Of a stretch of 64,000 nt of DNA, positions 1-64,000 are shown piece after piece. Under the pieces are notes generated by a model that was not told where the DNA came from, ran no database searches, and was given only the letters and a program-made list of their open reading frames with translations. The stretch's first letter is position 1. Each line of letters starts with the position of its first letter. The translations under genes were made by a program, and so were the position numbers. Origin of the DNA: an uncultured bacterium (lineage in GTDB: Bacteria > Verrucomicrobiota > Kiritimatiellia > PWTM01). The stretch is taken from contig CALLFZ010000008.1 in assembly GCA_938010045.1 (NCBI GenBank), forward strand, positions 1-64,000, written 5' to 3'.

Positions 1-33
1 GGTTCGGAAATGAGCGGCCGCTACCGGCGACGG

Positions 34-205
34 CAAAGGGAGGGAAATATCGCTGACCCCAACGACCGCACACCATTCGCCGGCGCCTTCCTCGGGACAG
101 GCACCCGGATAGACGTTGGGACGGGACATTGGGGACAGGCATGGATTATTGGCCGGGCACTTCGCGACCGTCGCCTCGCGCCCGCCACCATGGAGCCGCC
201 ATGGA
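34..205 (-). repeat. Degraded copy of a dispersed intergenic repeat
   Basis: This stretch aligns by eye with 9812-10001. Both contain a CGGC..AAG.GAGGG-like start, then TGACCCCAACGA or a close variant, CCATTCG.CGG, and GACAGGCAC blocks, and both end near a CCATGG. The first part is also the reverse complement of the right end of the copies at 43704 and 52771. It carries GGGACAGGCAC at 94-104 and GGGGACAGGCAT at 131-142. No coding frame here looks real. Confidence 0.65.
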
Positions 206-1010
206 GACCGCCCGAAGTGCACTCCTACCCCGCACCCAATCCCCTCGCCTCACCCCTCAAAACAATTCACAGCACCTTCGGCTCAATCTGACCAAGTACG
301 CCTTGAACGTCACGGAGTTCAGCGACACGTTCGGAACGGAAGCCTCGGCGGTGAAGGCGCAGACAATAGCGCAAGTGCCATCGTGCAGCATGGCCATGAC
401 GTAGGAACTAGCGGCAGGCTCCGTATCGGCATGTCCGCCAGGGGCGTTCGCACGAGTCCAAGCTGAGCCCACGACGAGGCGTGATCCTTATTGAATGTGA
501 CACGCTCCTAGGATTGTTGTTTTGCCGCGGACGACGGCGAAGACATGATGGGGGCTCGCCCGGGCGGGAAACCTCAACGAAGCGAGCGCTACTAGCCAAG
601 AGGGAACGACTAGAAAGAAGAGTTGACCGACGCACGTTCGCATCGGTTTGGACGCGCTAGCCCGGCTCCACGCCAACACTTCGACGCCGCTGCTCGAGCG
701 GCCGCACTTCGGGGGCTGCAGGGCGCGAGCCCACGCTCGTTCTCGCTGACGTCGCTCCAAGACCACGGGCGGTGGGCCGCTCCTTTTACGAAGAGATGGC
801 CGGAGCTTCGGCAATTCCGCAGGGGCTGCGTGGGGTGCGCTGCGATCAGGAGACCGTCGTCGCCCCCCGCCAACGCTGCGGCGGAGGCACGATGCCCGCC
901 TGCCGCATTCGAACGTTCATACTCGGCTTGTGGGCATTCGTATCCAGGTCGGCCGGCATGGTGGCCGGCCGTAGACCACACGGAGGCTCGTCAGTCTGAT
1001 CCTGCTCACT
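206..1010. other. Gene-free stretch
   Basis: Several overlapping ORFs of 70-130 codons exist on both strands, but they show compositional Arg/Pro/Ala bias, no ribosome-binding site and no recognisable family. I see no RNA gene. It lies downstream of the GH106-like gene on the minus strand, so its first bases may hold that gene's transcript end, but I found no clear terminator. Confidence 0.4.
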
Positions 1011-4000
1011 TTACTGCTTGGTAAGCGTCAGACACCGCACGGGGCGGATCACCACCGGCCCGATGAGGCCGAACGGTTGAAGGGGAGTGTCGGCCCTCAG
1101 TTGACCCGGTGGCGGCGGCACGGCCACCCACGGTTTTTCCTCGCGGCCTTCGGCGCCGGGCAGGCCCTCGGGATGCCGGAGATGCCCGATCCACCGATTG
1201 CGCCGCGTCCCGGCCACACGCACCACGATCTCGTTTGTACCGGCCCGTAGCCGCCCGGTGACATTGATCGAGTACGGCGCGATCCAGAGCACGCCCAGTC
1301 GCTCGCCATTGAGCCAGACCTCTGCGACGGACTCCACCTGCCCGAGGTCGAGCCACCACTCGTCCGCGGCGGGCTCGCCGGGCGGCGCCCATTCGAATGT
1401 CGTGCGCCACGCCGCGTCGCCTGCGCAGTACCGCAGCACCGGGTTCGTGTGCTCGTTGAGGGGCATTAAACGCTCCAGAGCGAACGGCCCCTGAATGCCC
1501 ATCTCAGGGGGCAATTGCACCGACCAGCCGTGCACGACCTCCAGCGGCGGCGGCAGCGTTACTTCGGCAGAGTTCTCCGAACCATCGGCCCAGCGCGCGC
1601 TGTACCGACCTGCACGAAGGGCGCGCACGACGACACCGCGGCGCCCGGCCTCCGCCAGCGGTACAAGATCATCTCCGGGATCTAGGGGCAGCGGACGCGC
1701 TGCGACCAGCGCGGCAATCTCGTTCGAGGACAGCGGCCGCGACCACGGCATCCATAACCGACATTCGCCGCGATACGATGCCGGCGGCGGCATGGGCCGA
1801 ACCACTGAAGGCACCGGCATCTTCGCGCCGGTGACGCCAGTCCGCACACGTTCGCCGTTCAGCCACAGTTCGGGGCGGCGGTCGCGATAGACGACCGCCA
1901 CGTGCACTAGACCGGTCAACGGCACGGGATGCACCAGCACGGGCGCGTAGTACTGCGCGCCGTGTTCCCACACCACGACCCCGTTGGTGCCGATCGAAAC
2001 GCCGACGCCGGCATACTGTCCGGACTGTGAGCCGGCGATCCGGTTGTCACCATGCACAGCGGTCATGGCCTCGTTTCGCGGCGTCTGCAGGTAAACGCCA
2101 TTGCCGCTTTCATTCGGCAAACCGGTCTCCGCCGCTGGCCGCGTCCATGCAGTCAGCGAGAAGCTGCCGGCTACCGCCGCAAGGTCCAGCTCGCCCGCGG
2201 GCGCCGGCTCCGTTGGCACTCGCGACGACAAGATTGCGACCCCGCCGCGCGTCAGCTCTGCCGGCGCCGCGTCGTGGCGGCCGGCCGCGCGGCGGAACAC
2301 CACCAGACGGGACCCGCGCGGCTCTATCCGGAGCCCCACGCGGACCCCCTCGCGTTCAACGCACCAGACGGCCGCCGTGGTTATTCGGCCGTGCAGGGGG
2401 TCCCAGATTTCCGGCAGCCGAGCGCCGACCCGGAACCAAGGTGAGACCAGAAGCGGACTACTGCCGTGGTGAGATAAGAAGAAGACCTCACCGTCCGGCG
2501 TCGTGCGATGGGTCCAGAGCAATCCGCCCGCATCGGAGATCGCGGGCATGATTCCGCATAGTTCGATGGCCTGCGCGAGCGTGCCGCCTTCGATCACGCG
2601 GCCGCGTCCGACCGCCCGTGCGCGCGGCCCCTCGCCGGCGGCGGGCGGCGGCTCCGTGCCCCACAGCTCGGTGGCCAGGCGGCGGACCTCGGCGTCGGCG
2701 CCGGGCCATCCCGCCATGCTCGGCGAGCGCACCGGCCGGGGGCCCCACAGCGTGCCGCCTTCCCGCACCCGATCGCGGATCTGCGCGAGGGTCTCCGGCC
2801 GCATCGCGTCCCAGGGCGGGAGTGCGAGCAGCGCATATGAGGCGCCCGAGCGCAGCGTCCAGCGGCCCTCGCGAATGCGCGCGCCGCCCAGCACATCGGA
2901 ATTCACGAAGTCATAGTCGAACCCTGCCGGCACTTCCCGCGCGCGGGGGCCGGTCATGACGGGCGTGTCCTCGCCGATGAACAGCGCGATCTCCGCCGCA
3001 CGTCGTCCGACCTGCAGCACGCCGTGGATCCGCCGCCAGTATTCGATCCACGGCCCGAGATGCTCGAACCATGGCGTATGGCGGTTGAACTCGGTGCTGA
3101 ACCACGCGGTCATGCCGGGCCGTCGGTCGTCCCAGGGCTGATGATTGTAGACATGCAGAACCCAGTGGTTGACGCCGTGCGTGACGGCCCAGTCGCCTCG
3201 CGTCTTGAGCGAGGCCGGCGTGCTCTCGAACTGCAGCACGCTCGTGAACGCTTCGGCCGAGACGCGCCGCCGGCCGTAGATCGCGCCCGCGGACGAAGCC
3301 GCGCGCAGCTCGGTCTCGCCCGTGCCACCCGGCTGCGCCCAAAACTCGCCGCCGATGCCGTGCGAATCGCGGCCATACAGCAGAAACTCCGAGGGGAATC
3401 CCCAGTGCCCGTAGTTCTCGAGCCAGAGCCGCAGGCCGTGCCGCTCGCACTCCTCGCGCAGGCCGCCCACGTATTCCGTGGCGATTCGGTCGGCGATCAG
3501 TCGGCGCAGGTCCCACAAGAAGCGATCGGAACGGTCCGGCGACTCCACAACCTGACCGATCAGCGCCGGCAGCCAGGGCAGCGGATCGTAGCCATAGCGC
3601 GCACGGAACTGCTCGCGCAAGCCGTCCGTCCAATTCTGCGCGCCGGTCTCGTAACTGTCGGCGACGACCCACTTGAACGCGCGCCGCTCGCGCGCGGGCA
3701 TACGGTCGAGCAGGCGGCCCACATAGGAGCGAAAGTGGTGCCGAACGTGCTCACGGTTCATCTTGTCCACTTCGAGGCCCCGCCCCTCCGGCGCGGCAGG
3801 ATGGTTGCTGACCATCGTCGGGGCCATGCCGAACCGCACGACGCGCCACTCGCCTGGCGGCGGCGTCCAGCGCAGCCAGCCGTCCGGCCCCAGCCGGTTG
3901 CTGATGTTCGTGACGCGGCCGGCCTGGACGGAGCCGACGGCTTCCGCCGCTCCTACCTGCGGAGTCCAGCGGTAATGGCTCCACGGCGGCACGGGATTCG

Positions 4001-4982
4001 GACACATTTTCGCGAGCTGTTTTTCCACGAAGCGTTCGAGCACCGAACCGGCACGGAGTTCGATCTCCGTGACGCCGGCCGTAGCGGTCAGTCCCGAGAC
4101 CACCACTCGGAACGCCGTGGAGGTCGCTGGTTCCAGGGCGATCGCCACCGGACCGGTGGTCCAGTACCCCACGATCGGTCTCAGGTTGTGTCGCTCGACC
4201 TTCGCACGTGCGAGGCAGGCCCACCCGGTCGCCGCGCTCCACGCGAACACATCGAGATCCGCCCGCATGGGCACAGGCGCCGGATGAAGCACCAGTGACC
4301 GTGCCGCGAACGGAGCCGCCGCGGTCGCGATGAACTCGGCGGAGCCGCCGGGCGCGACGGTCGCCGCGGTCTCGAGGCGCCCGTCGAACGCGAGCGGCGC
4401 ATCGGCGACGTTCGGCGAGCCGGTGACCCGAAGCGTCGTCTCGGTCAGTGTGCGTTCCAGCTCCGGATCGACCGGCCAGGCGAGCACCGCGATGTCTTGG
4501 AAGTTCTCCTCCGGCGGCGGCAGCGGACGGGCCACCGGATCCGGCCCCGAAACGCGAAGCTCGGTCCATGCCAGCCGCCGCATCGCCTGCGTCGGCGCGA
4601 TCCAGGGCCCGCCCGACTGGCTCCAGCCGGGACAATTGAACAAGCCAAGTTCAACGCCCACCCGACCCGCTTCGCGCACCGCGTGTTCCAGCGCGCACCA
4701 CCACTCCTCCGAGAGCATACGAACGTCGCCCCGGACGGTGTCTTCTAGGAAGATGTGGCCCATCATCGCCCCGCGGATGCCCACGCGCGCCATGGCCTCG
4801 AGGTCGCGCGTCAAGCCGTTCGTACTGATGTTGTCGCTGATCCAGTACCAGTAGCACCACGGCGCGGTGTCGGGCGGCGGCGAGCGAAACGCCCGTTCGA
4901 GTTCATCCAAGCCACGGCTGCCCGCCGCGAAGAACATGCAGAGCGCGGCGATCGCCACGAGCGACCAATTTTGCGGTCTCAT
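1011..4982 (-). CDS. Secreted GH106-like alpha-L-rhamnosidase with LamG-like domain
   Basis: Predicted to release terminal alpha-L-rhamnose from plant or algal polysaccharide. The 1323-residue protein opens with a short signal peptide, then the GH106-type start with WYWISDNISTNGLTRDLEAM, a GAMMGH turn and an FNCPGWSQSGGPW motif. The large catalytic part is followed by a LamG/concanavalin-like jelly roll (roughly residues 915-1085, with HVAVVYRDRRPELWLNG) and a C-terminal galactose-binding-like fold (VWLNGERLGVLWIAPY). The start at MRPQNW was preferred over the upstream ORF start because it puts the hydrophobic signal at the N-terminus. It is last in a run of secreted enzymes on this strand. 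Family assignment is by motif resemblance; a related unnumbered glycosidase family is possible. Confidence 0.75.
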   Translation of the reverse strand: MRPQNWSLVAIAALCMFFAAGSRGLDELERAFRSPPPDTAPWCYWYWISDNISTNGLTRDLEAMARVGIRGAMMGHIFLEDTVRGDVRMLSEEWWCALEHAVREAGRVGVELGLFNCPGWSQSGGPWIAPTQAMRRLAWTELRVSGPDPVARPLPPPEENFQDIAVLAWPVDPELERTLTETTLRVTGSPNVADAPLAFDGRLETAATVAPGGSAEFIATAAAPFAARSLVLHPAPVPMRADLDVFAWSAATGWACLARAKVERHNLRPIVGYWTTGPVAIALEPATSTAFRVVVSGLTATAGVTEIELRAGSVLERFVEKQLAKMCPNPVPPWSHYRWTPQVGAAEAVGSVQAGRVTNISNRLGPDGWLRWTPPPGEWRVVRFGMAPTMVSNHPAAPEGRGLEVDKMNREHVRHHFRSYVGRLLDRMPARERRAFKWVVADSYETGAQNWTDGLREQFRARYGYDPLPWLPALIGQVVESPDRSDRFLWDLRRLIADRIATEYVGGLREECERHGLRLWLENYGHWGFPSEFLLYGRDSHGIGGEFWAQPGGTGETELRAASSAGAIYGRRRVSAEAFTSVLQFESTPASLKTRGDWAVTHGVNHWVLHVYNHQPWDDRRPGMTAWFSTEFNRHTPWFEHLGPWIEYWRRIHGVLQVGRRAAEIALFIGEDTPVMTGPRAREVPAGFDYDFVNSDVLGGARIREGRWTLRSGASYALLALPPWDAMRPETLAQIRDRVREGGTLWGPRPVRSPSMAGWPGADAEVRRLATELWGTEPPPAAGEGPRARAVGRGRVIEGGTLAQAIELCGIMPAISDAGGLLWTHRTTPDGEVFFLSHHGSSPLLVSPWFRVGARLPEIWDPLHGRITTAAVWCVEREGVRVGLRIEPRGSRLVVFRRAAGRHDAAPAELTRGGVAILSSRVPTEPAPAGELDLAAVAGSFSLTAWTRPAAETGLPNESGNGVYLQTPRNEAMTAVHGDNRIAGSQSGQYAGVGVSIGTNGVVVWEHGAQYYAPVLVHPVPLTGLVHVAVVYRDRRPELWLNGERVRTGVTGAKMPVPSVVRPMPPPASYRGECRLWMPWSRPLSSNEIAALVAARPLPLDPGDDLVPLAEAGRRGVVVRALRAGRYSARWADGSENSAEVTLPPPLEVVHGWSVQLPPEMGIQGPFALERLMPLNEHTNPVLRYCAGDAAWRTTFEWAPPGEPAADEWWLDLGQVESVAEVWLNGERLGVLWIAPYSINVTGRLRAGTNEIVVRVAGTRRNRWIGHLRHPEGLPGAEGREEKPWVAVPPPPGQLRADTPLQPFGLIGPVVIRPVRCLTLTKQ

Positions 4983-5038
4983 CCCAGCTACCACGCTGCA
5001 CCTCCGTGTTCGCGCGAGCGGTCTCACTACCACCCAAT

Positions 5039-5404
5039 TCACGGTCGTGGTTCCGAACGGAGGGGACCGGCAAACCACAATCGGGATTTCACACTGGGAC
5101 GCTGCTCCGACACCAGCTCCCAGAGCGTCCATTCCGCCGGATCGCGCCCCGAGCCTTCACGAACTGTTCGAAACTCTACTCGAACGCCGGCCGGTGGTCC
5201 ATTCGACCCCGCGGCCGCCGCACCCCATCCGCGGGCGGCAGACCACGACCGGGTGGCCCGTTCGAGGTCCTCGGCAAGCCGGGCGTACTGGTCGAGCCGG
5301 GCAACGAGCATCAGCGCGCCCGCGGCGGCCGCCGCGAGCACCGCCGCCACGGCCGTCGCGACCACCACCTCCACCAGCGCAAATCCACGCGTCCGGTTCA
5401 TCAT
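5039..5404 (-). CDS. Prepilin-like protein with N-terminal methylation motif
   Basis: A 121-residue protein whose start, MMNRTRGFALVEVVVATAV, matches the type IV prepilin/pseudopilin pattern: basic leader, Gly at the cleavage site, Phe at +1, Glu at +5, then about 20 hydrophobic residues. The rest is a short globular domain with no family I recognise. The ORF track extends about 80 residues upstream, but the pilin signal fixes the start here. No other pilus or type II secretion gene lies in the window, so it is probably a minor pseudopilin of an apparatus encoded elsewhere. It sits 56 bp upstream of the GH106-like gene on the same strand. Confidence 0.6.
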   Translation of the reverse strand: MMNRTRGFALVEVVVATAVAAVLAAAAAGALMLVARLDQYARLAEDLERATRSWSAARGWGAAAAGSNGPPAGVRVEFRTVREGSGRDPAEWTLWELVSEQRPSVKSRLWFAGPLRSEPRP

Positions 5405-5525
5405 CCGCGGCCACCACCACGGCCTGCGTTCAGCATGGTACCGGATTCCGGGTCCAGCCCAAGCCACCCCACTGCGCCGGCTGTTTCCAACGCCGTGAGG
5501 CTCGCCGCTCCGCTTGGCAGGGCGA

Positions 5526-7370
5526 CTACGGTTGAATCGGGGCCGCGGAGGGGTGGTAGAGGCGAAGCTCGTAGAGCGAGTAGCCGCCCCAGTCGGTCGC
5601 ACGACGTCGGCAGAGAAGCCGCACGTGGCGCGCCTCGACCGGGTCAAAGCTCACCACGTCCGTGTTGCCGAGGAACTCGCGTTTGTTCGTCACCTCGTGC
5701 ACCGTCCGCCACGTCACGCCGTCCGCCGACACCTCAATTGCCCAGTCGCGCGCATAGGCCTTCCACCATGACACCGCCGCCGTACCGATGCGCTCCGCCC
5801 GGCCGAGGTCCACCGCCAACCACTGGTCGTCTTGTTTCGCGCCTTCCCACGAAGTGAACAGGTCGTCATCGCCCGCTCGTGCCGCGGTCGCTTCACCCGA
5901 CGAGGCCGTCCAGCTCTTTCCGCGCGCGAGGTTCTCCAGCCCCACCGTCACTCTCGCACCATTCGAGAACGTCCGCCGGCCCGCCCGATCCACCGCACGC
6001 GCCACCACCGTGTAGAAGCCCTCGCGCGGAGGCGTCCATCGCACCGACCACGGCGCTGAGGTCACCACCCCAACGCACTCGGCCGCCGCGAACACGTTCG
6101 TCAGATCACGGTCAGTCATCATCCAGAGGTTCTTCCACGCACCCGGCATCGCGAGGACCTCGACGCGCTCGAGCGGCGCGCCGCGCGCCAGCGCATGGAC
6201 CGAAATCTCGATTCTGCCCGACGGGAGTTCGGCGCCATCCGACGGCGCCACCAATCGCGCGATCGGCGCCGCCTCGGGGTTCAACACCGGCAGCCGGTCG
6301 AGCGTGACGAAGAACGGATGGTGTATGGCGCGACGCGTCCACTCGGGCGGATCGGTGAACCACGGCAATACATAGAGCCAGCGGGGGCCATCGCGCTCGA
6401 GCCGCTCAGGGTCGAGCAGCCCGTGGCATTCGCACAGCGCGATCAGCTTCCGCGGCGCAAGATTCGTGACCAGCGCCCACGCCGTGGGGTAGGTGTCTTC
6501 GCGGGGCGGACCGTAGCCGGTGGTCTCGTGGGCGTAGATGTGGCGCGCCTCGATCGGATAGACGTCGATGCCGGCGATGTCCACGTACGCGTCGCCGGGC
6601 CAATAGCGGCGGCGGAACGCGATCTCCTCCTCGCGGGAGCCCGTCCGCTTCTCTCGACGCAGCCGGTCCGCGTAGCCACCCGCCCGCAGACCCGCGCTCC
6701 AAACCCAGATGAGGTTGTGAAGTTTCCGCTCGCGTACAAGATACTCAAACATCAGCCGCCAGGCGGCCGCGGTGTGCTCGGGCGTGTCGGGGTCGGTCCA
6801 CCAGAACCAACCGCCATCAATCTCGTGAAACGGACGCCAGAGCACCGGCACGCGCGCCGCGGCGAGCCGCTCGAGGTAGTCCGCGTGGCGCGCCAGATCC
6901 CGCAGGAAGGCCTCGTGGGCGGGCGTCCCCGTGACAGTGACGGAAGCCATGTCGTATCGACCGCTGCCCGGCCGGCCGCCGCGCGCGCCGACCCACGCGC
7001 TGCCGTCCGGTTTCTGCGGATGTTTCCAGTGGAACTGCATCGAGACGATTCCACCGCGCGCCCACCACTCGAGCGCCTCCGCGACCGCGCGCTCGACGAC
7101 CGGTGTATAGGTAGGGCCCCACGTCGGACTGTTCCACCCACAGAGATCCAGCGCGAGGATCGCGGGCTGATGGCCCGTGGTCTCGCGCACCCAGCCGGCG
7201 TTATCGGTGCCCGAGATCCCCAGCACCGTCCGCTGCCCGAACACGCCCGCCAGATACTCCAGCACCGCCCGTGCCTCCGGGATCAGCTCCGGATCGGCCG
7301 ATTCCACCGCGGCCGCCCGCACTCCGCCGATCGCCGCCGACATCACCGCCACTGCGAGGATTCGATTCAT
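5526..7370 (-). CDS. Secreted GH26 beta-mannanase-like hydrolase with F5/8C domain
   Basis: Predicted endo-acting glycosidase on mannan or a related beta-glycan. The 614-residue protein has a signal peptide, a GH26 barrel (about residues 25-330) with the acid/base motif WRPFHEIDGGWFWW (Glu183) and a probable nucleophile in IALCECHG (Glu314), an Ig-like linker domain (about 360-455), and a C-terminal F5/8 type C carbohydrate-binding module (NLARGKSWTASSGE onward, ending YSLYELRLY). The start MNRILAV places the signal peptide first. It lies 68 bp downstream of a secreted unknown on the same strand. Exact substrate cannot be read from sequence; some GH26 enzymes act on mixed-linkage glucan or xylan. 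Confidence 0.85.
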   Translation of the reverse strand: MNRILAVAVMSAAIGGVRAAAVESADPELIPEARAVLEYLAGVFGQRTVLGISGTDNAGWVRETTGHQPAILALDLCGWNSPTWGPTYTPVVERAVAEALEWWARGGIVSMQFHWKHPQKPDGSAWVGARGGRPGSGRYDMASVTVTGTPAHEAFLRDLARHADYLERLAAARVPVLWRPFHEIDGGWFWWTDPDTPEHTAAAWRLMFEYLVRERKLHNLIWVWSAGLRAGGYADRLRREKRTGSREEEIAFRRRYWPGDAYVDIAGIDVYPIEARHIYAHETTGYGPPREDTYPTAWALVTNLAPRKLIALCECHGLLDPERLERDGPRWLYVLPWFTDPPEWTRRAIHHPFFVTLDRLPVLNPEAAPIARLVAPSDGAELPSGRIEISVHALARGAPLERVEVLAMPGAWKNLWMMTDRDLTNVFAAAECVGVVTSAPWSVRWTPPREGFYTVVARAVDRAGRRTFSNGARVTVGLENLARGKSWTASSGEATAARAGDDDLFTSWEGAKQDDQWLAVDLGRAERIGTAAVSWWKAYARDWAIEVSADGVTWRTVHEVTNKREFLGNTDVVSFDPVEARHVRLLCRRRATDWGGYSLYELRLYHPSAAPIQP

Positions 7371-7438
7371 CGCTGACGAACTCCCATCCACTGCGCGGAC
7401 GAACCTGTCTGCGCCCTCGTCGTCCGCCGCGGCACAGT

Positions 7439-8482
7439 CTACTCGAGTGCGCGACGCCCCGCAACGAACGCGGGCTTCAGCGGGCCCGCCTCGTGGAGCG
7501 TCGGGTCAAGCGACCGCTCGTCTGCGGCGCGCGGCCCACCGGCCGCCAACAAGTAGAACTCGAGATCGCGGTACGTATCGACATCGGGGTAGCCATCGGT
7601 GGTCGGCGGGACCGAGAACCGCGCCTCGCCGGTGGGGAAGAGCGCCTCGCGCAGCAGTGTCGCCGATTCGGCTGGCGGCTCGGGCCCCGGACGCATCGAG
7701 GGCGGTCGCGTGCCGTTGCCCTCGCGGCGGATCGCCCAGCCGCCCGGATACGGATCGGCGGGATCGTCAAGGCGCGGCGGCGCAGGATCGCCAGCGCGGT
7801 TGTGGTTCGCCAGCGTGAAGCCGCGTGCCTTGCCCGGCTCCTCAAACCCCACGAGGAACGCGTAGCGGCGGCCGGCGCGGCATTCGAGCCGGTCGTCGCC
7901 GTCGAGCCGCCACATCATGTACGCGAGCCGGCCCTCGCCGGCGGCCGCAAGGTTCGGCAGCACGCCGCCCCGCACGAGGCGCAGCGGACGGTACCGGACA
8001 CCGAGGATCACGTCATCGCAACGGTGATTCTTCGAGAACCCGTGCGTTGCGTCGGTGCCCGGCGGCGTGCCATGATCGTCAAGCTTGGGCTCGCCCTCGA
8101 CCTCGAACAACTGGATGAACACGCGCGCGCCGGCGCTGCCGGGAAGGAACGCGATGTCGCCGGGACCCGTGCGGAGCACAACAGATTCGAGCCAGAAATC
8201 GCACGGCGCGGTGAACACCTGCCCGAGATCGCGGTTGCGCTGAACGTAGCCGCTGGCCTTCCACTCTGGCGGGGCGCTGTTGCGGACCGAGGTATTCCCC
8301 CCGCGGTCGAACCGCGTCTGGGCGACGACCGTGCGTCCCGCGGGCGGCGTCCAGTTCGTTCCCAATGGCACCACCTCAAGTGCGCCGCGCGCCGCCGGTG
8401 CCAGGATCAGCGTGGCGACCGCCGTCCGAAGGCACCACCGGACCCACGCGGTCGGACGGCGTTGGGTCATGATCGCCCTCAT
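7439..8482 (-). CDS. Secreted protein of unknown function
   Basis: I do not recognise the family. The 347-residue protein has an N-terminal hydrophobic signal (ATLILAPAARGA) and then a soluble, probably beta-rich domain with the phrases YVQRNRDLGQVFTAPCDFWLESVVLRTG and YAFLVGFEEPGKARGF, suggestive of a jelly-roll or carbohydrate-associated fold. Its ATG overlaps the TGA of the upstream SGNH-like gene (ATGA), so the two are very likely co-translated and act together. The overlap is why the first Met was chosen. Confidence 0.6.
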   Translation of the reverse strand: MRAIMTQRRPTAWVRWCLRTAVATLILAPAARGALEVVPLGTNWTPPAGRTVVAQTRFDRGGNTSVRNSAPPEWKASGYVQRNRDLGQVFTAPCDFWLESVVLRTGPGDIAFLPGSAGARVFIQLFEVEGEPKLDDHGTPPGTDATHGFSKNHRCDDVILGVRYRPLRLVRGGVLPNLAAAGEGRLAYMMWRLDGDDRLECRAGRRYAFLVGFEEPGKARGFTLANHNRAGDPAPPRLDDPADPYPGGWAIRREGNGTRPPSMRPGPEPPAESATLLREALFPTGEARFSVPPTTDGYPDVDTYRDLEFYLLAAGGPRAADERSLDPTLHEAGPLKPAFVAGRRALE

Positions 8483-9669
8483 GAGCCCCTCACAAGCCCA
8501 CGGCCGGTCCAGCGGGTGTACGGATGTGTGGCCAGTACCTCGCGGATCGCGGCATGCACCGCCGCCGCGCTCTCTTCGGTGATGGGCAGCAGTTCCCCGC
8601 CGTCATGATAAGGGTCGGCGCCGTACTTCGCCCGGTCGTTGTAGAGCCGCCAATCAAGGCGGTCGGGCGGAGCGTCGAACAACATGTAGAAGAACAGGGC
8701 CGCGACGGTGTAGCGCGGCAGGCCAAAGCGAATGTGCTGCACATCCGTATAGAAATCACGGATGTCGCGGCACCCCGGCACCCGTGCCGTACGCATCCGT
8801 TGGTCAAGCTCGAGAAACAGGTCGCCGGCAGGAATCATGCGCAGCCGTCCCTCGCGAGCGAGCGCCGGGAATTTCTGCTCCAACCCCCGGAAGACCCGAA
8901 CCGAGAAGTCGCGCGTTCGATGAACATGCCCGGTCCAGTGTGTTTGGGTCAGCGCATAGGGCTGCTGCCATCGCGCCGCGTAGTCGAACGCGTCGCGGTC
9001 CGGAAATTCCGCGGCGCGAAGGTTCGGCATCGTCTTCGCCCACTCGGGCCGTTCGTCCGGCGGAGGACTACGTCCGGCGTCCATTGGCGGCCACACCTGA
9101 TCAACATACACGCGTCCACCCTCAGCGCGTTCGAGACAACGCTCCACAAGGTCGGCGGCGGCGGCGAGGTCGCCCACACCGCGGTTGCCGCCGAGATCTC
9201 GCCCCCACAGCCGGTTCGTGACGAGACTGACGTGTGAGGCGAACAATTGCAGCACGCGCGCATCCCAGGGCTCCTGCAGAAACCGGCGCACATGATGTGC
9301 GACGGGCTTGAGGAGGTCCTCCTCGATCGTGAGATCACCCTGAGAACCGGCGCCGAATGTGTCGCGTCCGGCCAACAGCGCGTCGCGATGCGGCCAGAGC
9401 TGCCAACCGGCGCCGAGCCACGCGGCGCACGCCCAGCGACAGCCCGCGCTGGCGCCCAGCTCCTCGTGCCAAGCGGGCATCGTCGCCCCGGTCAGGCTGT
9501 TGCCGAAGTCGAAGGCGCGAACTGACGGCGCTTCGCCGGCCGCGATCGGTGCGGCCCCTGCGAACAGCCAAACGACCGCCCCGATCAAACCCGCCAAACC
9601 CGCGCGTCCGGCTCCACCCGTTCGGCCTGCTCGAACATGTCGTTTCAATACATCGGAATGCAATTTCAA
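8479..9669 (-). CDS. Secreted SGNH-like hydrolase candidate
   Basis: A 396-residue protein with a long basic N-terminus and signal-like segment (GLIGAVVWLFAGAAPIAAG). Directly after it comes FDFGNSLTG, resembling block I of SGNH/GDSL esterases (catalytic Ser in GNSLT). Near the C-terminus, DVQHIRFGLPRYTVAALFFYMLF resembles the D-x-x-H block V. The likely role is deacetylation or de-esterification of a polysaccharide, matching the neighbouring GH26 and GH106-like enzymes. The middle of the protein is divergent, so a non-catalytic relative cannot be excluded. It is the first gene of its strand run and faces the repeat-rich spacer; its stop overlaps the next start by 4 bp. Confidence 0.6.
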   Translation of the reverse strand: MKLHSDVLKRHVRAGRTGGAGRAGLAGLIGAVVWLFAGAAPIAAGEAPSVRAFDFGNSLTGATMPAWHEELGASAGCRWACAAWLGAGWQLWPHRDALLAGRDTFGAGSQGDLTIEEDLLKPVAHHVRRFLQEPWDARVLQLFASHVSLVTNRLWGRDLGGNRGVGDLAAAADLVERCLERAEGGRVYVDQVWPPMDAGRSPPPDERPEWAKTMPNLRAAEFPDRDAFDYAARWQQPYALTQTHWTGHVHRTRDFSVRVFRGLEQKFPALAREGRLRMIPAGDLFLELDQRMRTARVPGCRDIRDFYTDVQHIRFGLPRYTVAALFFYMLFDAPPDRLDWRLYNDRAKYGADPYHDGGELLPITEESAAAVHAAIREVLATHPYTRWTGRGLVRGS

Positions 9670-9780
9670 ACGATCCCTGGTCTTGATCCATACGAGCCGG
9701 ACCGATGGTCGAACCCGCCCTCGTACAATCTATGAACCACTCCGTCGGTGCACAAGCTGGCCACCGCACGACCCAATTCC

Positions 9781-10420
9781 GCTGGTGAGACATCAGCTGG
9801 AGATAGAGGCCTCGGCGAACGAAGGGGAACATCGCTTACCTCAACAACCCTGTGCCATTCGTCGGTGTCTCCTTCGGAGACAGGCACGGGGGACAAGGCA
9901 CGAACGGCGGCACCTAGGACGGCCATTGGGGACAGGCACGCCGGATCGGTCGGGCACTTGGCGAGCGTCGCCTCGCGCTAGCCACCCTGGAGCCACCATG
10001 GCAACAGGCACCTCTTGGGGCGGCACTTCTGGGGCCGCAGTGACTGGGGAAATCGAAGAGGGGTGCGAGGGGCGCGGGGGGCCTGTCCCCGGGGGGCCTG
10101 TCCCCGTCCCGCTACCCCGTCCGCGATTGGGGACAGGCATATGCGCATACATCGCAACTATATCGTTTTCCGTATATTGTGACTTCTTGTCCGGTGCCTG
10201 TCCCCATTGGGCTCCGGGCTCGAAAACCCCGCAAGGAAACCTTCCACTCCTGCCGCCTCCCATTCTTGCGGTCGTTTTCGCTTCGCGAACCACGACGCCC
10301 CACAAGCGTCGAGCCGGACCTGGCGGTGGGAGGCTCCTTTTGGGCCAGTGGCAGTCCATGGTCTTCGATGGGGGACAGGCACAAGTGCAATCCAATCCAT
10401 AGCGCAATCGGCTCCACGCA
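9781..10420. repeat. Cluster of dispersed repeats and GGGGACAGGCAC motifs
   Basis: This divergent intergenic region holds a second copy of the element at 34-205 (9812-10001) and a run of GGGGACAGGCAC-type motifs in both orientations: 9876-9887, 9889-9901 and 9928-9939 on plus, GCCTGTCCCC at 10081-10090 and 10096-10105, GGGGACAGGCAT at 10129-10140, GGTGCCTGTCCCC at 10193-10205 and GGGGACAGGCAC at 10371-10382. The oppositely oriented motifs can pair into stem-loops, as in REP/REPIN elements. TAGCGCAATCGGCT near 10398 recurs at 43997 and inverted at 52509. No transposase is encoded. Confidence 0.75.
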
Positions 10421-10509
10421 GCGCGATCCGAGCGCGCACCTTCGACCGCCGGCGCGCGCCGGTGGTTCGACGCCTTGACAGACGCCGGGGCGCGTCGGAA
10501 GCTGGTTTC

Positions 10510-12318
10510 ATGAAGCGTCTCTCGGAGCCAAGGACCGGGAGAACCTCGGGATGTCTCGCCCGCATGAGGTCATGTTCGGCGTGGCCGGCCGGTCCTTCCC
10601 GCCTGTTCCTCGCCGTGCTGCTGTGCGGCGGAATGGCGGTGGCCGATACACCCACGTCGCGGCCCTCGATTCACCCGCTGTTCGAATCCGCGGAGCCGGC
10701 GCGGCCGCACAACCGTGTCGACGACTTTGTTTTCGCGAAGTTTTCTGCGCTCAACATCCGGCCCGTGCTTTGTTCGGACGAGGTGTTCGTGCGTCGGGCG
10801 TTCCTCGACATTCTCGGCGTTCTGCCGACCGCGGAGGAGGCGCGCGCGTTTCTGCAGGACCCCGACCGCACCACGAAGCGGCAGCGCCTGGTGGAGCAGC
10901 TCTTGGAACGGCCAGAATTCGCCGAGTATTGGGCGATGCGCTGGAGCGACATTCTCAGAATCAAGGCGGAGTTTCCGGTCAACCTGTGGCCCAACGCGGC
11001 GCAGGCGTACCACCGTTGGGTGTTGGAGTCGCTGGCGGCGAACAAACCGTACGACCGGTTCGCGCGCGAGCTGCTGACGTCGAGCGGAAGCAACTTTCGC
11101 GTCGCGCCCGTGAACTTCTACCGCGCGATCCAGAACCGCACACCCGACGGCATCGCCGCGGCGGTCGCGCTAACGTTCATGGGCACGCGCACGGATACGT
11201 GGCCCTCGAACCAACTGGCGGGTTTCTCGGCCTTCTTCGCGCAGGTCGGCTACAAGCCCACGAGCGAATGGAAGGAGGAAATCGTGTTCTGGGATCCGCT
11301 TGGCGCTTCGCGGATGCCCGCAAACGTTGCGCCGGGCCGAGACAACATTGTGACCACGAACCGACCAGTCGGCCGCGGTGTGCCGACCAATTTGCCGCCC
11401 CGGATGGCGGTGTTTCCCGACGGCCGCCGCATCGCGTTGCCACCCGACCGCGACCCGCGCGAGGTGTTGGCGGACTGGCTGATCTCACCGAACAACCCGT
11501 GGTTCGGCCGCGTGGTGGTCAACCGCATTTGGTACTGGCTCATGGGGCGCGGCATCGTTCACGAACCCGACGACTTCCGACCCGACAACCCGCCGAGCCA
11601 TCCCGAGCTGCTCGACTATCTCTCCCGCCAGCTCGCCGGCGCGAACTACGACCTGAAGCACGTGTATCGGCTCATTCTGACCTCCGCCACCTATCAGTTG
11701 TCCTCCGTACCCCGGGACACCCGTCCCGAGGCCTCAGCGGCGTTCGCGGCCTACCCGATCCGGCGGCTCGACGCCGAAGTGCTGATCGATGCGATCAACC
11801 AGGTCACCGGCACCAGCGACCTGTACACGAGTCCGATCCCCGAACCGTTCACCTACATTCCGGCCGACCTGCGCGCGGTGGCCATCGGCGACGGCAGCAT
11901 CACCAGCCCCTTTCTCGCCCTCTTCGGCCGCACTGCGCGCGCCACGGGCATGGAGAGCGAGCGCGACAACCGTCCGATGCCGGCCCAGTGGCGGCATCTG
12001 CTCAACTCGAGCCACATTCAGCGCAAACTCGAGACCGGGCCGAAGCTGCGCACGATCTGGGAGGGTGGACGGTCCACACGCGAGGTCATCGAGAATCTCT
12101 ACCTGGCGATCCTCTCGCGATACCCCACCGCGGACGAAGTGAAGACCGTCGAGGCGCACCTCGAGTCGGCGGGGGCTGCGCCCGTCGCATCCGACTCACG
12201 GCGCGACGGCCGGGGCGGAGGGCGGACGCGTTCGGATGCAGCCCAGAGGCGGCGCGACGCATGGGTGGACGTCGTCTGGGCGCTGCTCAACAGCAACGAA
12301 TTTCTCTTCCGGCACTGA
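10510..12318 (+). CDS. DUF1549/DUF1553 domain protein
   Basis: A 602-residue secreted protein of the type abundant in Planctomycetes and Verrucomicrobia; biochemical role unknown. The N-terminal DUF1549 part runs from HNRVDDFVFAKFSALNIRP through FVRRAFLDILGVLPTAEEARAFL and RWSDILRIK. The DUF1553 part includes DPREVLADWLISPNNPWFGRVVVNRIWYWLMGRGIV and HVYRLILTSATYQLSS. Unlike many family members it has no CxxCH cytochrome c domain at the N-terminus. The start is uncertain: Met at 10510 and Met at 10564 (MRSCSAWPAG, a neater signal peptide) are both possible; the ORF-track start at 10207 lies within repeats. The DUF1501 partner follows 31 bp downstream. Confidence 0.85.
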   Translation: MKRLSEPRTGRTSGCLARMRSCSAWPAGPSRLFLAVLLCGGMAVADTPTSRPSIHPLFESAEPARPHNRVDDFVFAKFSALNIRPVLCSDEVFVRRAFLDILGVLPTAEEARAFLQDPDRTTKRQRLVEQLLERPEFAEYWAMRWSDILRIKAEFPVNLWPNAAQAYHRWVLESLAANKPYDRFARELLTSSGSNFRVAPVNFYRAIQNRTPDGIAAAVALTFMGTRTDTWPSNQLAGFSAFFAQVGYKPTSEWKEEIVFWDPLGASRMPANVAPGRDNIVTTNRPVGRGVPTNLPPRMAVFPDGRRIALPPDRDPREVLADWLISPNNPWFGRVVVNRIWYWLMGRGIVHEPDDFRPDNPPSHPELLDYLSRQLAGANYDLKHVYRLILTSATYQLSSVPRDTRPEASAAFAAYPIRRLDAEVLIDAINQVTGTSDLYTSPIPEPFTYIPADLRAVAIGDGSITSPFLALFGRTARATGMESERDNRPMPAQWRHLLNSSHIQRKLETGPKLRTIWEGGRSTREVIENLYLAILSRYPTADEVKTVEAHLESAGAAPVASDSRRDGRGGGRTRSDAAQRRRDAWVDVVWALLNSNEFLFRH

Positions 12319-12349
12319 GGAACTCGGCCCGACCCACGGAGGCACGACC

Positions 12350-13690
12350 ATGAAGCACAGCCACTCGAAACCCTCGATCACACGGCGCGAGGCGATCTGC
12401 CGTGTCGCGGCCGGCGCCGCCGGCTGCGCACTGGCCGGCCGGCCCGGCGAAGCCAGCGCCACCCCCCCCACCCCGCCGCCGTCGGCCAAGGCCAAATCGG
12501 TGATCCAGATCTTTCTATGGGGCGGCATGTCGCACATTGACACCTGGGACCCGAAGCCGAAGGCCGGTTCCGAGTATATGGGCGAGCTGTCGAAAACGGT
12601 GGACACGAACATCCCCGGCCTTCAACTCGGCGAGCTGTTTCCGAATCTCGCGAAGCAGGCGGACAAGTTTTCGCTGATCCGCAGCATGACGCACCGCAAC
12701 AACGGCCATGAAACCGCCGCCTATTTGATGCAGACCGGCCACACGCCGGGCGAGCGGATCAGCTATCCGAGCATCGGCGCGGTGTTCGCGTACTTCAAGG
12801 AGCGCGAGTACAAGGGCCTACTGCCGCCGTACATCGTGCTCACCCAGCCGCAAGGGCGGTTCTCCGAGGAGGGGTTTCTTGGCCCCAAGTACAAGCCCTT
12901 CGCGACCGGCGGCGACCCCAATAACCCCCGGTTCGAGGTGGAGGGCATTGTCGCGCGCGGCATTTCCGATGAGCGCCAGCGCGCCCGCCGCGAGCTGCTG
13001 GGGCGGATGGACCCGCTCACCCGTACGGCGGCCGCCAGCCCGGCCATCGCGGCCGCGGAAGAGGCGAAGCGCGCCGCCTATGAGCTGATTTTGGGACCGG
13101 GCAAGGACGTGTTTGATCTCTCGAAGGAAAAGGACGAACTGCGCGACCGGTACGGCCGGCACACGTTCGGTCAGGAGTGCCTCGTCGCACGGCGGCTCGT
13201 CGAGAATGGCGTGCCCTATGTGGTGATCAACTACCCCGGCGGCTGGGACACGCACAGCAACCACTTCCCCACCATGCGCCGGCAGTGTCCACAACTGGAT
13301 CAGGGCCTCGCCACGCTTCTGGCCGACCTCCACGACCGCGGACTCTTGGACTCCACGATCGTTTGGTGCACCGGCGAGTTTGGACGGGGGCCGAAGGTGG
13401 ACTGGCAGCCGCCCTGGAACGGCGGCCGAAACCACTACGGCGCGGTATTCACGGTACTCGTCGCCGGCGGAGGATTCAAGGGCGGACGCGTCGTGGGCGA
13501 ATCCGACGATAAGGCGATGGAGGTGCGCGATCGCCCCGTGTACCCGGTGGACCTGCTCGGCAGCATCTACCAGCTTGCCGGGATTGACCCGAACGCGCCG
13601 CTGCCGCACCCCATGGGCCTGGACGCCCATGTCCTGCCGCTCAACGAGCCGGGGGTCAAGTCGGCCGGGCGGCTGACGGAATTGATGTGA
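12350..13690 (+). CDS. DUF1501 domain protein, sulfatase-like
   Basis: A 446-residue protein of the DUF1501 family, whose fold is related to alkaline phosphatase/sulfatase enzymes, though activity is not established. Family marks are IFLWGGMSHIDTWDPKP near the N-terminus, the SLIRSMTHRNNGHE block, and WCTGEFGRGP. A Tat-like signal (TRREAICRVAAGAAGCALAG) suggests folded export, possibly with a bound metal. The start has a GGAGG 7 bp upstream, which rules out the longer ORF-track start. It sits between the DUF1549 gene and the PPC-domain gene, the usual arrangement of this cassette; only 4 bp separate it from the next start. Confidence 0.85.
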   Translation: MKHSHSKPSITRREAICRVAAGAAGCALAGRPGEASATPPTPPPSAKAKSVIQIFLWGGMSHIDTWDPKPKAGSEYMGELSKTVDTNIPGLQLGELFPNLAKQADKFSLIRSMTHRNNGHETAAYLMQTGHTPGERISYPSIGAVFAYFKEREYKGLLPPYIVLTQPQGRFSEEGFLGPKYKPFATGGDPNNPRFEVEGIVARGISDERQRARRELLGRMDPLTRTAAASPAIAAAEEAKRAAYELILGPGKDVFDLSKEKDELRDRYGRHTFGQECLVARRLVENGVPYVVINYPGGWDTHSNHFPTMRRQCPQLDQGLATLLADLHDRGLLDSTIVWCTGEFGRGPKVDWQPPWNGGRNHYGAVFTVLVAGGGFKGGRVVGESDDKAMEVRDRPVYPVDLLGSIYQLAGIDPNAPLPHPMGLDAHVLPLNEPGVKSAGRLTELM

Positions 13691-13694
13691 GACG

Positions 13695-15797
13695 ATGAAG
13701 CGGCTCGGTTGGATGGGGCGCGGAGTGGTCGCCGGGGCGCTGTGCGCGGGCGTGGTCGCGCCGGCGCAACGGCCGTACGTTGGGTTCGTGTATCCCGCGG
13801 GCGGACGCCAAGGCACGACCGTACGGATCCAGATCGGCGGCCAGAACATTGACGGCCCGTACGGACTCTACGTCACGGGCGGCGGGGTGACGAGCCGCGT
13901 GCTCGAGTTCCACTGGAACCTGAACCCGCAAGAGGTGCGCCTGCTGCAGGAGCAGCGCGACGAGCTTCGCCGCCAAGCGACCCTATCCTCCACCCACCTC
14001 TCGAACCTGATACGACGGCTTCAATACCGGCTCGACCACTACGTGCAGCAGCCGGCCTGCCGCTCGATCGCCGACATTGTCATCGCCGAGGTGACGATCG
14101 CGCCCGACGCGCGGCCGGGAGAGCGCGAGCTGCGCCTCCTCACCGCCCGCGGCCCATCGAATCCGCTGGTGTTCGATATCGGCCAGTTCCCGGAGACCGT
14201 GCGGCCGCCGATGAACACCATGCCGAAGCAGGTGCTCGGCAAGGAGGCGCTCGCGCTGCGGCAGCGCCCGCCCGAGGAAGAGACGGTGCGCATCGAGCCG
14301 CCCTGCACGATGAACGGACAGATCGCCTCGCGCGAAATCAACCGCTACCGCTTCGCCGCCCGCCGCGGGCAGCGTCTCGTGATCGCGGTGCGCGCCCGCC
14401 AGCTCATCCCCTATATCGCCGACGCGGTGCCCGGCTGGTTCCAGCCTGTGATCGCGGTTCACGACGCGCGCGGCCGCGAGGTCGCCTACGCGGACGACTT
14501 CCGGTTCCGGCCCGACCCCGTGATCCTGTTCGAGCCGCGCGAGGACGGCGAATACGTGCTCTCGATTCGGGACAGCATCTTCCGCGGCCGCGAGGACTTC
14601 GTCTATCGCGCGACCATCGGCGAGATTCCGTTGGTGACGTCGATCTTTCCGCTCGGGTGCCGCGTCGGCGCATCGCCGACCGTCTCCGTCGAAGGTTGGA
14701 ATGTCGAGGGCGCACGGGTCGAAGCGCCGCCGACGGACGTGGAGGGCCGCGCGTCGGTCGTCGTCGTTTGTCAGGGGATTTACGCCAACCCGATGCCCTT
14801 CGCGGTGGACGCGTTGCCAGAACTCCTCGAGAACGAAACCGCGTCGCCCGGCGCGCTCCGCATCACGCCGCCCGTGATCATCAACGGACGCATTGACCGG
14901 CCAGACGACTGGGACGTCTACGAGTTCGTCGGCCGGTCCAATGAGACGATCGTCGCCGAGGTCACGGCGCGGCGGCTTGATTCGCCGCTCGACTCGGTGC
15001 TTCGGCTCACCGACGCCGCCGGCCACCTCATCGCGTTCAACGACGACTGGGAGGACCTTGCCTCGGGCTGGAACACGCACCATGCCGATTCGTACCTGGC
15101 CGTGCGCCTACCCGCCGACGGCCTCTACCGGGTGCACATCGGCGATACGACCCGACACGGCGGCCCCGAGCACGCCTACCGTCTCCGAATCAGTCCGCCG
15201 CGGCCCGATTTTGAGCTGCGGGTAGTTCCCTCGTCGGCGTTGGCGCGTGGGAAAGATACCTTCAGCGTCAGCGTGTATGGCATTCGCAAAGACGGCTTCA
15301 GCGGTTCGATCGAGCTGGGTTTGGCGGACCCTCCGCGGGGTGTCGTTGCGCGTCCTGCCACGCTCGTCCTGAACGCAACCCAGGCGGTCGCGCGGCTATC
15401 GGTGAACGTGTCGGGCGACGGTTTCCACGACGTGAAGCTTCTGAAGTTTGAAGGCCGCGCGAAGGTGGGAACCCATGTGATTGTGCGGCCGGCCGTCCCG
15501 GCCGAGGACCGCATGCAAGCGTTCCTGTGGCGGCACCTGCTGCCCGCGCGCGAGTTTCCGCTCACGCATTCGAGCGGGGCGACCGCGCTTCAGCTCCCGA
15601 AACCGAAGCCGCCCGAGCCACCCCCGCCCGACACCCATCGCCCGCCGGTCACGGCCTCGGGTGCCGCCCGCACAAACCGGTTCACGAAGGCACAGGTTGA
15701 AGGGCGGCTGCGGCAGCTCCGACGGCTGTACGAGGCCGGCTTGCTCACCGATGACTTCTATCTCGCCCGCGTCGCGGAGTGCCAACAGGCTCAGTAA
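13695..15797 (+). CDS. Secreted PPC-domain protein with SHOCT-like tail
   Basis: A 700-residue secreted protein that usually accompanies DUF1549/DUF1501 pairs. It has a signal peptide, an N-terminal region that opens GFVYPAGGRQGTTVRIQIGGQNI, two pre-peptidase C-terminal (PPC) beta-sandwich domains (INRYRFAARRGQRLVIAV and DWDVYEFVGRSNETIVAEV, the latter followed by a typical FNDDWEDLASGWNTHHADSYL stretch) and a Pro-rich linker. The last 40 residues, QVEGRLRQLRRLYEAGLLTDDFYLARVAEC, resemble the SHOCT short oligomerisation motif. Its start is 4 bp after the DUF1501 stop, so it is almost certainly co-translated. Likely a structural or binding subunit at the cell surface; function unknown. Confidence 0.8.
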   Translation: MKRLGWMGRGVVAGALCAGVVAPAQRPYVGFVYPAGGRQGTTVRIQIGGQNIDGPYGLYVTGGGVTSRVLEFHWNLNPQEVRLLQEQRDELRRQATLSSTHLSNLIRRLQYRLDHYVQQPACRSIADIVIAEVTIAPDARPGERELRLLTARGPSNPLVFDIGQFPETVRPPMNTMPKQVLGKEALALRQRPPEEETVRIEPPCTMNGQIASREINRYRFAARRGQRLVIAVRARQLIPYIADAVPGWFQPVIAVHDARGREVAYADDFRFRPDPVILFEPREDGEYVLSIRDSIFRGREDFVYRATIGEIPLVTSIFPLGCRVGASPTVSVEGWNVEGARVEAPPTDVEGRASVVVVCQGIYANPMPFAVDALPELLENETASPGALRITPPVIINGRIDRPDDWDVYEFVGRSNETIVAEVTARRLDSPLDSVLRLTDAAGHLIAFNDDWEDLASGWNTHHADSYLAVRLPADGLYRVHIGDTTRHGGPEHAYRLRISPPRPDFELRVVPSSALARGKDTFSVSVYGIRKDGFSGSIELGLADPPRGVVARPATLVLNATQAVARLSVNVSGDGFHDVKLLKFEGRAKVGTHVIVRPAVPAEDRMQAFLWRHLLPAREFPLTHSSGATALQLPKPKPPEPPPPDTHRPPVTASGAARTNRFTKAQVEGRLRQLRRLYEAGLLTDDFYLARVAECQQAQ

Positions 15798-15848
15798 ATT
15801 GCCCTCGAACGCGGCGCCCGCGGAGGGACCGCCCAAGGAGTGCGACAT

Positions 15849-17093
15849 ATGCGCATGACGTGTTCCTTCGCTTGGGTCCCCACGTCGGTGGTGGGGCTGA
15901 TCGGAGCTCTGCTCATCGCTGCGGCGGCGGCCGGAGACGCCGAACCGCCGCCGTTCATCGAAACGGCGATAGAGAACGGCTCGCCGCTGTGGTGGGATCG
16001 GGTCGGCGAGCGCGCGCTGCGGCTGCACCTGCTCTACGACCACGAGCGCGGCTCGTCGAACCGCGCAGCCGGACACATACACATCCGCCTGTACGCGCCG
16101 ACGGGGACAACCTGGACGCTGGAGTTCACCCATCTCATAAACGTCTGGAACGGCCGGCCGGGCTCGGTGGCGTCGGAGTTGAAGATCGTTGTGGTGTCCG
16201 CCGACGGACGCGCATGGGCCGCCGTCCCCGTGGAGATGGTCCACTCGAACCTCGTGCGTGCCGCCATCGCGGTCACCTCCTCGCCGGTCTGGGTAGCGCG
16301 CATCGAACCATACCGTCTCTCGGATCTTGATCGGCTGATTGAAGAATTGCGCGGACGCCCCGGCGTGCGGATCGAGCCGATCGGCCGCACGGTCGAGGGC
16401 CGGTCGCTGGAGATGGTCTCGGTGGGGCCAGAACGGGCGCGGTACTCGTTCGTGGTGCGCGCCCGCGCACACCCGTGGGAGGCCGGCGGCAACTGGGTCG
16501 TGCAGGGGCTGTTGCGGCGCCTGGTCCGCGAGGGCGATGATGGGGCGCGGCGGTTGCTCACTCGCGCCTCGGTGCACGTGATGCCGATGGCGAACAAGGA
16601 CGGGGTCGCGCGCGGCATGACGCGCTTCAACGTGCGTGGCGCGGATCTGAACCGCCGATGGGACCGCCCCGCCGACCCTGAGCTCGCGCCGGAGAACCGC
16701 GCGTTGGAAGAGTGGATCGAGCGGCGGATCCGCGAGGTCGGGTCGCCAACGCTCGCGCTGGATCTGCACAACGATGGCCATGGACGATTGCACATCGCTC
16801 GTCCAGCCGGCGTGGCGCTGGAAGCTTACCTCGAACGCATGGCCCTGTTCGAACGATGTCTGCGCGCCCGCACCTGGTTTACGGAAGGCTGCAGCGCGGC
16901 CACATTCTCGAACCCCGGCTCATTCGGGGAAGGTTGGCTCGAGCGCTATGGTATCACCGCCGCGGTGCTGGAGCTGAACGCCAACTACGTCGCGGGCCGC
17001 AACGCCCCACCCTCCGGCGCGCTCTGGGAGGAGTTCGGCGAGGGGCTCGTGGAGGCATTCAACGACTACTGCGACGCGCTCGACGGCCGCTGA
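15849..17093 (+). CDS. M14-family zinc carboxypeptidase, secreted
   Basis: A 414-residue metallopeptidase of family M14. After a signal peptide comes a beta-rich N-terminal domain (about residues 35-150), then the catalytic domain with the first zinc pair in RAHPWEAGGNW (H..E), the substrate-binding stretch NKDGVARGMTRFNVRGADLNRRWD, a third zinc ligand in ALDLHNDGHG and a candidate catalytic Glu in AAVLELNANY. It likely trims C-terminal residues of peptides or cell-wall peptides outside the cytoplasm. AAGGAG ends 8 bp before the chosen ATG. The gene follows the DUF cassette and overlaps the convergent pgsA-like gene by 28 bp. Confidence 0.8.
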   Translation: MRMTCSFAWVPTSVVGLIGALLIAAAAAGDAEPPPFIETAIENGSPLWWDRVGERALRLHLLYDHERGSSNRAAGHIHIRLYAPTGTTWTLEFTHLINVWNGRPGSVASELKIVVVSADGRAWAAVPVEMVHSNLVRAAIAVTSSPVWVARIEPYRLSDLDRLIEELRGRPGVRIEPIGRTVEGRSLEMVSVGPERARYSFVVRARAHPWEAGGNWVVQGLLRRLVREGDDGARRLLTRASVHVMPMANKDGVARGMTRFNVRGADLNRRWDRPADPELAPENRALEEWIERRIREVGSPTLALDLHNDGHGRLHIARPAGVALEAYLERMALFERCLRARTWFTEGCSAATFSNPGSFGEGWLERYGITAAVLELNANYVAGRNAPPSGALWEEFGEGLVEAFNDYCDALDGR

Positions 17094-17821
17094 TCCGCCT
17101 CGTCCCTTCCCGGTGCGCCAGCGCGGGCGATGCCGGCCGACGGACGCGCGGCCGCCTCACCGCCGCGGCTCGGCGGCAGCACCGGCGGCGAGCGCACGCT
17201 CCGTAGACCGCGGTGGACATATTGCGCGGCCGAGATCAGCGCGCCCACCGCCGAGACCGCGGCCAGGGCCGAGACCATCGCGGGGCGGAGGGCGCCGAGC
17301 GCGGCGACCACGCTCGCCATCTGAAGTGCGGTCGCCGCCTTGCCGATCAGTGTCGGACGGATTTCGAACGCGCCGGTATGATGGCGCAGCGCGAACGCGC
17401 CGACGCCCAGCAACGCGTCGCGGCTGAACGCAATCAGCGCAAACCACACCGGAAGCTGAGGCCGCAGGGCCGGCTGGCCCGGTGCGGTGAGCATCACGAT
17501 CGCGGACCACAACAGCAGTTTGTCCGCCAACGGATCGAGGATCGCGCCCAGCCGCGTAATCTCGCCGCGCGACCGGGCCAGGAATCCGTCCAACGCGTCA
17601 GTGAGCGCCACGAGCAGAAACACCAGCAGCGCCGCCGAGCGATATCCTTCCTGCGGCGCGCCGTCCGCCAGCGAAAGACGGTAGTACACCATCATCGCGA
17701 CAAACACCGGGATTCCCAGAAACCGCAGCAGCGTCACCCGCGTGGCGATCGTGAGGCGCAGCGCCGGCGGGACACCGCCCGGCCGCGGCGCGGAGGGTGC
17801 GACCGGCGCCTCAGCCGTCAT
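17066..17821 (-). CDS. pgsA: CDP-alcohol phosphatidyltransferase (PgsA-like)
   Basis: An integral membrane enzyme, most likely making phosphatidylglycerophosphate from CDP-diacylglycerol and glycerol-3-phosphate. The family signature D-G-x2-A-R-x8-G-x3-D-x3-D is intact in DGFLARSRGEITRLGAILDPLADK, and several hydrophobic segments surround it. The 251-residue protein has a hydrophilic Pro-rich start and a basic tail of about 40 residues that is longer than usual. Its start overlaps the end of gltX by 11 bp, so the two are probably translated from one message. Phosphatidylserine or cardiolipin synthase activity within the same superfamily is the alternative. Confidence 0.8.
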   Translation of the reverse strand: MTAEAPVAPSAPRPGGVPPALRLTIATRVTLLRFLGIPVFVAMMVYYRLSLADGAPQEGYRSAALLVFLLVALTDALDGFLARSRGEITRLGAILDPLADKLLLWSAIVMLTAPGQPALRPQLPVWFALIAFSRDALLGVGAFALRHHTGAFEIRPTLIGKAATALQMASVVAALGALRPAMVSALAAVSAVGALISAAQYVHRGLRSVRSPPVLPPSRGGEAAARPSAGIARAGAPGRDEADQRPSSASQ

Positions 17822-19142
17822 GCGAAGCGCTCACGGCCGAGGCGCGCTCGATCGCCCGGCCCAGACGGCGGAGGACGCGGTCGCGGCCGAGCACCTCGAG
17901 CATCGCGAAGAGCCCCGGACCGGCCGGCGTACCGGACACCGCGAGGCGGACCGCGTGAATCAGATCGGCGGCAGGACGCTGCAGTTCGGCCGCGGTCGCT
18001 TTCAACATGGCCTCCAGCGACGCAGCCGACCACTCTCCCGCCTCGGCCCACCGCCGCCGCAGCTCGTCCAGCGCCGGCAGCACGCCCGGCCGCGCGACGC
18101 GTTTTCGCCAGGCCGCCGCATCCACGGGATATTCGTCACTGAAGAAATAGCGCGTTTGCGCGGCAGTGTCGCTGAAGACCTTGATGCGGTCCTGCATCAC
18201 CTCGAGCACGCGCAAGAGCTCGGCCGGGTCGGGGTCGAGGCCATGCGCCCGCAGATCACGGAGATGTCCGTCGAGTCGCTCCATCGGCGGCAGTCGGCGC
18301 ATGTACTCGCCGTTCATCCACAGCAGTTTCGTCATATCGAACCGAGCGGGCGAGGCCTGGACGCCGTCCAATGAAAATGCCTCGATCATCTCGGTGCGGG
18401 TCATGAGTTCGCGCCCGTCGCCGGGCGACCAGCCCAGCAACGCGAGGTAGTTGAAAAGCGCGTCGGCAAGGATGCCGCGGTCACGGAACTCGCCGACATA
18501 CGCGTCGCCATCGCGCTTCGAATAGGGTTTCCCCTGCGCGTTCACGATCATCGGCAGGTGGGCGTAGCGCGGCACCGGCGCCCCGAGGGCGCGGAACAGT
18601 GCGATGTGGCGGAACGTGTTCTCGACGTGGTCGTCGCCGCGGATCACGTGCGTGACACCCATCTCGATGTCGTCGAGCACATTCGCGAGATGGAACACCG
18701 GATGGCCATCGGACCGCACGATCACGAAATCCTTGAGATCGGCGGCGGCTTTGCGGAGGCGCCCTTTCACGAGGTCGTCGAACTCGATGTCGCATCCAGG
18801 CATACGGAACACGATGCACTCCCCGCGGCCGGTGCCCCCCTTGTCCTCGCGCACGGCGTGGCCGCTGGCGAGCAGCCGCTCCGCGGCCGCCAGGTGCGCT
18901 TCGCGCCGGGCCGACTGGTAGAGCGGCGGCTCATCCCAATTCAGGCCAAGCCACTCCATGGCTTCGATCAGCGTCCGACAGGCCGCCGGAGTCGAGCGCT
19001 GTTGGTCGGTGTCCTCGATCCGCAGCAAAAACCGCCCGCCCGTGTGCCGCGCGAACAGCCAGTTGAAGATCGCGACACGGATGTTGCCGATGTGCACGTG
19101 GCCGGTCGGACTGGGGGCAAATCGGGTACGAATCTCGCTCAT
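17811..19142 (-). CDS. gltX: Glutamyl-tRNA synthetase
   Basis: Charges tRNA-Glu with glutamate. A class I synthetase of 443 residues: TRFAPSPTGHVHIGNIRVAIFNW carries the HIGH-type motif at the very N-terminus, IEDTDQQRS the glutamate-binding region, and KPYSKRDGDAYV the KMSKS-type loop. The anticodon-binding C-terminal part is somewhat shorter than in the E. coli enzyme. The ORF track runs 69 codons further upstream, but the catalytic start and a GGAG about 6-9 bp ahead of this ATG settle it. Whether it is discriminating or also charges tRNA-Gln cannot be told without a search for glnS and gatCAB. Confidence 0.95.
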   Translation of the reverse strand: MSEIRTRFAPSPTGHVHIGNIRVAIFNWLFARHTGGRFLLRIEDTDQQRSTPAACRTLIEAMEWLGLNWDEPPLYQSARREAHLAAAERLLASGHAVREDKGGTGRGECIVFRMPGCDIEFDDLVKGRLRKAAADLKDFVIVRSDGHPVFHLANVLDDIEMGVTHVIRGDDHVENTFRHIALFRALGAPVPRYAHLPMIVNAQGKPYSKRDGDAYVGEFRDRGILADALFNYLALLGWSPGDGRELMTRTEMIEAFSLDGVQASPARFDMTKLLWMNGEYMRRLPPMERLDGHLRDLRAHGLDPDPAELLRVLEVMQDRIKVFSDTAAQTRYFFSDEYPVDAAAWRKRVARPGVLPALDELRRRWAEAGEWSAASLEAMLKATAAELQRPAADLIHAVRLAVSGTPAGPGLFAMLEVLGRDRVLRRLGRAIERASAVSASHDG

Positions 19143-19215
19143 GCTGTTCTCCGGGTGCGCAGAGGTCCGCGCGGCGCACGAATGTACCACACCGCAGCGG
19201 GCGTCGCGCTCGGCT

Positions 19216-20100
19216 TCATGAGGGCGCGGGCGGTTCCCAAGCTGAGGCTGTGCCGATCCGGCCGCCGAGCGCCGCCTCGGCGACGCTCCGGCCGTCGGCC
19301 AGCACCGGCGACCGCCGCGGAATCCACAAACGCCGACGCGCACGGGCAATCAAGCGGTAGCCGGGGCTCAGAAACAGCGCCGCGTCCAACATCGTCACCG
19401 CCCAGTTCAGCCACGCCCACTGTCGCCATGCCACTGCCTGCGCGCGGCACAGCGTGATCGGATCTGGCCGCCCGCCGGCCTCCGCGCCGGCCAGCCGCTG
19501 CGCAATCCGGCAGGTCATCCGGTCCGCCAGTTCGATCATGAGCCGCCCGTATCGCCGGCAGTCCTGCAAGTCGAACCCATCCTTCAGCACCTCGTACAGG
19601 CGGGCGACGGTGAACCCCCACCGCGTCCCCGGAGCGGCACCGATCCAGCGTAATGGCGCGACGTGGGCCGCGAAGGGCACGTTCAGCACGAGCCGCCCAG
19701 CTGGCTTCAGTACGCGGTGACACTCGCGGATCGCGGACGAGGGTTCGCCGAGCTGTTCGAAGCCACCGACCCACACGACGACGTCAAACGATTGCTCCTC
19801 GAACGGCATCGGCTGCCCAGGGGTCCATGAGGCCACCGCGCGATCTTCACAAAGGAACCGCAGCGTCTCCAGCGCCGCACCCGGCGGCTCGACGCTCGTC
19901 CAGTCGCCACCGCGTTCGCGCAGCAGCGCACTGACCCACCCGCCGCCGCCGATATCGAGGCAGCGGAGCCGCGCCACATCGCCCAGCAGAATCTCGATCT
20001 GGCGCAACAACAGGGCCATCATCGGCGACGCGCGCGCAGCGGCCCGCAAGCCGGCGGGCGCGTACGGCGTACCGTCAGGGATGGCCGGTCGCGCATGCAT
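19216..20100 (-). CDS. Class I SAM-dependent methyltransferase
   Basis: Predicted to transfer methyl from S-adenosylmethionine to an unknown acceptor. In 294 residues the SAM-binding motif I is LRCLDIGGGGWVSALL, with an acidic motif II in TSVEPPG, and SFDVVVWVGGFEQLGEPSSAIRECHRVLKPAGRLVLNVPF is typical of UbiE/UbiG-like Methyltransf_11 enzymes. The C-terminal 120 residues hold hydrophobic stretches (WLNWAVTMLDAALFLSPGY), perhaps for membrane association. The start is uncertain: I chose MHARPA, which leaves 121 bp to the divergent rnc; the longer ORF would overlap it. It lies 73 bp upstream of gltX on the same strand. Confidence 0.75.
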   Translation of the reverse strand: MHARPAIPDGTPYAPAGLRAAARASPMMALLLRQIEILLGDVARLRCLDIGGGGWVSALLRERGGDWTSVEPPGAALETLRFLCEDRAVASWTPGQPMPFEEQSFDVVVWVGGFEQLGEPSSAIRECHRVLKPAGRLVLNVPFAAHVAPLRWIGAAPGTRWGFTVARLYEVLKDGFDLQDCRRYGRLMIELADRMTCRIAQRLAGAEAGGRPDPITLCRAQAVAWRQWAWLNWAVTMLDAALFLSPGYRLIARARRRLWIPRRSPVLADGRSVAEAALGGRIGTASAWEPPAPS

Positions 20101-20221
20101 CGGCGGGTTCTCATACACCGGCCCATCAGCCACACGCAACCGTTCCAGCCACCGTCCGACCACGGCGCAGAGGCATGCCGACGGCGTTGAAATTCCGCGT
20201 TCGCGTACGCATTCTCGTGGC

Positions 20222-20926
20222 ATGTTCGGGCGCCGCCCGTACCGTGATCTCGAGCGCGCCCTCGGGTACCGCTTCCGTCGTGTCGAGCTGCTCGAGGCCG
20301 CGCTGACGCATCCCTCCTACCGCCACGAGACGCCGGGAGTGGCCTCGGACAATCAACGCCTCGAGTTTCTCGGCGACGCGGTGCTCTCCCTGCTGACCTC
20401 GGCATGGCTCTACGCACGCCATCCGGAGATGTCGGAGGGCGATCTGACGCGTCGTCGCGCTCAGCTAACCCGTTCGGCGGCCTTGGAGGCGCTGGGTCGC
20501 CACCTCGGGCTCGGCGCGCTGCTGCGGCTCGGGCGCGGCGAGCTCAACTCCGGCGGCCGCGAGCGCAGTAAAATTCTCGAGGATGCCGCAGAAGCCCTGA
20601 TCGGTGCGGTATTTGTGGATGGCGGCATGAAGGGCGCCCAGATGGTCTTCCAAAAGTGTGTACTGCCCTGTCTCACCGCGGCGCCGGATCCGGCACGGTG
20701 GGACAATCCCAAGGGCGCGCTGCTGGAGTGGTCGCAGGCACATGGGTTTTCGCCGCCGGTGTACCGCGTCGTCGAGGAACGCGGTCCGATGCACTCACGT
20801 GAGTTCACGGTGGAGGTCGCTGTGAACGGAGAGCCGATGGGACGGGGCATCGGACGCAGCAAGAAAACAGCCGAACGCGAGGCCGCGCTCAATGCGCTCA
20901 GCCGGATCTCCGCCGGCGCACCGTGA
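20222..20926 (+). CDS. rnc: Ribonuclease III
   Basis: Cleaves double-stranded RNA in rRNA processing and antisense decay. The 234-residue protein has the endonuclease domain with the diagnostic QRLEFLGDAVLSLL, the second acidic cluster in ILEDAAEALIGAVFVDGG, and a C-terminal dsRNA-binding domain (NPKGALLEWSQAHGFSPPVY to KKTAEREAALNAL). MFGRRPYRD is taken as the start since the upstream part of the ORF lacks similarity to the family. The gene is alone on its strand and diverges from the methyltransferase. Confidence 0.93.
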   Translation: MFGRRPYRDLERALGYRFRRVELLEAALTHPSYRHETPGVASDNQRLEFLGDAVLSLLTSAWLYARHPEMSEGDLTRRRAQLTRSAALEALGRHLGLGALLRLGRGELNSGGRERSKILEDAAEALIGAVFVDGGMKGAQMVFQKCVLPCLTAAPDPARWDNPKGALLEWSQAHGFSPPVYRVVEERGPMHSREFTVEVAVNGEPMGRGIGRSKKTAEREAALNALSRISAGAP

Positions 20927-21056
20927 CGCGAGCCCACCCGACGCGTGGCTCGGACCTTCCGCACGGGCGGTGTCGGCGGCGGGATTGTTCGCCCAACTGC
21001 GAACGGAGAATGATCGCGGCCCCGGCGTCCGATGGATCATCTCAACGCCACCGGCC

Positions 21057-21103
21057 GTCCCAACCTTGGACCGGTCACGACGTGGCGTGTCCCTACCTTG
21101 GAC
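21057..21103. repeat. Paired 15-bp dyad element, copy 1
   Basis: Two imperfect dyads, GTCCCAACCTTGGAC (21057-21071) and GTCCCTACCTTGGAC (21089-21103), have centres 32 bp apart. They lie in the 354-bp spacer between convergent rnc and the RbsD-like gene. The same architecture occurs at 36816-36862 and, more degenerate, at 60318-60362. The rest of the spacer (20927-21280) shows no gene. Confidence 0.65.
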
Positions 21104-21280
21104 AAAACCTTCGAAAGGGCCGGGCATCGCGCGGCTGTAGGTCCGGGAGTCCACGGCCGATCAGAACGGTCAACGCCCCCCGGTGGGGCAAACGCGACGT
21201 CCCGCGGAGGCGGGTGCACGAGCAGCCGCCGGCGGGCGCGGCGGTGGCGGTGGGGAAGCGCGCAGCGGACCGCGAACCGC

Positions 21281-21670
21281 TCAGGCCGACTGCAGGATCA
21301 TGTTCGCGTACTGGACGGTGTCCGCCGTGCGAATCAGACCGACCGCGAACGGCACGCGCCGCTTGAACTCGACGTGCGGCTCGTACTCGACCGGCAAGCC
21401 CGCCAGCGCCTCCTCGAACCGGGCCCGCACGGAGTCCGTATTTTCTCGCAAGAACTCCTCGGCCATCCAGACGCGTCCGATCACAACCACCGGCCGGATT
21501 GCCCGCAGAACATCCAGCACGGTCGGGATGTTGTCCACCAGCGAAAGATCCACGGTTTCGATTTGAGGCCAGAACGGGAAGCCGCGGTCGGCGATCACGA
21601 GAGTGTTGGTGTGGCGCACGCGCGCCAACAGCGAGAGCACCGCCGGGTTCAAAATACCGGTGCGCAGCAT
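21281..21670 (-). CDS. RbsD/FucU-family sugar mutarotase-like protein
   Basis: RbsD-type proteins interconvert pyranose and furanose or anomeric forms of ribose or fucose. The 129-residue protein covers the whole family: LNPAVLSLLARVRHTNTLVIADRGFPFWPQIETVDLSLVDNIPTVLDVL aligns with RbsD, keeping the His of the GHTD-type motif (here RHTN), and the end PFAVGLIRTADTVQYANMIL matches the conserved Y-A-N-I-L tail. In a rhamnose-degrading bacterium a deoxysugar role is plausible, but no sugar kinase or transporter adjoins it. It follows the Gly-rich gene by 30 bp. Confidence 0.8.
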   Translation of the reverse strand: MLRTGILNPAVLSLLARVRHTNTLVIADRGFPFWPQIETVDLSLVDNIPTVLDVLRAIRPVVVIGRVWMAEEFLRENTDSVRARFEEALAGLPVEYEPHVEFKRRVPFAVGLIRTADTVQYANMILQSA

Positions 21671-21700
21671 GGGCGCCTCTCCATCAACGGATGAGCAGCA

Positions 21701-22087
21701 TCACTCCGCGGTGTCCGGCCCGCCGCCCGGAACGGGGGTGGAATTCGGGTCCGCCGGCGCTGGCGGATCGTCCACCGGCGCAGGAGGTTCGATCGGCCGG
21801 CGAGCGTCTGCTTGGGCGTGATGGTGATGCCGGTGATGGCGGCGGCGCTTGTTGCCGCCCTGACCCGGATGCCGGAATTCGTTTCCGTAGCGCGAGTTGC
21901 CCCCGTAGCCGCCGGACGGATATCCGGGGGCGTAGTTGCCGCCATAGCCCCCACCGTACCCAGTGGCTCGGTTGTAGATCGAGTTACCCCGCGCCCCGCC
22001 GTTGCCTCGCGATTGCAGTTCGTTGGCGATATCGCGCAGCAAGCGGGCCAGCTCGTGCAGCGGCATTTGCCGTAGGTCCACTCTCAT
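21701..22087 (-). CDS. Small Gly/Tyr/His-rich protein of unknown function
   Basis: A 128-residue protein I cannot assign. The N-terminal 30 residues (MRVDLRQMPLHELARLLRDIANELQSRG) look like a short amphipathic helix; the middle is a low-complexity Gly/Tyr/Asn stretch (GYGGGYGGNYAPGYPSGGYGG), then a basic His-rich run (KRRRHHRHHHH) and a Pro/Asp tail. The composition suggests a disordered, possibly nucleic-acid-binding protein. A GGGAGA about 6 bp ahead of the ATG supports this start over the longer ORF. It lies between fabF and the RbsD-like gene on the same strand. Confidence 0.55.
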   Translation of the reverse strand: MRVDLRQMPLHELARLLRDIANELQSRGNGGARGNSIYNRATGYGGGYGGNYAPGYPSGGYGGNSRYGNEFRHPGQGGNKRRRHHRHHHHAQADARRPIEPPAPVDDPPAPADPNSTPVPGGGPDTAE

Positions 22088-22237
22088 GGCGGTCTCCCGT
22101 GTCGCCCCGCCGGCCCAGGTCGGTCCGTCGGGCCGCTGTTCACTGTTCCATCGCACCTTCGGGCGACGGTCCCTCGCCTCTTCCCTCTCCATTGCGGCCG
22201 GCGCCAGCTCCCCAAAGGGCTCGCCGCCGGCGCTTCG

Positions 22238-23482
22238 TTACACGGCCGTGAAACAAAGTGTCGCGTTGTGTCCGCCGAATCCGAGTGAGTTCTTGAGGCA
22301 GGCGCGCACGCGAAGCTCGCGGGCCTGATTCGGCACATAGTCGAGGTCGCAGTCGGGATCGGGTGTCGTGTAGTTGATCGTTGGCGGAACGACGCCGCGA
22401 TGAATCGCGAGCGCGCAGACGATCGACTCAACCCCGCCCGCGGCCCCCAGCAAGTGTCCGATCATGGACTTGGTGGAGCTGACCGCGACGCGGCGCGCGG
22501 CGGTGTCGCCCAGGGCGGCCTTGATGGCCATGGTCTCGCAGCGGTCGTTCAATTCGGTGCTGGTGCCGTGGGCGTTGATGTAATCCACCTGATCTGCCGG
22601 CACGCCGGCGTCGGCGAGGGCCAGCCGCATGGCCTGGGCGGCGCCCTCGCCGCGCTCGTCGGGCGCGGTGATGTGGAAGGCATCGCAGGTGGCGCCGTAG
22701 CCGGCCAGTTCGCAGTAGATTCGCGCGCCGCGGCGCCGCGCGTGTTCATATTCCTCGAGCACGAGCGCGCCCGCTCCTTCGCCGATCACAAACCCATCTC
22801 GGTCGCGATCGAACGGACGGCTGGCGCGGGGTGGGTCGTCGTTGCGGGTGCTGAGCGCGCGCATCGCGCAGAATCCGCCCACACCCAACTCCATGATCGC
22901 CGCCTCGCTGCCGCCGGCGATCATCACGTCGGCCCGGCCTTCGCGGATCATGCGCATGGCCTCGCCCAGCGAGTGCGTGCCGGTCGCGCACGCGGAGACG
23001 ACTGCAAAGTTCGGCCCCCGCAGACCGAACTCAATTGCGATCAATCCCGGCAGGATGTTCGTGATCATCTGCGGGATCATGAACGGAGAGAATCGAGACG
23101 GGCCGCGGTCGTAAAACACCTTGGTCTGCTGAAAAAGGATGTGAAGCCCGCCGATACCGCTGCTCATCAGCGCACCGGCGCGCGTCAGGTCCTCCCGGCT
23201 CCAGTCGATTCCGGCATTCGCCACCGCCATTTTGGCCGCCGCCAGGCCGTAGTGGCAGAACGGATCCATGCGCCGCTGATCCTTTTTCGGGATGAAGCGG
23301 TCGGCATCGAAGTCACGAACCTCCCCGGCGATGCGCGAGTCAAACGCGGACGCGTCGAACTTCGTGATCGGCCCCACACCGGACTCGCCGCGCAACATGC
23401 GCGACCACGCCCCTTCCAGATCGCACCCCAACGGAGTGATCCAGCCGAGACCTGTGACGACAACTCTGCGACGATCCGACAC
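22238..23482 (-). CDS. fabF: 3-oxoacyl-[acyl-carrier-protein] synthase II
   Basis: Condenses acyl-ACP or acyl-enzyme with malonyl-ACP in fatty acid elongation. The 414-residue protein has the complete Cys-His-His set of KAS I/II: Cys165 in [11 protein letters not shown], His in [12 protein letters not shown] and His in [12 protein letters not shown]. Length and the start [13 protein letters not shown] are typical of FabF. It is the last gene of the fatty acid synthesis run, 52 bp after acpP. Confidence 0.95.
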
Positions 23483-23534
23483 GTTCGCCTCGAAACGAGC
23501 CGCCGCGGTGGACGGCGGCGGCGGCCGGATTCGA

Positions 23535-23771
23535 TCAGTTGAACCCTCGTTCCTTCAGGTAGTTCAACACCGCGCCGACCGTAGTCAGCTTTTCGGCGTC
23601 CTCATCGGGGATTTCCACCCCAAACGCCTCTTCGAAGGCCATCACAAGTTCGACGGTGTCGAGGGAGTCGGCGCCGAGATCCTCAATGAAGGATGCCTCG
23701 GGCGTGACCTGTTCCTTGTTGACGCCGAGCTGGTCGGCGATGAGATCCCGGACCTTGTCTTCGAGTGACAT
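23535..23771 (-). CDS. acpP: Acyl carrier protein
   Basis: Carries growing acyl chains on a phosphopantetheine arm. The 78-residue acidic protein has the modification site in [20 protein letters not shown] (Ser of DSL) and the usual four-helix length. [16 protein letters not shown] is the standard start; an AGGAGAAG-type site lies just upstream. It sits between fabG and fabF, as in many bacteria. Confidence 0.96.
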
Positions 23772-23806
23772 GTTGGCTTCTCCTTCTTCTTCCGGCTCGT
23801 GGCGGG

Positions 23807-24553
23807 TCAGGCCATCACCATTCCCCCGCACACGGAAATCACCTGGCCTGTCACGTAGGCCGAATCGTCGCTGGCCAGAAACAGCACCACGCGCGCCACG
23901 TCGTCGGGCTCGCCGAACCGCCCCAGGGGGATCGAGCTCAGCATACGGTTCCGCAGCTCGTCGGGAAGTTTATCCGTCATGGCCGTCCGGATAAAGCCCG
24001 GCGCAACCGCGTTGGCCCGCACGTTCCGCGAGGCCAGCTCTCGGGCAACCGCACGGGTCAACGCGATCAGGCCGCCCTTCGACGCCGCATAGTTGGCCTG
24101 GCCGGCGTTGCCGATGATGCCGATGACCGAGGCGATGTTCACGATCGAGCCCGAGCGCTGCTTCAACATCCAGCGGCTGGCAGCCTTCGTGAACAGAAAT
24201 GCTCCCTTCAGATTCACGTTGAGCACCGCGTCCCAATCGGCCTCGGACATGCGGGCGAGGAACGTGTCGCGCGTGATGCCTGCGTTGTTCACAAGGACGT
24301 CGAGCCGGCCCCACGCCTTGGCCACCGCGTTGACGCCGGCCTCGACCTGGTCGGCCCGGCTCACATCACAGGCGAACGTTTCGACGCGACGCCCGGCCGC
24401 CCGGATCGCGGCGGCGGTCTCCTCGAGCCACGACGCGTCCAGATCACACACAGCGACGTCCGCGCCCGCCTGAGCCAGACGAACGGCGATCGCCCGCCCG
24501 ATTCCACGAGCCGCGCCCGTCACCAGCGCTGTCTTCCCACTGAGATCCGCCAT
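23807..24553 (-). CDS. fabG: 3-oxoacyl-[acyl-carrier-protein] reductase
   Basis: NADPH-dependent reduction of 3-ketoacyl-ACP. A 248-residue short-chain dehydrogenase with the cofactor motif [12 protein letters not shown], the NNAG motif in [13 protein letters not shown] and catalytic Ser/Tyr/Lys in IVNIASVIG and YAASKGG. The end [13 protein letters not shown] fits FabG. The Met nine codons into the ORF was chosen to match the family start. It follows fabD by 33 bp and precedes acpP by 35 bp. Confidence 0.95.
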
Positions 24554-24586
24554 CGGCGGCACCCCTTCTGCCAACCCCACGCCCGC

Positions 24587-25528
24587 TCAGCGGGTGCCGG
24601 ACAGCGTCCGGACGACCGCGTCCAACGTCGGGGAATCGCATACGTTAAGGATTTCGGCGTCCTTGTCAATGCGACGGATGAGCCCCGACAGTACGCGACC
24701 CGGTCCGGCCTCGACGAACCGGCTGATCCCCATCCTGCGCAGCGTCTGCACGCACTCGACCCAGCGTACGGGCGATGTGACCTGCTCCACCATGCGCGCG
24801 CGGATTTCGTCGGGCGAGCCGTGCGGGCGCGCCGTCACGTTTGAGATGACCGGAACGCGGGGGGGATGGATCGGCACGTCGGCCAGCACCTCGGCGAGCC
24901 GGCGGGCGGCCGACGCCATCCGCGAGGAATGGAACGCGCCAGCCACCGCCAGGGGGATCACTCGGCGGGCGCCCCGTTCGGTCGCGAGTCGGGCGGCGGC
25001 CTCAACGGCGTCCTTCCGTCCGGACAGCACGGTCTGTTCCGGGGAGTTCAGGTTCGCGATTTCGGCGCCGCTGGCGGCGGCCACCTCGCGCAGCGCCTCG
25101 GGCGAAAGACCGATCACGCTCACCATGCCCCCGGGCGCCGCCTCGCAAGCCTCCTGCATAAACCGGCCGCGCGCCGCCAGTACGCGGACCGTGTCCACAA
25201 AGGACAACGCCCCCGCCAGCCACAGCGCCGCCCACTCGCCGGAGCTTAGCCCCGCGGCGGCGGACCAAACCAGGCCCGGCACTGATTCCGCCAGCGCCTC
25301 CGCGCAAATGACGCTCACCACGAAGATCGCGGGCTGCGCCCGGTCGGAACGGGTCAGCTCCTCGGCCGGCCCCTCGGCGCACAGGCGGCGAAGGTCGTAA
25401 CCCAATATCTCCGAGGCCTCGGCCCATCGCGCGGCGGCCGCCGGCCGCTGCGCGGCGAGGTCGATCCCCATGCCGAGGCTCTGCGCCCCCTGCCCCGGGA
25501 ACACAGCGCCCATCATCGTTGAATTCAT
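24587..25528 (-). CDS. fabD: Malonyl-CoA:ACP transacylase
   Basis: Loads malonyl onto ACP. The 313-residue protein has the oxyanion motif FPGQGAQSLGMG, the nucleophile motif GLSSGEWAALWLAGALSF (Ser of GxSxGE; Leu replaces the more usual His before Ser), and the second His in AVAGAFHSSRM. The start codon overlaps the fabH stop as ATGA, which sets it. The stop codon lies in the loop of a CCCGC-TGA-GCGGG hairpin. Confidence 0.94.
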   Translation of the reverse strand: MNSTMMGAVFPGQGAQSLGMGIDLAAQRPAAAARWAEASEILGYDLRRLCAEGPAEELTRSDRAQPAIFVVSVICAEALAESVPGLVWSAAAGLSSGEWAALWLAGALSFVDTVRVLAARGRFMQEACEAAPGGMVSVIGLSPEALREVAAASGAEIANLNSPEQTVLSGRKDAVEAAARLATERGARRVIPLAVAGAFHSSRMASAARRLAEVLADVPIHPPRVPVISNVTARPHGSPDEIRARMVEQVTSPVRWVECVQTLRRMGISRFVEAGPGRVLSGLIRRIDKDAEILNVCDSPTLDAVVRTLSGTR

Positions 25529-26562
25529 GCGCGGCCCGTCCATTCCATTACGGTGGCTCCCCACGTAAAACCCGCACCGAAGGCGACCATCAACACGAGG
25601 TCGCCCTCACGGATCCGGCCGTCCCGCACGGCCTCGTCCAGCGCTAAGCCGATCGAGGCGGCGGATGTGTTGCCATACTTCTCCACGTTCACAATGAAGC
25701 GACTGGCCGGGCAATGAAGCCGCTCGCCGATCGCCGCAATGATTCGGAGGTTGGCCTGGTGAGGGATGACCCAGCGAATGTCCGAGATGGAAAGCCCCGC
25801 CTTGTGCAGCGCAGCGAGGCCCGCCTCGGCCATATGCGTGACCGCATAGCGAAACACCTCCCGCCCTCGCATCCGCAGACAATGCTCGCGCGCGGCGACC
25901 GTTTCGGCGGTGGCGGGACGACGAGACCCGCCAGCCGGGATCATGAGCAGATCCGAGAGCGACCCGTCCGAGCCGAACACGGACGAGATGATCCCGCGCC
26001 GCCCCGCCGGCACGGGTCGCAGCACTGCCGCCCCCGCGCCGTCGCCGAACAGCACGCACGTCGAGCGATCAGTCCAATCAAGGACGGCGCTCATTTTCTC
26101 GGCCCCGATCACGAGCGCGGTCTGCGCAGCACCCGCGGCAATATAGCACCGCGCGGTCTCCATGCCGTACAGAAAACCCGAACAAGCGGCCTCCAACCCC
26201 ATGCAAAAGGCGCGGTCGGCGCCCAATTGGCGCTGCACGAGACAGGCGGTGTTCGGAAAGGGGTAGTCGGGCGTGATCGTCGCAACGACGATCATGTCGA
26301 GATCTGCAGGCTTGACGCCCGCCGCCTCCAGGGCCCGGCGGCCGGCCACGACGGCCAAATCCGAGGTGGCCTCGTGCTCGGCGGCGATCCGGCGTTCGCG
26401 CATGCCCGTCCGGCTGACGATCCACTCGTTCGTCGTCGCCACGATCCGCTCGAGGTCGTGGTTGGTGAGCACCCGCGAAGGCACATGCGATCCGACGCCC
26501 GTCATCCCCACCGCGCGCACGATGCCGGACGGCACGGACGAGTCTGCGCCGGCCGCCGTCAC
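25525..26562 (-). CDS. fabH: 3-oxoacyl-[acyl-carrier-protein] synthase III
   Basis: Initiates fatty acid synthesis by joining acetyl-CoA and malonyl-ACP. The Cys-His-Asn triad is present: Cys in EAACSGFLYGME, His in WVIPHQANLRII and Asn in VEKYGNTSAASI. I place the start at a GTG that overlaps the plsX stop (GTGA) with GGAG upstream, giving 345 residues. The ORF-track ATG at 26589 would overlap plsX by 31 bp, and the Met at 26505 (MTGVGSHVP) would give a length nearer the family's usual 320. Confidence 0.92.
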   Translation of the reverse strand: MTAAGADSSVPSGIVRAVGMTGVGSHVPSRVLTNHDLERIVATTNEWIVSRTGMRERRIAAEHEATSDLAVVAGRRALEAAGVKPADLDMIVVATITPDYPFPNTACLVQRQLGADRAFCMGLEAACSGFLYGMETARCYIAAGAAQTALVIGAEKMSAVLDWTDRSTCVLFGDGAGAAVLRPVPAGRRGIISSVFGSDGSLSDLLMIPAGGSRRPATAETVAAREHCLRMRGREVFRYAVTHMAEAGLAALHKAGLSISDIRWVIPHQANLRIIAAIGERLHCPASRFIVNVEKYGNTSAASIGLALDEAVRDGRIREGDLVLMVAFGAGFTWGATVMEWTGRA

Positions 26563-27566
26563 TGCCGTCCCCACTCCGCAATACCGCATTCGATCTTGTC
26601 CGGTACGCGTCGGCGGACCGCCTCGATCGCGACCCGGATCCCGTTGGCCGCCGCCGTCGCGTTCGAGGCACCGTGCGCGATGATCACGACTCCTCGCACG
26701 CCAAGGAGGGGAGCGCCGCCGTACGATGAGGCGTCCGCCCGCCGCCGCAGCTGAGCCAAACCGTTGCGGATCAGCAGCGCGCCGAGCCGCCGCGCCCAGC
26801 TGTCCATCAGCGTGTCCTTCAGGGCCCGGCCGAAGAAGTGCGCGACGCTCTCACAGGTTTTCAGCACGACATTGCCGACGAAACCATCGCACACCACTAC
26901 GTCCACGCGGCCGCTGAAGAGGTCGTTGCCTTCGATGTTGCCTTCGAACCGCAACAGCGAGGCGCGGAGCTTCGCGAGAGCCTCGCGGGTGATTTCGTTG
27001 CCCTTCGTCTCCTCACCGCCAATGCTGAGTAGACCGACGCGCGGCGCTGGAATGCCGACGATCTCCCGAGCGTACACCGCGCCCATCACCGCGAATTGAA
27101 CGAGCAGGTCGGCCGAGCAGTCCGGCGTGGCGCCCGCATCGATCAGCACCCACGGCAAGGAGCCTGGACCGGGCATCGAGGTGGCGATCGCCGGCCGCAG
27201 CACGCCGGGGAGCGTCCGCAGCTTCAGCGTGGCCGACGCCACCACGGCGCCGGTGTTCCCGGCCGAAAACATGGCATCGGCCTCGCCGTTTTTCACCAGA
27301 TCCATCGCGCGGTTGATCGAGGAGTCGCGCTTGCGGCGAACCGCGGCGGCCGCCGGTTCGCCCATCTCCACCACTTCGGTCGCCGGCAGAATTCTCACAC
27401 GGGGCGGCAGCCGGCCACCTGACACCGCGCCAAGAATCTCCGGCTCCCGCCCGACGAGGATCAACTCCTCCACATCCTCCGGGAGATGGTCGGCCGCCTG
27501 CAGCGCGCCCGCCACGATTTCGCGAGGGGCAAAATCGCCCCCCATCGCGTCAATCGCGATCCGCAT
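26559..27566 (-). CDS. plsX: Phosphate acyltransferase PlsX
   Basis: Makes acyl-phosphate from acyl-ACP, linking fatty acid and phospholipid synthesis. The 335-residue protein begins MRIAIDAMGGDFAPREIVAGA, the family's hallmark, and keeps the conserved SAGNTGAVVASATLKL and VCDGFVGNVVLKTCES motifs. It lies between rpmF and fabH, the classic rpmF-plsX-fabH order. The G3P acyltransferase PlsY is not in the window. Confidence 0.95.
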   Translation of the reverse strand: MRIAIDAMGGDFAPREIVAGALQAADHLPEDVEELILVGREPEILGAVSGGRLPPRVRILPATEVVEMGEPAAAAVRRKRDSSINRAMDLVKNGEADAMFSAGNTGAVVASATLKLRTLPGVLRPAIATSMPGPGSLPWVLIDAGATPDCSADLLVQFAVMGAVYAREIVGIPAPRVGLLSIGGEETKGNEITREALAKLRASLLRFEGNIEGNDLFSGRVDVVVCDGFVGNVVLKTCESVAHFFGRALKDTLMDSWARRLGALLIRNGLAQLRRRADASSYGGAPLLGVRGVVIIAHGASNATAAANGIRVAIEAVRRRVPDKIECGIAEWGRQ

Positions 27567-27581
27567 CGTCGCGCAACAGCA

Positions 27582-27764
27582 TCACTCAGTGGACATCGTC
27601 ACGACCTGCCGGTCGCCGTAGTACCCGCAGCTTGCGCACACGCGGTGGGGCTGCGCCCACGCACCGCACTTTGGGCAACGGCTCAGCGGCGGCTTCGGCC
27701 GCCGGTGGGACCGAACTCGCATCTGCTTCCGACTCTTTGACTTGCGTCTCTTCGGAACACCCAT
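27582..27764 (-). CDS. rpmF: Ribosomal protein bL32
   Basis: A 60-residue component of the large ribosomal subunit. It starts MGVPKRRKSKSRK and carries a zinc ribbon with two CxxC pairs, CPKCGAWAQPHRVCASCGYY. The ORF track begins 34 codons too early. The gap to plsX is 15 bp and to the upstream DUF177 gene 4 bp. Confidence 0.96.
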   Translation of the reverse strand: MGVPKRRKSKSRKQMRVRSHRRPKPPLSRCPKCGAWAQPHRVCASCGYYGDRQVVTMSTE

Positions 27765-27768
27765 GTGC

Positions 27769-28272
27769 TCATCTCCTTGCCGACGGCGGCGGATCAAACG
27801 GCTCGTGCGGGGACCAGTTGTCCAAAGCCGCCCACTCTCGCCCCGCCGGCGCGTCGCCTGGCCCACACGTGCATGGCCCTTCGTTCAGGTTGCGGCCGCA
27901 CTTGGGGCACAGGCCCGCACAGCCCGGCGCGCACAGCGGGTGCGGCTCCAACCGAAGCAGCAACGCCTCCCGCAGATCGGGAGTGATATCCACATCCCGC
28001 TGGCCCTCACGCGTCTCGTATTGGTACAGAAAACATGATTCTCGCGAAAAAGTCGAGAACGAGCAACCGCACCGGCGGCAGGTCGCCCCCAGCCGCACCT
28101 CGACCGTGCCGCGAACCACCAGCCGCCGGCCCACCATACGGGCCTCCAGGTGGTACCGAATGGGCCCCTCCGGCGCGTACAAATCCGCCGCCGTCAAATC
28201 GAGAAGCGCGGCGTCCTCCTCGCCCTCGAACACGGACCCATCCGCGGAGACCTTCGAAATCTCGATGATCAT
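27769..28272 (-). CDS. YceD/DUF177 family protein
   Basis: DUF177 proteins sit upstream of rpmF across bacteria and are linked to 23S rRNA or ribosome assembly. This 167-residue copy has the family core with a metal-binding-like ATCRRCGCSF pair and the C-terminal LCAPGCAGLCPKCGRNLNEGPC cluster. Its ATG overlaps the coaD stop as ATGA, and rpmF follows after 4 bp, so it is embedded in the operon. Confidence 0.9.
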   Translation of the reverse strand: MIIEISKVSADGSVFEGEEDAALLDLTAADLYAPEGPIRYHLEARMVGRRLVVRGTVEVRLGATCRRCGCSFSTFSRESCFLYQYETREGQRDVDITPDLREALLLRLEPHPLCAPGCAGLCPKCGRNLNEGPCTCGPGDAPAGREWAALDNWSPHEPFDPPPSARR

Positions 28273-28778
28273 GCGGGACCGTCCTTCACGCCAAGGCCCT
28301 GCGAAAACCGTTCCTGCAGCGCCGCCCAGGCACAGGGCGGAACGAACCGGCGCACATCCCCACCGAGCTCCGCGATTTGCCGGACTGTGCTGGAACTAAC
28401 GTAGCTGTACTCCTCGCTCGGCATCAGAAACAGCGTTTCGATGTCCGGGGCCAGCTTCCGGTTCGTCAACGCCATTTGGAACTCGAACTCGAAGTCGGAA
28501 AACGCCCGCAGTCCGCGCACGAGCACCCGCACTCCCTTCGACCGGGCAAACTCGACCAGCAGCCCGTCGAACAGCTTGACCTCAACGTTCCGTAGCTCTC
28601 GCACCGCCTCGGCCGCGATCGCGGCGCGCTGTTCTGGTGAGAACATGGTCCGCTTGGGGGGCTGGCGCGCCACCGCAAGGATCAGCCGCGGAAAAATGGC
28701 CGCCGCGCGTCCGATCAGATCGAGGTGCCCGAGCGTGATGGGATCAAAGGTGCCCGCGTAAATGGCTGCTCGATTCAT
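28269..28778 (-). CDS. coaD: Phosphopantetheine adenylyltransferase
   Basis: Fourth step of coenzyme A synthesis: 4'-phosphopantetheine plus ATP to dephospho-CoA. The 169-residue protein has the nucleotidyltransferase start AIYAGTFDPITLGHLDLI (T/HxGH motif), LVRGLRAFSDFEFEFQMALTNR for substrate binding, and EYSYVSSSTVRQIAELGG (ISSTxxR-type). It lies 36 bp after the sigma factor gene. Grouping CoA supply with fatty acid synthesis makes metabolic sense. Confidence 0.95.
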   Translation of the reverse strand: MNRAAIYAGTFDPITLGHLDLIGRAAAIFPRLILAVARQPPKRTMFSPEQRAAIAAEAVRELRNVEVKLFDGLLVEFARSKGVRVLVRGLRAFSDFEFEFQMALTNRKLAPDIETLFLMPSEEYSYVSSSTVRQIAELGGDVRRFVPPCAWAALQERFSQGLGVKDGPA

Positions 28779-28814
28779 GGATTGCCTCGGCTTCCCCCTC
28801 TCGAAAGCATCAGC

Positions 28815-29909
28815 TCAGCGCGACCTCCGCCGCCCAGACCGCGAGCGCGCCCGGCGGCGACGCGCGGGTCCACCCCCCGCCGCCCGCGGCGCGGGCGAGC
28901 TCACTCTCGCTCGGCGCGCCCGGCGGATGGCGGCGCACCGCCGAGATCGCCCGCGGGCGCCCGCGCGCAGGCGGGTCCGCGCCTCCTCACTTTCCGGCCG
29001 GGCGGCATCGGACGCCGTGACCTCCGGCCCCGAGGGCTGCCCCGACGGCTCTTCAAAGTGGAATGGCGAATCGGGCGGCGGATACTTCGGGTGCGGCACT
29101 TTCTCCTCCAATAAGTCCCTGAGTTTCGCCAATGCGGAGTTTTGAAGCTGCCGCACCCGCTCGCGCGTGATGCGGAAACGCCGCCCCACGTCCTCAAGGG
29201 TTTCGATCGACGCCCCGCCAAGGCCGAAGCGGTATTTCAGAATTTCTCGCTCGCGATAGGGTAGATAGCGGATCAGTTTTTCGGCCTGCGTCCGGAGCTG
29301 CTCGTCGGCCAGTTCCTCGGCAGGCGTCCGTGCGCGCTCGTCACCGACGATCTCGCCGAACGTGCTCCCGTTCTCGTCGCCGATCGGCGCGTCCAGCGAG
29401 GTTGGGCGGATTGCCACCGTCTGCCAGTGCGTGATCGTGGCCTCGTCGAGGCCCATTTCCGACGCGATCTCGGCGTCGGTCGGATCCCGGCCCAGCTCTT
29501 CGGCCAGCTTCCGTTCGGCCTTGCGCATCCGCGAAATCTTGTCCACGAGGTGCGCGGGCAGCCGGATCGTCTTACTCTGGTTGGCCAGCGCGCGTTTGAT
29601 CGCCTGCTTGATCCACCAGGCGGCGTACGTGCTGAGCTTGCCGCCCTTCCGCGGATCAAACCGTTCGACCGCCTTCACGAGGCCGATGTTGCCCTCAGAG
29701 ATGAGGTCCAGCAACGGAAGTCCATAGCGGGCATAATCCTGGGCGATCTTGACCACCAGCCGAAGGTTCGCCGCGATCATCCTCTGCCGGGCCTCCATGT
29801 CGCCCTTGCGGATGCGGGCGGCCAACTCGATTTCCTCTTCAGGCGTCAGCAGGTCCACCTCGCCAATTTCCTGAAGATAGATTCGAATTGTCTTGTCGCC
29901 ATCACTCAT
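28815..29909 (-). CDS. RNA polymerase sigma-70 family factor, RpoD-like
   Basis: Promoter-recognition subunit of RNA polymerase. The 364-residue protein has region 1.2 (IRIYLQEIGEVDLLTPEEEIELAARI), region 2 (IAANLRLVVKIAQDYARYGLPLLDLISEGNIGL and LSTYAAWWIKQAIKRALA), region 3 (DAEIASEMGLD) and region 4 with the HTH (ETLEDVGRRFRITRERVRQLQNSALAKLR). It lacks the long region 1.1 of a classical RpoD, so it may be primary or a group 2 factor. Past region 4 it continues for about 90 residues, the last 55 very Arg/Ala/Pro-rich, which is unusual. The start MSDGDKT follows the family; the ORF begins 21 codons earlier. Confidence 0.88.
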   Translation of the reverse strand: MSDGDKTIRIYLQEIGEVDLLTPEEEIELAARIRKGDMEARQRMIAANLRLVVKIAQDYARYGLPLLDLISEGNIGLVKAVERFDPRKGGKLSTYAAWWIKQAIKRALANQSKTIRLPAHLVDKISRMRKAERKLAEELGRDPTDAEIASEMGLDEATITHWQTVAIRPTSLDAPIGDENGSTFGEIVGDERARTPAEELADEQLRTQAEKLIRYLPYREREILKYRFGLGGASIETLEDVGRRFRITRERVRQLQNSALAKLRDLLEEKVPHPKYPPPDSPFHFEEPSGQPSGPEVTASDAARPESEEARTRLRAGARGRSRRCAAIRRARRARVSSPAPRAAGGGPARRRRARSRSGRRRSR

Positions 29910-30011
29910 AGTCCGTCCCGCCGCCGTCCGTCCGAGCCGGACCGGCAACCTCGCTGCTGCGCATTGTCCCACATGCCCACCGGGAACGAAAGCCGTGCCC
30001 GGCCGCCGCCC

Positions 30012-30641
30012 TCATCTCAGCTCGACAGACTCGATTCGCACCGGCTGCAGCGGCATGGCCTCGGATGGCCCGATGGCACCGGTCGGCACCGCCGCGATGC
30101 GATCCACGGTCTCCATCCCGCGGACCACGCGGCCGAAGACGCAATAACCGTAACCCTCCGGCGTCGGCGCGCGGTGATCCAGCGCAAGGTTGTCCGCCAG
30201 ATTGATGAAAAACTGGGCGGTCGCGCTGTGCGGGTCTGGCGTGCGGGCCATCGCCACCGTGCCCCGCCGGTTGGAGACGCGGTTCGAGGCCTCGTTGCGG
30301 ATGGGCGGCCGCGTCGGTTTCTCGCGGAGGTCCGGCGTGAACCCGCCCCCTTGGATCACAAAGCCGGGAATGACTCGATGGAACAGTGTTCCGTTGTAGT
30401 GGCCCTCCTTCGCGTACTCCGCGAAGTTTCTCACCGTCAGCGGCGCGCGGTCGCCGAACAGCTCGATCTCGATCTCGCCGAGGCTGGTCCGGATCACCGC
30501 GCCCGTCGGCAGCGCCGGCGCTCTCGGTGCCTCCGTCGGCACCGACGCGGCCGCATCCTTCGCCTCGGTCGCGCGATCCGGGACACGCCCGCACCCGGCA
30601 ACCAGCCACACCACGAACGCGATTCGCATTCCACGTTTCAT
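30012..30641 (-). CDS. Lipoprotein cyclophilin-type peptidyl-prolyl isomerase
   Basis: Catalyses proline cis-trans isomerisation, here probably outside the cytoplasmic membrane. The start [18 protein letters not shown] is a lipoprotein signal with lipobox LVAGC. The cyclophilin domain includes [40 protein letters not shown] (FHR catalytic motif) and [19 protein letters not shown] lies 8 bp before this ATG. It is 209 residues long and divergent from dnaE. Confidence 0.9.
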
Positions 30642-30880
30642 TCCGTGCTCTCCAGCGGGCCCGTCCACCCGACGATCCAGCATGGCCATCGCCGGACGCC
30701 CGCACAAGACCGGCGGTGACGAGACGTCTCGGCAGCGTCGGGCCCCGTCGGTCCTTCGGCGAGTCCCTCCCCCGCTGCGGTATTCCCGGCACCCGCACCC
30801 GACGGGCACTCCTGGCCGCTGGCGCGGCCGCTAACGCTCCCCGCCGCCGGCGGCGTGCTGCAGCCGATGCCGCGGTGGGG

Positions 30881-30886
30881 TATAGT
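30881..30886 (+). promoter_or_regulatory. -10-like box upstream of dnaE
   Basis: TATAGT lies 31 bp before the dnaE ATG in the 276-bp divergent spacer with the PPIase gene. The -35 region is not convincing, so this is a weak call. Confidence 0.35.
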
Positions 30887-30917
30887 GGATCGGCCGCGCT
30901 GCGGCCCGGAAACTTGG

Positions 30918-33900
30918 ATGGCTGACTTCGTTCATCTCCACGTCCACTCGTTCTATTCCCTGCTGGACGGCGGCAATCGCATCTCGGCGCTCGTCGGGAA
31001 GGCCGCCGAGCTGGGCATGAAGGCCATCGCGCTGACCGACCACGGCAATTTATTCGGCGCAATCGAATTCTACGCCGCCGCGCAGAAGGTCGGCGTGCGG
31101 CCGATCATCGGAATGGAGGCGTACATCGCGCCCCGCGGTCGCCATTCGCGCGACGGCAGTGCGCGCGAGGCAGCCGCGCACCTGGTGCTGCTGGCGATGA
31201 ACGAACGCGGCTGGGCGAACCTGCGGCGGCTCAGCACCCAGGCGTTTCTCGACGGCTTCTACTACAAGCCCCGCATCGACCGCGAGCTGCTCGCGCGCCA
31301 TCACGACGGCCTGATCTGCACCTCGGCCTGCCTTAGCGGCGAGATTCCGCGCGCGCTCCTCGCCGGCCGCGAGGACGAGGCCCGCCGCATCGCGGGCGAA
31401 TACCTCGACATCTTCGGCCGCGACCGCTTCTTCATCGAGATCCAAAACCAGGGCGTGGACGACCAGACCCGCATCAACCCCGATCTGGTCCGCCTGTCGC
31501 GCGAGCTCGGTGTTGGGCTGGTCGGCACCAATGACGTTCACTTTCTCCGCCGCTGCGATAAGCAGGCCCACCACACGCTCACCTGCATTTCGACCAAGCG
31601 CACCGCCGACGATCCCGACGCGCTCGACCATCCCGAGGAGCTCTACCTGAAAAGCCCCGACGAAATGGCCGCCGCGCTCGCCGAATGGCCCGAGGCGATC
31701 ACCAATACACTGCGCATCGCCGAGATGTGCGATCTTCGCCTCGACTTTTCGCAGAAGCACCTCCCCCGTTTCCCCACCCCCGATGGAAGCTCGCCCGACG
31801 AGTACCTGCGGCGGCTCGCCCACGAAGGGCTTCGAGCACGGTTTGGAGGCGCCGAACCTCCACCCCAGTACCGCGAGCGGCTCGATCGGGAGCTCGCCGT
31901 GATCGCAGGCAAGGGCTACAGCTCATATTTTCTGATCGTCAACGACTTTGTTCAGTTCGCACGCCGCAACAGCATTCCGGCCGCCCCCCGGGGCAGCGGC
32001 GTCGCCACGCTGCTCGGTTGGGCGCTGGGCATCGCCCACGTGGACCCGATCCGCTACGGCCTACTGTTCGAGCGGTTCACCGACCCGCAGCGGAAGGAAG
32101 ACCCTGACGTGGACATTGACATCTGCCAGGTCGGACGAGCGCGCGTCCTGCAGTACGTGCGGCAGAAATATGGCCACGTTGCCCAGATCATCACCTACGG
32201 CACCTTGAAACCGCGCGCCGCCGTTCGCGACGTGGCGCGGGTTCACAAGTGGCCGCTCGACCGCGTTGACCGCATCGCGAAACTGATCCCTGAGGGTGTT
32301 CGCGCATCGCTTTCAACGCTGCTGGGATTGTCCGACGACGATGAGGACGACGGCGACGACGAGGACACCCTCGCCCCGCCCGTGGCGCCCGAGCTGCGCG
32401 CGGAGTATGACCGCGATCCCGACGTCCGGCGGCTGATCGATCTGGCGCGCGAAATCGAGGGCGCGCAGCGGCACGCCGGCGTTCATGCCGCGGGCGTTGT
32501 GGTGTGCGACCGGCCGCTCGAGGACATCGTGCCGCTGTGCCGTCCCAGCGACCGCCCCGACACGATCACCCAGTGGGATGGGCCGACCTGTGAAAAGGTC
32601 GGCCTCATGAAGATGGACCTGCTGGGCCTCAAGACGCTCAGCGCGCTCCAACGCGCGCGCGAGCTGGTGCGCCAGCGCACGAACGTCGACATTGACCCCA
32701 ACCAGCTCCCGCTCGACGACGACGCGGTCTACGCGCTGTTCCGCGCCGGCGACACGGACGCCGTCTTCCAGTTTGAATCGCCGGGCATGAAGCGCGTCTT
32801 GGTCGAAATGCAGCCGACGCGCATCGAGGACCTCATCGCGGCCAACGCGATGTTCCGGCCCGGACCGATGGAGCTGATTCCGACGTACTGCCGCCGAAAG
32901 GCAGGCCTGGAGCCGGTCGAACGCATTCATCCGCTGGTTGACGACATTCTCGCCGAGACCTACGGCGTGATGATCTACCAAGAGCAGGTGATGCAGGTCC
33001 TCAACCGCCTCGGCGGCCTGCCCCTCGGGCGCGCGCTAACGCTGATCAAGGCAATTTCAAAGAAAAAACGCGAGGTCATCGAAAGCGAGCGCGCCGCGTT
33101 CGTTGAGGGTGCGCGCCGCAACGGCATCAGCGCCAGCGAAGCCGAGCGGTTGTTCGAGTTGATCAGCCGCTTCGCGGGCTATGGCTTCAACAAAGCCCAC
33201 TCCACCGGCTACGCGATCCTCGCCTACCAAACCGCTTGGTTTAAACGCCATCACCCGGCCGAGTTCTGGGCCGCAACGCTGACCTTCGAGTGCGACAAGA
33301 TCGAGAAGCTGGGACAGTACATCGCGATCGCCCGCAAATCCGGCATTCCCGTGCTGCCGCCCGACATCAATCTGAGCGACGTCGAGTTCTCGGTGGATGG
33401 CGACGCCGTGCGGTTCGGCCTGGCGGCCGTCAAGGGCGTGGGCGAGGCCGCGGTGCGAGCGATCCTCGAGGCGCGGCGGCAGGTCGGGCGGTTCAACGAT
33501 CTCGACCACTTCTGCCGCACGGTGGACCGGCGCGCCGTGAACCGCTCCGCGATCGAGGCCTTGATCCGGTGCGGCGCGTTCGACCGATGCGGCTCCTCCC
33601 ATCGCGCGCAGATGTTGGCCGCGCTCGACCTCGTGCTGGCCTCCGCCGCCGATGCCGCCCACGACCGAGCGTCAGGCCAACTGTCGCTGTTCGGCACCGA
33701 AGAGCTCACCCGCACCATCCGTTGGCCCGAGGTGCCGCGGTGGACCCTCTCCGAGATGCTCACGGCCGAACGCGAAACCCTTGGTCTGAGCCTCACGGGG
33801 CACCCGACCGACGACCACCGCTGGGCCCTAACGGACCTGCGGTGGCCCCGCTCGCTCTCGCTCGCGCATCCGCCCGCGCCCGACGCCGCGGCCACCGTCC

Positions 33901-34478
33901 GCATCGGCGGCGCGATTTCGCGGCTCTCCCACCAAACCGTCAAACGCGGCCGCACGGCCGGCCGCCGCATGGCGGTGTTCACAATCGAGGACGGCCAGAC
34001 CGGTGAGATTGAGGCGGTGCTGTTCCCCACTGCATTGGAGCGCTGCCCCGCCGACGTGCTCCGCGAAGGCGCGGTGGTCGTCGCCGAAGGTATCCTGCAA
34101 ACCAATCGGCAGGGCCGGGGGTCCGTGTCGGTCGAACGGATCATGACGGTGGACGAGGCACTGAACGGATGTCTCGACGGAATGACGATCCGGCTCGCCT
34201 CCGAGCTGCTGGACGATCCCGACGTGTTGTCCGGGCTCGAAGATGCGCTGCGCGCTCATCCGGGACACCAGACCGTGGAGTTCTGGATCGAGTGGGAGAC
34301 TCCGCCGCGCCGGATGCGCATCCGCGCCGGCGGGTCGTGGGGCGTTTCGATCTCGCGGGCGCTCTACGATCGTCTCGCGGCTCTCGTCGGCGCGGAGGCA
34401 ATTTCGTTGCGGGCCCGTCCGCCCGAGACGCCGCCGCCACGGTTTGGCCGGCCGCCGCGCGGGGAGCCGCACGCATGA
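30918..34478 (+). CDS. dnaE: DNA polymerase III alpha subunit
   Basis: Catalytic subunit of the replicative polymerase. The 1186-residue protein starts with a PHP domain (FVHLHVHSFYSLLDGGNRI, ALTDHGNLFGAIEFY), has the polymerase active-site aspartates in DPDVDIDICQ and the third in GLMKMDLLGLKTLS, helix-hairpin-helix DNA binding, and a C-terminal OB fold (GGAISRLSHQTVKRGR). Length is that of DnaE1. An acidic insert (SDDDEDDGDDEDT, about residues 471-485) is notable. MADFVHLH is the start; its stop overlaps the hydE-like ATG. Confidence 0.96.
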   Translation: MADFVHLHVHSFYSLLDGGNRISALVGKAAELGMKAIALTDHGNLFGAIEFYAAAQKVGVRPIIGMEAYIAPRGRHSRDGSAREAAAHLVLLAMNERGWANLRRLSTQAFLDGFYYKPRIDRELLARHHDGLICTSACLSGEIPRALLAGREDEARRIAGEYLDIFGRDRFFIEIQNQGVDDQTRINPDLVRLSRELGVGLVGTNDVHFLRRCDKQAHHTLTCISTKRTADDPDALDHPEELYLKSPDEMAAALAEWPEAITNTLRIAEMCDLRLDFSQKHLPRFPTPDGSSPDEYLRRLAHEGLRARFGGAEPPPQYRERLDRELAVIAGKGYSSYFLIVNDFVQFARRNSIPAAPRGSGVATLLGWALGIAHVDPIRYGLLFERFTDPQRKEDPDVDIDICQVGRARVLQYVRQKYGHVAQIITYGTLKPRAAVRDVARVHKWPLDRVDRIAKLIPEGVRASLSTLLGLSDDDEDDGDDEDTLAPPVAPELRAEYDRDPDVRRLIDLAREIEGAQRHAGVHAAGVVVCDRPLEDIVPLCRPSDRPDTITQWDGPTCEKVGLMKMDLLGLKTLSALQRARELVRQRTNVDIDPNQLPLDDDAVYALFRAGDTDAVFQFESPGMKRVLVEMQPTRIEDLIAANAMFRPGPMELIPTYCRRKAGLEPVERIHPLVDDILAETYGVMIYQEQVMQVLNRLGGLPLGRALTLIKAISKKKREVIESERAAFVEGARRNGISASEAERLFELISRFAGYGFNKAHSTGYAILAYQTAWFKRHHPAEFWAATLTFECDKIEKLGQYIAIARKSGIPVLPPDINLSDVEFSVDGDAVRFGLAAVKGVGEAAVRAILEARRQVGRFNDLDHFCRTVDRRAVNRSAIEALIRCGAFDRCGSSHRAQMLAALDLVLASAADAAHDRASGQLSLFGTEELTRTIRWPEVPRWTLSEMLTAERETLGLSLTGHPTDDHRWALTDLRWPRSLSLAHPPAPDAAATVRIGGAISRLSHQTVKRGRTAGRRMAVFTIEDGQTGEIEAVLFPTALERCPADVLREGAVVVAEGILQTNRQGRGSVSVERIMTVDEALNGCLDGMTIRLASELLDDPDVLSGLEDALRAHPGHQTVEFWIEWETPPRRMRIRAGGSWGVSISRALYDRLAALVGAEAISLRARPPETPPPRFGRPPRGEPHA

Positions 34479-35575
34479 GGTGCCCCCCCCCACCCAGTCG
34501 CGCCGAGGTGCTCGAGTGGCTGCGCGCACGCGGTGAAGACCGCCAGGCCGTGTGGCTCGAAGCCGACCGCGTGCGGCGCGAATGGATGGGCGACGAGGTC
34601 TGGCTCCGCGGCATCGTCGAGTTCTCTAACGTCTGCGCGAACAACTGCGCCTACTGCGGTCTGCGCCGCTCCAACACCGCGGTGGTTCGCTACCAGATGG
34701 AGCCCGACGAGATCCTCGCGTGCGCTCGCGCCATGGTGTCGCACGGCGTAACGACGATCGTGCTTCAGGCCGGGGAAGCGCCATCCATTGCGGGCGATCG
34801 CCAGCTCGCCGAGGTGGTCCGCCGGATGAAGGTCGAGACGCCGCTGGCCGTCACGCTCTCCGTCGGCAACCGCACGCGCGATGTCTATGCGCGTTGGCGC
34901 GACGCCGGCATGGACCGGTATCTGCTTCGATTCGAGACCTCCGACCCCCAGGCCTTCGAACGCCTGCATCCGGGCAGCACGCTCGCCGACCGGCTCCGCT
35001 GCCTCGACGACCTTCGCGAGCTCGGCGTCCAGGTCGGCAGTGGGTTCATGATTGGACTGCCCGGCGAGACACTCGAACGCCTCGCGGACAACCTACTGCT
35101 ATGCCGCGCGTTGGATCTCGACATGGCCGGCATCGGCCCCTTTCTGCCCCATCCCCACACGCCGCTGTCCGGCCAGCCCAACGCCTGGGCGCACGATCCG
35201 GACATTTGGTTTCTGGCCCTCGCCGCGCTGCGGCGGGTTCAGCCGCGCGCCCACATCCCCGCCACCACCGCGTTCGACGCCGCGGTGCCCGGCGGCCGCG
35301 ACCGCGCGCTGCAATGCGGCGCCAACGTCTTCATGCCGAACATAACCCCGCAGCCCTACCGCCGCCACTATCTCCTCTACCCCAACAAGCCCTGTGTGGA
35401 CGAGGAACCCAGCGACTGCTCCGCATGTGTCGCGTTGCGGCTGGCCGCGATCGGCCGCCGAATTGGAGCCGGCCCCGGCCACGCTGTCCGCCCGCCCAAC
35501 GAGACGGCCGTGGGTCGCTTCGAACGAAAGGAACACGATGAGAATTCTTCGGCTCACCGCCCTGCGCCGGCTTGA
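34475..35575 (+). CDS. hydE: HydE-like radical SAM protein
   Basis: HydE takes part in building the [FeFe]-hydrogenase H-cluster. The 366-residue protein has the radical SAM cluster motif FSNVCANNCAYCGLRRSN (CX3CX2C, Cys54/58/61), a SAM-binding LRFETSDPQAFERLHPG block, GSGFMIGLPGE, and the HydE-typical ending MPNITPQPYRRHYLLYPNK. The start overlaps the dnaE stop as ATGA. HydA, HydF and HydG are not in the window. A related radical SAM enzyme, such as the PylB or BioB group, is the alternative, but the MPN..P..YR..Y.LYP.K tail favours HydE. Confidence 0.8.
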   Translation: MRCPPPPSRAEVLEWLRARGEDRQAVWLEADRVRREWMGDEVWLRGIVEFSNVCANNCAYCGLRRSNTAVVRYQMEPDEILACARAMVSHGVTTIVLQAGEAPSIAGDRQLAEVVRRMKVETPLAVTLSVGNRTRDVYARWRDAGMDRYLLRFETSDPQAFERLHPGSTLADRLRCLDDLRELGVQVGSGFMIGLPGETLERLADNLLLCRALDLDMAGIGPFLPHPHTPLSGQPNAWAHDPDIWFLALAALRRVQPRAHIPATTAFDAAVPGGRDRALQCGANVFMPNITPQPYRRHYLLYPNKPCVDEEPSDCSACVALRLAAIGRRIGAGPGHAVRPPNETAVGRFERKEHDENSSAHRPAPA

Positions 35576-36584
35576 ACTGCAGAACGCCCCGACGCCCGAA
35601 CTGCGATCCCCTCACGATGTGCGGATCCGCGTCACCCGCGTCGGCGTCTGCGGGTCCGACGTCCACTACTACGCCGAAGGCCGGATCGGCAGCCAGGTGG
35701 TGCGCTATCCGTTCGCCGTCGGCCACGAGTGCGCCGGCGTGGTCGAGACCGTCGGTCCCGCCGTGCGCCGTGTGCGGCCCGGCGACCATGTGGCGGTGGA
35801 ACCGGCGATCTCATGCGGAACCTGCGACCAGTGCCGCATGGGCCGTCCGAACACCTGTCGCTCGCTCAAGTTCCTCGGCTGCCCCGGCCAGCTGGAGGGC
35901 AGCCTCGCGGACGTCATCGTGATGCCCGAGACCAATTGTCTGCCGTTGCCCGCAGGCGCCGACGACGATCTCGGCGCGCTCTCGGAACCCGTCGCCATCG
36001 CGCTCTACGCGGTTCGCCAAAGCGGCCCCGTGGCCGGCCGTCACATCGCCGTGCTCGGCGCAGGGCCAATCGGCTTGTCGGTCATCCTCGCCGCACGTGC
36101 CGAAGGCGCCACCGCGGTCTACGCGACTGAGCCGGTCCCCGAGCGCCGCGCGGCGGCCCTGCGCGCCGGCGCGGCGTGGGCGGCCCATCCGGAGGATGAT
36201 GATCCCGTCGCGGAGCTCGCGCGCCGAGCGCCGGCGGGTCTCGACGTCGTGTTCGAATGCTGCGGCCGACAGTCCGCGGTGGACCAGGCCATCGCCATGC
36301 TCAGGCCCGGCGGCACGCTCTCGATGGTCGGCATCCCCTCGGTGGACCGCATCTCGATGCCGATTGATCTCGCCCGCCGCAAGGAGGTGCGCATTCAGAA
36401 TGTGCGTCGGCAGGCCCATTGCGCCGAACCCGCGCTGGAACGGCTCGCGAACGGCCAGATCGACGCCCGCTGGATGATCACCCACCGCTTCTCCCTCGAG
36501 CACGCGCCCGAGGCCTTCGAGCTCGTCGAGCACCTTCACGACGGCGTGCTGAAAGCCATGATCCACCTCGACGGCACGCCCTAA
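35538..36584 (+). CDS. Zinc-dependent medium-chain alcohol dehydrogenase
   Basis: NAD(P)-dependent oxidation of a polyol or secondary alcohol, similar to sorbitol/xylitol or threonine dehydrogenases. In 348 residues: catalytic zinc ligands in VGVCGSDVHYY and PFAVGHECAGVVE, structural zinc Cys in CGTCDQCRMGRPNTC, and the Rossmann motif VLGAGPIGLSVI. AAAGGA precedes the ATG. It overlaps the end of the hydE-like gene by 38 bp, so the three genes from dnaE onward form one transcript. The substrate cannot be told; polyol use would suit a carbohydrate degrader. Confidence 0.88.
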   Translation: MRILRLTALRRLELQNAPTPELRSPHDVRIRVTRVGVCGSDVHYYAEGRIGSQVVRYPFAVGHECAGVVETVGPAVRRVRPGDHVAVEPAISCGTCDQCRMGRPNTCRSLKFLGCPGQLEGSLADVIVMPETNCLPLPAGADDDLGALSEPVAIALYAVRQSGPVAGRHIAVLGAGPIGLSVILAARAEGATAVYATEPVPERRAAALRAGAAWAAHPEDDDPVAELARRAPAGLDVVFECCGRQSAVDQAIAMLRPGGTLSMVGIPSVDRISMPIDLARRKEVRIQNVRRQAHCAEPALERLANGQIDARWMITHRFSLEHAPEAFELVEHLHDGVLKAMIHLDGTP

Positions 36585-36815
36585 CCACCCAGCACATCGA
36601 CCGAGCGCGCCCCAGGTACCGGCCCGCCCGATCGAGCGTCGCGGCTGGTCCAGTACTCGACGGGCCAGAGTGCCCGGCCCCATGCGTCCTCGTTGGATCG
36701 CGTCTTCGCGAACTCGCCCGTGACCCGTCTGCCCCTTCCGCAGCGAGACGCCAAACGCCCCAGCCCACGACGCGGCCACCGGCCGCCGCACGCGGCCGGG
36801 CCCCGGCGCACATGT

Positions 36816-36862
36816 GTCCAACGATTGGACCTGCCCCGTGGGCGGCCGTCCAATCCTTGGAC
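36816..36862. repeat. Paired 15-bp dyad element, copy 2
   Basis: Two perfect dyads, GTCCAA-CGA-TTGGAC (36816-36830) and GTCCAA-TCC-TTGGAC (36848-36862), have centres 32 bp apart. They lie in the 408-bp spacer between the alcohol dehydrogenase and the znu operon, about 130 bp upstream of the latter. The remaining spacer (36585-36815 and 36863-36957) shows no gene. Confidence 0.75.
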
Positions 36863-36957
36863 CGCACCGGGCGCCGCGGACGCCCCTCCCCTGGGCCCAT
36901 GCACCCCCATGCGCGCCGTGACCCGCGGCGTCCGTCACCGCCCGCGTCGCCGCGGGG

Positions 36958-36983
36958 TTGACGGCGGTAATACTTTGTAATAC
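36958..36983 (+). promoter_or_regulatory. Candidate promoter and tandem GTAATAC operator of the znu operon
   Basis: GTAATAC occurs at 36967-36973 and again at 36977-36983, exactly one helical turn (10 bp) apart, ending 9 bp before the start codon. TTGACG at 36958-36963 could be a -35 and either TAATAC a -10, though no pair has ideal 17-bp spacing. The AT-rich repeat stands out in GC-rich surroundings. Ribbon-helix-helix dimers commonly bind such phased half-sites, so this is the obvious binding site for the first gene product. Confidence 0.55.
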
Positions 36984-36992
36984 AGTCCCAAT

Positions 36993-37292
36993 ATGGCGCG
37001 TTCCCGTCCATCGGCCGAAGTGATCACTTTCAAGGCAGAACCGAAGCTGGCCCAGGCGCTGCGCGCGATTCCCAACCGTTCGAGCTTCATCCGCGGCGCG
37101 CTGCTGCACGCTTTGGATCACGTGTGCCCGCTCTGCGGCGGCAGCGGCGTCTTTACGCCGGCCCAGCGCGCGCACTGGCGCGAACTCGAGGCCTCACACT
37201 CGCTCGAGGAATGCCGCGACTGCCACGCGGTGCACCTCGTGTGCCGCGCCTCCGCAGGTGGCGCACGCCGCCGACGAAAGGTGCACCCATGA
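36993..37292 (+). CDS. Ribbon-helix-helix protein with Cys/His cluster, candidate zinc regulator
   Basis: A 99-residue protein. The N-terminal half (VITFKAEPKLAQALRAIPNRSSFIRGALLHAL) looks like a CopG/NikR-type ribbon-helix-helix DNA-binding domain. The C-terminal half has Cys45 and Cys48 (CPLC), His61, His70, Cys74, Cys77 and His78 (CRDCH), His81 and Cys84, suited to binding zinc. It is the first gene of the operon and its stop overlaps the znuA start (ATGA). By analogy with NikR, an RHH nickel sensor, I infer a zinc-responsive regulator of the transporter. There is no clear ribosome-binding site; the leader may be very short. No homologue search was possible. Confidence 0.7.
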   Translation: MARSRPSAEVITFKAEPKLAQALRAIPNRSSFIRGALLHALDHVCPLCGGSGVFTPAQRAHWRELEASHSLEECRDCHAVHLVCRASAGGARRRRKVHP

Positions 37293-38158
37293 ACCGCGCC
37301 GGATGGCTTTCGCTCCTGCTCGGCGCGGCCGCGCTGGCCGACCCCGCGCCGCAGCCGCGCGTGGTCGCGACGATCTTTCCGCTCTACGACTGGACGCGGG
37401 AAGTGGCCGGTCCCGACGCGACCGTCCGCCAGCTGATGCCCCCGGGGGTCGAGATTCATTCGTGGGCGCCGGCGCCGACGGACGTCGCGACGCTCCAGCG
37501 AGCGGATCTCTTCGTGTACGCCGGGGCAGACTTGGAACCATGGGCGGTGCGCCTCATCGAGGCCGCCGAGCGACGGCCCGCCGTGTTCGAAGCCGCGCGC
37601 CACCTGCCTCCTGAGGTCGCGGCCGAGGGCGATCCGCACTTCTGGACCGATCCCGTCGCCGCGATGGCGGTCGTGAGGGCGCTCGCCGAAACGCTGTCCT
37701 CGCTCGATGCCGAGCGCGCCGACGCATATCGCAAGCGCGCCGACGCCTACGCGGCGCGGGTCGCCGAACTACACCGCGACATGGAACACCTTGTGCGTCA
37801 CGCGCGCCGACGGACAATCGTGTTCGCGGGCCACCGCGCGTTCGAGCCGATGGCGCGTCGGTATGGCCTCCACGTTCGGACGCCCATCGAGGCCGTTTCA
37901 CCCGACGTTCCACCTTCCCCCCGCGCGATCGCCGAGCTGGTGCAGACCGTGCGAGCAACGGGCGCCCGATTCGTCTTTCATGAGGAAATCCTCGAACCGC
38001 GGATCGCCCGCGTGATCGCCGAGGAAAGCGGCGCTCAGCTCCGCTTGCTGCACGGACTTCACAACCGCACGCCCGACGAGGCCCGACGCGGCGAGACGTG
38101 GCTTTCGCTCTATCGCCGTAATCTCGAGGCTCTGAAGAGCGAGTTGGACCGGCCATGA
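37289..38158 (+). CDS. znuA: Zinc ABC transporter substrate-binding protein
   Basis: Captures zinc (or manganese) outside the membrane. The 289-residue protein has a signal peptide and the cluster A-I fold with candidate metal ligands in VEIHSWAPAPTD, GDPHFWTDPVAAM, VFAGHRAFEPMARRYGL and the acidic HEEILEPRIARVIAEESGAQ. It lacks the long His-rich loop of many ZnuA proteins. Start and stop overlap its neighbours by 4 bp each (ATGA). A manganese-specific relative is possible, but the zinc-type Cys/His regulator beside it favours zinc. Confidence 0.9.
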   Translation: MNRAGWLSLLLGAAALADPAPQPRVVATIFPLYDWTREVAGPDATVRQLMPPGVEIHSWAPAPTDVATLQRADLFVYAGADLEPWAVRLIEAAERRPAVFEAARHLPPEVAAEGDPHFWTDPVAAMAVVRALAETLSSLDAERADAYRKRADAYAARVAELHRDMEHLVRHARRRTIVFAGHRAFEPMARRYGLHVRTPIEAVSPDVPPSPRAIAELVQTVRATGARFVFHEEILEPRIARVIAEESGAQLRLLHGLHNRTPDEARRGETWLSLYRRNLEALKSELDRP

Positions 38159-38928
38159 CCTCACCCGATAGCGCGGCCGTCGTGTTGCGCGTCCGCGACC
38201 TCACGGTGCGGCTCGGGCAGGTGGCCGTGCTCGACCACGTGAGTTTCGAGGTGAGGCGCCGCGACTACGTCGGCATTGTCGGTCCGAACGGCGCGGGCAA
38301 GACCACCCTCCTGCGGGCGGTACTTGGCCTGGTGCCGATCGAATGTGGTTCGATCGAGTTGGGTGCGGACCCATCGTCCGGCCGCCGGCTGCGCATCGGT
38401 TATTTGCCGCAGAGTTTTGCGTTGCCGCTGGCGCGATTTCCGGCCAGCGTCCGAGAGATCGTGGAGACCGCCCAGCCCGAGGCGGACGCCTCTTCGTCGG
38501 CGGTCCAAGCGGCCATCGAAACGGTCGGGCTGGCCGCCCTTGAGCACCGGCCGGTCGGGATGCTGTCCGGTGGTGAGCGCCAGCGGCTTCTGCTGGCGCG
38601 CGCACTGGCCGCGGAGCCGGAGCTCCTTGTGATGGACGAGCCGACGACTGCGCTCGACCCGGCATTCCGCGAGCAGTTCTACCATTTGTTGGATGAGTGG
38701 AACACGCAGCGGGGCACGACGATGTTGCTCGTGACCCACGATACGGCGACGATCGGAGCGCACGCGCGGCGGCTGTTGTACCTGGACCGAACGGTCGTGT
38801 TCTATGGAACGTTCGAGGAGTTCTGCGCATCGGAGGCCATGCGGACGCAGTTCGGCGCTCCTCATCAGCATCTAATCTGTCATCAACACGGCGTCGGCGC
38901 GGGATTCGAGGCAGGAGCCGGCCCGTGA
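38155..38928 (+). CDS. znuC: Zinc ABC transporter ATP-binding protein
   Basis: Powers the transporter by ATP hydrolysis. In 257 residues: Walker A GPNGAGKTTLLRAVLG, Q-loop YLPQSFALP, signature LSGGERQRLLLARALAAEPELLVMDEPTTALD with Walker B, and the switch His in LLVTHDTATIG. It starts within the znuA stop (ATGA) and its stop overlaps the znuB ATG by one base. Confidence 0.93.
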   Translation: MTSPDSAAVVLRVRDLTVRLGQVAVLDHVSFEVRRRDYVGIVGPNGAGKTTLLRAVLGLVPIECGSIELGADPSSGRRLRIGYLPQSFALPLARFPASVREIVETAQPEADASSSAVQAAIETVGLAALEHRPVGMLSGGERQRLLLARALAAEPELLVMDEPTTALDPAFREQFYHLLDEWNTQRGTTMLLVTHDTATIGAHARRLLYLDRTVVFYGTFEEFCASEAMRTQFGAPHQHLICHQHGVGAGFEAGAGP

Positions 38929-39749
38929 TGGAGATGCTCCAGCACGCGTTCGTTCAGCGCGCGGCCGCGGCGGGGCTGCTCGTGGGTCTGGCATGCGGCC
39001 TGCTCGGGGTGGTGTTGCTGCTGCGCCGCTCGGCGCTGGTGGGCGAAGGTTTGGCCCACTTCACCTTGGGGTGCGTTGGACTGGCGCTGTGGCTTGGCTG
39101 GGCGCCGCTGTCGCTGGCGCTGCCCCTGGCGGTCGGGGCGGCGCTGCTCATGGCGCGGCTGCCGGAGCGCGGTACGATGTACGGCGACACCGCCATCGGC
39201 ATGGTGGCGGCCGTGGGCCTAGCGGTGGGTACCGCTCTCGCCGCGCGCGGTGGCGGTTTCCGGGCAGATCTGTTCGCCTATCTCTTCGGGGACGTGCTGG
39301 CCGTCTCCCGGCGGGATGTCGCGGTCGCCGCGGTGCTTGCACTCATCGTAGCGGTCGTTGTCGTGCTCCGCCGCCGTCGCTGGCTATCCGTGGCCTTCGA
39401 TCCCGATCACGCGCGGGTCAGCGGGCTGAACGTGTGTCGGTACGAACACGGGTTGGCGGTCCTCACCGCCTGCGCGGTCGTGATCGGACTGCGCATCGTG
39501 GGCAGTCTGCTGATGACCAGTCTGTTGGTATTTCCAGCCGCAACGGCGCTGTTGGGGGCGAGGAGTTTCGCGGGCGCGCTCGCGGTCTCGACCGCCTTGG
39601 GCGCGCTCGGCGTTCTGGCCGGCCTGGCGCTGGCGCTGTTTCTCAATCTGCCGGCCGGCCCCTCCATCGTGCTGGTCCAGGCGGCGGCGTTCGCGATCGC
39701 ATGGCTGGTGTGTTCGCCCGATCGAGGACGATCGCGCGCCTCTGTTTGA
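38928..39749 (+). CDS. znuB: Zinc ABC transporter permease
   Basis: Membrane channel of the znu transporter. The 273-residue ABC-3 family protein has about eight hydrophobic segments and the family stretch GEGLAHFTLGCVGLALWLG near the N-terminus, with FDPDHARVSGLNV and GLRIVGSLLMTSLLVFPAATALL later. MEMLQHAF is the start; the ORF track begins inside znuC. It is the last gene of the operon; tRNA-Ser follows 91 bp downstream. Confidence 0.92.
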   Translation: MEMLQHAFVQRAAAAGLLVGLACGLLGVVLLLRRSALVGEGLAHFTLGCVGLALWLGWAPLSLALPLAVGAALLMARLPERGTMYGDTAIGMVAAVGLAVGTALAARGGGFRADLFAYLFGDVLAVSRRDVAVAAVLALIVAVVVVLRRRRWLSVAFDPDHARVSGLNVCRYEHGLAVLTACAVVIGLRIVGSLLMTSLLVFPAATALLGARSFAGALAVSTALGALGVLAGLALALFLNLPAGPSIVLVQAAAFAIAWLVCSPDRGRSRASV

Positions 39750-39840
39750 CCACCCCGGGGACGTCTGATAGCGTGCGAACGCCGGTCCGGACCACCGGCG
39801 CGCGGCGCGGCGAGCCTGCATCCTGCCATGTGGAAGCCGC

Positions 39841-39931
<91 letters not shown>

Positions 39932-40280
39932 TCGTCCGACCGCGTCCGAGCGGCTTGTTCGGCAGCGTTGATGCACTCCCGGGCGAAGGCTCCGGCCGTG
40001 GCCGTGGCGGTCGTCGTCGCGATCTGGTTCCCGGACCCATGGGCGAACGTGTTGCCGTCGTCGCCGCAGATGGCCGTATGCGCCGACAGCGCGCCGGCTC
40101 GAATAACTCACGTCCAGCAACCTCGTCCTCTCGATGAGCCCCCCGCCCTCCAGCGCCGACCTCATCCACGCGGTTCACCTCACGCACATCAGCTTCATCG
40201 TGGGACGACTAACGCCGATCGGTCTCGGCGGCGAGAGCCGTACGGCGTGGGTGCGCAACCGAGCGTTTCGTGGGGCGCAC
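39932..40280. other. Gene-free spacer
   Basis: The ORFs here (39863-40378 and others) overlap the tRNA or have no family resemblance or ribosome-binding site. I see no clear terminator or RNA gene. Confidence 0.4.
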
Positions 40281-41135
40281 CTAGCGCGTGGCGGCGGGAG
40301 TCGAGGTCGGCGGCCGATCGTTTCCTGTTGACGCCGCCAGCACACCATGGCGCTCGAACCATGCGCGAATCGCGTTGAACACATCGGCCTCGCGCGCGCG
40401 GTCCACATCATGCCCCACCCCGGGCCAGACGATCCTCTCATTCGGGACGCCGGCCTCGTCGAGCAAACGTTTCAGCGCGTCCGACTGCGCCGGCCGAACC
40501 ACGGGGTCGTCGGCGCCATGGAGCATGAGCATGGGGGTGCGCACGTTTCGGACGATCTCCGGTCCCGGCGCGGGAAATCCCTCGCGCGGCGCCATCCCGC
40601 TGCCGCTGATCGCGGCGGCCGCCAACGGTTCCTCGGCCGCCAACGCGATCGTCACAAAGCCGCCCATGCTGTGGCCATACGCCGCGAGGCGCCGCCGGTC
40701 CACGTCCGGCCGCGCGCGCAGCCATGCGACGCAAAACCGCGCTCGCCGCACATTCTCCGCGCTGGCGCCGAACGTTGAGCGATCGGAGGACGAACCGCCC
40801 GGTCCGGTCTCGGCCTGGGCGTGGGTGTAGTCCGGCGCAATTACGATCATACCCCAACGCGCAAACTCGCGTGCTTTGGTGAGACCGAAGGTCGCGGCGC
40901 GACCTCCGAGGCCGTGGCTGACCACGACGGCCGGGAACGGACCGTCGCCCGCAGGTCGCACCAGGATGCCCCGCACCGAGTGGCGGACACTGCTCCAGCG
41001 AACGCTTCCGTCGTCCAGACGTTGGGTCGTGATCTCGTCCGCGGGATCGGCAGCGATTCCGTTCACGGCCATGAACGCGATGGCAAGGGCGATGCGCAAC
41101 CAGAGCAAGGGAATCGAGATGATCATAGTCATCAA
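40281..41135 (-). CDS. Secreted alpha/beta hydrolase, dienelactone hydrolase-like
   Basis: A 284-residue serine hydrolase with an N-terminal signal segment (LLWLRIALAIAFMAVNGIAA). Triad candidates are Ser in AYGHSMGGFVTIAL, Asp in MLHGADDPVVRP and His in WPGVGHDVDRA; the oxyanion region is VVVSHGLGG. It resembles PET-hydrolase/dienelactone hydrolase-type esterases. The natural substrate is unknown; ester-linked polysaccharide substituents are one option. It sits 75 bp downstream of the histidine kinase on the same strand. Confidence 0.8.
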   Translation of the reverse strand: MMTMIISIPLLWLRIALAIAFMAVNGIAADPADEITTQRLDDGSVRWSSVRHSVRGILVRPAGDGPFPAVVVSHGLGGRAATFGLTKAREFARWGMIVIAPDYTHAQAETGPGGSSSDRSTFGASAENVRRARFCVAWLRARPDVDRRRLAAYGHSMGGFVTIALAAEEPLAAAAISGSGMAPREGFPAPGPEIVRNVRTPMLMLHGADDPVVRPAQSDALKRLLDEAGVPNERIVWPGVGHDVDRAREADVFNAIRAWFERHGVLAASTGNDRPPTSTPAATR

Positions 41136-41210
41136 ACGCGTTCGGACCCGCGGTCATTGTCAGGTGCGCCGAAGAGCGTGGTCCTGGCCGGAAGGTGAAA
41201 CCGCCGCGGG

Positions 41211-43469
41211 TCAGCGGCCACGTTCACGCGGCGGTTCTCGAGACGGCTCCACCCCCTGAGGGGACAGCGCTCGTGCGACCTCGGCCAGCAGATCTGAGGT
41301 CGGATAAGGTTTCTGGATGAACGGCCAGCCGCGCTCGCGAACCATCTCCCAACGCGAGTAATCATCCGGGTAGCCGCTAACCAGGATCACCGCGATGTTG
41401 GGGCGTTGCCGGCGCAGCTCGTCGGCGAGGTCGACCCCATTGCCGTCGGGGAGAACCACATCGGAAAAGATCAGGTCGACCGACGGACCGATCTCCGCAA
41501 ACAGCGCGCGCGCGGCGGCGGCGCTATGGGCAACGCTGACACGGTAGCCCGCGGCTTCAAGAACGCGTTTGGCCAACCGGGCGATGCTGACTTCGTCCTC
41601 GACCACCAGGACGTGCCGCTCCCGGGCCACCGGTGGCGGCGGCGCGCCGGGAGTCGCTGATGGGCCGGCCGTCGGCAGGTAGATTCGAAAGCAAGTGCCT
41701 TGCCCGGGCTCGCTGTACACGTGAATCCATCCGCCATGCTGCTGGACGATGCCATAGACGGTCGCAAGACCGAGCCCGGTGCCGCGGCCCCATCCCTTCG
41801 CGGTGAAAAAGGGCTCGAACAAGTGTCGGCGCACGTCCTCCGGAATCCCCGGCCCGGTGTCGCGAATCGAGAGACACGCGAACGTGCCCGGCCGAGCGTC
41901 GGCGAAAATGGCCACGTCATCGGGCTGAAACGTGACCACGCGTGTCGTGATGGTCAGACGGCCTCCTTGGGGCATGGCCTCACCCGCGTTGGCCACAAGG
42001 TTCATGACGACCGTTTCGACCTGGCCCGGGTCGGCCATCACCGGAGCGAGAGTCTCGTCGAGCTCCAAAACCACTTCGATCTGCTCGCCGATCACGCGCC
42101 GGATCAGATCCGCGAGGCCGCGCAACAGATCGTTCAGGTTGATCGAACGCGGGTCAATGATTTGCCGGCGGCTGAACGCCAGCAGCCGACGCGTGACATC
42201 CGTCGCCTGGCGCGCGGCGGCGCGGATCGTCTCCACATCGGCCCGCCCCGGATCACCGTCGGGAAAGCGGGCGGCGACGAACTCAAGGTAACCGAGGATG
42301 GTTTGCAACAGGTTGTTGAAATCGTGCGCGATGCCGCCGGCCAGCCGGCTCACGCTCTCCATACGCGCCGCTTGTGCCAACTGTTCCCGCAGCGCTTCCG
42401 CCTCGGTGACGTCCTCCTTGATGGCAATGAAACGCTCGATGGAGCCATCGGGCCGCCGCAGCGGCGTGATGGTCATGCGCTCGGTGTAGAGCGAGCCGTC
42501 CTTGCGGCGATTGACGAGCGTTCCGCGCCACACTTCGCCCCGGAGGATGGTGGCCCACATCTGCTCGTAGAACGCGGCCTCGTGGCGGCCGGATTTCAGC
42601 AGGCGCGGAAACTGTCCGATCGCCTCCTCGCGGCTGTAGCCCGTCATGAGCGAAAACGCCGTATTCACCCACTGGATGCGGCCGTCGGCGTCGGTGATCA
42701 CAATGCCGTTCGCAACAGCCTCGACGGCGGCCTCGAGCTGGCGGACGCGCTCATCCGCCGCGATGGCCGAGCTGATGTCGCGCCCGACCATGATGACCGG
42801 CGGGGTGCCCGGCGCCGCGATGGCGCTCCAGGAGAACGTGCGCCATGAGCCGTCTCGATGCCGACAGCGGGCCAGGAAATGGACAATCCCCTCGCCCTGT
42901 TCGATTCGGCGCCAGGCGCCGATCGCCCGGTCGCGATCTTCGGGGTGCAAGCAGTCGGCCAGGCTGGCCGTCTCCGGCTCGCCGAGCAGCCGGCGCAGGG
43001 CAAGGTTGACGGCGGCGATCTGGCCATCCGGCGAAAGCCGTGCGAGCGCCACCGGCAGATGATCGCACAAAAACGGCGGCAGCACCGAGACAGAGCAAGC
43101 CGCCCAAAGCATCCAGCTTTGGAGAATGTGCAGACCGCCGGGCGGCGCGAAGACCCTCGGCGGAAGCGGGAGCACGCGAGCGTCGGCGGCCCCATCCGTT
43201 GCCGGAGCCGCAGCGATCCGAATGATCGGGATCGAGATCATCGAGCGGTCCGCAAGGGCCAGCGCCTCATCGAGGTCGTGCGGATCTCTGGACTCGATGA
43301 CCAACAGCGCACCGGGCGGAACGGACGAGCGCGCCACCGCGACAGACGCCACCGGATGAACGTCCAACCCCGCTGGCTGGGCTCGGTCGCGCAAGCGGGC
43401 CCACACGCGACCGGGACCGATCCAGAAAATCGGACGCGCCCTCCAGTCGTTCGAGTACGAAAACCCCAT
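41211..43469 (-). CDS. Hybrid sensor histidine kinase/response regulator
   Basis: A 752-residue signalling protein with no clear transmembrane segment, so probably cytoplasmic. Order: an unassigned N-terminal domain (1-120), two PAS domains (about 125-245 and 250-365; VEAVANGIVITDADGRIQWVNTAFSLMTGYSREEAIG), HisKA with phospho-acceptor His382 in GGIAHDFNNLLQTILG, HATPase with MNLVANAGEAMPQGG and GTGLGLATVYG, and a receiver domain (VVEDEVSIA, phosphorylatable Asp in IFSDVVLPDGNG, Lys in FIQKPY). HDFNNLL kinases with a terminal receiver often pass phosphate to an unlinked regulator. No DNA-binding partner adjoins it. Confidence 0.9.
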   Translation of the reverse strand: MGFSYSNDWRARPIFWIGPGRVWARLRDRAQPAGLDVHPVASVAVARSSVPPGALLVIESRDPHDLDEALALADRSMISIPIIRIAAAPATDGAADARVLPLPPRVFAPPGGLHILQSWMLWAACSVSVLPPFLCDHLPVALARLSPDGQIAAVNLALRRLLGEPETASLADCLHPEDRDRAIGAWRRIEQGEGIVHFLARCRHRDGSWRTFSWSAIAAPGTPPVIMVGRDISSAIAADERVRQLEAAVEAVANGIVITDADGRIQWVNTAFSLMTGYSREEAIGQFPRLLKSGRHEAAFYEQMWATILRGEVWRGTLVNRRKDGSLYTERMTITPLRRPDGSIERFIAIKEDVTEAEALREQLAQAARMESVSRLAGGIAHDFNNLLQTILGYLEFVAARFPDGDPGRADVETIRAAARQATDVTRRLLAFSRRQIIDPRSINLNDLLRGLADLIRRVIGEQIEVVLELDETLAPVMADPGQVETVVMNLVANAGEAMPQGGRLTITTRVVTFQPDDVAIFADARPGTFACLSIRDTGPGIPEDVRRHLFEPFFTAKGWGRGTGLGLATVYGIVQQHGGWIHVYSEPGQGTCFRIYLPTAGPSATPGAPPPPVARERHVLVVEDEVSIARLAKRVLEAAGYRVSVAHSAAAARALFAEIGPSVDLIFSDVVLPDGNGVDLADELRRQRPNIAVILVSGYPDDYSRWEMVRERGWPFIQKPYPTSDLLAEVARALSPQGVEPSREPPRERGR

Positions 43470-43570
43470 GTCTTCCTTCTATCACGTGCACAGACGGAAA
43501 GCGATTCGCAAGAGACGGACGTCGAACCACGGCCGGGCTCGCCGAAGCCTGTGGCGAAGGCGTCTTGGCC

Positions 43571-43690
43571 GCTGGAACGCTGTAGTTCCGCCGGTCCCTC
43601 GGCGGAAGATCTGGGGCAAGAAAGCTCCGGCGGCAGAGCGCCGCAGCTACAGCAGAGCGCCGGAGCTTGGCGCTATAGTTCCGCGAGGCG
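43571..43690. repeat. Cluster of short inverted repeats
   Basis: Three adjacent hairpin-forming sequences: TTCCGCCG (43586-43593) with CGGCGGAA (43600-43607), AGCTCCGGCG (43623-43632) with CGCCGCAGCT (43639-43648, one mismatched pair), and AGCGCC (43656-43661) with GGCGCT (43669-43674). They lie in the divergent spacer between the kinase and metX, directly before a long dispersed repeat. They look like mobile REP-type hairpins, not a terminator. Confidence 0.5.
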
Positions 43691-43703
43691 GGACACAGAG
43701 GAT

Positions 43704-44012
43704 GGGGACAATGCGGGCTGGATTCGGACGCCGTGGAAGGCGTCCGTCCAGGCATCGAGGCCCTCAATCAGAGGAAAAGGCAGGTGCCGCTCCCCCATCG
43801 ACCAGGCGACCAGGTTCCTGGCCCCATTTGCCCGCGATGGAATTGGAAGGACGGCTCCCACGCCCTCCGCGATGGTTGAAGGGTCGAAACATTTTTGTTT
43901 TGGGAACTCGGCGAGAACAAACGGTGGTGCGGGGTCGTTGGGGTCAACGATGTTCGCCTCCCTTCGCCGAGACTTTGATGTATCGCTCACCCCCCACAGC
44001 GCAATCGGCTCA
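43704..44012 (+). repeat. Long dispersed repeat, copy with intact 3' part
   Basis: About 300 bp align with 52771-53075. Shared blocks are GGATTCGGACGCCGTGG, GGAAAAGGCAGGTGCC or a variant, CCGCGATGGTTGAA, GGTCGAAACATT, TCGTTGGGGTCAAC, TTCGCCTCCCTTCGCCG and GATGTATCGC. It begins with GGGGACA and ends near CACAGCGCAATCGGCT, which recurs at 10398 and inverted at 52509. It is non-coding. Confidence 0.75.
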
Positions 44013-44029
44013 CGGGTGGGCGCCGCAGC

Positions 44030-44058
44030 TAGACGGTGGCCCACGAAACCGCTATACT
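44030..44058 (+). promoter_or_regulatory. Candidate metX promoter
   Basis: TAGACG (44030-44035) and TATACT (44053-44058) are separated by 17 bp, close to sigma-70 consensus, and lie 34 bp ahead of the metX start. It abuts the end of the dispersed repeat. No SAM riboswitch is visible. Confidence 0.5.
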
Positions 44059-44091
44059 AATGTGCCATTGTGGCCGCGGGGCCGCCCTCCC

Positions 44092-45288
44092 ATGCGTCGC
44101 AAACGCACATATGACCCACCCGAGAGCCCGACCTCGGTCGGTTGGACGGAAGCCCGAACCCTCCGGCTCGCCGACGCGCGCCGGCCGTTCCGGCTCGAAC
44201 AGGGCGGCGTGCTGCGGGAGGTTGACGTCGAGTACGAAACCTACGGCGAGCTGAGCCGGAACCGCGACAACGTTGTGCTGGTGCTGCATGCCCTCTCGGG
44301 CGACGCGCACGCGGCGGGCTGGGACCGAAAAGCGGAAGCGACCGGCCGCACCTGGCGCCTGCGGCGCCCCGGCTGGTGGGATGGCATGATCGGACCGGGC
44401 AAGGCGATCGACACGCGGCGCTGGCACGTCATCTGTTCCAACGTTCTGGGCAGTTGTTATGGCACCACCGGCCCCGCCTCACTGGACCCCGCGACGGCAC
44501 GCCCGTACGGGCTGCGGTTCCCAACCGTGACCGTGGGAGACTGGGTGCGTCTGCAGGCCATGCTGCTGGACCGGCTCGGCCTCCGGCGCGTCTACGCGGT
44601 GATCGGCGGATCGCTCGGCGGCCAGCAGGCGCTGGAGTGGGCCCTGCGCTATCCCGACCGCGTGGAGTCCTGCTTGGTGCTGTGCGCCTCGGCGCGACTC
44701 TCGGCGCAGGGACTGGCGTTCAATGCGGTGGGCCGGCACGCCATCCTCACCGACCCCCACTTCCGCCACGGCGACTACTACGACGGCGGTCCGAAACCGA
44801 ACACCGGCCTGGCGGTGGCGCGGATGATGGCGCACATCACGTATCTCTCCGAGCGCGGCATGCATCTGAAGTTCGGACGGCGGCGCCGCGACGATCCGGA
44901 CGAGGCGGTGGGCTTCGGCATCGCGTTCGAGGTCGAAAGCTACCTCTCCCATCAGGGCCGCGCCTTCGTTGAGCGGTTCGATGCGAACAGCTACCTCTAC
45001 ATCACGCGCGCCATGGATCTCTACGATGCGGCCAACGCGTGGGGGGGCGGCGACCTTGTCCGCGCCTGCCGGCGGATCCGGGCGCGGACGATGCTGATGT
45101 CGTTCTCATCGGACTGGCTGTATTCGCCCCGGCAGAGCGCGGAGCTTGCGCTGGCCATGTGCCGCGCCGGCCAAACCGTCACGTTTGTCGAGGTGCCCTC
45201 CGATCTCGGCCACGACGCGTTCCTCGTCGAGCTGGACAAAGTGGGGCGACTCGTGCGGGCATTTCTCGAATCCGGGAGGCGATCGTGA
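44092..45288 (+). CDS. metX: Homoserine O-acyltransferase MetX
   Basis: Acylates homoserine (acetyl or succinyl donor) as the committed step to methionine. The 398-residue alpha/beta-hydrolase-fold protein has LVLHALSGDAHAAG (oxyanion), nucleophile Ser in VIGGSLGGQQALEWAL, Asp in SFSSDWLYSPRQS and His in DLGHDAFLVE. The start MRRKRTY is preferred; the ORF track begins 208 codons upstream inside a repeat. It is followed by metW with a GTGA overlap. The acyl donor cannot be told by eye. Confidence 0.94.
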   Translation: MRRKRTYDPPESPTSVGWTEARTLRLADARRPFRLEQGGVLREVDVEYETYGELSRNRDNVVLVLHALSGDAHAAGWDRKAEATGRTWRLRRPGWWDGMIGPGKAIDTRRWHVICSNVLGSCYGTTGPASLDPATARPYGLRFPTVTVGDWVRLQAMLLDRLGLRRVYAVIGGSLGGQQALEWALRYPDRVESCLVLCASARLSAQGLAFNAVGRHAILTDPHFRHGDYYDGGPKPNTGLAVARMMAHITYLSERGMHLKFGRRRRDDPDEAVGFGIAFEVESYLSHQGRAFVERFDANSYLYITRAMDLYDAANAWGGGDLVRACRRIRARTMLMSFSSDWLYSPRQSAELALAMCRAGQTVTFVEVPSDLGHDAFLVELDKVGRLVRAFLESGRRS

Positions 45289-46109
45289 GCGGGCGTGCCG
45301 GTCGGAAACGGTGCTCACGGGGGCCGCTTCGGCAGTGCCCGCGCTGCGAGCGGCTGGCTCGGGTGTTGTGCTGGCTCGACCCGGCGCTGCGACGCACATC
45401 GGCCCAAGGTGATCTCCTGAAGAGATACCAGCAGTATGCGGCGCGTCCGCCGCGCGCCTCCGTGGAACGATGGCAGGACCCGATCATTGTGCGAGCGATT
45501 CCGCGCGGCGCCTCGGTGCTCGATCTCGGGTGCGGCTCGGGCGAGCTGCTCTCCGCGTTGATGAAGCGCCGCGCCGTCCGGGCGCAGGGCATCGAACTGG
45601 ACGCGCACGAAGTCATGCGCTGCATCGAGCGCGGCGTACCCGTGTTCCAGTGCGACCTTGACCAGGGGCTGGCGGGCTTCGCCGACGGGGCGTTCGACTA
45701 CGTGGTGCTCGAAGAGACGCTTCAGACATTGCGGCGCCCGCTCGCCGTCCTGCGCGAAATGCTGCGCGTCGGCCGGCACGGCATCGTCTCGTTCCCGAAC
45801 TTCGCGTGGTGGCGCGTGAGACTTTCGCTGATGCTCGAAGGTCGGATGCCGGAGACGGAACGGCTACCGTATCGGTGGTACGATACCCCCAACATCCATC
45901 TGTTCACGCTTCGCGATTTTCTCGAATGGGCGCAGCGGGAGGGCGTGGAGATTCTGAGCGGTTACTCTTGCACCAACGGAACCGTCCGGCTGATGCGGGA
46001 GGATGACAACCTCGAGGCAGAAGAGGCGCTACTGTTCCTTCGCCGCGCCCCTCGCCGCCGCCCGCGGCCCGCTGGCCGCTCGGCGCCTCCCCAGCCGCGG
46101 GCCTCCTGA
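45285..46109 (+). CDS. metW: MetW-like methionine biosynthesis methyltransferase-fold protein
   Basis: MetW partners MetX in methionine synthesis in many bacteria. The MetW core runs from about residue 50: SVLDLGCGSGELLSALMKR (SAM motif I), QGIELDAHEVMRCIERGVPVFQCDLDQGL, and GIVSFPNFAWWRVRLSLMLEGRMPETERLPYRWYDTPNIHLFT, which is diagnostic. The GTG start overlaps the metX stop, with GGGAGG upstream. It is 274 residues, longer than the usual 200, because of an N-terminal extension with four Cys (CSRGPLRQCPRCERLARVLC) and a basic Pro/Arg tail. Confidence 0.92.
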   Translation: MSGRAGRKRCSRGPLRQCPRCERLARVLCWLDPALRRTSAQGDLLKRYQQYAARPPRASVERWQDPIIVRAIPRGASVLDLGCGSGELLSALMKRRAVRAQGIELDAHEVMRCIERGVPVFQCDLDQGLAGFADGAFDYVVLEETLQTLRRPLAVLREMLRVGRHGIVSFPNFAWWRVRLSLMLEGRMPETERLPYRWYDTPNIHLFTLRDFLEWAQREGVEILSGYSCTNGTVRLMREDDNLEAEEALLFLRRAPRRRPRPAGRSAPPQPRAS

Positions 46110-46180
46110 CCGCCGACCTCGAGGCCTCCCGGCCTCACGTTCGCCTCGGAGGGCGATACGGCTCTGGGTCATGGGGCATC

Positions 46181-46224
46181 GCTCTCCGCTGAACAATGTG
46201 GCATAGTAGTCTCCGAAGGAGAGC
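46181..46224 (+). promoter_or_regulatory. Possible ribosome-binding-site-sequestering hairpin
   Basis: GCTCTCC (46181-46187) is complementary to GGAGAGC (46218-46224), which contains the AAGGAG ribosome-binding site of the next gene. A competing short hairpin TCTCC-GAA-GGAGA (46210-46222) also covers it. If the transcript starts upstream, translation could be occluded. It rests on pairing alone. Confidence 0.35.
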
Positions 46225-46231
46225 ATGTGTC

Positions 46232-47218
46232 ATGGCGCGTCATCCGAACCGTCGAGGGTTTCTAAAAGCCTCCGTCGCCAGCGCGTTCGCCACGCCGCTG
46301 GTCATCAGCCCAGAGGAACGCCATCTGCTGGCCGCCGCTCCGGCGACGCCACCGGCTTCCCCGGCGACGGCACCCCAGTGTCCGAGCGGCCAACTGGGCG
46401 GAGCAACGGTCAGCCGTCTGATCTGCGGCGGCAACTTGATCAGCGGCTACGCGCACAGCCGCGATCTCATCTACGTCTCGCGGCTGCTCAAGGCGTACTT
46501 CACCGACGAAAAAGTGATGGAGACGTGGGCCATCTGTGAGCGACACGGAGTGAACACGATGATTCTGAATCCCTCCGACCGCCGCGCGATCGAGCTGTAT
46601 CGCACCTACCGTCGGCAGGGCGGAACGATCCAGTACATCGCGCAGCTCGACGGCAAACCGAACGGCATGGACCGCGGCATCGAAGAGGCGGTCGAAACGG
46701 AGGCGGTCGCGATCTTGCTCGTCGGCAACCTCGGCGACCAATGGTCTCGCGAGGGCGAAGCGGGCGTCGCGAAGATCCGCGACTTCGTCGCGAAGGTCCA
46801 GGCTCATGGCGTGCCCGCCGGGGTCGCCGGCCACGAGATCCGCACCGCGAAAGTCTGCGAGGCGGCCGGCATTGCGCCCGATTTTTACATGAAGACCCTC
46901 CACAGTGATCGTTACTTCTCCGCCCGACGGCCGGATCAAACCAACGACGTCATCGACAACTACGCCGTGGACAACTACTGGTGCAAGGACGCCGAAGAGA
47001 CCATCCAATTCATGGCCACGGTTCGGCGTCCGTGGCTCGCCTACAAGGTGCTGGCGGCCGGCGCGATCCGGCCGCGCGATGGATTCCGGTACGCGTTCGA
47101 ATGCGGCGCCGACTTCTGCGTCGTCGGCATGTTCGACTTTCAAATCACCGAGGACGTCGCTGCCGCGAACGAAGTGCTCGCGAAACTCTCCGGTCGCACG
47201 CGGCCCTGGATCGCATGA
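46232..47218 (+). CDS. Tat-exported protein, possible TIM-barrel fold
   Basis: A 328-residue protein with a twin-arginine signal (PNRRGFLKASVASAFATPLV), implying export in folded form. The body is not a family I can name with certainty. VSRLICGGNLISGYAHSRDL and the later GADFCVVGMFDFQ with alternating strand/helix pattern suggest an aldo-keto-reductase-like TIM barrel. AAGGAGAG precedes the ATG. Its stop overlaps the start of the TraB/GumN gene (ATGA), so the two are co-translated. It might be a carbohydrate-related exported enzyme; no active site is assigned. Confidence 0.6.
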   Translation: MARHPNRRGFLKASVASAFATPLVISPEERHLLAAAPATPPASPATAPQCPSGQLGGATVSRLICGGNLISGYAHSRDLIYVSRLLKAYFTDEKVMETWAICERHGVNTMILNPSDRRAIELYRTYRRQGGTIQYIAQLDGKPNGMDRGIEEAVETEAVAILLVGNLGDQWSREGEAGVAKIRDFVAKVQAHGVPAGVAGHEIRTAKVCEAAGIAPDFYMKTLHSDRYFSARRPDQTNDVIDNYAVDNYWCKDAEETIQFMATVRRPWLAYKVLAAGAIRPRDGFRYAFECGADFCVVGMFDFQITEDVAAANEVLAKLSGRTRPWIA

Positions 47219-48177
47219 GGCCACGTGCCGCCCTCCTGCAGCGCCATCGCTGGCGCCGCACGGGGCTCCGGGTCTGGGTCCTTGCGCTCGCGGCAGCGGC
47301 CGCCGGCGCTCGGTCCGCTGAGCCGCCCGCCCCCCGCGCATTTGCCTGGGCCGCACGCAAGGGCGACGCCATCGTGCATCTGGTCGGCACCGTGCATGCC
47401 GGCACGGCGGACCAGGCGAAGCATTGGCCCGTCGAACTTGAGACCTGTTGGCCTCGGACCGACGCCCTGCTGGTGGAAGCCGACACAAGCGACGCCGCCG
47501 CGATCGCGGCGCTGGTTCAACGCCACGGGATTGCCGCATCGGCCGCCGAGGCATGGGGGGATCGGTGCACGGAGACTCTCCGGGAACGCCTGCGCCGCTC
47601 GCTCGGCGAGCTGCCGCCGGGGGCCGACCGCATGCGCCCATGGCTGCTGATGCAGGCCGTCGTGGCCGCCCATCTCGCGCAGCACGGCCTTCATTCGCAC
47701 TACGGTCTCGACGCCCGGCTCGTGGCGCGCGCGCGCGCGGAGCGCCGGCGGATCGTCGAAATCGAGGGCGCCGAGTACCAGTTTCGCATCTTCGCGCAAG
47801 CGCCGCTCGAGATCCAAGTCGCGATGCTCACGGATGCGCTCGACGACATCGAGTCCGGCGAGGCCGCGCGCGAAGTGCGGCGCATCATGGAGCTCTGCGA
47901 GACGGCGGACGTCGACGCGCTCGAGCGGTGGTACTCCGAGTTGGCCGGCCGAACCCGTCCGGCCGACCGCTACCTGTTCCGCCGCTTGTTCGATGAACGC
48001 CATCCGGCGATGGTCCGCGCCATCGAGCAGAGCGCGGCGCATGGAGCGCGGCCGCTGGTGGCAGTCGGTGCGCTGCACTTCGTCGGCCCGAAAGGACTGA
48101 TTGCTCAGCTCAGGCGCCGTGGCTGGACGGTGGAGCGCATCCAGGCGTCGTCCGTGGAACCCGCCGAAGCGCGTTAA
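47215..48177 (+). CDS. TraB/GumN family protein
   Basis: TraB/GumN proteins have a putative metallo-protease-like fold; the bacterial role is unclear. The 320-residue protein has a signal segment (VWVLALAAAAAGARS), the first conserved motif VHLVGTVHAGTADQA, and the last VAVGALHFVGPKGLIAQLRRRGWTVERI. The start overlaps the preceding gene's stop (ATGA). It probably acts in the periplasm with the Tat-exported partner. Confidence 0.82.
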   Translation: MRPRAALLQRHRWRRTGLRVWVLALAAAAAGARSAEPPAPRAFAWAARKGDAIVHLVGTVHAGTADQAKHWPVELETCWPRTDALLVEADTSDAAAIAALVQRHGIAASAAEAWGDRCTETLRERLRRSLGELPPGADRMRPWLLMQAVVAAHLAQHGLHSHYGLDARLVARARAERRRIVEIEGAEYQFRIFAQAPLEIQVAMLTDALDDIESGEAAREVRRIMELCETADVDALERWYSELAGRTRPADRYLFRRLFDERHPAMVRAIEQSAAHGARPLVAVGALHFVGPKGLIAQLRRRGWTVERIQASSVEPAEAR

Positions 48178-48271
48178 GTCCATTTCGAAGTTGGGGCCCG
48201 GCGCCGATCACCCCCGTTGTATCCCAGCCGCGCGGCCCGTACGATCGGCCAATGTGCAGCCGAGCCCGACC

Positions 48272-50101
48272 ATGGTACTCATCACACCGCCGTTCGTGGC
48301 GCCGAACGCGCCCTACCCGGCCACACCGCAACTGGCAGGTTTTCTGCGCCGTTCCGGGTGCGACGTGCGTCAAGTGGACCTCTCGATCGAACTGCTGAAC
48401 TGGGTGTTTTCGAAGCGTGGGCTGGAGGAGCTCGCCGCCGAGACGCGGGATCGGCCGGCCACGTCGCCGGCAGCTCGCCGCTGGCGGCGTCGTTGGCGCA
48501 AATACGCCAACGTCATGGATGCAGCCGTCGAATTTCTGCGCGGCCGGTCGTCCCGCCTGCCCGAACTGCCGCGGGGTCCGAGGTTCCGGGTGCTCGATGA
48601 GCTGCGCCGCGCGCGCTCCCCGATGGCCGCTGACGCCGCACGGGACGAGCGACTGCGCGCCAGTCTGTTTCTGGATGACCTGTTCGATCTAGTGCGCGAA
48701 GCGGTGGATACCCACTTCGGCTTCTCGCGCTACGCCGAACGCCTGGCCGCGGCGGCAACGTCGTTTGAGCCGCTCCGCCGAGCGCTCGAGGAACCACCGG
48801 GTCCACTGGAGGGGAGGCTCGACGATCTCGCGACCGAGTGGGTCCGGCGCGAACGTCCCGGCCTGGTCGGCATCACGGTGCCGTTTCCGGGCACGTTGTA
48901 TGGCGCGCTGCGCGTGGCGCGCGCGATTCGCAAGGCCGCGCCGCGCGCCTTCATCGCGCTCGGCGGCGGCTACGTCAACACCGAACTGCGCGAGCTGCGC
49001 GATCTCCGTTTGTTCGATCGCGTGGACGCGCTCGTGTTCGACGACGGCGAACTGCCGTTGCTTGGCCTTACGCAATGGTTGGGGGCCGGCCGCGCGGGGC
49101 CACCGCCGCCCCGCGTCGCGACGCGCGAGCGGCCACCCGCGGTCGCGCTCGCCGACCCGGCGGCCCGCACCGCGCAGATCCGCCATCGCGACCGGCCCGC
49201 GCCGGACTACCGCGGGCTGCCGCTCGATCTCTACTTCGGGCTTGCCGAGACTCCGAATCCGATGCTGCGGCTCTGGAGCGAACGGTTCTGGAATAAGCTC
49301 GCGCTCGCGCATGGCTGCTACTGGCGACGCTGCGCGTTCTGCGATACCTCGCTCGACTACATCGCGCGATTCGACCCCGCCGATGCGGCGACGGTCGAGC
49401 GGTGGATGGACGAGGTCGCGGCACAGACCGGCCGCGAGGGCTTCCATTTCACCGACGAGGCCGCGCCGCCCGCGCTGCTGTTGGCACTCGCTCGGCGGCT
49501 GGCCTCGCGCGGCGCACCGTACCGCTGGTGGGTGAACATTCGGCTCGAGCCCGCATTCGATGGCGATGCCGCGCGCCTGCTGGCCGACGGCGGCTGCATT
49601 GCCGTGACCGCCGGCCTTGAGTGCGCGCAGGACCGTCTGCTGGCCAAGATGCACAAAGGCATATCCTGTGCCGGGGCGGCCGCCGCCTGCGCGGCCTTGG
49701 CGGAGGCGGGCATTCGCGTGCACCTGTACCTGATGTACGGCTACCCGGGCCAGACAGTCGAAGACATCGTTGAAGCGCTCGAGTTCCTGCGCGCACTGTT
49801 TGCGCGGGGACATGTGCACTCCGCGTACTGGCATCGGTTCGCTCTGACCTGCCACAGCCCGCTGTATCGTCGGGCGCGCTCGCTGGGCCTGCGCGGCCAG
49901 CCACTGCGCGGCGGCTTCGCACACAACGAAGTGCCGTTCGAGGAACCGAGTGCGCCGGACTGGGTGGCCATCGGCGATGCGCTACGGCGTGCGACGTACA
50001 ACTGGATGCTCGGCGTCGCGCTCGATGTGCCCGCGCCGCGCTGGTTTGGGCATACCGCCGCGCGTCGCCGGCCCCGCTCGACCGGTCAGGGGGCCGCGTA
50101 G
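48272..50101 (+). CDS. Cobalamin-binding radical SAM protein
   Basis: A 609-residue enzyme of the B12-binding radical SAM class. The N-terminus (MVLITPPFVAPNAPYPATPQLAGFLRRSGCDVRQVDLS) and GITVPFPGTLYGALRVARAI fit a cobalamin-binding Rossmann domain. The radical SAM cluster motif is HGCYWRRCAFCDTS, spaced CX4CX2C not CX3CX2C, a variant seen in this class. GLECAQDRLLAKMHKG and YLMYGYPGQTVEDI follow as in other members. Substrate unknown; methylation or rearrangement is typical. It is alone, 94 bp after the TraB/GumN gene. Confidence 0.82.
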   Translation: MVLITPPFVAPNAPYPATPQLAGFLRRSGCDVRQVDLSIELLNWVFSKRGLEELAAETRDRPATSPAARRWRRRWRKYANVMDAAVEFLRGRSSRLPELPRGPRFRVLDELRRARSPMAADAARDERLRASLFLDDLFDLVREAVDTHFGFSRYAERLAAAATSFEPLRRALEEPPGPLEGRLDDLATEWVRRERPGLVGITVPFPGTLYGALRVARAIRKAAPRAFIALGGGYVNTELRELRDLRLFDRVDALVFDDGELPLLGLTQWLGAGRAGPPPPRVATRERPPAVALADPAARTAQIRHRDRPAPDYRGLPLDLYFGLAETPNPMLRLWSERFWNKLALAHGCYWRRCAFCDTSLDYIARFDPADAATVERWMDEVAAQTGREGFHFTDEAAPPALLLALARRLASRGAPYRWWVNIRLEPAFDGDAARLLADGGCIAVTAGLECAQDRLLAKMHKGISCAGAAAACAALAEAGIRVHLYLMYGYPGQTVEDIVEALEFLRALFARGHVHSAYWHRFALTCHSPLYRRARSLGLRGQPLRGGFAHNEVPFEEPSAPDWVAIGDALRRATYNWMLGVALDVPAPRWFGHTAARRRPRSTGQGAA

Positions 50102-50699
50102 AGACGCCCGCGATCCGCGCAGGTCACCCGTGCGCCACCCACCCGCCGCACGATCACCGGCGCGCACGTGTCTCGGTCCCACGCGAGGACTCGCTCCCCC
50201 ATCCCCAAACCCGTGCCGGCCGCCGCGAAGGCCGTACCATCGCCCACAGCCGAGTCCCCCAGACCCTAGGCGAGCAGGAGCAAGCTGAAGACACGCCAGG
50301 CCCCGCTGCCTGTAGCGCTGCCATCTGCCGATTGCCTCTTTGTTTGGGACCACCCCTAGGGTCAACCGACGGCAGCCCCAACCGCCATAGTGCCGAGACG
50401 GACTACGCCACCTTGCCGATCCTCGCCAGTTGCAGGGCGGGCGCCCGCCGTTTTTACGATTTCCCTGCCGGTCAAGTAGCGCCGAATTTCCTACGGCGAT
50501 GGATGCATCTTGCCCAGCTCTTCACGTCACCCACCCACCGCGAGGGCCGGCGTCATCATGACCTCGAATCACATGAGACCGGCCAGGCTCTCACGCGGTT
50601 CGATGCGCGCCTCGATGCCGAGCCCGTGCACACCCTCCTTCTCCTTCGCGACCCACCGGCGGCGTTTCGAACCGCCGGTGCTCGCCATCCGAGTCATGA
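50102..50699. other. Gene-free spacer with one hairpin
   Basis: Between convergent genes. ORFs such as 50332-50760 have no family resemblance. A hairpin of ACCGGCGG (50655-50662) and CCGCCGGT (50672-50679) lies about 20 bp past the proC stop and may end that transcript, though no U-run follows. Confidence 0.45.
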
Positions 50700-51482
50700 T
50701 CACGATGTCGTCTCTTGCGGACGAATCTTGGCCCACACCGCCGGCAGACGCTGCCGGTAAGCGGAAAGGATCAGCTGTTCGTCGTCCTTGAGCGGCCGCA
50801 CGGGGATTGTGTCCATCACCTCCTCCGAGCGCCGATCTCCCTCGAACATGAGCTCCGCGGCGCCCCGGATCATCGCGACCAGAGCACGGTCGGCGTCGGC
50901 GGGGCCGAGTCCGAACTCATGCGCCAGCTCGCGCAATACCTGCCATTGGAACCAGAAATACGTTGGCCCCATCGCCGAGATCATCGCGTATGCTTCTAGG
51001 TCGCGTTCCGGCACCTCCGGCGACTCGCCCCACGGCGCGACCAGACGGCGGAACTCCTCGCGCCGTCCCGTTTCAATCGCGTCGGCGAAGGCCACCGGGT
51101 TGTAGCCGCGCCCGATCGCAGACGGCGCATTGGGGATCATCCGGATCCATCGGGCGACTCCGCTGAACGCGGCCAGCTCGCGCAGCGTCCATTTCGGAGC
51201 CAGCGAAAGCAGCCACGCATCCGGAGGCAGGTGAGGCCGGATCTGCTCCAGCGCGGCCTTCATGACCGGTGGGTGGACCGCCATCACCACCAGCTCCGAG
51301 GCGGCGGCCCTCTCGGGTGGCACTGTACGGACATCCGGATGCGCACTGCGCAGTCGCTCCAGTGCCCCCGCATCCGGATCCGCCACCCGGACCTCCGGCG
51401 GCATCGCGCCCGCGCGCATCCAGCCATCGAGCAAAAACCGCGTCACGCGGCCGCCCCCGATGAACCCCACCGTTCGAGTCAT
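50700..51482 (-). CDS. Pyrroline-5-carboxylate reductase-like protein
   Basis: ProC reduces pyrroline-5-carboxylate to proline with NAD(P)H. The 260-residue protein has the Rossmann start TVGFIGGGRVTRFLLDGW, the P5CR-like VMAVHPPVMKAALEQIRPHL, RMIPNAPSAIGRGYNPVAF and an all-alpha C-terminal domain (AMISAMGPTYFWFQWQVLRELAHEFGL). The C-terminal P5CR signature is not the textbook one, so a related NAD-dependent reductase is possible. GGAGGA lies 8 bp before the ATG. Confidence 0.7.
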   Translation of the reverse strand: MTRTVGFIGGGRVTRFLLDGWMRAGAMPPEVRVADPDAGALERLRSAHPDVRTVPPERAAASELVVMAVHPPVMKAALEQIRPHLPPDAWLLSLAPKWTLRELAAFSGVARWIRMIPNAPSAIGRGYNPVAFADAIETGRREEFRRLVAPWGESPEVPERDLEAYAMISAMGPTYFWFQWQVLRELAHEFGLGPADADRALVAMIRGAAELMFEGDRRSEEVMDTIPVRPLKDDEQLILSAYRQRLPAVWAKIRPQETTS

Positions 51483-51496
51483 GGTCGTGTCCTCCG

Positions 51497-52140
51497 TCAA
51501 GTTACGAGCGCGCCGAACACCAGGCCGCCCGTCATCGCGATCACCACCCATATTCCCACAAACTTCAACCTTTTGCAGTCACCCAAAATCGAGCGGATCA
51601 CCACCACAGTCGGCAAACACAACGCTGGTCCGGCCAGCAACAGCGCCCACACAGGCCCCTGGCCCATACCACTGTCGAACAGTCCGGTAGGACCGACCCT
51701 TCCGTAAGCGTCGTGAAGTAGTTCAAAGCCCCGGCGACGGCTGCAAACAGATTCGTCCAGAGGGGACATGCTCGTTTCGATCCAGCGCAGCGGGCCTGCG
51801 CGACCAATCGGAGATGGACGCCGCGTTCGACCGCTCCTCGCCTCGTACGATCGTGTGCCTCCGCAGGCCAATGGGCGCAAGAACATGACGCCGCCCCCGC
51901 GCGCGCCACCGAGCGGCGCGCCGAGCACACACGCCGTTCGTACCATCGCCCCCACATTGATCGCCCGGGCGGAATACCACACGGTGATCACCGGTCCAAG
52001 ACCGGTCCCCCGCATGGGCATGCCGCCGATGAGCGGCAGCACCATCGCCGAGCAGAGAGCAAGGATCGCGCCGGACCGCGACGCGATCGGCCAGCCACGT
52101 CGGCGCGGTCGCCCCCCCCTATCTCGTCACCGCCAGCCGG
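51497..52140 (-). pseudogene. Decayed DUF318/YraQ-type permease
   Basis: Pieces of one membrane permease lie in different frames. Near 52050-51930: SGAILALCSAMVLPLIGG then GLGPVITVWYSARAINVGAMVRTACVLG. In another frame near 51740: LFAAVAGALNYFTTLTE. Back in the first frame from about 51690: GMGQGPVWALLLAGPALCLPTVVVIRSILGDCKRLKFVGIWVVIAMTGGLVFGALVT, ending at the stop. In intact relatives these segments are contiguous, so at least one frameshift plus loss of the N-terminal half is implied. Confidence 0.6.
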
Positions 52141-52770
52141 CAGACGAAGCCGCCGATGGCTCTGTTGATGAACAATGCCGGGACGCGACAGTGCCGCAGT
52201 GATTCGATCACCGCCTCCTGTAGCCGGAAGGAGTCGGAGGATCGCCCGTACAACAGCGCGGACACGCCGATCTCCGGCAGAAGACATCGCACCTCCGCGC
52301 GATTCATTGCGAGGCATCCTCCAAGGCGGCGTGCGGCAACGAATGCGCGGTTACGCGATCTTTGCATCGGATCACATCGGGCGCGCACGGCAACGCCCCC
52401 CGTTTCATCACATCACACGCGTGTCCCGACGCACCGCTCGGCCAGCAGACCGGCATCTCGCAGTTGCGCACGACGGCGGGAGCCGACCGACGCATCTCCT
52501 CCCCGCTCTCGCATAGCCGATTGCGCTGTGGGTTGTTCTTAAAGGGGTGAGACGAGGGGGCTGGAGGCGGGAAGGCGTGAACATTTTCATCATAAGTGAA
52601 CAACCTCGGGTTTCTCTAGTTCTGCCTCCAGAGTGCTGCTTCGAGATCGCCCCTCTCTCTCCTCGACCGTTTTCGGTCTGCGCCTTAGCGGCTGAGAGCT
52701 CGCGTGGCCTGCGACTGTCGAGCCGTAGGAGCGGGGGGGAACCCGACCCTCCAAGGTCTGCTCCGAGGCC
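52141..52770. other. Gene-free stretch
   Basis: A 90-codon minus-strand ORF (52119-52388) lies upstream of the decayed permease and may be a remnant of the same operon, but I cannot assign it. The inverted sequence AGCCGATTGCGCTGTG at about 52509 is the end motif of the dispersed repeat family. Nothing else is evident. Confidence 0.4.
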
Positions 52771-53075
52771 GGGGACAGGCACACGCCAGCCCGACCGATC
52801 CGCTGCCACGCGGCCCGGATTCGGACGCCGTGGGAGGCATCCCCCAAGGGATCGAGTCAATCGGAGGAAACGGCAGGTGCCTGTCCCCACCAACCGAGGA
52901 GGTGCCTGTCCCCATTTCACCAGCGATGAAATTGGAGGCACGGCTTCCACGCCGTCCGCGATGGTTGAACGGTCGAAACATTCGTCGTTTTTGCGGGAGC
53001 GGCGAAAAAACGGCGAAAGGCGCGGGATCGTTGGGGTCAACAACATTCGCCTCCCTTCGCCGGCACTAGGATGTA
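52771..53075 (+). repeat. Long dispersed repeat, copy with intact 5' part
   Basis: Aligns with 43704-43990 over most of its length. It starts with GGGGACAGGCAC (52771-52782) and contains two inverted GGTGCCTGTCCCC motifs (52876-52888, 52901-52913), then CCGCGATGGTTGAA and TTCGCCTCCCTTCGCCG near the end. Its right half is also the reverse complement of the element at 34-90 and 9812-9870. It is non-coding and abuts the promoter region of the surface protein gene. Confidence 0.75.
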
Positions 53076-53120
53076 TCGCGTATTCCTCGTCGCGCATCGG
53101 CTCGGCGCCCCGGCCGGCCC

Positions 53121-53181
53121 CTTGACAATCCATGGCGAGTGTGATAGTCAAGTACTTGACAATCCACGGACAGTGTGATAG
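53121..53181 (+). promoter_or_regulatory. Duplicated 27-bp promoter-like unit
   Basis: Two copies, CTTGACAATCCATGG.. (53121-53147) and CTTGACAATCCACGG.. (53155-53181), match at 24 of 27 positions and are offset by 34 bp. Each has a perfect TTGACA followed 15 bp later by GATAGT or GATAGG, a short-spaced promoter-like arrangement. They lie 34 bp ahead of the surface protein ATG. Confidence 0.55.
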
Positions 53182-53214
53182 GTGATGAGAAAAATACTAG
53201 GGAAAGGGAAAGTG

Positions 53215-55935
53215 ATGAGTACGGCTCATCGGTCTCAGTGGGCGGCCTCGTTGGCCGTTGTATTTGCCTTGTCCGCCTTCGGGCAGGATGGCGCGTGGAC
53301 AGCCACGACGTCGGGCGATTGGAATGATCCCTTCAATTGGGACGGCGGGACGATCCCATCCGGTGCCGCGAACAACGCCTACTTCACGAACACAATCCCG
53401 GGCAACGTCACGGTCACACTTCCCGCTGCTCCGGTCGAAATCGGCGGGCTCGTCTTCTGGACGAATGCGCCGCCGAACGTCACGCCTCGTATATGGACGT
53501 TTACGGGCGGCGTGTTCACCAATCTGTCGCGGATTACGATGCCGCGTCCGGTCAGCAACAACAACACGCTTGTGATGGGATCGCGAATCGAGAGCGTCGA
53601 TCCCAGTTATTCGCTGACGATCCTTGGGTCCACCTCCAACACCGTGGGCGAGATCTGGCTCACCGCCAGCAACGCGTACAGTGGGCCTACCTACATTGGC
53701 AACATTGCGCGGGTGGTGGCCACCACGCCGTATGCGTTCGGCGACGCCACCTATCCGACGATTATTTCGAACGGCGCCTCGGTGAAGCTGACCAACAACC
53801 TGGAGATCGCAGAGCCGTTTGAGATCATGGGCAACGGCAATTCGCAATGGACCGGCGCGATTGACAGCCTCGCGAACTCCACCAACACATTGCTGGGTGT
53901 GGTAGGGTTAGGCAGCGGCGGTTCCCGCCTCGGTGCTTCGTCGCCCAGCGCCGGCCTTGTGGTGCGCGGAGGCGTCACAGGTAATGTGGGGCTCGCGCTG
54001 CAGGCTACCGGCCTCATCATCATCACCAACAATCCGATCACGATCGGCATCAACCAGCTCTCGATCCATAGCGCAGGCCAAACGGTCTTCGCCGTGGGAA
54101 GCAACTCGGCAGCTACGGTGGAAATCGCATACGGCAATACAGTGGTTCTCGGTGTGGATCACGCGTTCACGAATGTGCCCACGTTGCGGCTGGGGGCCAT
54201 CGGAGTTGGGTTCAAGGGAACCTTGAACATGAACGGGAAGACTTTGGTGGTCGGTCAATTGACTCACGCCGCGGGCATCACGAATGCTTCGGTGTGCGCG
54301 ATCACCAGCGCAGCGCCGGCCTTGCTGGTGGTGAATCAGTCGGCCAATACCACGGTGACGAACCTCTTCCGTGGGCCGATCTATCTGGTGAAGGGGATGG
54401 GAGGACAGCTGTGGCTAGCGGGCACCAACGCCCTGAGCGTCGGAATCCTCGTCACGGGTGGTGTGCTGCGCGTGGGTCACCCGGAACTGGTGGATGCGGC
54501 CCGAGTGCCGCTGACCATCCCGGTGACGAATCAGGCATGGTACGAAATCCGATCGCCGGGGTTGTTGGTCTCGTCGAACACATTCGTGGGGGGCGGCACA
54601 AACCGCGCTTGGGGAACGGAGGGCGTGTTGCGGTTGGCTGTGGACAGTCCGGACTTTACCGGTGCTTGGGAGGTGCGTACGGGCGCGCTCTGGGCGTCCT
54701 CGAGCTATGCGCTGGGCGCTCATAACACAGGCGCCGTGTACGCGAACTTTCAGGGTGGGCCGACGGGCTCCCGCGCAATCTGGCTGTCGGGTGACGTCGG
54801 CATCACGGGCAAACTGGCCGTGGTCAGCGGCGGCGGTTTTACCAACATCACCACCACGATTCCCAACGCGGGCAACTTTACCAACACGGTTCCCCTCGGG
54901 CCGGGTGTGATCCGCAGTCTCAGCGGAACGAATGTCTGGGCCGGGAACGTCGAGATGACCGCCGGTGCCGGCAACTCCAGCTTTTCGGCCGATAGCGGTG
55001 CGGGCCTGATCATCGATGGGGTGGTGTTCGCTTCGGCGACGTTCCGTGAACTGTACCTCGAAGGCGACGGGATTGGCGTGATGCGTGGCGTGATCTCCAA
55101 CGGCGCCACCGCGAATCTTCCCATTCTCATGCGCGGCAGCGGCATGTGGACCATCGCGGCCGCGAACGAGGCGGGTGGCAACACGACGATCTCGTCCGGC
55201 ACACTCCGGATCGGCGAAGGCGGAACGGTGGGCAACCTTGCTGCAGGCTCCGTGTTGAACAACGGCACATTGGTCTTTGATCGCAGCGACACGTACGTCG
55301 TGACCAACACGATCTCCGGCTCGGGCGCCCTGATCCAGGCCGGACCGGGCACCACCGTGCTCACCGCGAACAACTCCTACACGGGTCCGACGACGGTCTC
55401 GAACGGCACGCTGCGGGTGGACGGCAACTACACCGGCGGCGGTCTGATCACCGTGGACGGCGGAACGCTGGCCGGCACCGGCAGCGTCGGGCCGGTGACG
55501 GTCAACAGCGGTGGCACGCTCGCACCGGGCGCCAGCCCCGGTATTCTCACGGTCAACGGCACCGTCACGCTCAACAACGGCGCGATCTTCAACGTAGAAT
55601 TGAACGGGCTGGCCCCGGGCACGCAGTACGATCAGCTCGACATGAACGCGAATACGCTCTGGCTTAACAGTCCGACCCTCGCCGCGTCGGTGGGGTTCGT
55701 GCCCTCGCTGGGCGACTACTTTGACATCGTGACGGATCTGTCGGGGTTCAACCCCGCGACCCACGGCACCTTCGCCGGCCTGCCAGACGGCGCGACGTTC
55801 GCCTCCGGCACAACGCTTCTGCAGATCAATTACCAGAGCGATCGCATCCGGCTCACGGTGGTTCCGGAACCCTCCACGCTGGGCATGATCGGTCTGGCGT
55901 TGGGCGCAGTTCTGTTGCGTCGCCGCCTGCGCTGA
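53215..55935 (+). CDS. Autotransporter-repeat PEP-CTERM surface protein
   Basis: A 906-residue exported protein. It has a signal peptide (SLAVVFALSAFGQDG), a long beta-helix-like region rich in Asn, Thr and Gly with several autotransporter-associated repeat units (for example AGPGTTVLTANNSYTGPTTVSNGTLRVDG), and a PEP-CTERM tail VVPEPSTLGMIGLALGAVLLRRRLR, recognised by exosortase for surface attachment. There is no outer-membrane beta-barrel. The ATG at 53215 follows an AGGGAAAGGG stretch; the upstream GTG/ATG at 53182-53187 is the alternative. It is alone between the repeat region and a 580-bp spacer. Likely a structural or adhesive matrix protein. Confidence 0.85.
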   Translation: MSTAHRSQWAASLAVVFALSAFGQDGAWTATTSGDWNDPFNWDGGTIPSGAANNAYFTNTIPGNVTVTLPAAPVEIGGLVFWTNAPPNVTPRIWTFTGGVFTNLSRITMPRPVSNNNTLVMGSRIESVDPSYSLTILGSTSNTVGEIWLTASNAYSGPTYIGNIARVVATTPYAFGDATYPTIISNGASVKLTNNLEIAEPFEIMGNGNSQWTGAIDSLANSTNTLLGVVGLGSGGSRLGASSPSAGLVVRGGVTGNVGLALQATGLIIITNNPITIGINQLSIHSAGQTVFAVGSNSAATVEIAYGNTVVLGVDHAFTNVPTLRLGAIGVGFKGTLNMNGKTLVVGQLTHAAGITNASVCAITSAAPALLVVNQSANTTVTNLFRGPIYLVKGMGGQLWLAGTNALSVGILVTGGVLRVGHPELVDAARVPLTIPVTNQAWYEIRSPGLLVSSNTFVGGGTNRAWGTEGVLRLAVDSPDFTGAWEVRTGALWASSSYALGAHNTGAVYANFQGGPTGSRAIWLSGDVGITGKLAVVSGGGFTNITTTIPNAGNFTNTVPLGPGVIRSLSGTNVWAGNVEMTAGAGNSSFSADSGAGLIIDGVVFASATFRELYLEGDGIGVMRGVISNGATANLPILMRGSGMWTIAAANEAGGNTTISSGTLRIGEGGTVGNLAAGSVLNNGTLVFDRSDTYVVTNTISGSGALIQAGPGTTVLTANNSYTGPTTVSNGTLRVDGNYTGGGLITVDGGTLAGTGSVGPVTVNSGGTLAPGASPGILTVNGTVTLNNGAIFNVELNGLAPGTQYDQLDMNANTLWLNSPTLAASVGFVPSLGDYFDIVTDLSGFNPATHGTFAGLPDGATFASGTTLLQINYQSDRIRLTVVPEPSTLGMIGLALGAVLLRRRLR

Positions 55936-56518
55936 AGCGGCGGACGCCTCGCTGCTTCGAACCAGTCGGATCGGTCCGAAGGATCGCACTGACTGAACCG
56001 CGGGAACAATCCCACGCCCTGCGTGCGCGATCGCTGCCCAATGAAGCGGTCCAGTGGCCCGCGAGCCGGCCACCGCGCCAGGCAAGACGAACGCGATGGT
56101 CGGGCTCCATAACCGCGGAGTGTCGCGGTTCCAGCGGCGATCGGTTGAACACCCCAGCTGGGTGCCGAAGGTCGCGCAAACCACCCGGCATTGCGCGTAG
56201 GGGATTCGCCCAACGAGCTCGCGATGTGTCCCCAAGACGCGCAGACGCACGGAACTGCGAGGTGCGCCAGCCGCCGTTTCGAGAACCAACATCCGCACCG
56301 AGGTGGCGACCATCACTCAGCGGATCATCCGCGTTGGACAATCCGTTTGGCGGAAGCTGTGTCGGACACGGTGAGGGCGATTCATCGATCGCACACTTCG
56401 CTTATGGGGGACACCTCGTATTTCACCGCCTCGCTCGGTTTGCTGCGTTGTCATCTCGGCCCCGTCCAATTAAGCTGGGGCGGTTCGATCGGCGGACAAC
56501 CGCCACTGGAGGTGTCGG
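55936..56518. other. Gene-free spacer
   Basis: Only compositional ORFs on both strands; the 633-residue minus-strand ORF covers the surface gene and is a shadow. No terminator with a U-run was found. A GGAGGTG ribosome-binding site for the GH78 gene lies at its right edge. Confidence 0.4.
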
Positions 56519-59500
56519 ATGACGATTCCGGCCTGTTTCCGCGCCCGATGTTCGCGCTCGCTGACGGCCTTGTTGCTCGCAGTCGCGGCGGCGGCGGCGG
56601 CTTCGGAGGGCACCGTGAACGCGACGGCGTTGCATTGCGAGCATCTCGTCAATCCCGCCGGCATTGGCGTGGCGCAGCCGAGGCTGGGATGGGTGGCCGT
56701 CTCGGGCCGGCGAAACGATGCGCAAACTGCCTACCAGATTCTCGTGGCCAGCTCGTCAGAGCGGCTGGCGCAGGACGTGGGCGACCTCTGGGACAGCGGC
56801 CGACGGGAGGGAGATCGTGCCCGTGACCACCGCTACGCCGGCACGGCCTTGCGGTCGAACCAGCTGTGCTGGTGGAAGGTACGCCTTTGGGACCGCGATG
56901 GGCGCCCCGGCCCGTGGAGCGATCCAGCGACATTTTCCACCGGTCTGCTGCCGCCGGACGAATGGGTGGCGAAATGGATCGGGTGGAACGCCAGCCGGCC
57001 CGAGCCGCGTGAGGAAGACTTCGGCGCGGCGCGCTGGATTGCCCATGCCGCCGACCCAGACCCAGCGCCGGCCGAACAACGGCATGTCGCCCGAGAGTTC
57101 GTTCTTCCCGCGCCGGCCACCTCGGCCGTCCTGCTGGTCACGGTGGATGATCGTGGTTCCGTGTGGCTGAACGGCGAGCGTGTAGTGAATACGCCCAATG
57201 CGCCGGACGCGTGGAGACAGGCGCGGCGCGCCGAGGTCGCCCGCCATCTTCGCGTCGGCACGAATGTGATTGCGGTGACCATCCAGAACGCGACGCCCGG
57301 CCCGTGCGGCGCGCTGCTGCGGCTGGTCGTGGAGATGGCCGATGGCCGCCGGTTCGAACTGGTCTCCGACGGCGAGTGGGTCTCCACCGCGCGCGCCCCG
57401 GGCACATGGAGCAAACCGCCGGACTTTTCGAAGTGGCCGAGGGTCCGCGTGCTGGGGCCGCACGGTGCCGCGCCGTGGGGGCGAATCATGGCCGCCGACA
57501 CTCTGCTGCCGCCGGCGCGGTATCTCCGAGGCGAATTCCACGTGGATCGGCCGCTCCGCCGCGCGACGCTCTACACGACGGCGCTCGGCATCCACGATGT
57601 CTGGCTCAACGGCGCGCGCGTGAGCGACGACTGGTTCAACCCCGGCTGGACCGACTACGGCCGCCGCGTCTATTGGCGCGCCTATGATGTCACCGCCCGC
57701 CTGCGGCCCGGCACCAACGCGATCGGCGCGATTCTGGCGGACGGTTGGTACAGCGGCTACGTGGGCTATGGCCGCCAGCGCGACCATTACGGACGTCATC
57801 CGCGCTGGGCGGCCCAGCTTCATATCGAATACGCCGACGGCTCCACCGCGATCGTGACGACCGGCCCGGAGTTCCGCGCCTCAACGGGCGCCCTCCGCGA
57901 GGCCGACTTCTTGATGGGTGAGCTGTGCGACGCGCGACTCGAGCCTCGCGGCTGGTCCGAGCCGGGATTCGATGCCTCAGGATGGGCGGCCGTGGATGTG
58001 GGTGCGGAGCGTTCACCGCGTGTCGAGTGGCATCCGGGACCGCCAGTGCGCGTCGTCGGCGAGTTCCGGCCGCGTGCGTGGACCGAGCCCGCACCAGGAG
58101 TGTGGGTCGCGGATCTCGGCCAGAACTTCGCAGGCGTCGCGAGGCTGCGCGTGAGAGGCCGGCCGGGCCAGCGGATCCAACTGCGCTTCGCCGAGCGCCT
58201 GAATCCCGATGGTACGATCTACACCGAGAACCTCCGCTCCGCGCGCGCGACGGACGTCTATATCTGCCGGGGCGAAGGCGTCGAGGAATGGACGCCACGG
58301 TTCACATTCCACGGCTTCCAGTACGTCGAAGTCACCGGCCTCGACGGCCGGCCGCCGGAGGACCTTATCGTTGGCCTCGCCCTCAGCAGCGACACGCCGC
58401 GCGTCGGGGAGTTCGAGTGTAGCGACCCGGCCTTGAACCGGCTCTGGCTCAATACGCTCTGGACGCAGTTCGCGAACTTTATTGACATCCCAACCGACTG
58501 CCCGCAGCGCGACGAGCGCCTCGGCTGGACCGGCGACGCCCAGGCCTACATCCGCGCCGCGTGCATGAACACCGATGTTCAGGCGTTTTTCACAAAATGG
58601 TTGACCGATCTCGCGGACGCGCAGCGCGCCGACGGCCAGTTCCCGATGGTCGCCCCCCTCCGGGTCGCCGGCGACGACGGCGGTCCGGCATGGGCCGATG
58701 CGGGTGTGATCTGCCCCTGGACAATCTGGGAGGTCTATGGCGACCGCGACCTGCTCGAGCGCCACTACGACAACATGAAGCGCTTCGTTGAGTTTTGCGT
58801 GGCCCGCTCGACGCCCGATCTTCGTCCGCCGGAGAAGTTCCACTGTTTCGGCGACTGGCTCCACATCAACGCCGAGACGCCAAAGCCGGTGATCTATTCG
58901 GCCTACCTCGCGATCAGCGCAGACCTCACTGCGCGCGCCGCCGCGGTGCTCGGGCGCGCCGACGACGAGCGGCGGTACCGCGAGATCTTCGAACGCGCGG
59001 CCGCCGCGTTCCGCGCTGCCTACGTCAAGCCCGATGGTCGCATCGAGGGCGACACGCAGACCTGCTACATCCTCGCGCTCGCCGCGAACGTCCTCGAGCC
59101 CGCGCAGCGCGAGCTCGCCGCCCGCCATCTGGCCGATCGGATCGCCGAACGCAACTACCACCTTTCGACGGGGTTCGTCGGCACGCGCGACATCATGCTC
59201 GTGCTCTCGACGATCGGCCGGCACGACCTGGCCTACCGCCTCCTCCACAACGACACGTTCCCTTCTTGGCTCTTCACGGTGCGGCACGGCGCGACGACGA
59301 TCTGGGAGCGGTGGGATGGCTGGACGCCGGAGAAGGGCTTTCAGACGCCGGCGATGAACTCCTTCGCCCACTATGCGTTCGGCGCCGTCTATCAGTGGAT
59401 GGTCGAGAACATCGGCGGCATCCAGGCCGAGGCGCCTGGCTATCGCGCCATTCGCATCGCGCCGGTGCTCGACCCCTGGTTGGAGTGGGCACGCGTCCGC

Positions 59501-59788
59501 TACGACAGCGCCGCCGGCCGCATCGTGAGTGCGTGGCGTAGGACGCCCGAGGGCGGCGCCCGTTTCGAACTCGAAGTGCCCTGCGGAGTGCGAGCACGCG
59601 TCGTGCTGCCCGCCATCGGCGGCACCGCAACGGTGATGGAATCGGGCCGGCCATTGCGCGAAAGCGCCGACGTTCGAGTCGTGGCCGAGCAGGAGCGCGG
59701 GGTGGAACTCGAGGTCGGCGGTGGCCGCTACGAGTTCGTGGCGATGCGCGTCACCTCGCCGCCGAGCATCGAACGCACTGCCCGCTGA
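56519..59788 (+). CDS. Secreted GH78 alpha-L-rhamnosidase
   Basis: Hydrolyses terminal alpha-L-rhamnosides. The 1089-residue protein has a signal peptide, fibronectin-like N-terminal domain (CWWKVRLWDRDGRPGPWSDPATFSTG), two jelly-roll domains (VTVDDRGSVWLNGERV and LGIHDVWLNGARVSDDWFNPGWTDY), and the (alpha/alpha)6 catalytic barrel with DIPTDCPQRDERLGWTGDAQAYIRAA and the Glu-containing GATTIWERWDGWTPEKG. The C-terminal beta domain includes GGIQAEAPGYRAIRIAPV. GGAGGTG lies 6 bp ahead of the ATG. With the GH106-like enzyme it points to use of rhamnogalacturonan, ulvan-type or similar rhamnose-rich glycans. Confidence 0.93.
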   Translation: MTIPACFRARCSRSLTALLLAVAAAAAASEGTVNATALHCEHLVNPAGIGVAQPRLGWVAVSGRRNDAQTAYQILVASSSERLAQDVGDLWDSGRREGDRARDHRYAGTALRSNQLCWWKVRLWDRDGRPGPWSDPATFSTGLLPPDEWVAKWIGWNASRPEPREEDFGAARWIAHAADPDPAPAEQRHVAREFVLPAPATSAVLLVTVDDRGSVWLNGERVVNTPNAPDAWRQARRAEVARHLRVGTNVIAVTIQNATPGPCGALLRLVVEMADGRRFELVSDGEWVSTARAPGTWSKPPDFSKWPRVRVLGPHGAAPWGRIMAADTLLPPARYLRGEFHVDRPLRRATLYTTALGIHDVWLNGARVSDDWFNPGWTDYGRRVYWRAYDVTARLRPGTNAIGAILADGWYSGYVGYGRQRDHYGRHPRWAAQLHIEYADGSTAIVTTGPEFRASTGALREADFLMGELCDARLEPRGWSEPGFDASGWAAVDVGAERSPRVEWHPGPPVRVVGEFRPRAWTEPAPGVWVADLGQNFAGVARLRVRGRPGQRIQLRFAERLNPDGTIYTENLRSARATDVYICRGEGVEEWTPRFTFHGFQYVEVTGLDGRPPEDLIVGLALSSDTPRVGEFECSDPALNRLWLNTLWTQFANFIDIPTDCPQRDERLGWTGDAQAYIRAACMNTDVQAFFTKWLTDLADAQRADGQFPMVAPLRVAGDDGGPAWADAGVICPWTIWEVYGDRDLLERHYDNMKRFVEFCVARSTPDLRPPEKFHCFGDWLHINAETPKPVIYSAYLAISADLTARAAAVLGRADDERRYREIFERAAAAFRAAYVKPDGRIEGDTQTCYILALAANVLEPAQRELAARHLADRIAERNYHLSTGFVGTRDIMLVLSTIGRHDLAYRLLHNDTFPSWLFTVRHGATTIWERWDGWTPEKGFQTPAMNSFAHYAFGAVYQWMVENIGGIQAEAPGYRAIRIAPVLDPWLEWARVRYDSAAGRIVSAWRRTPEGGARFELEVPCGVRARVVLPAIGGTATVMESGRPLRESADVRVVAEQERGVELEVGGGRYEFVAMRVTSPPSIERTAR

Positions 59789-59794
59789 GCGGGC
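59780..59794. terminator. Palindrome between convergent genes
   Basis: GCCCGC-TGA-GCGGGC is a perfect 6-bp stem with the GH78 stop codon in the loop. It lies in the 15-bp gap between convergent GH78 and DCC genes and could act in both directions, though there is no U-run. Confidence 0.35.
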
Positions 59795-59803
59795 GCGCAC
59801 CCC

Positions 59804-60247
59804 TCATGGCGCGCAACGCTCACACAGATCTGAGCGCGCCGCCGATGAGCCGCTCCGCCCGCGCCACCGGAGCCACGCGGCGCCCCACGTGAGCCGGTTC
59901 CTCGCGAACGCAGCGTAGAGCCGGTCGAACACCGGCCGCAGCCCGGGCCACCCCGTCGGTGCGACCAGCCAGCCCAGCCCGACAGCGCGGTACGCCGCGC
60001 GCACCGCCTCCATGGCGCACACCACGCGCCCATCGGGAGTTCTCACATGCAACACGCGGCGCACCTCCGACGGATCAAGACCCCATTGAGCGGCGTCAAA
60101 CCCCGCCGCCGAGATGTCCACTGCGCTCAGCCGCCCCCGTCGGTCGCGTCTCCGTAGCCACTCGATGTCCGCGCGACAAAAGGGGCAGGCACCATCGTAG
60201 TACACCCGCCAAGGCCTCGGACTGCCGGTCGGATTCTTGGTCGCCAT
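59804..60247 (-). CDS. DCC family thiol-disulfide oxidoreductase-like protein
   Basis: A 147-residue DUF393 protein. The DCC motif is in WRVYYDGACPFCRADIEWLRRRDRRGRL, with the CxxC typical of a thiol-disulfide fold; the SAAGFDAAQWGLDPSEVRRVLHVRTPDGRVVCAMEAVRAAYRAVG stretch is also conserved. The start MATKNPTG was preferred over the 75-codon upstream extension. Physiological partner unknown. Confidence 0.85.
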   Translation of the reverse strand: MATKNPTGSPRPWRVYYDGACPFCRADIEWLRRRDRRGRLSAVDISAAGFDAAQWGLDPSEVRRVLHVRTPDGRVVCAMEAVRAAYRAVGLGWLVAPTGWPGLRPVFDRLYAAFARNRLTWGAAWLRWRGRSGSSAARSDLCERCAP

Positions 60248-60317
60248 GCGATACCATCGCCCGCCTCGCGCTCTTTTCAACTCCCCCCCCGCGCCGACGC
60301 CCGCCGGCGGTGGGCGG

Positions 60318-60362
60318 GTCCGAATATTGGACGTCCTAGCCCAGGCCCTTCCACGGAGTGGG
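60318..60362. repeat. Paired dyad element, degenerate copy 3
   Basis: GTCCGA-ATA-TTGGAC (60318-60332) is a 15-bp dyad with one mismatch. A weaker dyad, TTCCAC-GGA-GTGGGC, is centred at 60356, 31 bp away. It lies in the spacer between divergent DCC and RmlD-like genes, the same arrangement as at 21057 and 36816. Confidence 0.5.
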
Positions 60363-60446
60363 CTCGCCGTTGGCCGCGCCTCCCCGCAAAAAACTTTGGT
60401 CCCGAGACTTGAGTTGGCGCCTCCAGCTATGGATAGTGTCCAACCC

Positions 60447-61331
60447 ATGCGAATCATCGTCACAGGCGCCACTGGTTTCCTCGGCCGCGACGTCGTGCGC
60501 CGCCTCGCGTCGGAGCATGAGGTCGTTGCCGTTGGCGGCCGGCATCCGCCGCCCGGCGGCGTGGCGCTCGACCTGCGCCGCCCCGGCGTTTGGCGGCCGC
60601 TGCTCGATAACTGGCGGCCCGACTGGGTCGTTCACCTGGCGGCCTACCGCGAGCCCGACTTCTGTGAAGAACATCCCGACGAGACCCGCGCCCTGAACAC
60701 CGCACCGGTGGTCGAGTTGATGCGCGAGTTGCCGTCGTCGTCGCGCGCGCTCTTCGTCAGCACCGACTACGTCTTCGACGGTGAGCATCCGCCCTACCAC
60801 GAAGACAGCCCCCGCCACGCGGTGAACGTCTACGGCCAGAGCAAAATCGAGGCCGAGGACGCGGTGCTCGCACGGCCGGACTCGATCGTGCTGCGCATCC
60901 CGCTGCTGGTCGGGTCGGGGCCGACCTTCGAGTCGTCGGGGTTCCTGTATCAGATCGTTGGCGCGTTGCGCTCACCCGCGCCGCAAACGGCCGATGCGGT
61001 GCTGCGACGTTTTCCAACCTGGATTCGCGACGTCGCGGAAGCAATTTCGTTTTTAATCGCCCGCGGGTTCGCAGGCATCATCCACTACAGCGGCGCCGAA
61101 GCCATGACGAGGTACGACATGATCCGTTCGGCCGCCGCGGTGCTGGGGCTCGACGCCCGTCACATCCGCCCCTCCACCGACGTCGTGCCGCGCCGCGCTG
61201 CCCGTCCACGCGATTCGCAACTGGCCACCGACCGCATCCGCTCGCTCGGCTTCGCGCGGTTCACGCCCTTCGCCGAGGTGGTGCGCTCGTTCGCAGACGA
61301 TTTCCCGGAAGCGATGGCCGGTTCGCGCTGA
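60447..61331 (+). CDS. RmlD-like NAD-dependent sugar reductase/epimerase
   Basis: An extended short-chain dehydrogenase of 294 residues resembling dTDP-4-dehydrorhamnose reductase. Motifs: IIVTGATGFLGRDVVRRL (NAD(P) binding), VVHLAAYREPDFCEEHPD, FVSTDYVFDGEHPPYHEDSP and catalytic YGQSK. The start MRIIVTG matches the family. No rmlA, B or C adjoins it. A role in methionine adenosyltransferase beta-like proteins or another sugar reductase is possible. Confidence 0.82.
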   Translation: MRIIVTGATGFLGRDVVRRLASEHEVVAVGGRHPPPGGVALDLRRPGVWRPLLDNWRPDWVVHLAAYREPDFCEEHPDETRALNTAPVVELMRELPSSSRALFVSTDYVFDGEHPPYHEDSPRHAVNVYGQSKIEAEDAVLARPDSIVLRIPLLVGSGPTFESSGFLYQIVGALRSPAPQTADAVLRRFPTWIRDVAEAISFLIARGFAGIIHYSGAEAMTRYDMIRSAAAVLGLDARHIRPSTDVVPRRAARPRDSQLATDRIRSLGFARFTPFAEVVRSFADDFPEAMAGSR

Positions 61332-61497
61332 GTCGGCCCCGATCGGATCCCACCCAGACGCTCTTCTCTCAGAACGTGGAGCGGCGCATCCAGCGCGGAA
61401 TGGCCAACCAGCCCCTCATCGAAACCCCCAAGCTGCATGAGGGCGAGGGCACACTGGACCGTTTGACCGTGCCGCGGAATTCGTAATCCTAAGCCAT

Positions 61498-61926
61498 ATG
61501 AACGACCAACCTCGCCGCTTTCATCTGCGCACGTCCGATGCACCGACGGTGTATGGACCCGTGACGCTGGAAACGCTGCGGCAGTGGGCGCGCGAGGGGC
61601 GTATCGGTCCCGGTTGCGAGGTGTCGCCCGACGGACACCAGTGGATCGCCGCAGACCAGATTCCCGAACTCGGCCTGCACTGGTGGATGAAACTGCCCGA
61701 CGGCCGCTGGTACGGGCCGGTGCACCTGACGGCCGCCGCAGCGCTCGCGGCCGAACATGGGCTGTCCCACGACCTTGCGGTCCGGCGGGGATCGAACGGC
61801 ATCGAAATGACGTTGGCCGCTGCGCTCGCGCAGAGCCAGGTGTCGGTGGCCTCGACGCCGATCTTCGACGAGGAACGCGTTCTGGAGGATCTTCGCCGAG
61901 CACTCGGCATCCGAGGCCGGCTCTAA
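61498..61926 (+). CDS. GYF_2-like domain protein
   Basis: A 142-residue protein with two tandem GYF_2-like units, each built around a Tyr-Gly-Pro core: VYGPVTLETLRQWAREGRIGPGCEVSPDGHQWIAA and, shorter, GRWYGPVHLTAAAALAAEHG. These domains are thought to bind proline-rich peptides. The end EERVLEDLRRALGIRGRL is a probable helix. The precise role is unknown; 244 bp separate it from the CsgG/PEGA gene, in which I see no reliable gene. Confidence 0.65.
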   Translation: MNDQPRRFHLRTSDAPTVYGPVTLETLRQWAREGRIGPGCEVSPDGHQWIAADQIPELGLHWWMKLPDGRWYGPVHLTAAAALAAEHGLSHDLAVRRGSNGIEMTLAAALAQSQVSVASTPIFDEERVLEDLRRALGIRGRL

Positions 61927-62170
61927 CACAGATTCGGCGGTGTTCGGCCTTTTCGACGCACTGGCGGAGTCTTTGCCGTCGGACCGCGGACTCCTCTGCC
62001 GCATCATCTCCGCGCGTGATCGCACGATCTTCATGAAGCATGCCCCCCGGCGCCAGCGTGGTCGTCCCCCGGCCGGAGAGCTCGAACCGGCGCGCTTCAT
62101 CGCTCCTACCCCAGTCGCGCCAATTTCCGCGATGTGATAGGTTGGAGGTGTTGGATAAGGAGTCGTAGCC

Positions 62171-63085
62171 ATGAAGATCCGAGGGACCATCGTCACACTG
62201 CTGACGGGTGTCTGGGCGGCGATCGGAGCGGACTCTTGGCGGGTCGCTGTGCTCGACTTTGAGGACCAGACGGCCATGCGCAGCGAACCTGCGCTCGGCG
62301 GCGTGGCGGATCCGGCCGCGATCGCTGCAAAAGGGGTGTCGGCGCTCGGACGCCTCTGGGCGAATCGGCCCGGCTTTGTGCTCGTGGACCGGCGCGACGT
62401 ACTGGCCCAGATGACCAATGCCGCTACGGGCCAGCCCCGCCCCTCGCCGATCCGTGTCGCTCAGGCGGTGAATGCGGACGTGCTTCTGCGCGGCTCCCTA
62501 CAGGCGCTCTCGGTCGGCAAGACCGCGGTCCGCCAAGGCGGCCACCAAGTGGACTTCTCCACAGTCACCCTTCGGGTGGGGTTGGAGGCGATGGACGCGA
62601 CGGACGGTTCAATCATTGCCTCTTCGGTCGGCAGTGCCACACGGCAGCTGCGGCAGACTGAGAGCCTCCAGACCGTGCTCGGCGAGGCGGACCTTCTGAG
62701 CATGCTCGACGAAGCGCTCGCCGCGGCCGCGCCGGACATCGAGAAGATCCTCCTCCAACGCCGCGCCGAGATCGCGGAGCGTCCGACCGTCCGCATCACG
62801 GTTCGTACCACCGCCGATCCGGCGCTCGTTGAGATCGACGGCATGCTCGTCGGCACGACACCGCTGGAAAACTTCCGGGTCGGGAAGGGCGATCACGTGC
62901 TCACGATCGGCCGCGCCGGCTACCGCGACCTTCGCAAGCGGATCCTGATTGATCGCGACATGACGATCGAGGTTCCCATGATCCGCACCGAGCTGACGGC
63001 CGAGGAGCTGAAGGACGTGCTGGACAAGGCCCGGGTGCACGCGGTGATCGGCGAGCCGGGCCTCACGATTCTGCCGCTGCAGTGA
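62171..63085 (+). CDS. Secreted CsgG-like protein with PEGA domain
   Basis: A 304-residue exported protein. After a signal peptide, WRVAVLDFEDQTA and the RPGFVLVDRRDVLAQM / AVNADVLLRGSLQAL pattern resemble the CsgG/LpoB-type fold, and the C-terminal part is a PEGA domain (VEIDGMLVGTTPLENFRVGKGDHVLTIGRAGYRD), usually a surface-layer-associated beta domain. AAGGAG lies about 8 bp before the ATG. Its stop overlaps the GTG start of the acyltransferase (GTGA). Function unknown; an envelope-assembly role is inferred. Confidence 0.75.
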   Translation: MKIRGTIVTLLTGVWAAIGADSWRVAVLDFEDQTAMRSEPALGGVADPAAIAAKGVSALGRLWANRPGFVLVDRRDVLAQMTNAATGQPRPSPIRVAQAVNADVLLRGSLQALSVGKTAVRQGGHQVDFSTVTLRVGLEAMDATDGSIIASSVGSATRQLRQTESLQTVLGEADLLSMLDEALAAAAPDIEKILLQRRAEIAERPTVRITVRTTADPALVEIDGMLVGTTPLENFRVGKGDHVLTIGRAGYRDLRKRILIDRDMTIEVPMIRTELTAEELKDVLDKARVHAVIGEPGLTILPLQ

Positions 63086-63891
63086 GCGACGTCGGACAGC
63101 CGCCGAACCGGACGGACCACGGGGCGGAGTCGGCGCAGGCCGGACCGGGACGGCGCGGCGCGCACGACTGGCTGCGCGACCCTTCGCGGAGCGCATGGCG
63201 GAAGTACCGCGATGCGGTCGTCGGGGATGTCAGCGGCGGCGCGTTCCTGTGGTACGAGCTCTGCACGAGCCTCTGGGGTGACTGGCCGGGAGCACTCGGC
63301 TATTGGCTACGTTCGAAATTCTACCCGTCCCTCTTCCGGCGATGCGGCCGCGGCGTGATTTTCGGGCGCGGCCTCACGCTGCGGCAGCCCCGACGCATCA
63401 CCATCGGCGACCGCGTCACCTTGAGTGACGGCGTTGTGCTTGATGCGAAGGGAAAAGCGGGCGACGGCATTCTGATTGCCGACGAGGTGTTCGTCGGCCT
63501 GCACAGCATCATCACGACGACGGACGGCACGATCGAACTCGGGCGCGGCTGCAACATCGGCGCCTGGTGCCGGATCGGCTCCTACGGCCGCACGCGAATC
63601 GGCGAAAAAGCGTTGTTGGCCGCGTGGGTCTACGTGGTTGGCGCTGGCCATGAGACCTCGCGCACTGACATTCCGATTCTCGACCAGCCGTACATCACGC
63701 GCGGCGGGGCAGAGGTTGGCGACGGCGCCTGGATCGGCGCAAAGGTCACGGTGATGGACGGCACGAAGGTGGGCGCCCACGCCATCGTCGGCGCACATGC
63801 ACTGGTGACCTCCGACGTGCCGCCGTGGGCGATAGCGGTGGGCATCCCCGCGCGCGTCACCGGCCTGCGCCCCGGCGCCCCCCCCACCTAA
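63082..63891 (+). CDS. Hexapeptide-repeat (left-handed beta-helix) acyltransferase
   Basis: A 269-residue protein with a hydrophilic and hydrophobic N-terminal part (DVSGGAFLWYELCTSLWGDWPGALGYWLRSKFYPSLFRR) and then regular hexapeptide repeats from about residue 95 (ITIGDRVTLSDGVVLDAKG onward to VTSDVPPWAIAVGIPARV). It probably acetylates a sugar or lipid in envelope polysaccharide synthesis. The GTG start overlaps the preceding stop (GTGA). The gene is complete in the window; only 109 bp of non-coding sequence follows. Confidence 0.85.
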   Translation: MSDVGQPPNRTDHGAESAQAGPGRRGAHDWLRDPSRSAWRKYRDAVVGDVSGGAFLWYELCTSLWGDWPGALGYWLRSKFYPSLFRRCGRGVIFGRGLTLRQPRRITIGDRVTLSDGVVLDAKGKAGDGILIADEVFVGLHSIITTTDGTIELGRGCNIGAWCRIGSYGRTRIGEKALLAAWVYVVGAGHETSRTDIPILDQPYITRGGAEVGDGAWIGAKVTVMDGTKVGAHAIVGAHALVTSDVPPWAIAVGIPARVTGLRPGAPPT

Positions 63892-64000
63892 CCGCCCCCT
63901 CCCGCAGACCCACCGCGCAGATCGCAGCGGGCCGGGGCGCATCAACATTTTTGAGTTTTCGAGCGAGGCAAGCCCCAGGATCCGATGCCGGCATGAGCCG

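Follow-up and report, generated by a model that had tools for sequence, protein, structure and literature searches.

Helically phased palindrome pairs between genes in Kiritimatiellae: probable protein-binding sites with a possible architectural role

A pair of short palindromes, set three turns of the DNA helix apart, is repeated many times in the genome of an uncultured bacterium of the class Kiritimatiellae and in many of its relatives, mainly in the gaps between genes and whatever the direction of those genes. Judged from the sequences, the pair is very probably a binding site on double-stranded DNA that is maintained by selection. There is about an even chance that its main use is architectural, with the sites serving as boundaries along the chromosome; this reading rests on their placement, their even spacing and the lack of a functional theme among the neighbouring genes.

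The paired palindromes and their copies in the genome

The window, which is the whole stretch of 64,000 nucleotides that was analysed, contains two arrays (Table 1). The original prediction held that two dyads 32 bp apart lie between convergent genes and repeat an arrangement seen at 36816. Both sites are present, the centre-to-centre distance is 32 bp in both pairs, and the genes for ribonuclease III and for the RbsD/FucU family protein do converge on the first pair, leaving a gap of 354 bp. This junction contains no T-run hairpin except for two minus-strand ones within the end of rnc. The other array is the best of the window, with two dyads of perfect consensus; it is situated between an ADH gene and a small ORF, both on the plus strand, and is followed by a znuA-like gene. 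The translation of the small ORF, which begins at 36993, about 130 bp after the array, resembles a ribbon-helix-helix protein. Scored by a weighted scan over the entire window, the two pairs reached 42.0 and 37.0; the best of 40 shuffles scored 33.0 and no other pair scored above it, and 32 was the sole outlier among the spacings.

Table 1. Features of the two palindrome arrays in the window and of the genes beside the first
Feature	Position	Strand	Basis or remark
Left dyad GTCCCAACCTTGGAC	21057-21071	.	Consensus GTCCAA-N3-TTGGAC, weighted scan
17-bp linker	21072-21088	.	Length fixed, sequence not conserved
Right dyad GTCCCTACCTTGGAC	21089-21103	.	32 bp from left dyad, weighted scan
rnc, ribonuclease III, left neighbour	20222-20926	+	Pfam Ribonucleas_3_3 and dsrm
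RbsD/FucU family gene, right neighbour, convergent with rnc	21281-21670	-	Pfam PF05025
Second array: GTCCAACGATTGGAC (36816-36830), 17 bp, GTCCAATCCTTGGAC (36848-36862)	36816-36862	.	

A common right-hand half had also been pointed out, and TTGGAC is indeed found in all four dyads; the left halves are GTCCCA in GTCCCAACCTTGGAC, GTCCCT in GTCCCTACCTTGGAC, and GTCCAA in both GTCCAACGATTGGAC and GTCCAATCCTTGGAC. This feature proved to be minor, since the true consensus is the full palindrome GTCCAA-N3-TTGGAC, with 15 bp per dyad. The commonest arm variant is a GTCCC left half (A to C at position 5), which is tolerated.

How frequent is the pair outside the window? Across the 3.2-Mb assembly that contains it, a pattern for the whole pair (20 positions, at most three mismatches) has 93 forward and 99 reverse matches, and the reversed control has none on either strand. 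The single-dyad pattern GTCC-N5-TTGGAC (10 positions) occurs 81 and 78 times by strand, against 9 and 4 times for the reversed pattern; among the matches listed, close neighbours are all exactly 32 bp apart. The arrays are pairs and sometimes groups of three or four dyads. Their central triplets vary freely, and the 17-bp linkers are unrelated between copies.

Conservation of the dyads

Junctions or genes of this genome were matched with their orthologues in G001 or in G003, the latter a member of the same genus. Of the 16 pairs that could be compared, 13 have dyad arms with 83-100% identity; the remaining three involve junctions at which the genome of the window has one intact dyad only. The linkers of most orthologous copies are 24-47% identical and the intergenic flanks 26-39%, which is near random. 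The full pair is not kept at two orthologous junctions (L099-L114 and L100-L111), and three intragenic arrays are retained as well (L046, in three species, L049, and L087). The first of these lies within a C-methyltransferase gene (L046:3001-3047, L123, and L139), where the dyads stay and the triplets and linker change. The idea of one element family with a fixed spacing has thus held up: both the dyads and their spacing are conserved amid linkers and intergenic flanks that are unrelated, and the fixed step recurs throughout the genome and the class. It was to be refuted if flanks and spacing both proved unrelated, and the constant spacing goes against this.

Are the dyads read as DNA or as RNA? 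Each could fold in a transcript into a 6-bp stem with a 3-nt loop, so that a pair would give two hairpins 17 nt apart, and an examination of RNA secondary structure had been suggested at the outset. A hairpin or terminator was expected to show compensatory or G-U changes in its stem. However, the stem changes in 115 dyads of the genome include 85 one-sided ones, 8 of which are G-T, and not a single compensatory pair; the 234 dyads examined in G089, an array-dense genome of the class, likewise show none. One-sided, uncompensated changes argue for double-stranded DNA sites that are read half by half. Moreover, divergent junctions are also occupied, the steps between dyads (31-33 bp and occasionally 21 bp) follow the DNA helix, and an Rfam search gave no match other than a tRNA. 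The probability that the pair is an RNA element is therefore negligible.

Placement relative to genes

Genes were called with a simple home-made program, so that starts and small genes are uncertain. In the genome of the window, where coding sequence makes up about 87% of the DNA, 42 of 64 sites are nevertheless intergenic; 10 of these lie in convergent, 6 in divergent, and 26 in tandem junctions. Predicted genes contain about a third of the arrays. The 50 proteins encoded beside the arrays, or by genes that contain them, have no common function. The suspicion that the convergent site is unlikely to be a simple promoter operator is in keeping with this distribution over all three kinds of junction and, in some cases, genes themselves.

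Placement was also followed in G089, from which 396 kb of unselected sequence were examined (stretches L189-L228 of a 6.7-Mb genome). This sample contains 108 arrays, or one per 3.7 kb (93 pairs, 9 triples, and 6 quadruples), only 9 of which are inside predicted genes; the array consensus is TTTCCAATSATTGGAAA. Among intergenic regions of at least 60 bp, arrays occupy 14 of 20 convergent (70%), 18 of 35 divergent (51%), and 56 of 128 tandem ones (44%), and occupancy grows with the intergenic room available. The arrays tend to follow stop codons closely (median about 30 bp). In tandem junctions the upstream stop is nearer than the next start, and in divergent junctions about 60-110 bp separate the array from each start. 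Arrays are also spaced more evenly than a random choice of intergenic regions would place them (CV 0.64 vs. 0.85 +/- 0.09, 3/1000). Terminator-like hairpins are somewhat rarer at non-divergent junctions with an array (9/70) than at those without (19/78), which is a weak difference.

The ends of the G089 linkers are rich in A/T and their middles in G/C, a composition to be expected of DNA that is bent or wrapped. Some of these linkers resemble one another more than expected, a partial excess. The same sample includes perfect 39-bp tandem repeats with the palindrome GCCGGTCGGTGACCGGC (L189:1272-1350), which are unrelated to the arrays.

Distribution in the class and change of the half-site

When one genome per species was scanned for the exact pattern, the sole match was the single-cell genome SCGC AH-151-A22, a member of the Kiritimatiellaeota from a deep aquifer (PMC6424206). 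Its contigs match those of G003, and on this identity the class searched is taken to be Kiritimatiellae. A looser pattern (TCCA-N5-TGGA twice, at a 32-bp step) matched 102 of 240 genomes of this class, with essentially no control matches; elsewhere in the phylum there are 0-2 pairs per genome, which is the level of chance. The number of pairs per genome is 60-121 in most of the window's own family (33 in G004), 194-546 in genus g11 of family f6, and 1,711 in G089. Some genomes of the class contain 3-10 pairs only.

The half-site itself differs between lineages. The own genus has GTCCAA, and other families have TTCCAA with family-specific outer bases; TTCCAT is found in G032, G062, and G030, and TTCCGA in family f18. 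The last of these was first met in G037 by a de novo scan for two dyads sharing one half-site, in which the half-site was left unspecified, and six genomes of the family (G025, G037, G048, G057, G065, and G074) have 28-82 such pairs each. The same scan gave nothing convincing in stretches of G016, G018, G027, and G033. Given the same architecture in f18, further families that seem to lack arrays may have half-sites outside those searched.

Despite these changes the step stays at 31-33 bp across lineages and is 32 in most genomes. It is 32 or 33 in G089, and four-dyad arrays in G013 have steps of 31/32/31. In G212 (L208), 21-bp steps, which correspond to two helix turns, adjoin steps of 31 and 32 bp. 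The 31/32/31 series and the occasional 21 bp indicate that the spacing follows the DNA helix in whole turns.

Viral contigs contained no match to the own GTCCAA form and one match to the TTCCAA form, and a phage origin was rejected on this basis. The one match is an array on a 26.5-kb IMG/VR contig (L279:7669-7715), possibly from a virus of this class.

What is the function of the arrays?

The element is best pictured as a paired operator on double-stranded DNA, made up of two, sometimes three or four, palindromic sites of 15 bp. Each site would bind one protein dimer. The three helical turns between sites would place the dimers on one face of the helix, where they could join into a tetramer or a larger oligomer. 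Elements kept by selection in the gaps between genes, whatever the gene direction, would allow an abundant nucleoid-type protein to mark and separate neighbouring transcription units, and the array would then be a topological or transcriptional boundary and not a gene switch. As a whole, this account of a paired operator with an architectural use has, in our estimate, roughly one chance in two of being correct.

The same paired sites could instead be the operators of one large but ordinary regulon, in which a global regulator, for example of the feast/famine type, activates or represses the neighbouring genes. Cooperative regulators such as NrdR and Lrp typically use paired dyads in helical phase (PMC12051234, PMC10201364), the frequent arrays in divergent junctions lie about 60-110 bp from each start, and the genomes with the fewest pairs would fit a small regulon. 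A promoter operator does not explain the convergent junctions, however, since these have no promoter and yet are the most often occupied; nor would it be expected nearer to the upstream stop in tandem junctions, beside genes with no common theme, or in as many copies as G089 contains. A conventional regulon is thus a doubtful explanation, though a serious one. The position just after stop codons and the high occupancy of convergent junctions could also mean that the bound protein is a roadblock, that is, a transcription terminator or a barrier to read-through, and the near absence of T-run hairpins from the rnc/rbsD junction agrees with this. The rarity of hairpins beside arrays points the same way, but the anticorrelation is weak, and a terminator does not explain the arrays in about half of the divergent junctions, where none is needed. 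Roadblock termination is accordingly unlikely.

Could the arrays be selfish repeats of the REP kind, that is, dispersed palindromes spread by a transposase such as RAYT? They are extragenic palindromes of lineage-specific sequence, their number varies widely (0 to 1,711), and G089 has a partial excess of similar linkers. On the other hand, no Y1_Tnp/RAYT gene is present in G000-G003 and G005, which have 72-108 pairs, and the dyads are conserved amid linkers and flanks that are unrelated between copies in one genome and between orthologous copies. On these two grounds a mobile repeat fails; it is largely refuted for the own genus and very improbable overall. A boundary or nucleoid role, by contrast, would explain both the convergent and the divergent placement as well as the conserved dyads in randomised surroundings.

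A wider proposal is that these arrays form a code of chromosome architecture throughout the Kiritimatiellae: an abundant oligomeric protein would sit on phased palindrome pairs at the boundaries of transcription units, distributed evenly over the chromosome and acting as an insulator system, and protein and sites would change specificity together with the architecture fixed. This is a tentative idea, which we consider somewhat more likely to be wrong than right. If it is correct, the arrays would be the bacterial equivalent of boundary elements, directly recognisable in the sequence, with one type of site marking up to half of the gene junctions regardless of direction. The class, which has few cultured members, would provide genomes that range naturally from a few sites to 1,711 and that represent at least four half-site specificities, so that one could study how a global DNA-binding protein and all of its sites evolve together. 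Annotators would also learn what these repeats are and which class of protein to seek.

Which protein binds the arrays?

The best candidate is the class's own Lrp/AsnC protein, which most members of the class have, although its identification as the binder is itself only tentative. This ortholog is specific to the class and combines a helix-turn-helix (HTH) with a RAM domain; its best PDB relatives are FL11/PH1519 and Lrp, and its structure model is of moderate confidence (pLDDT 73, pTM 0.50). By tallies made by hand from tables, it is encoded in 71 of 74 array-bearing genomes (65 of 68 with at least five TCCA pairs and all six with TCCGA), and the three genomes in which it is missing are 59-89% complete. 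Families f2 and f37 have neither the ortholog nor arrays, and many genomes with the ortholog have no arrays of the half-sites searched. An array does not regularly adjoin the Lrp gene, and autoregulation is thus unsupported.

The Lrp/AsnC protein may have changed its specificity from lineage to lineage in step with the sites. The recognition helix is VRRRI in all three TCCAT genomes, which belong to two families, and VAAQI in TCCGA genomes. This pattern was seen post hoc and is confounded by descent, and VRRRI also occurs in G020 and G027, where no arrays were detected; for these reasons the assignment is held below an even chance. The helix varies even among GTCCAA genomes. In an alignment of the protein (A1), most invariant columns belong to the RAM half, with more variation in the DNA-binding half, which is consistent with a drifting specificity.

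Two other regulators were considered and rejected. LexA was tried as an autoregulated binder; an array is present at lexA in G000 and absent there in other f1 genomes. Genomes of every half-site type have a single, canonical NrdR, as do array-free genomes, and the arrays are not restricted to the promoters of ribonucleotide reductase genes and nrdR.

Comparison with known systems

Like REP, BIME, and REPIN sequences, the arrays are extragenic, palindromic, present in many copies and often placed just after genes; unlike them, they have no transposase in the own genus and no copied linkers, and they consist of helically phased direct pairs with orthologous conservation. The sites of matS, Noc, and SlmA are single palindromes that occur in tens per genome across the chromosome and serve its architecture rather than gene control. 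The present arrays resemble them in being many palindrome copies spread over the chromosome, but are paired at a fixed step, reach 1,711 per genome, and are concentrated between genes.

A geometrical parallel is the NrdR box pair, in which a spacer of 15-16 bp separates two boxes of 16 bp, with three turns between centres and both boxes needed (PMC12051234). The arrays share the two boxes and the three-turn spacing, yet NrdR controls only the ribonucleotide reductase genes and itself, whereas the genes beside the arrays are unrelated and the pairs number up to 1,711.

The geometry also matches that of operators of the Lrp/AsnC family (BarR, FL11, and E. coli Lrp), where semipalindromic sites of 15 bp (or 13 bp) stand several in a row. 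BarR, which is of the Lrp type, binds 15-bp sites with spacers of 15-17 bp (PMC10201364), FL11 acts globally on about 200 transcription units (PMC2995911), and proteins of the family wrap DNA on octamers (PMC10201364, PMC2995911). The dyads of the window's genome are 15-bp semipalindromes with a short central spacer, conserved arms and a free triplet. Steps of 31-33 bp leave 16-18 bp between 15-bp sites, in line with the spacers of such operators (15-17 or 27-29 bp), and a protein with HTH and RAM domains is encoded in nearly all array-bearing genomes. The arrays differ from known Lrp/AsnC operators in that their spacing is nearly invariant, most are pairs, they number up to 1,711 per genome and are blind to gene direction, and their binder is putative. 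A literature search, with most subscription journals outside its reach, found no published description of such arrays. Paired, phased operators are already known; to our knowledge, their occurrence in hundreds to 1,711 copies at gene junctions of any orientation, with a half-site that changes lineage by lineage, is new.
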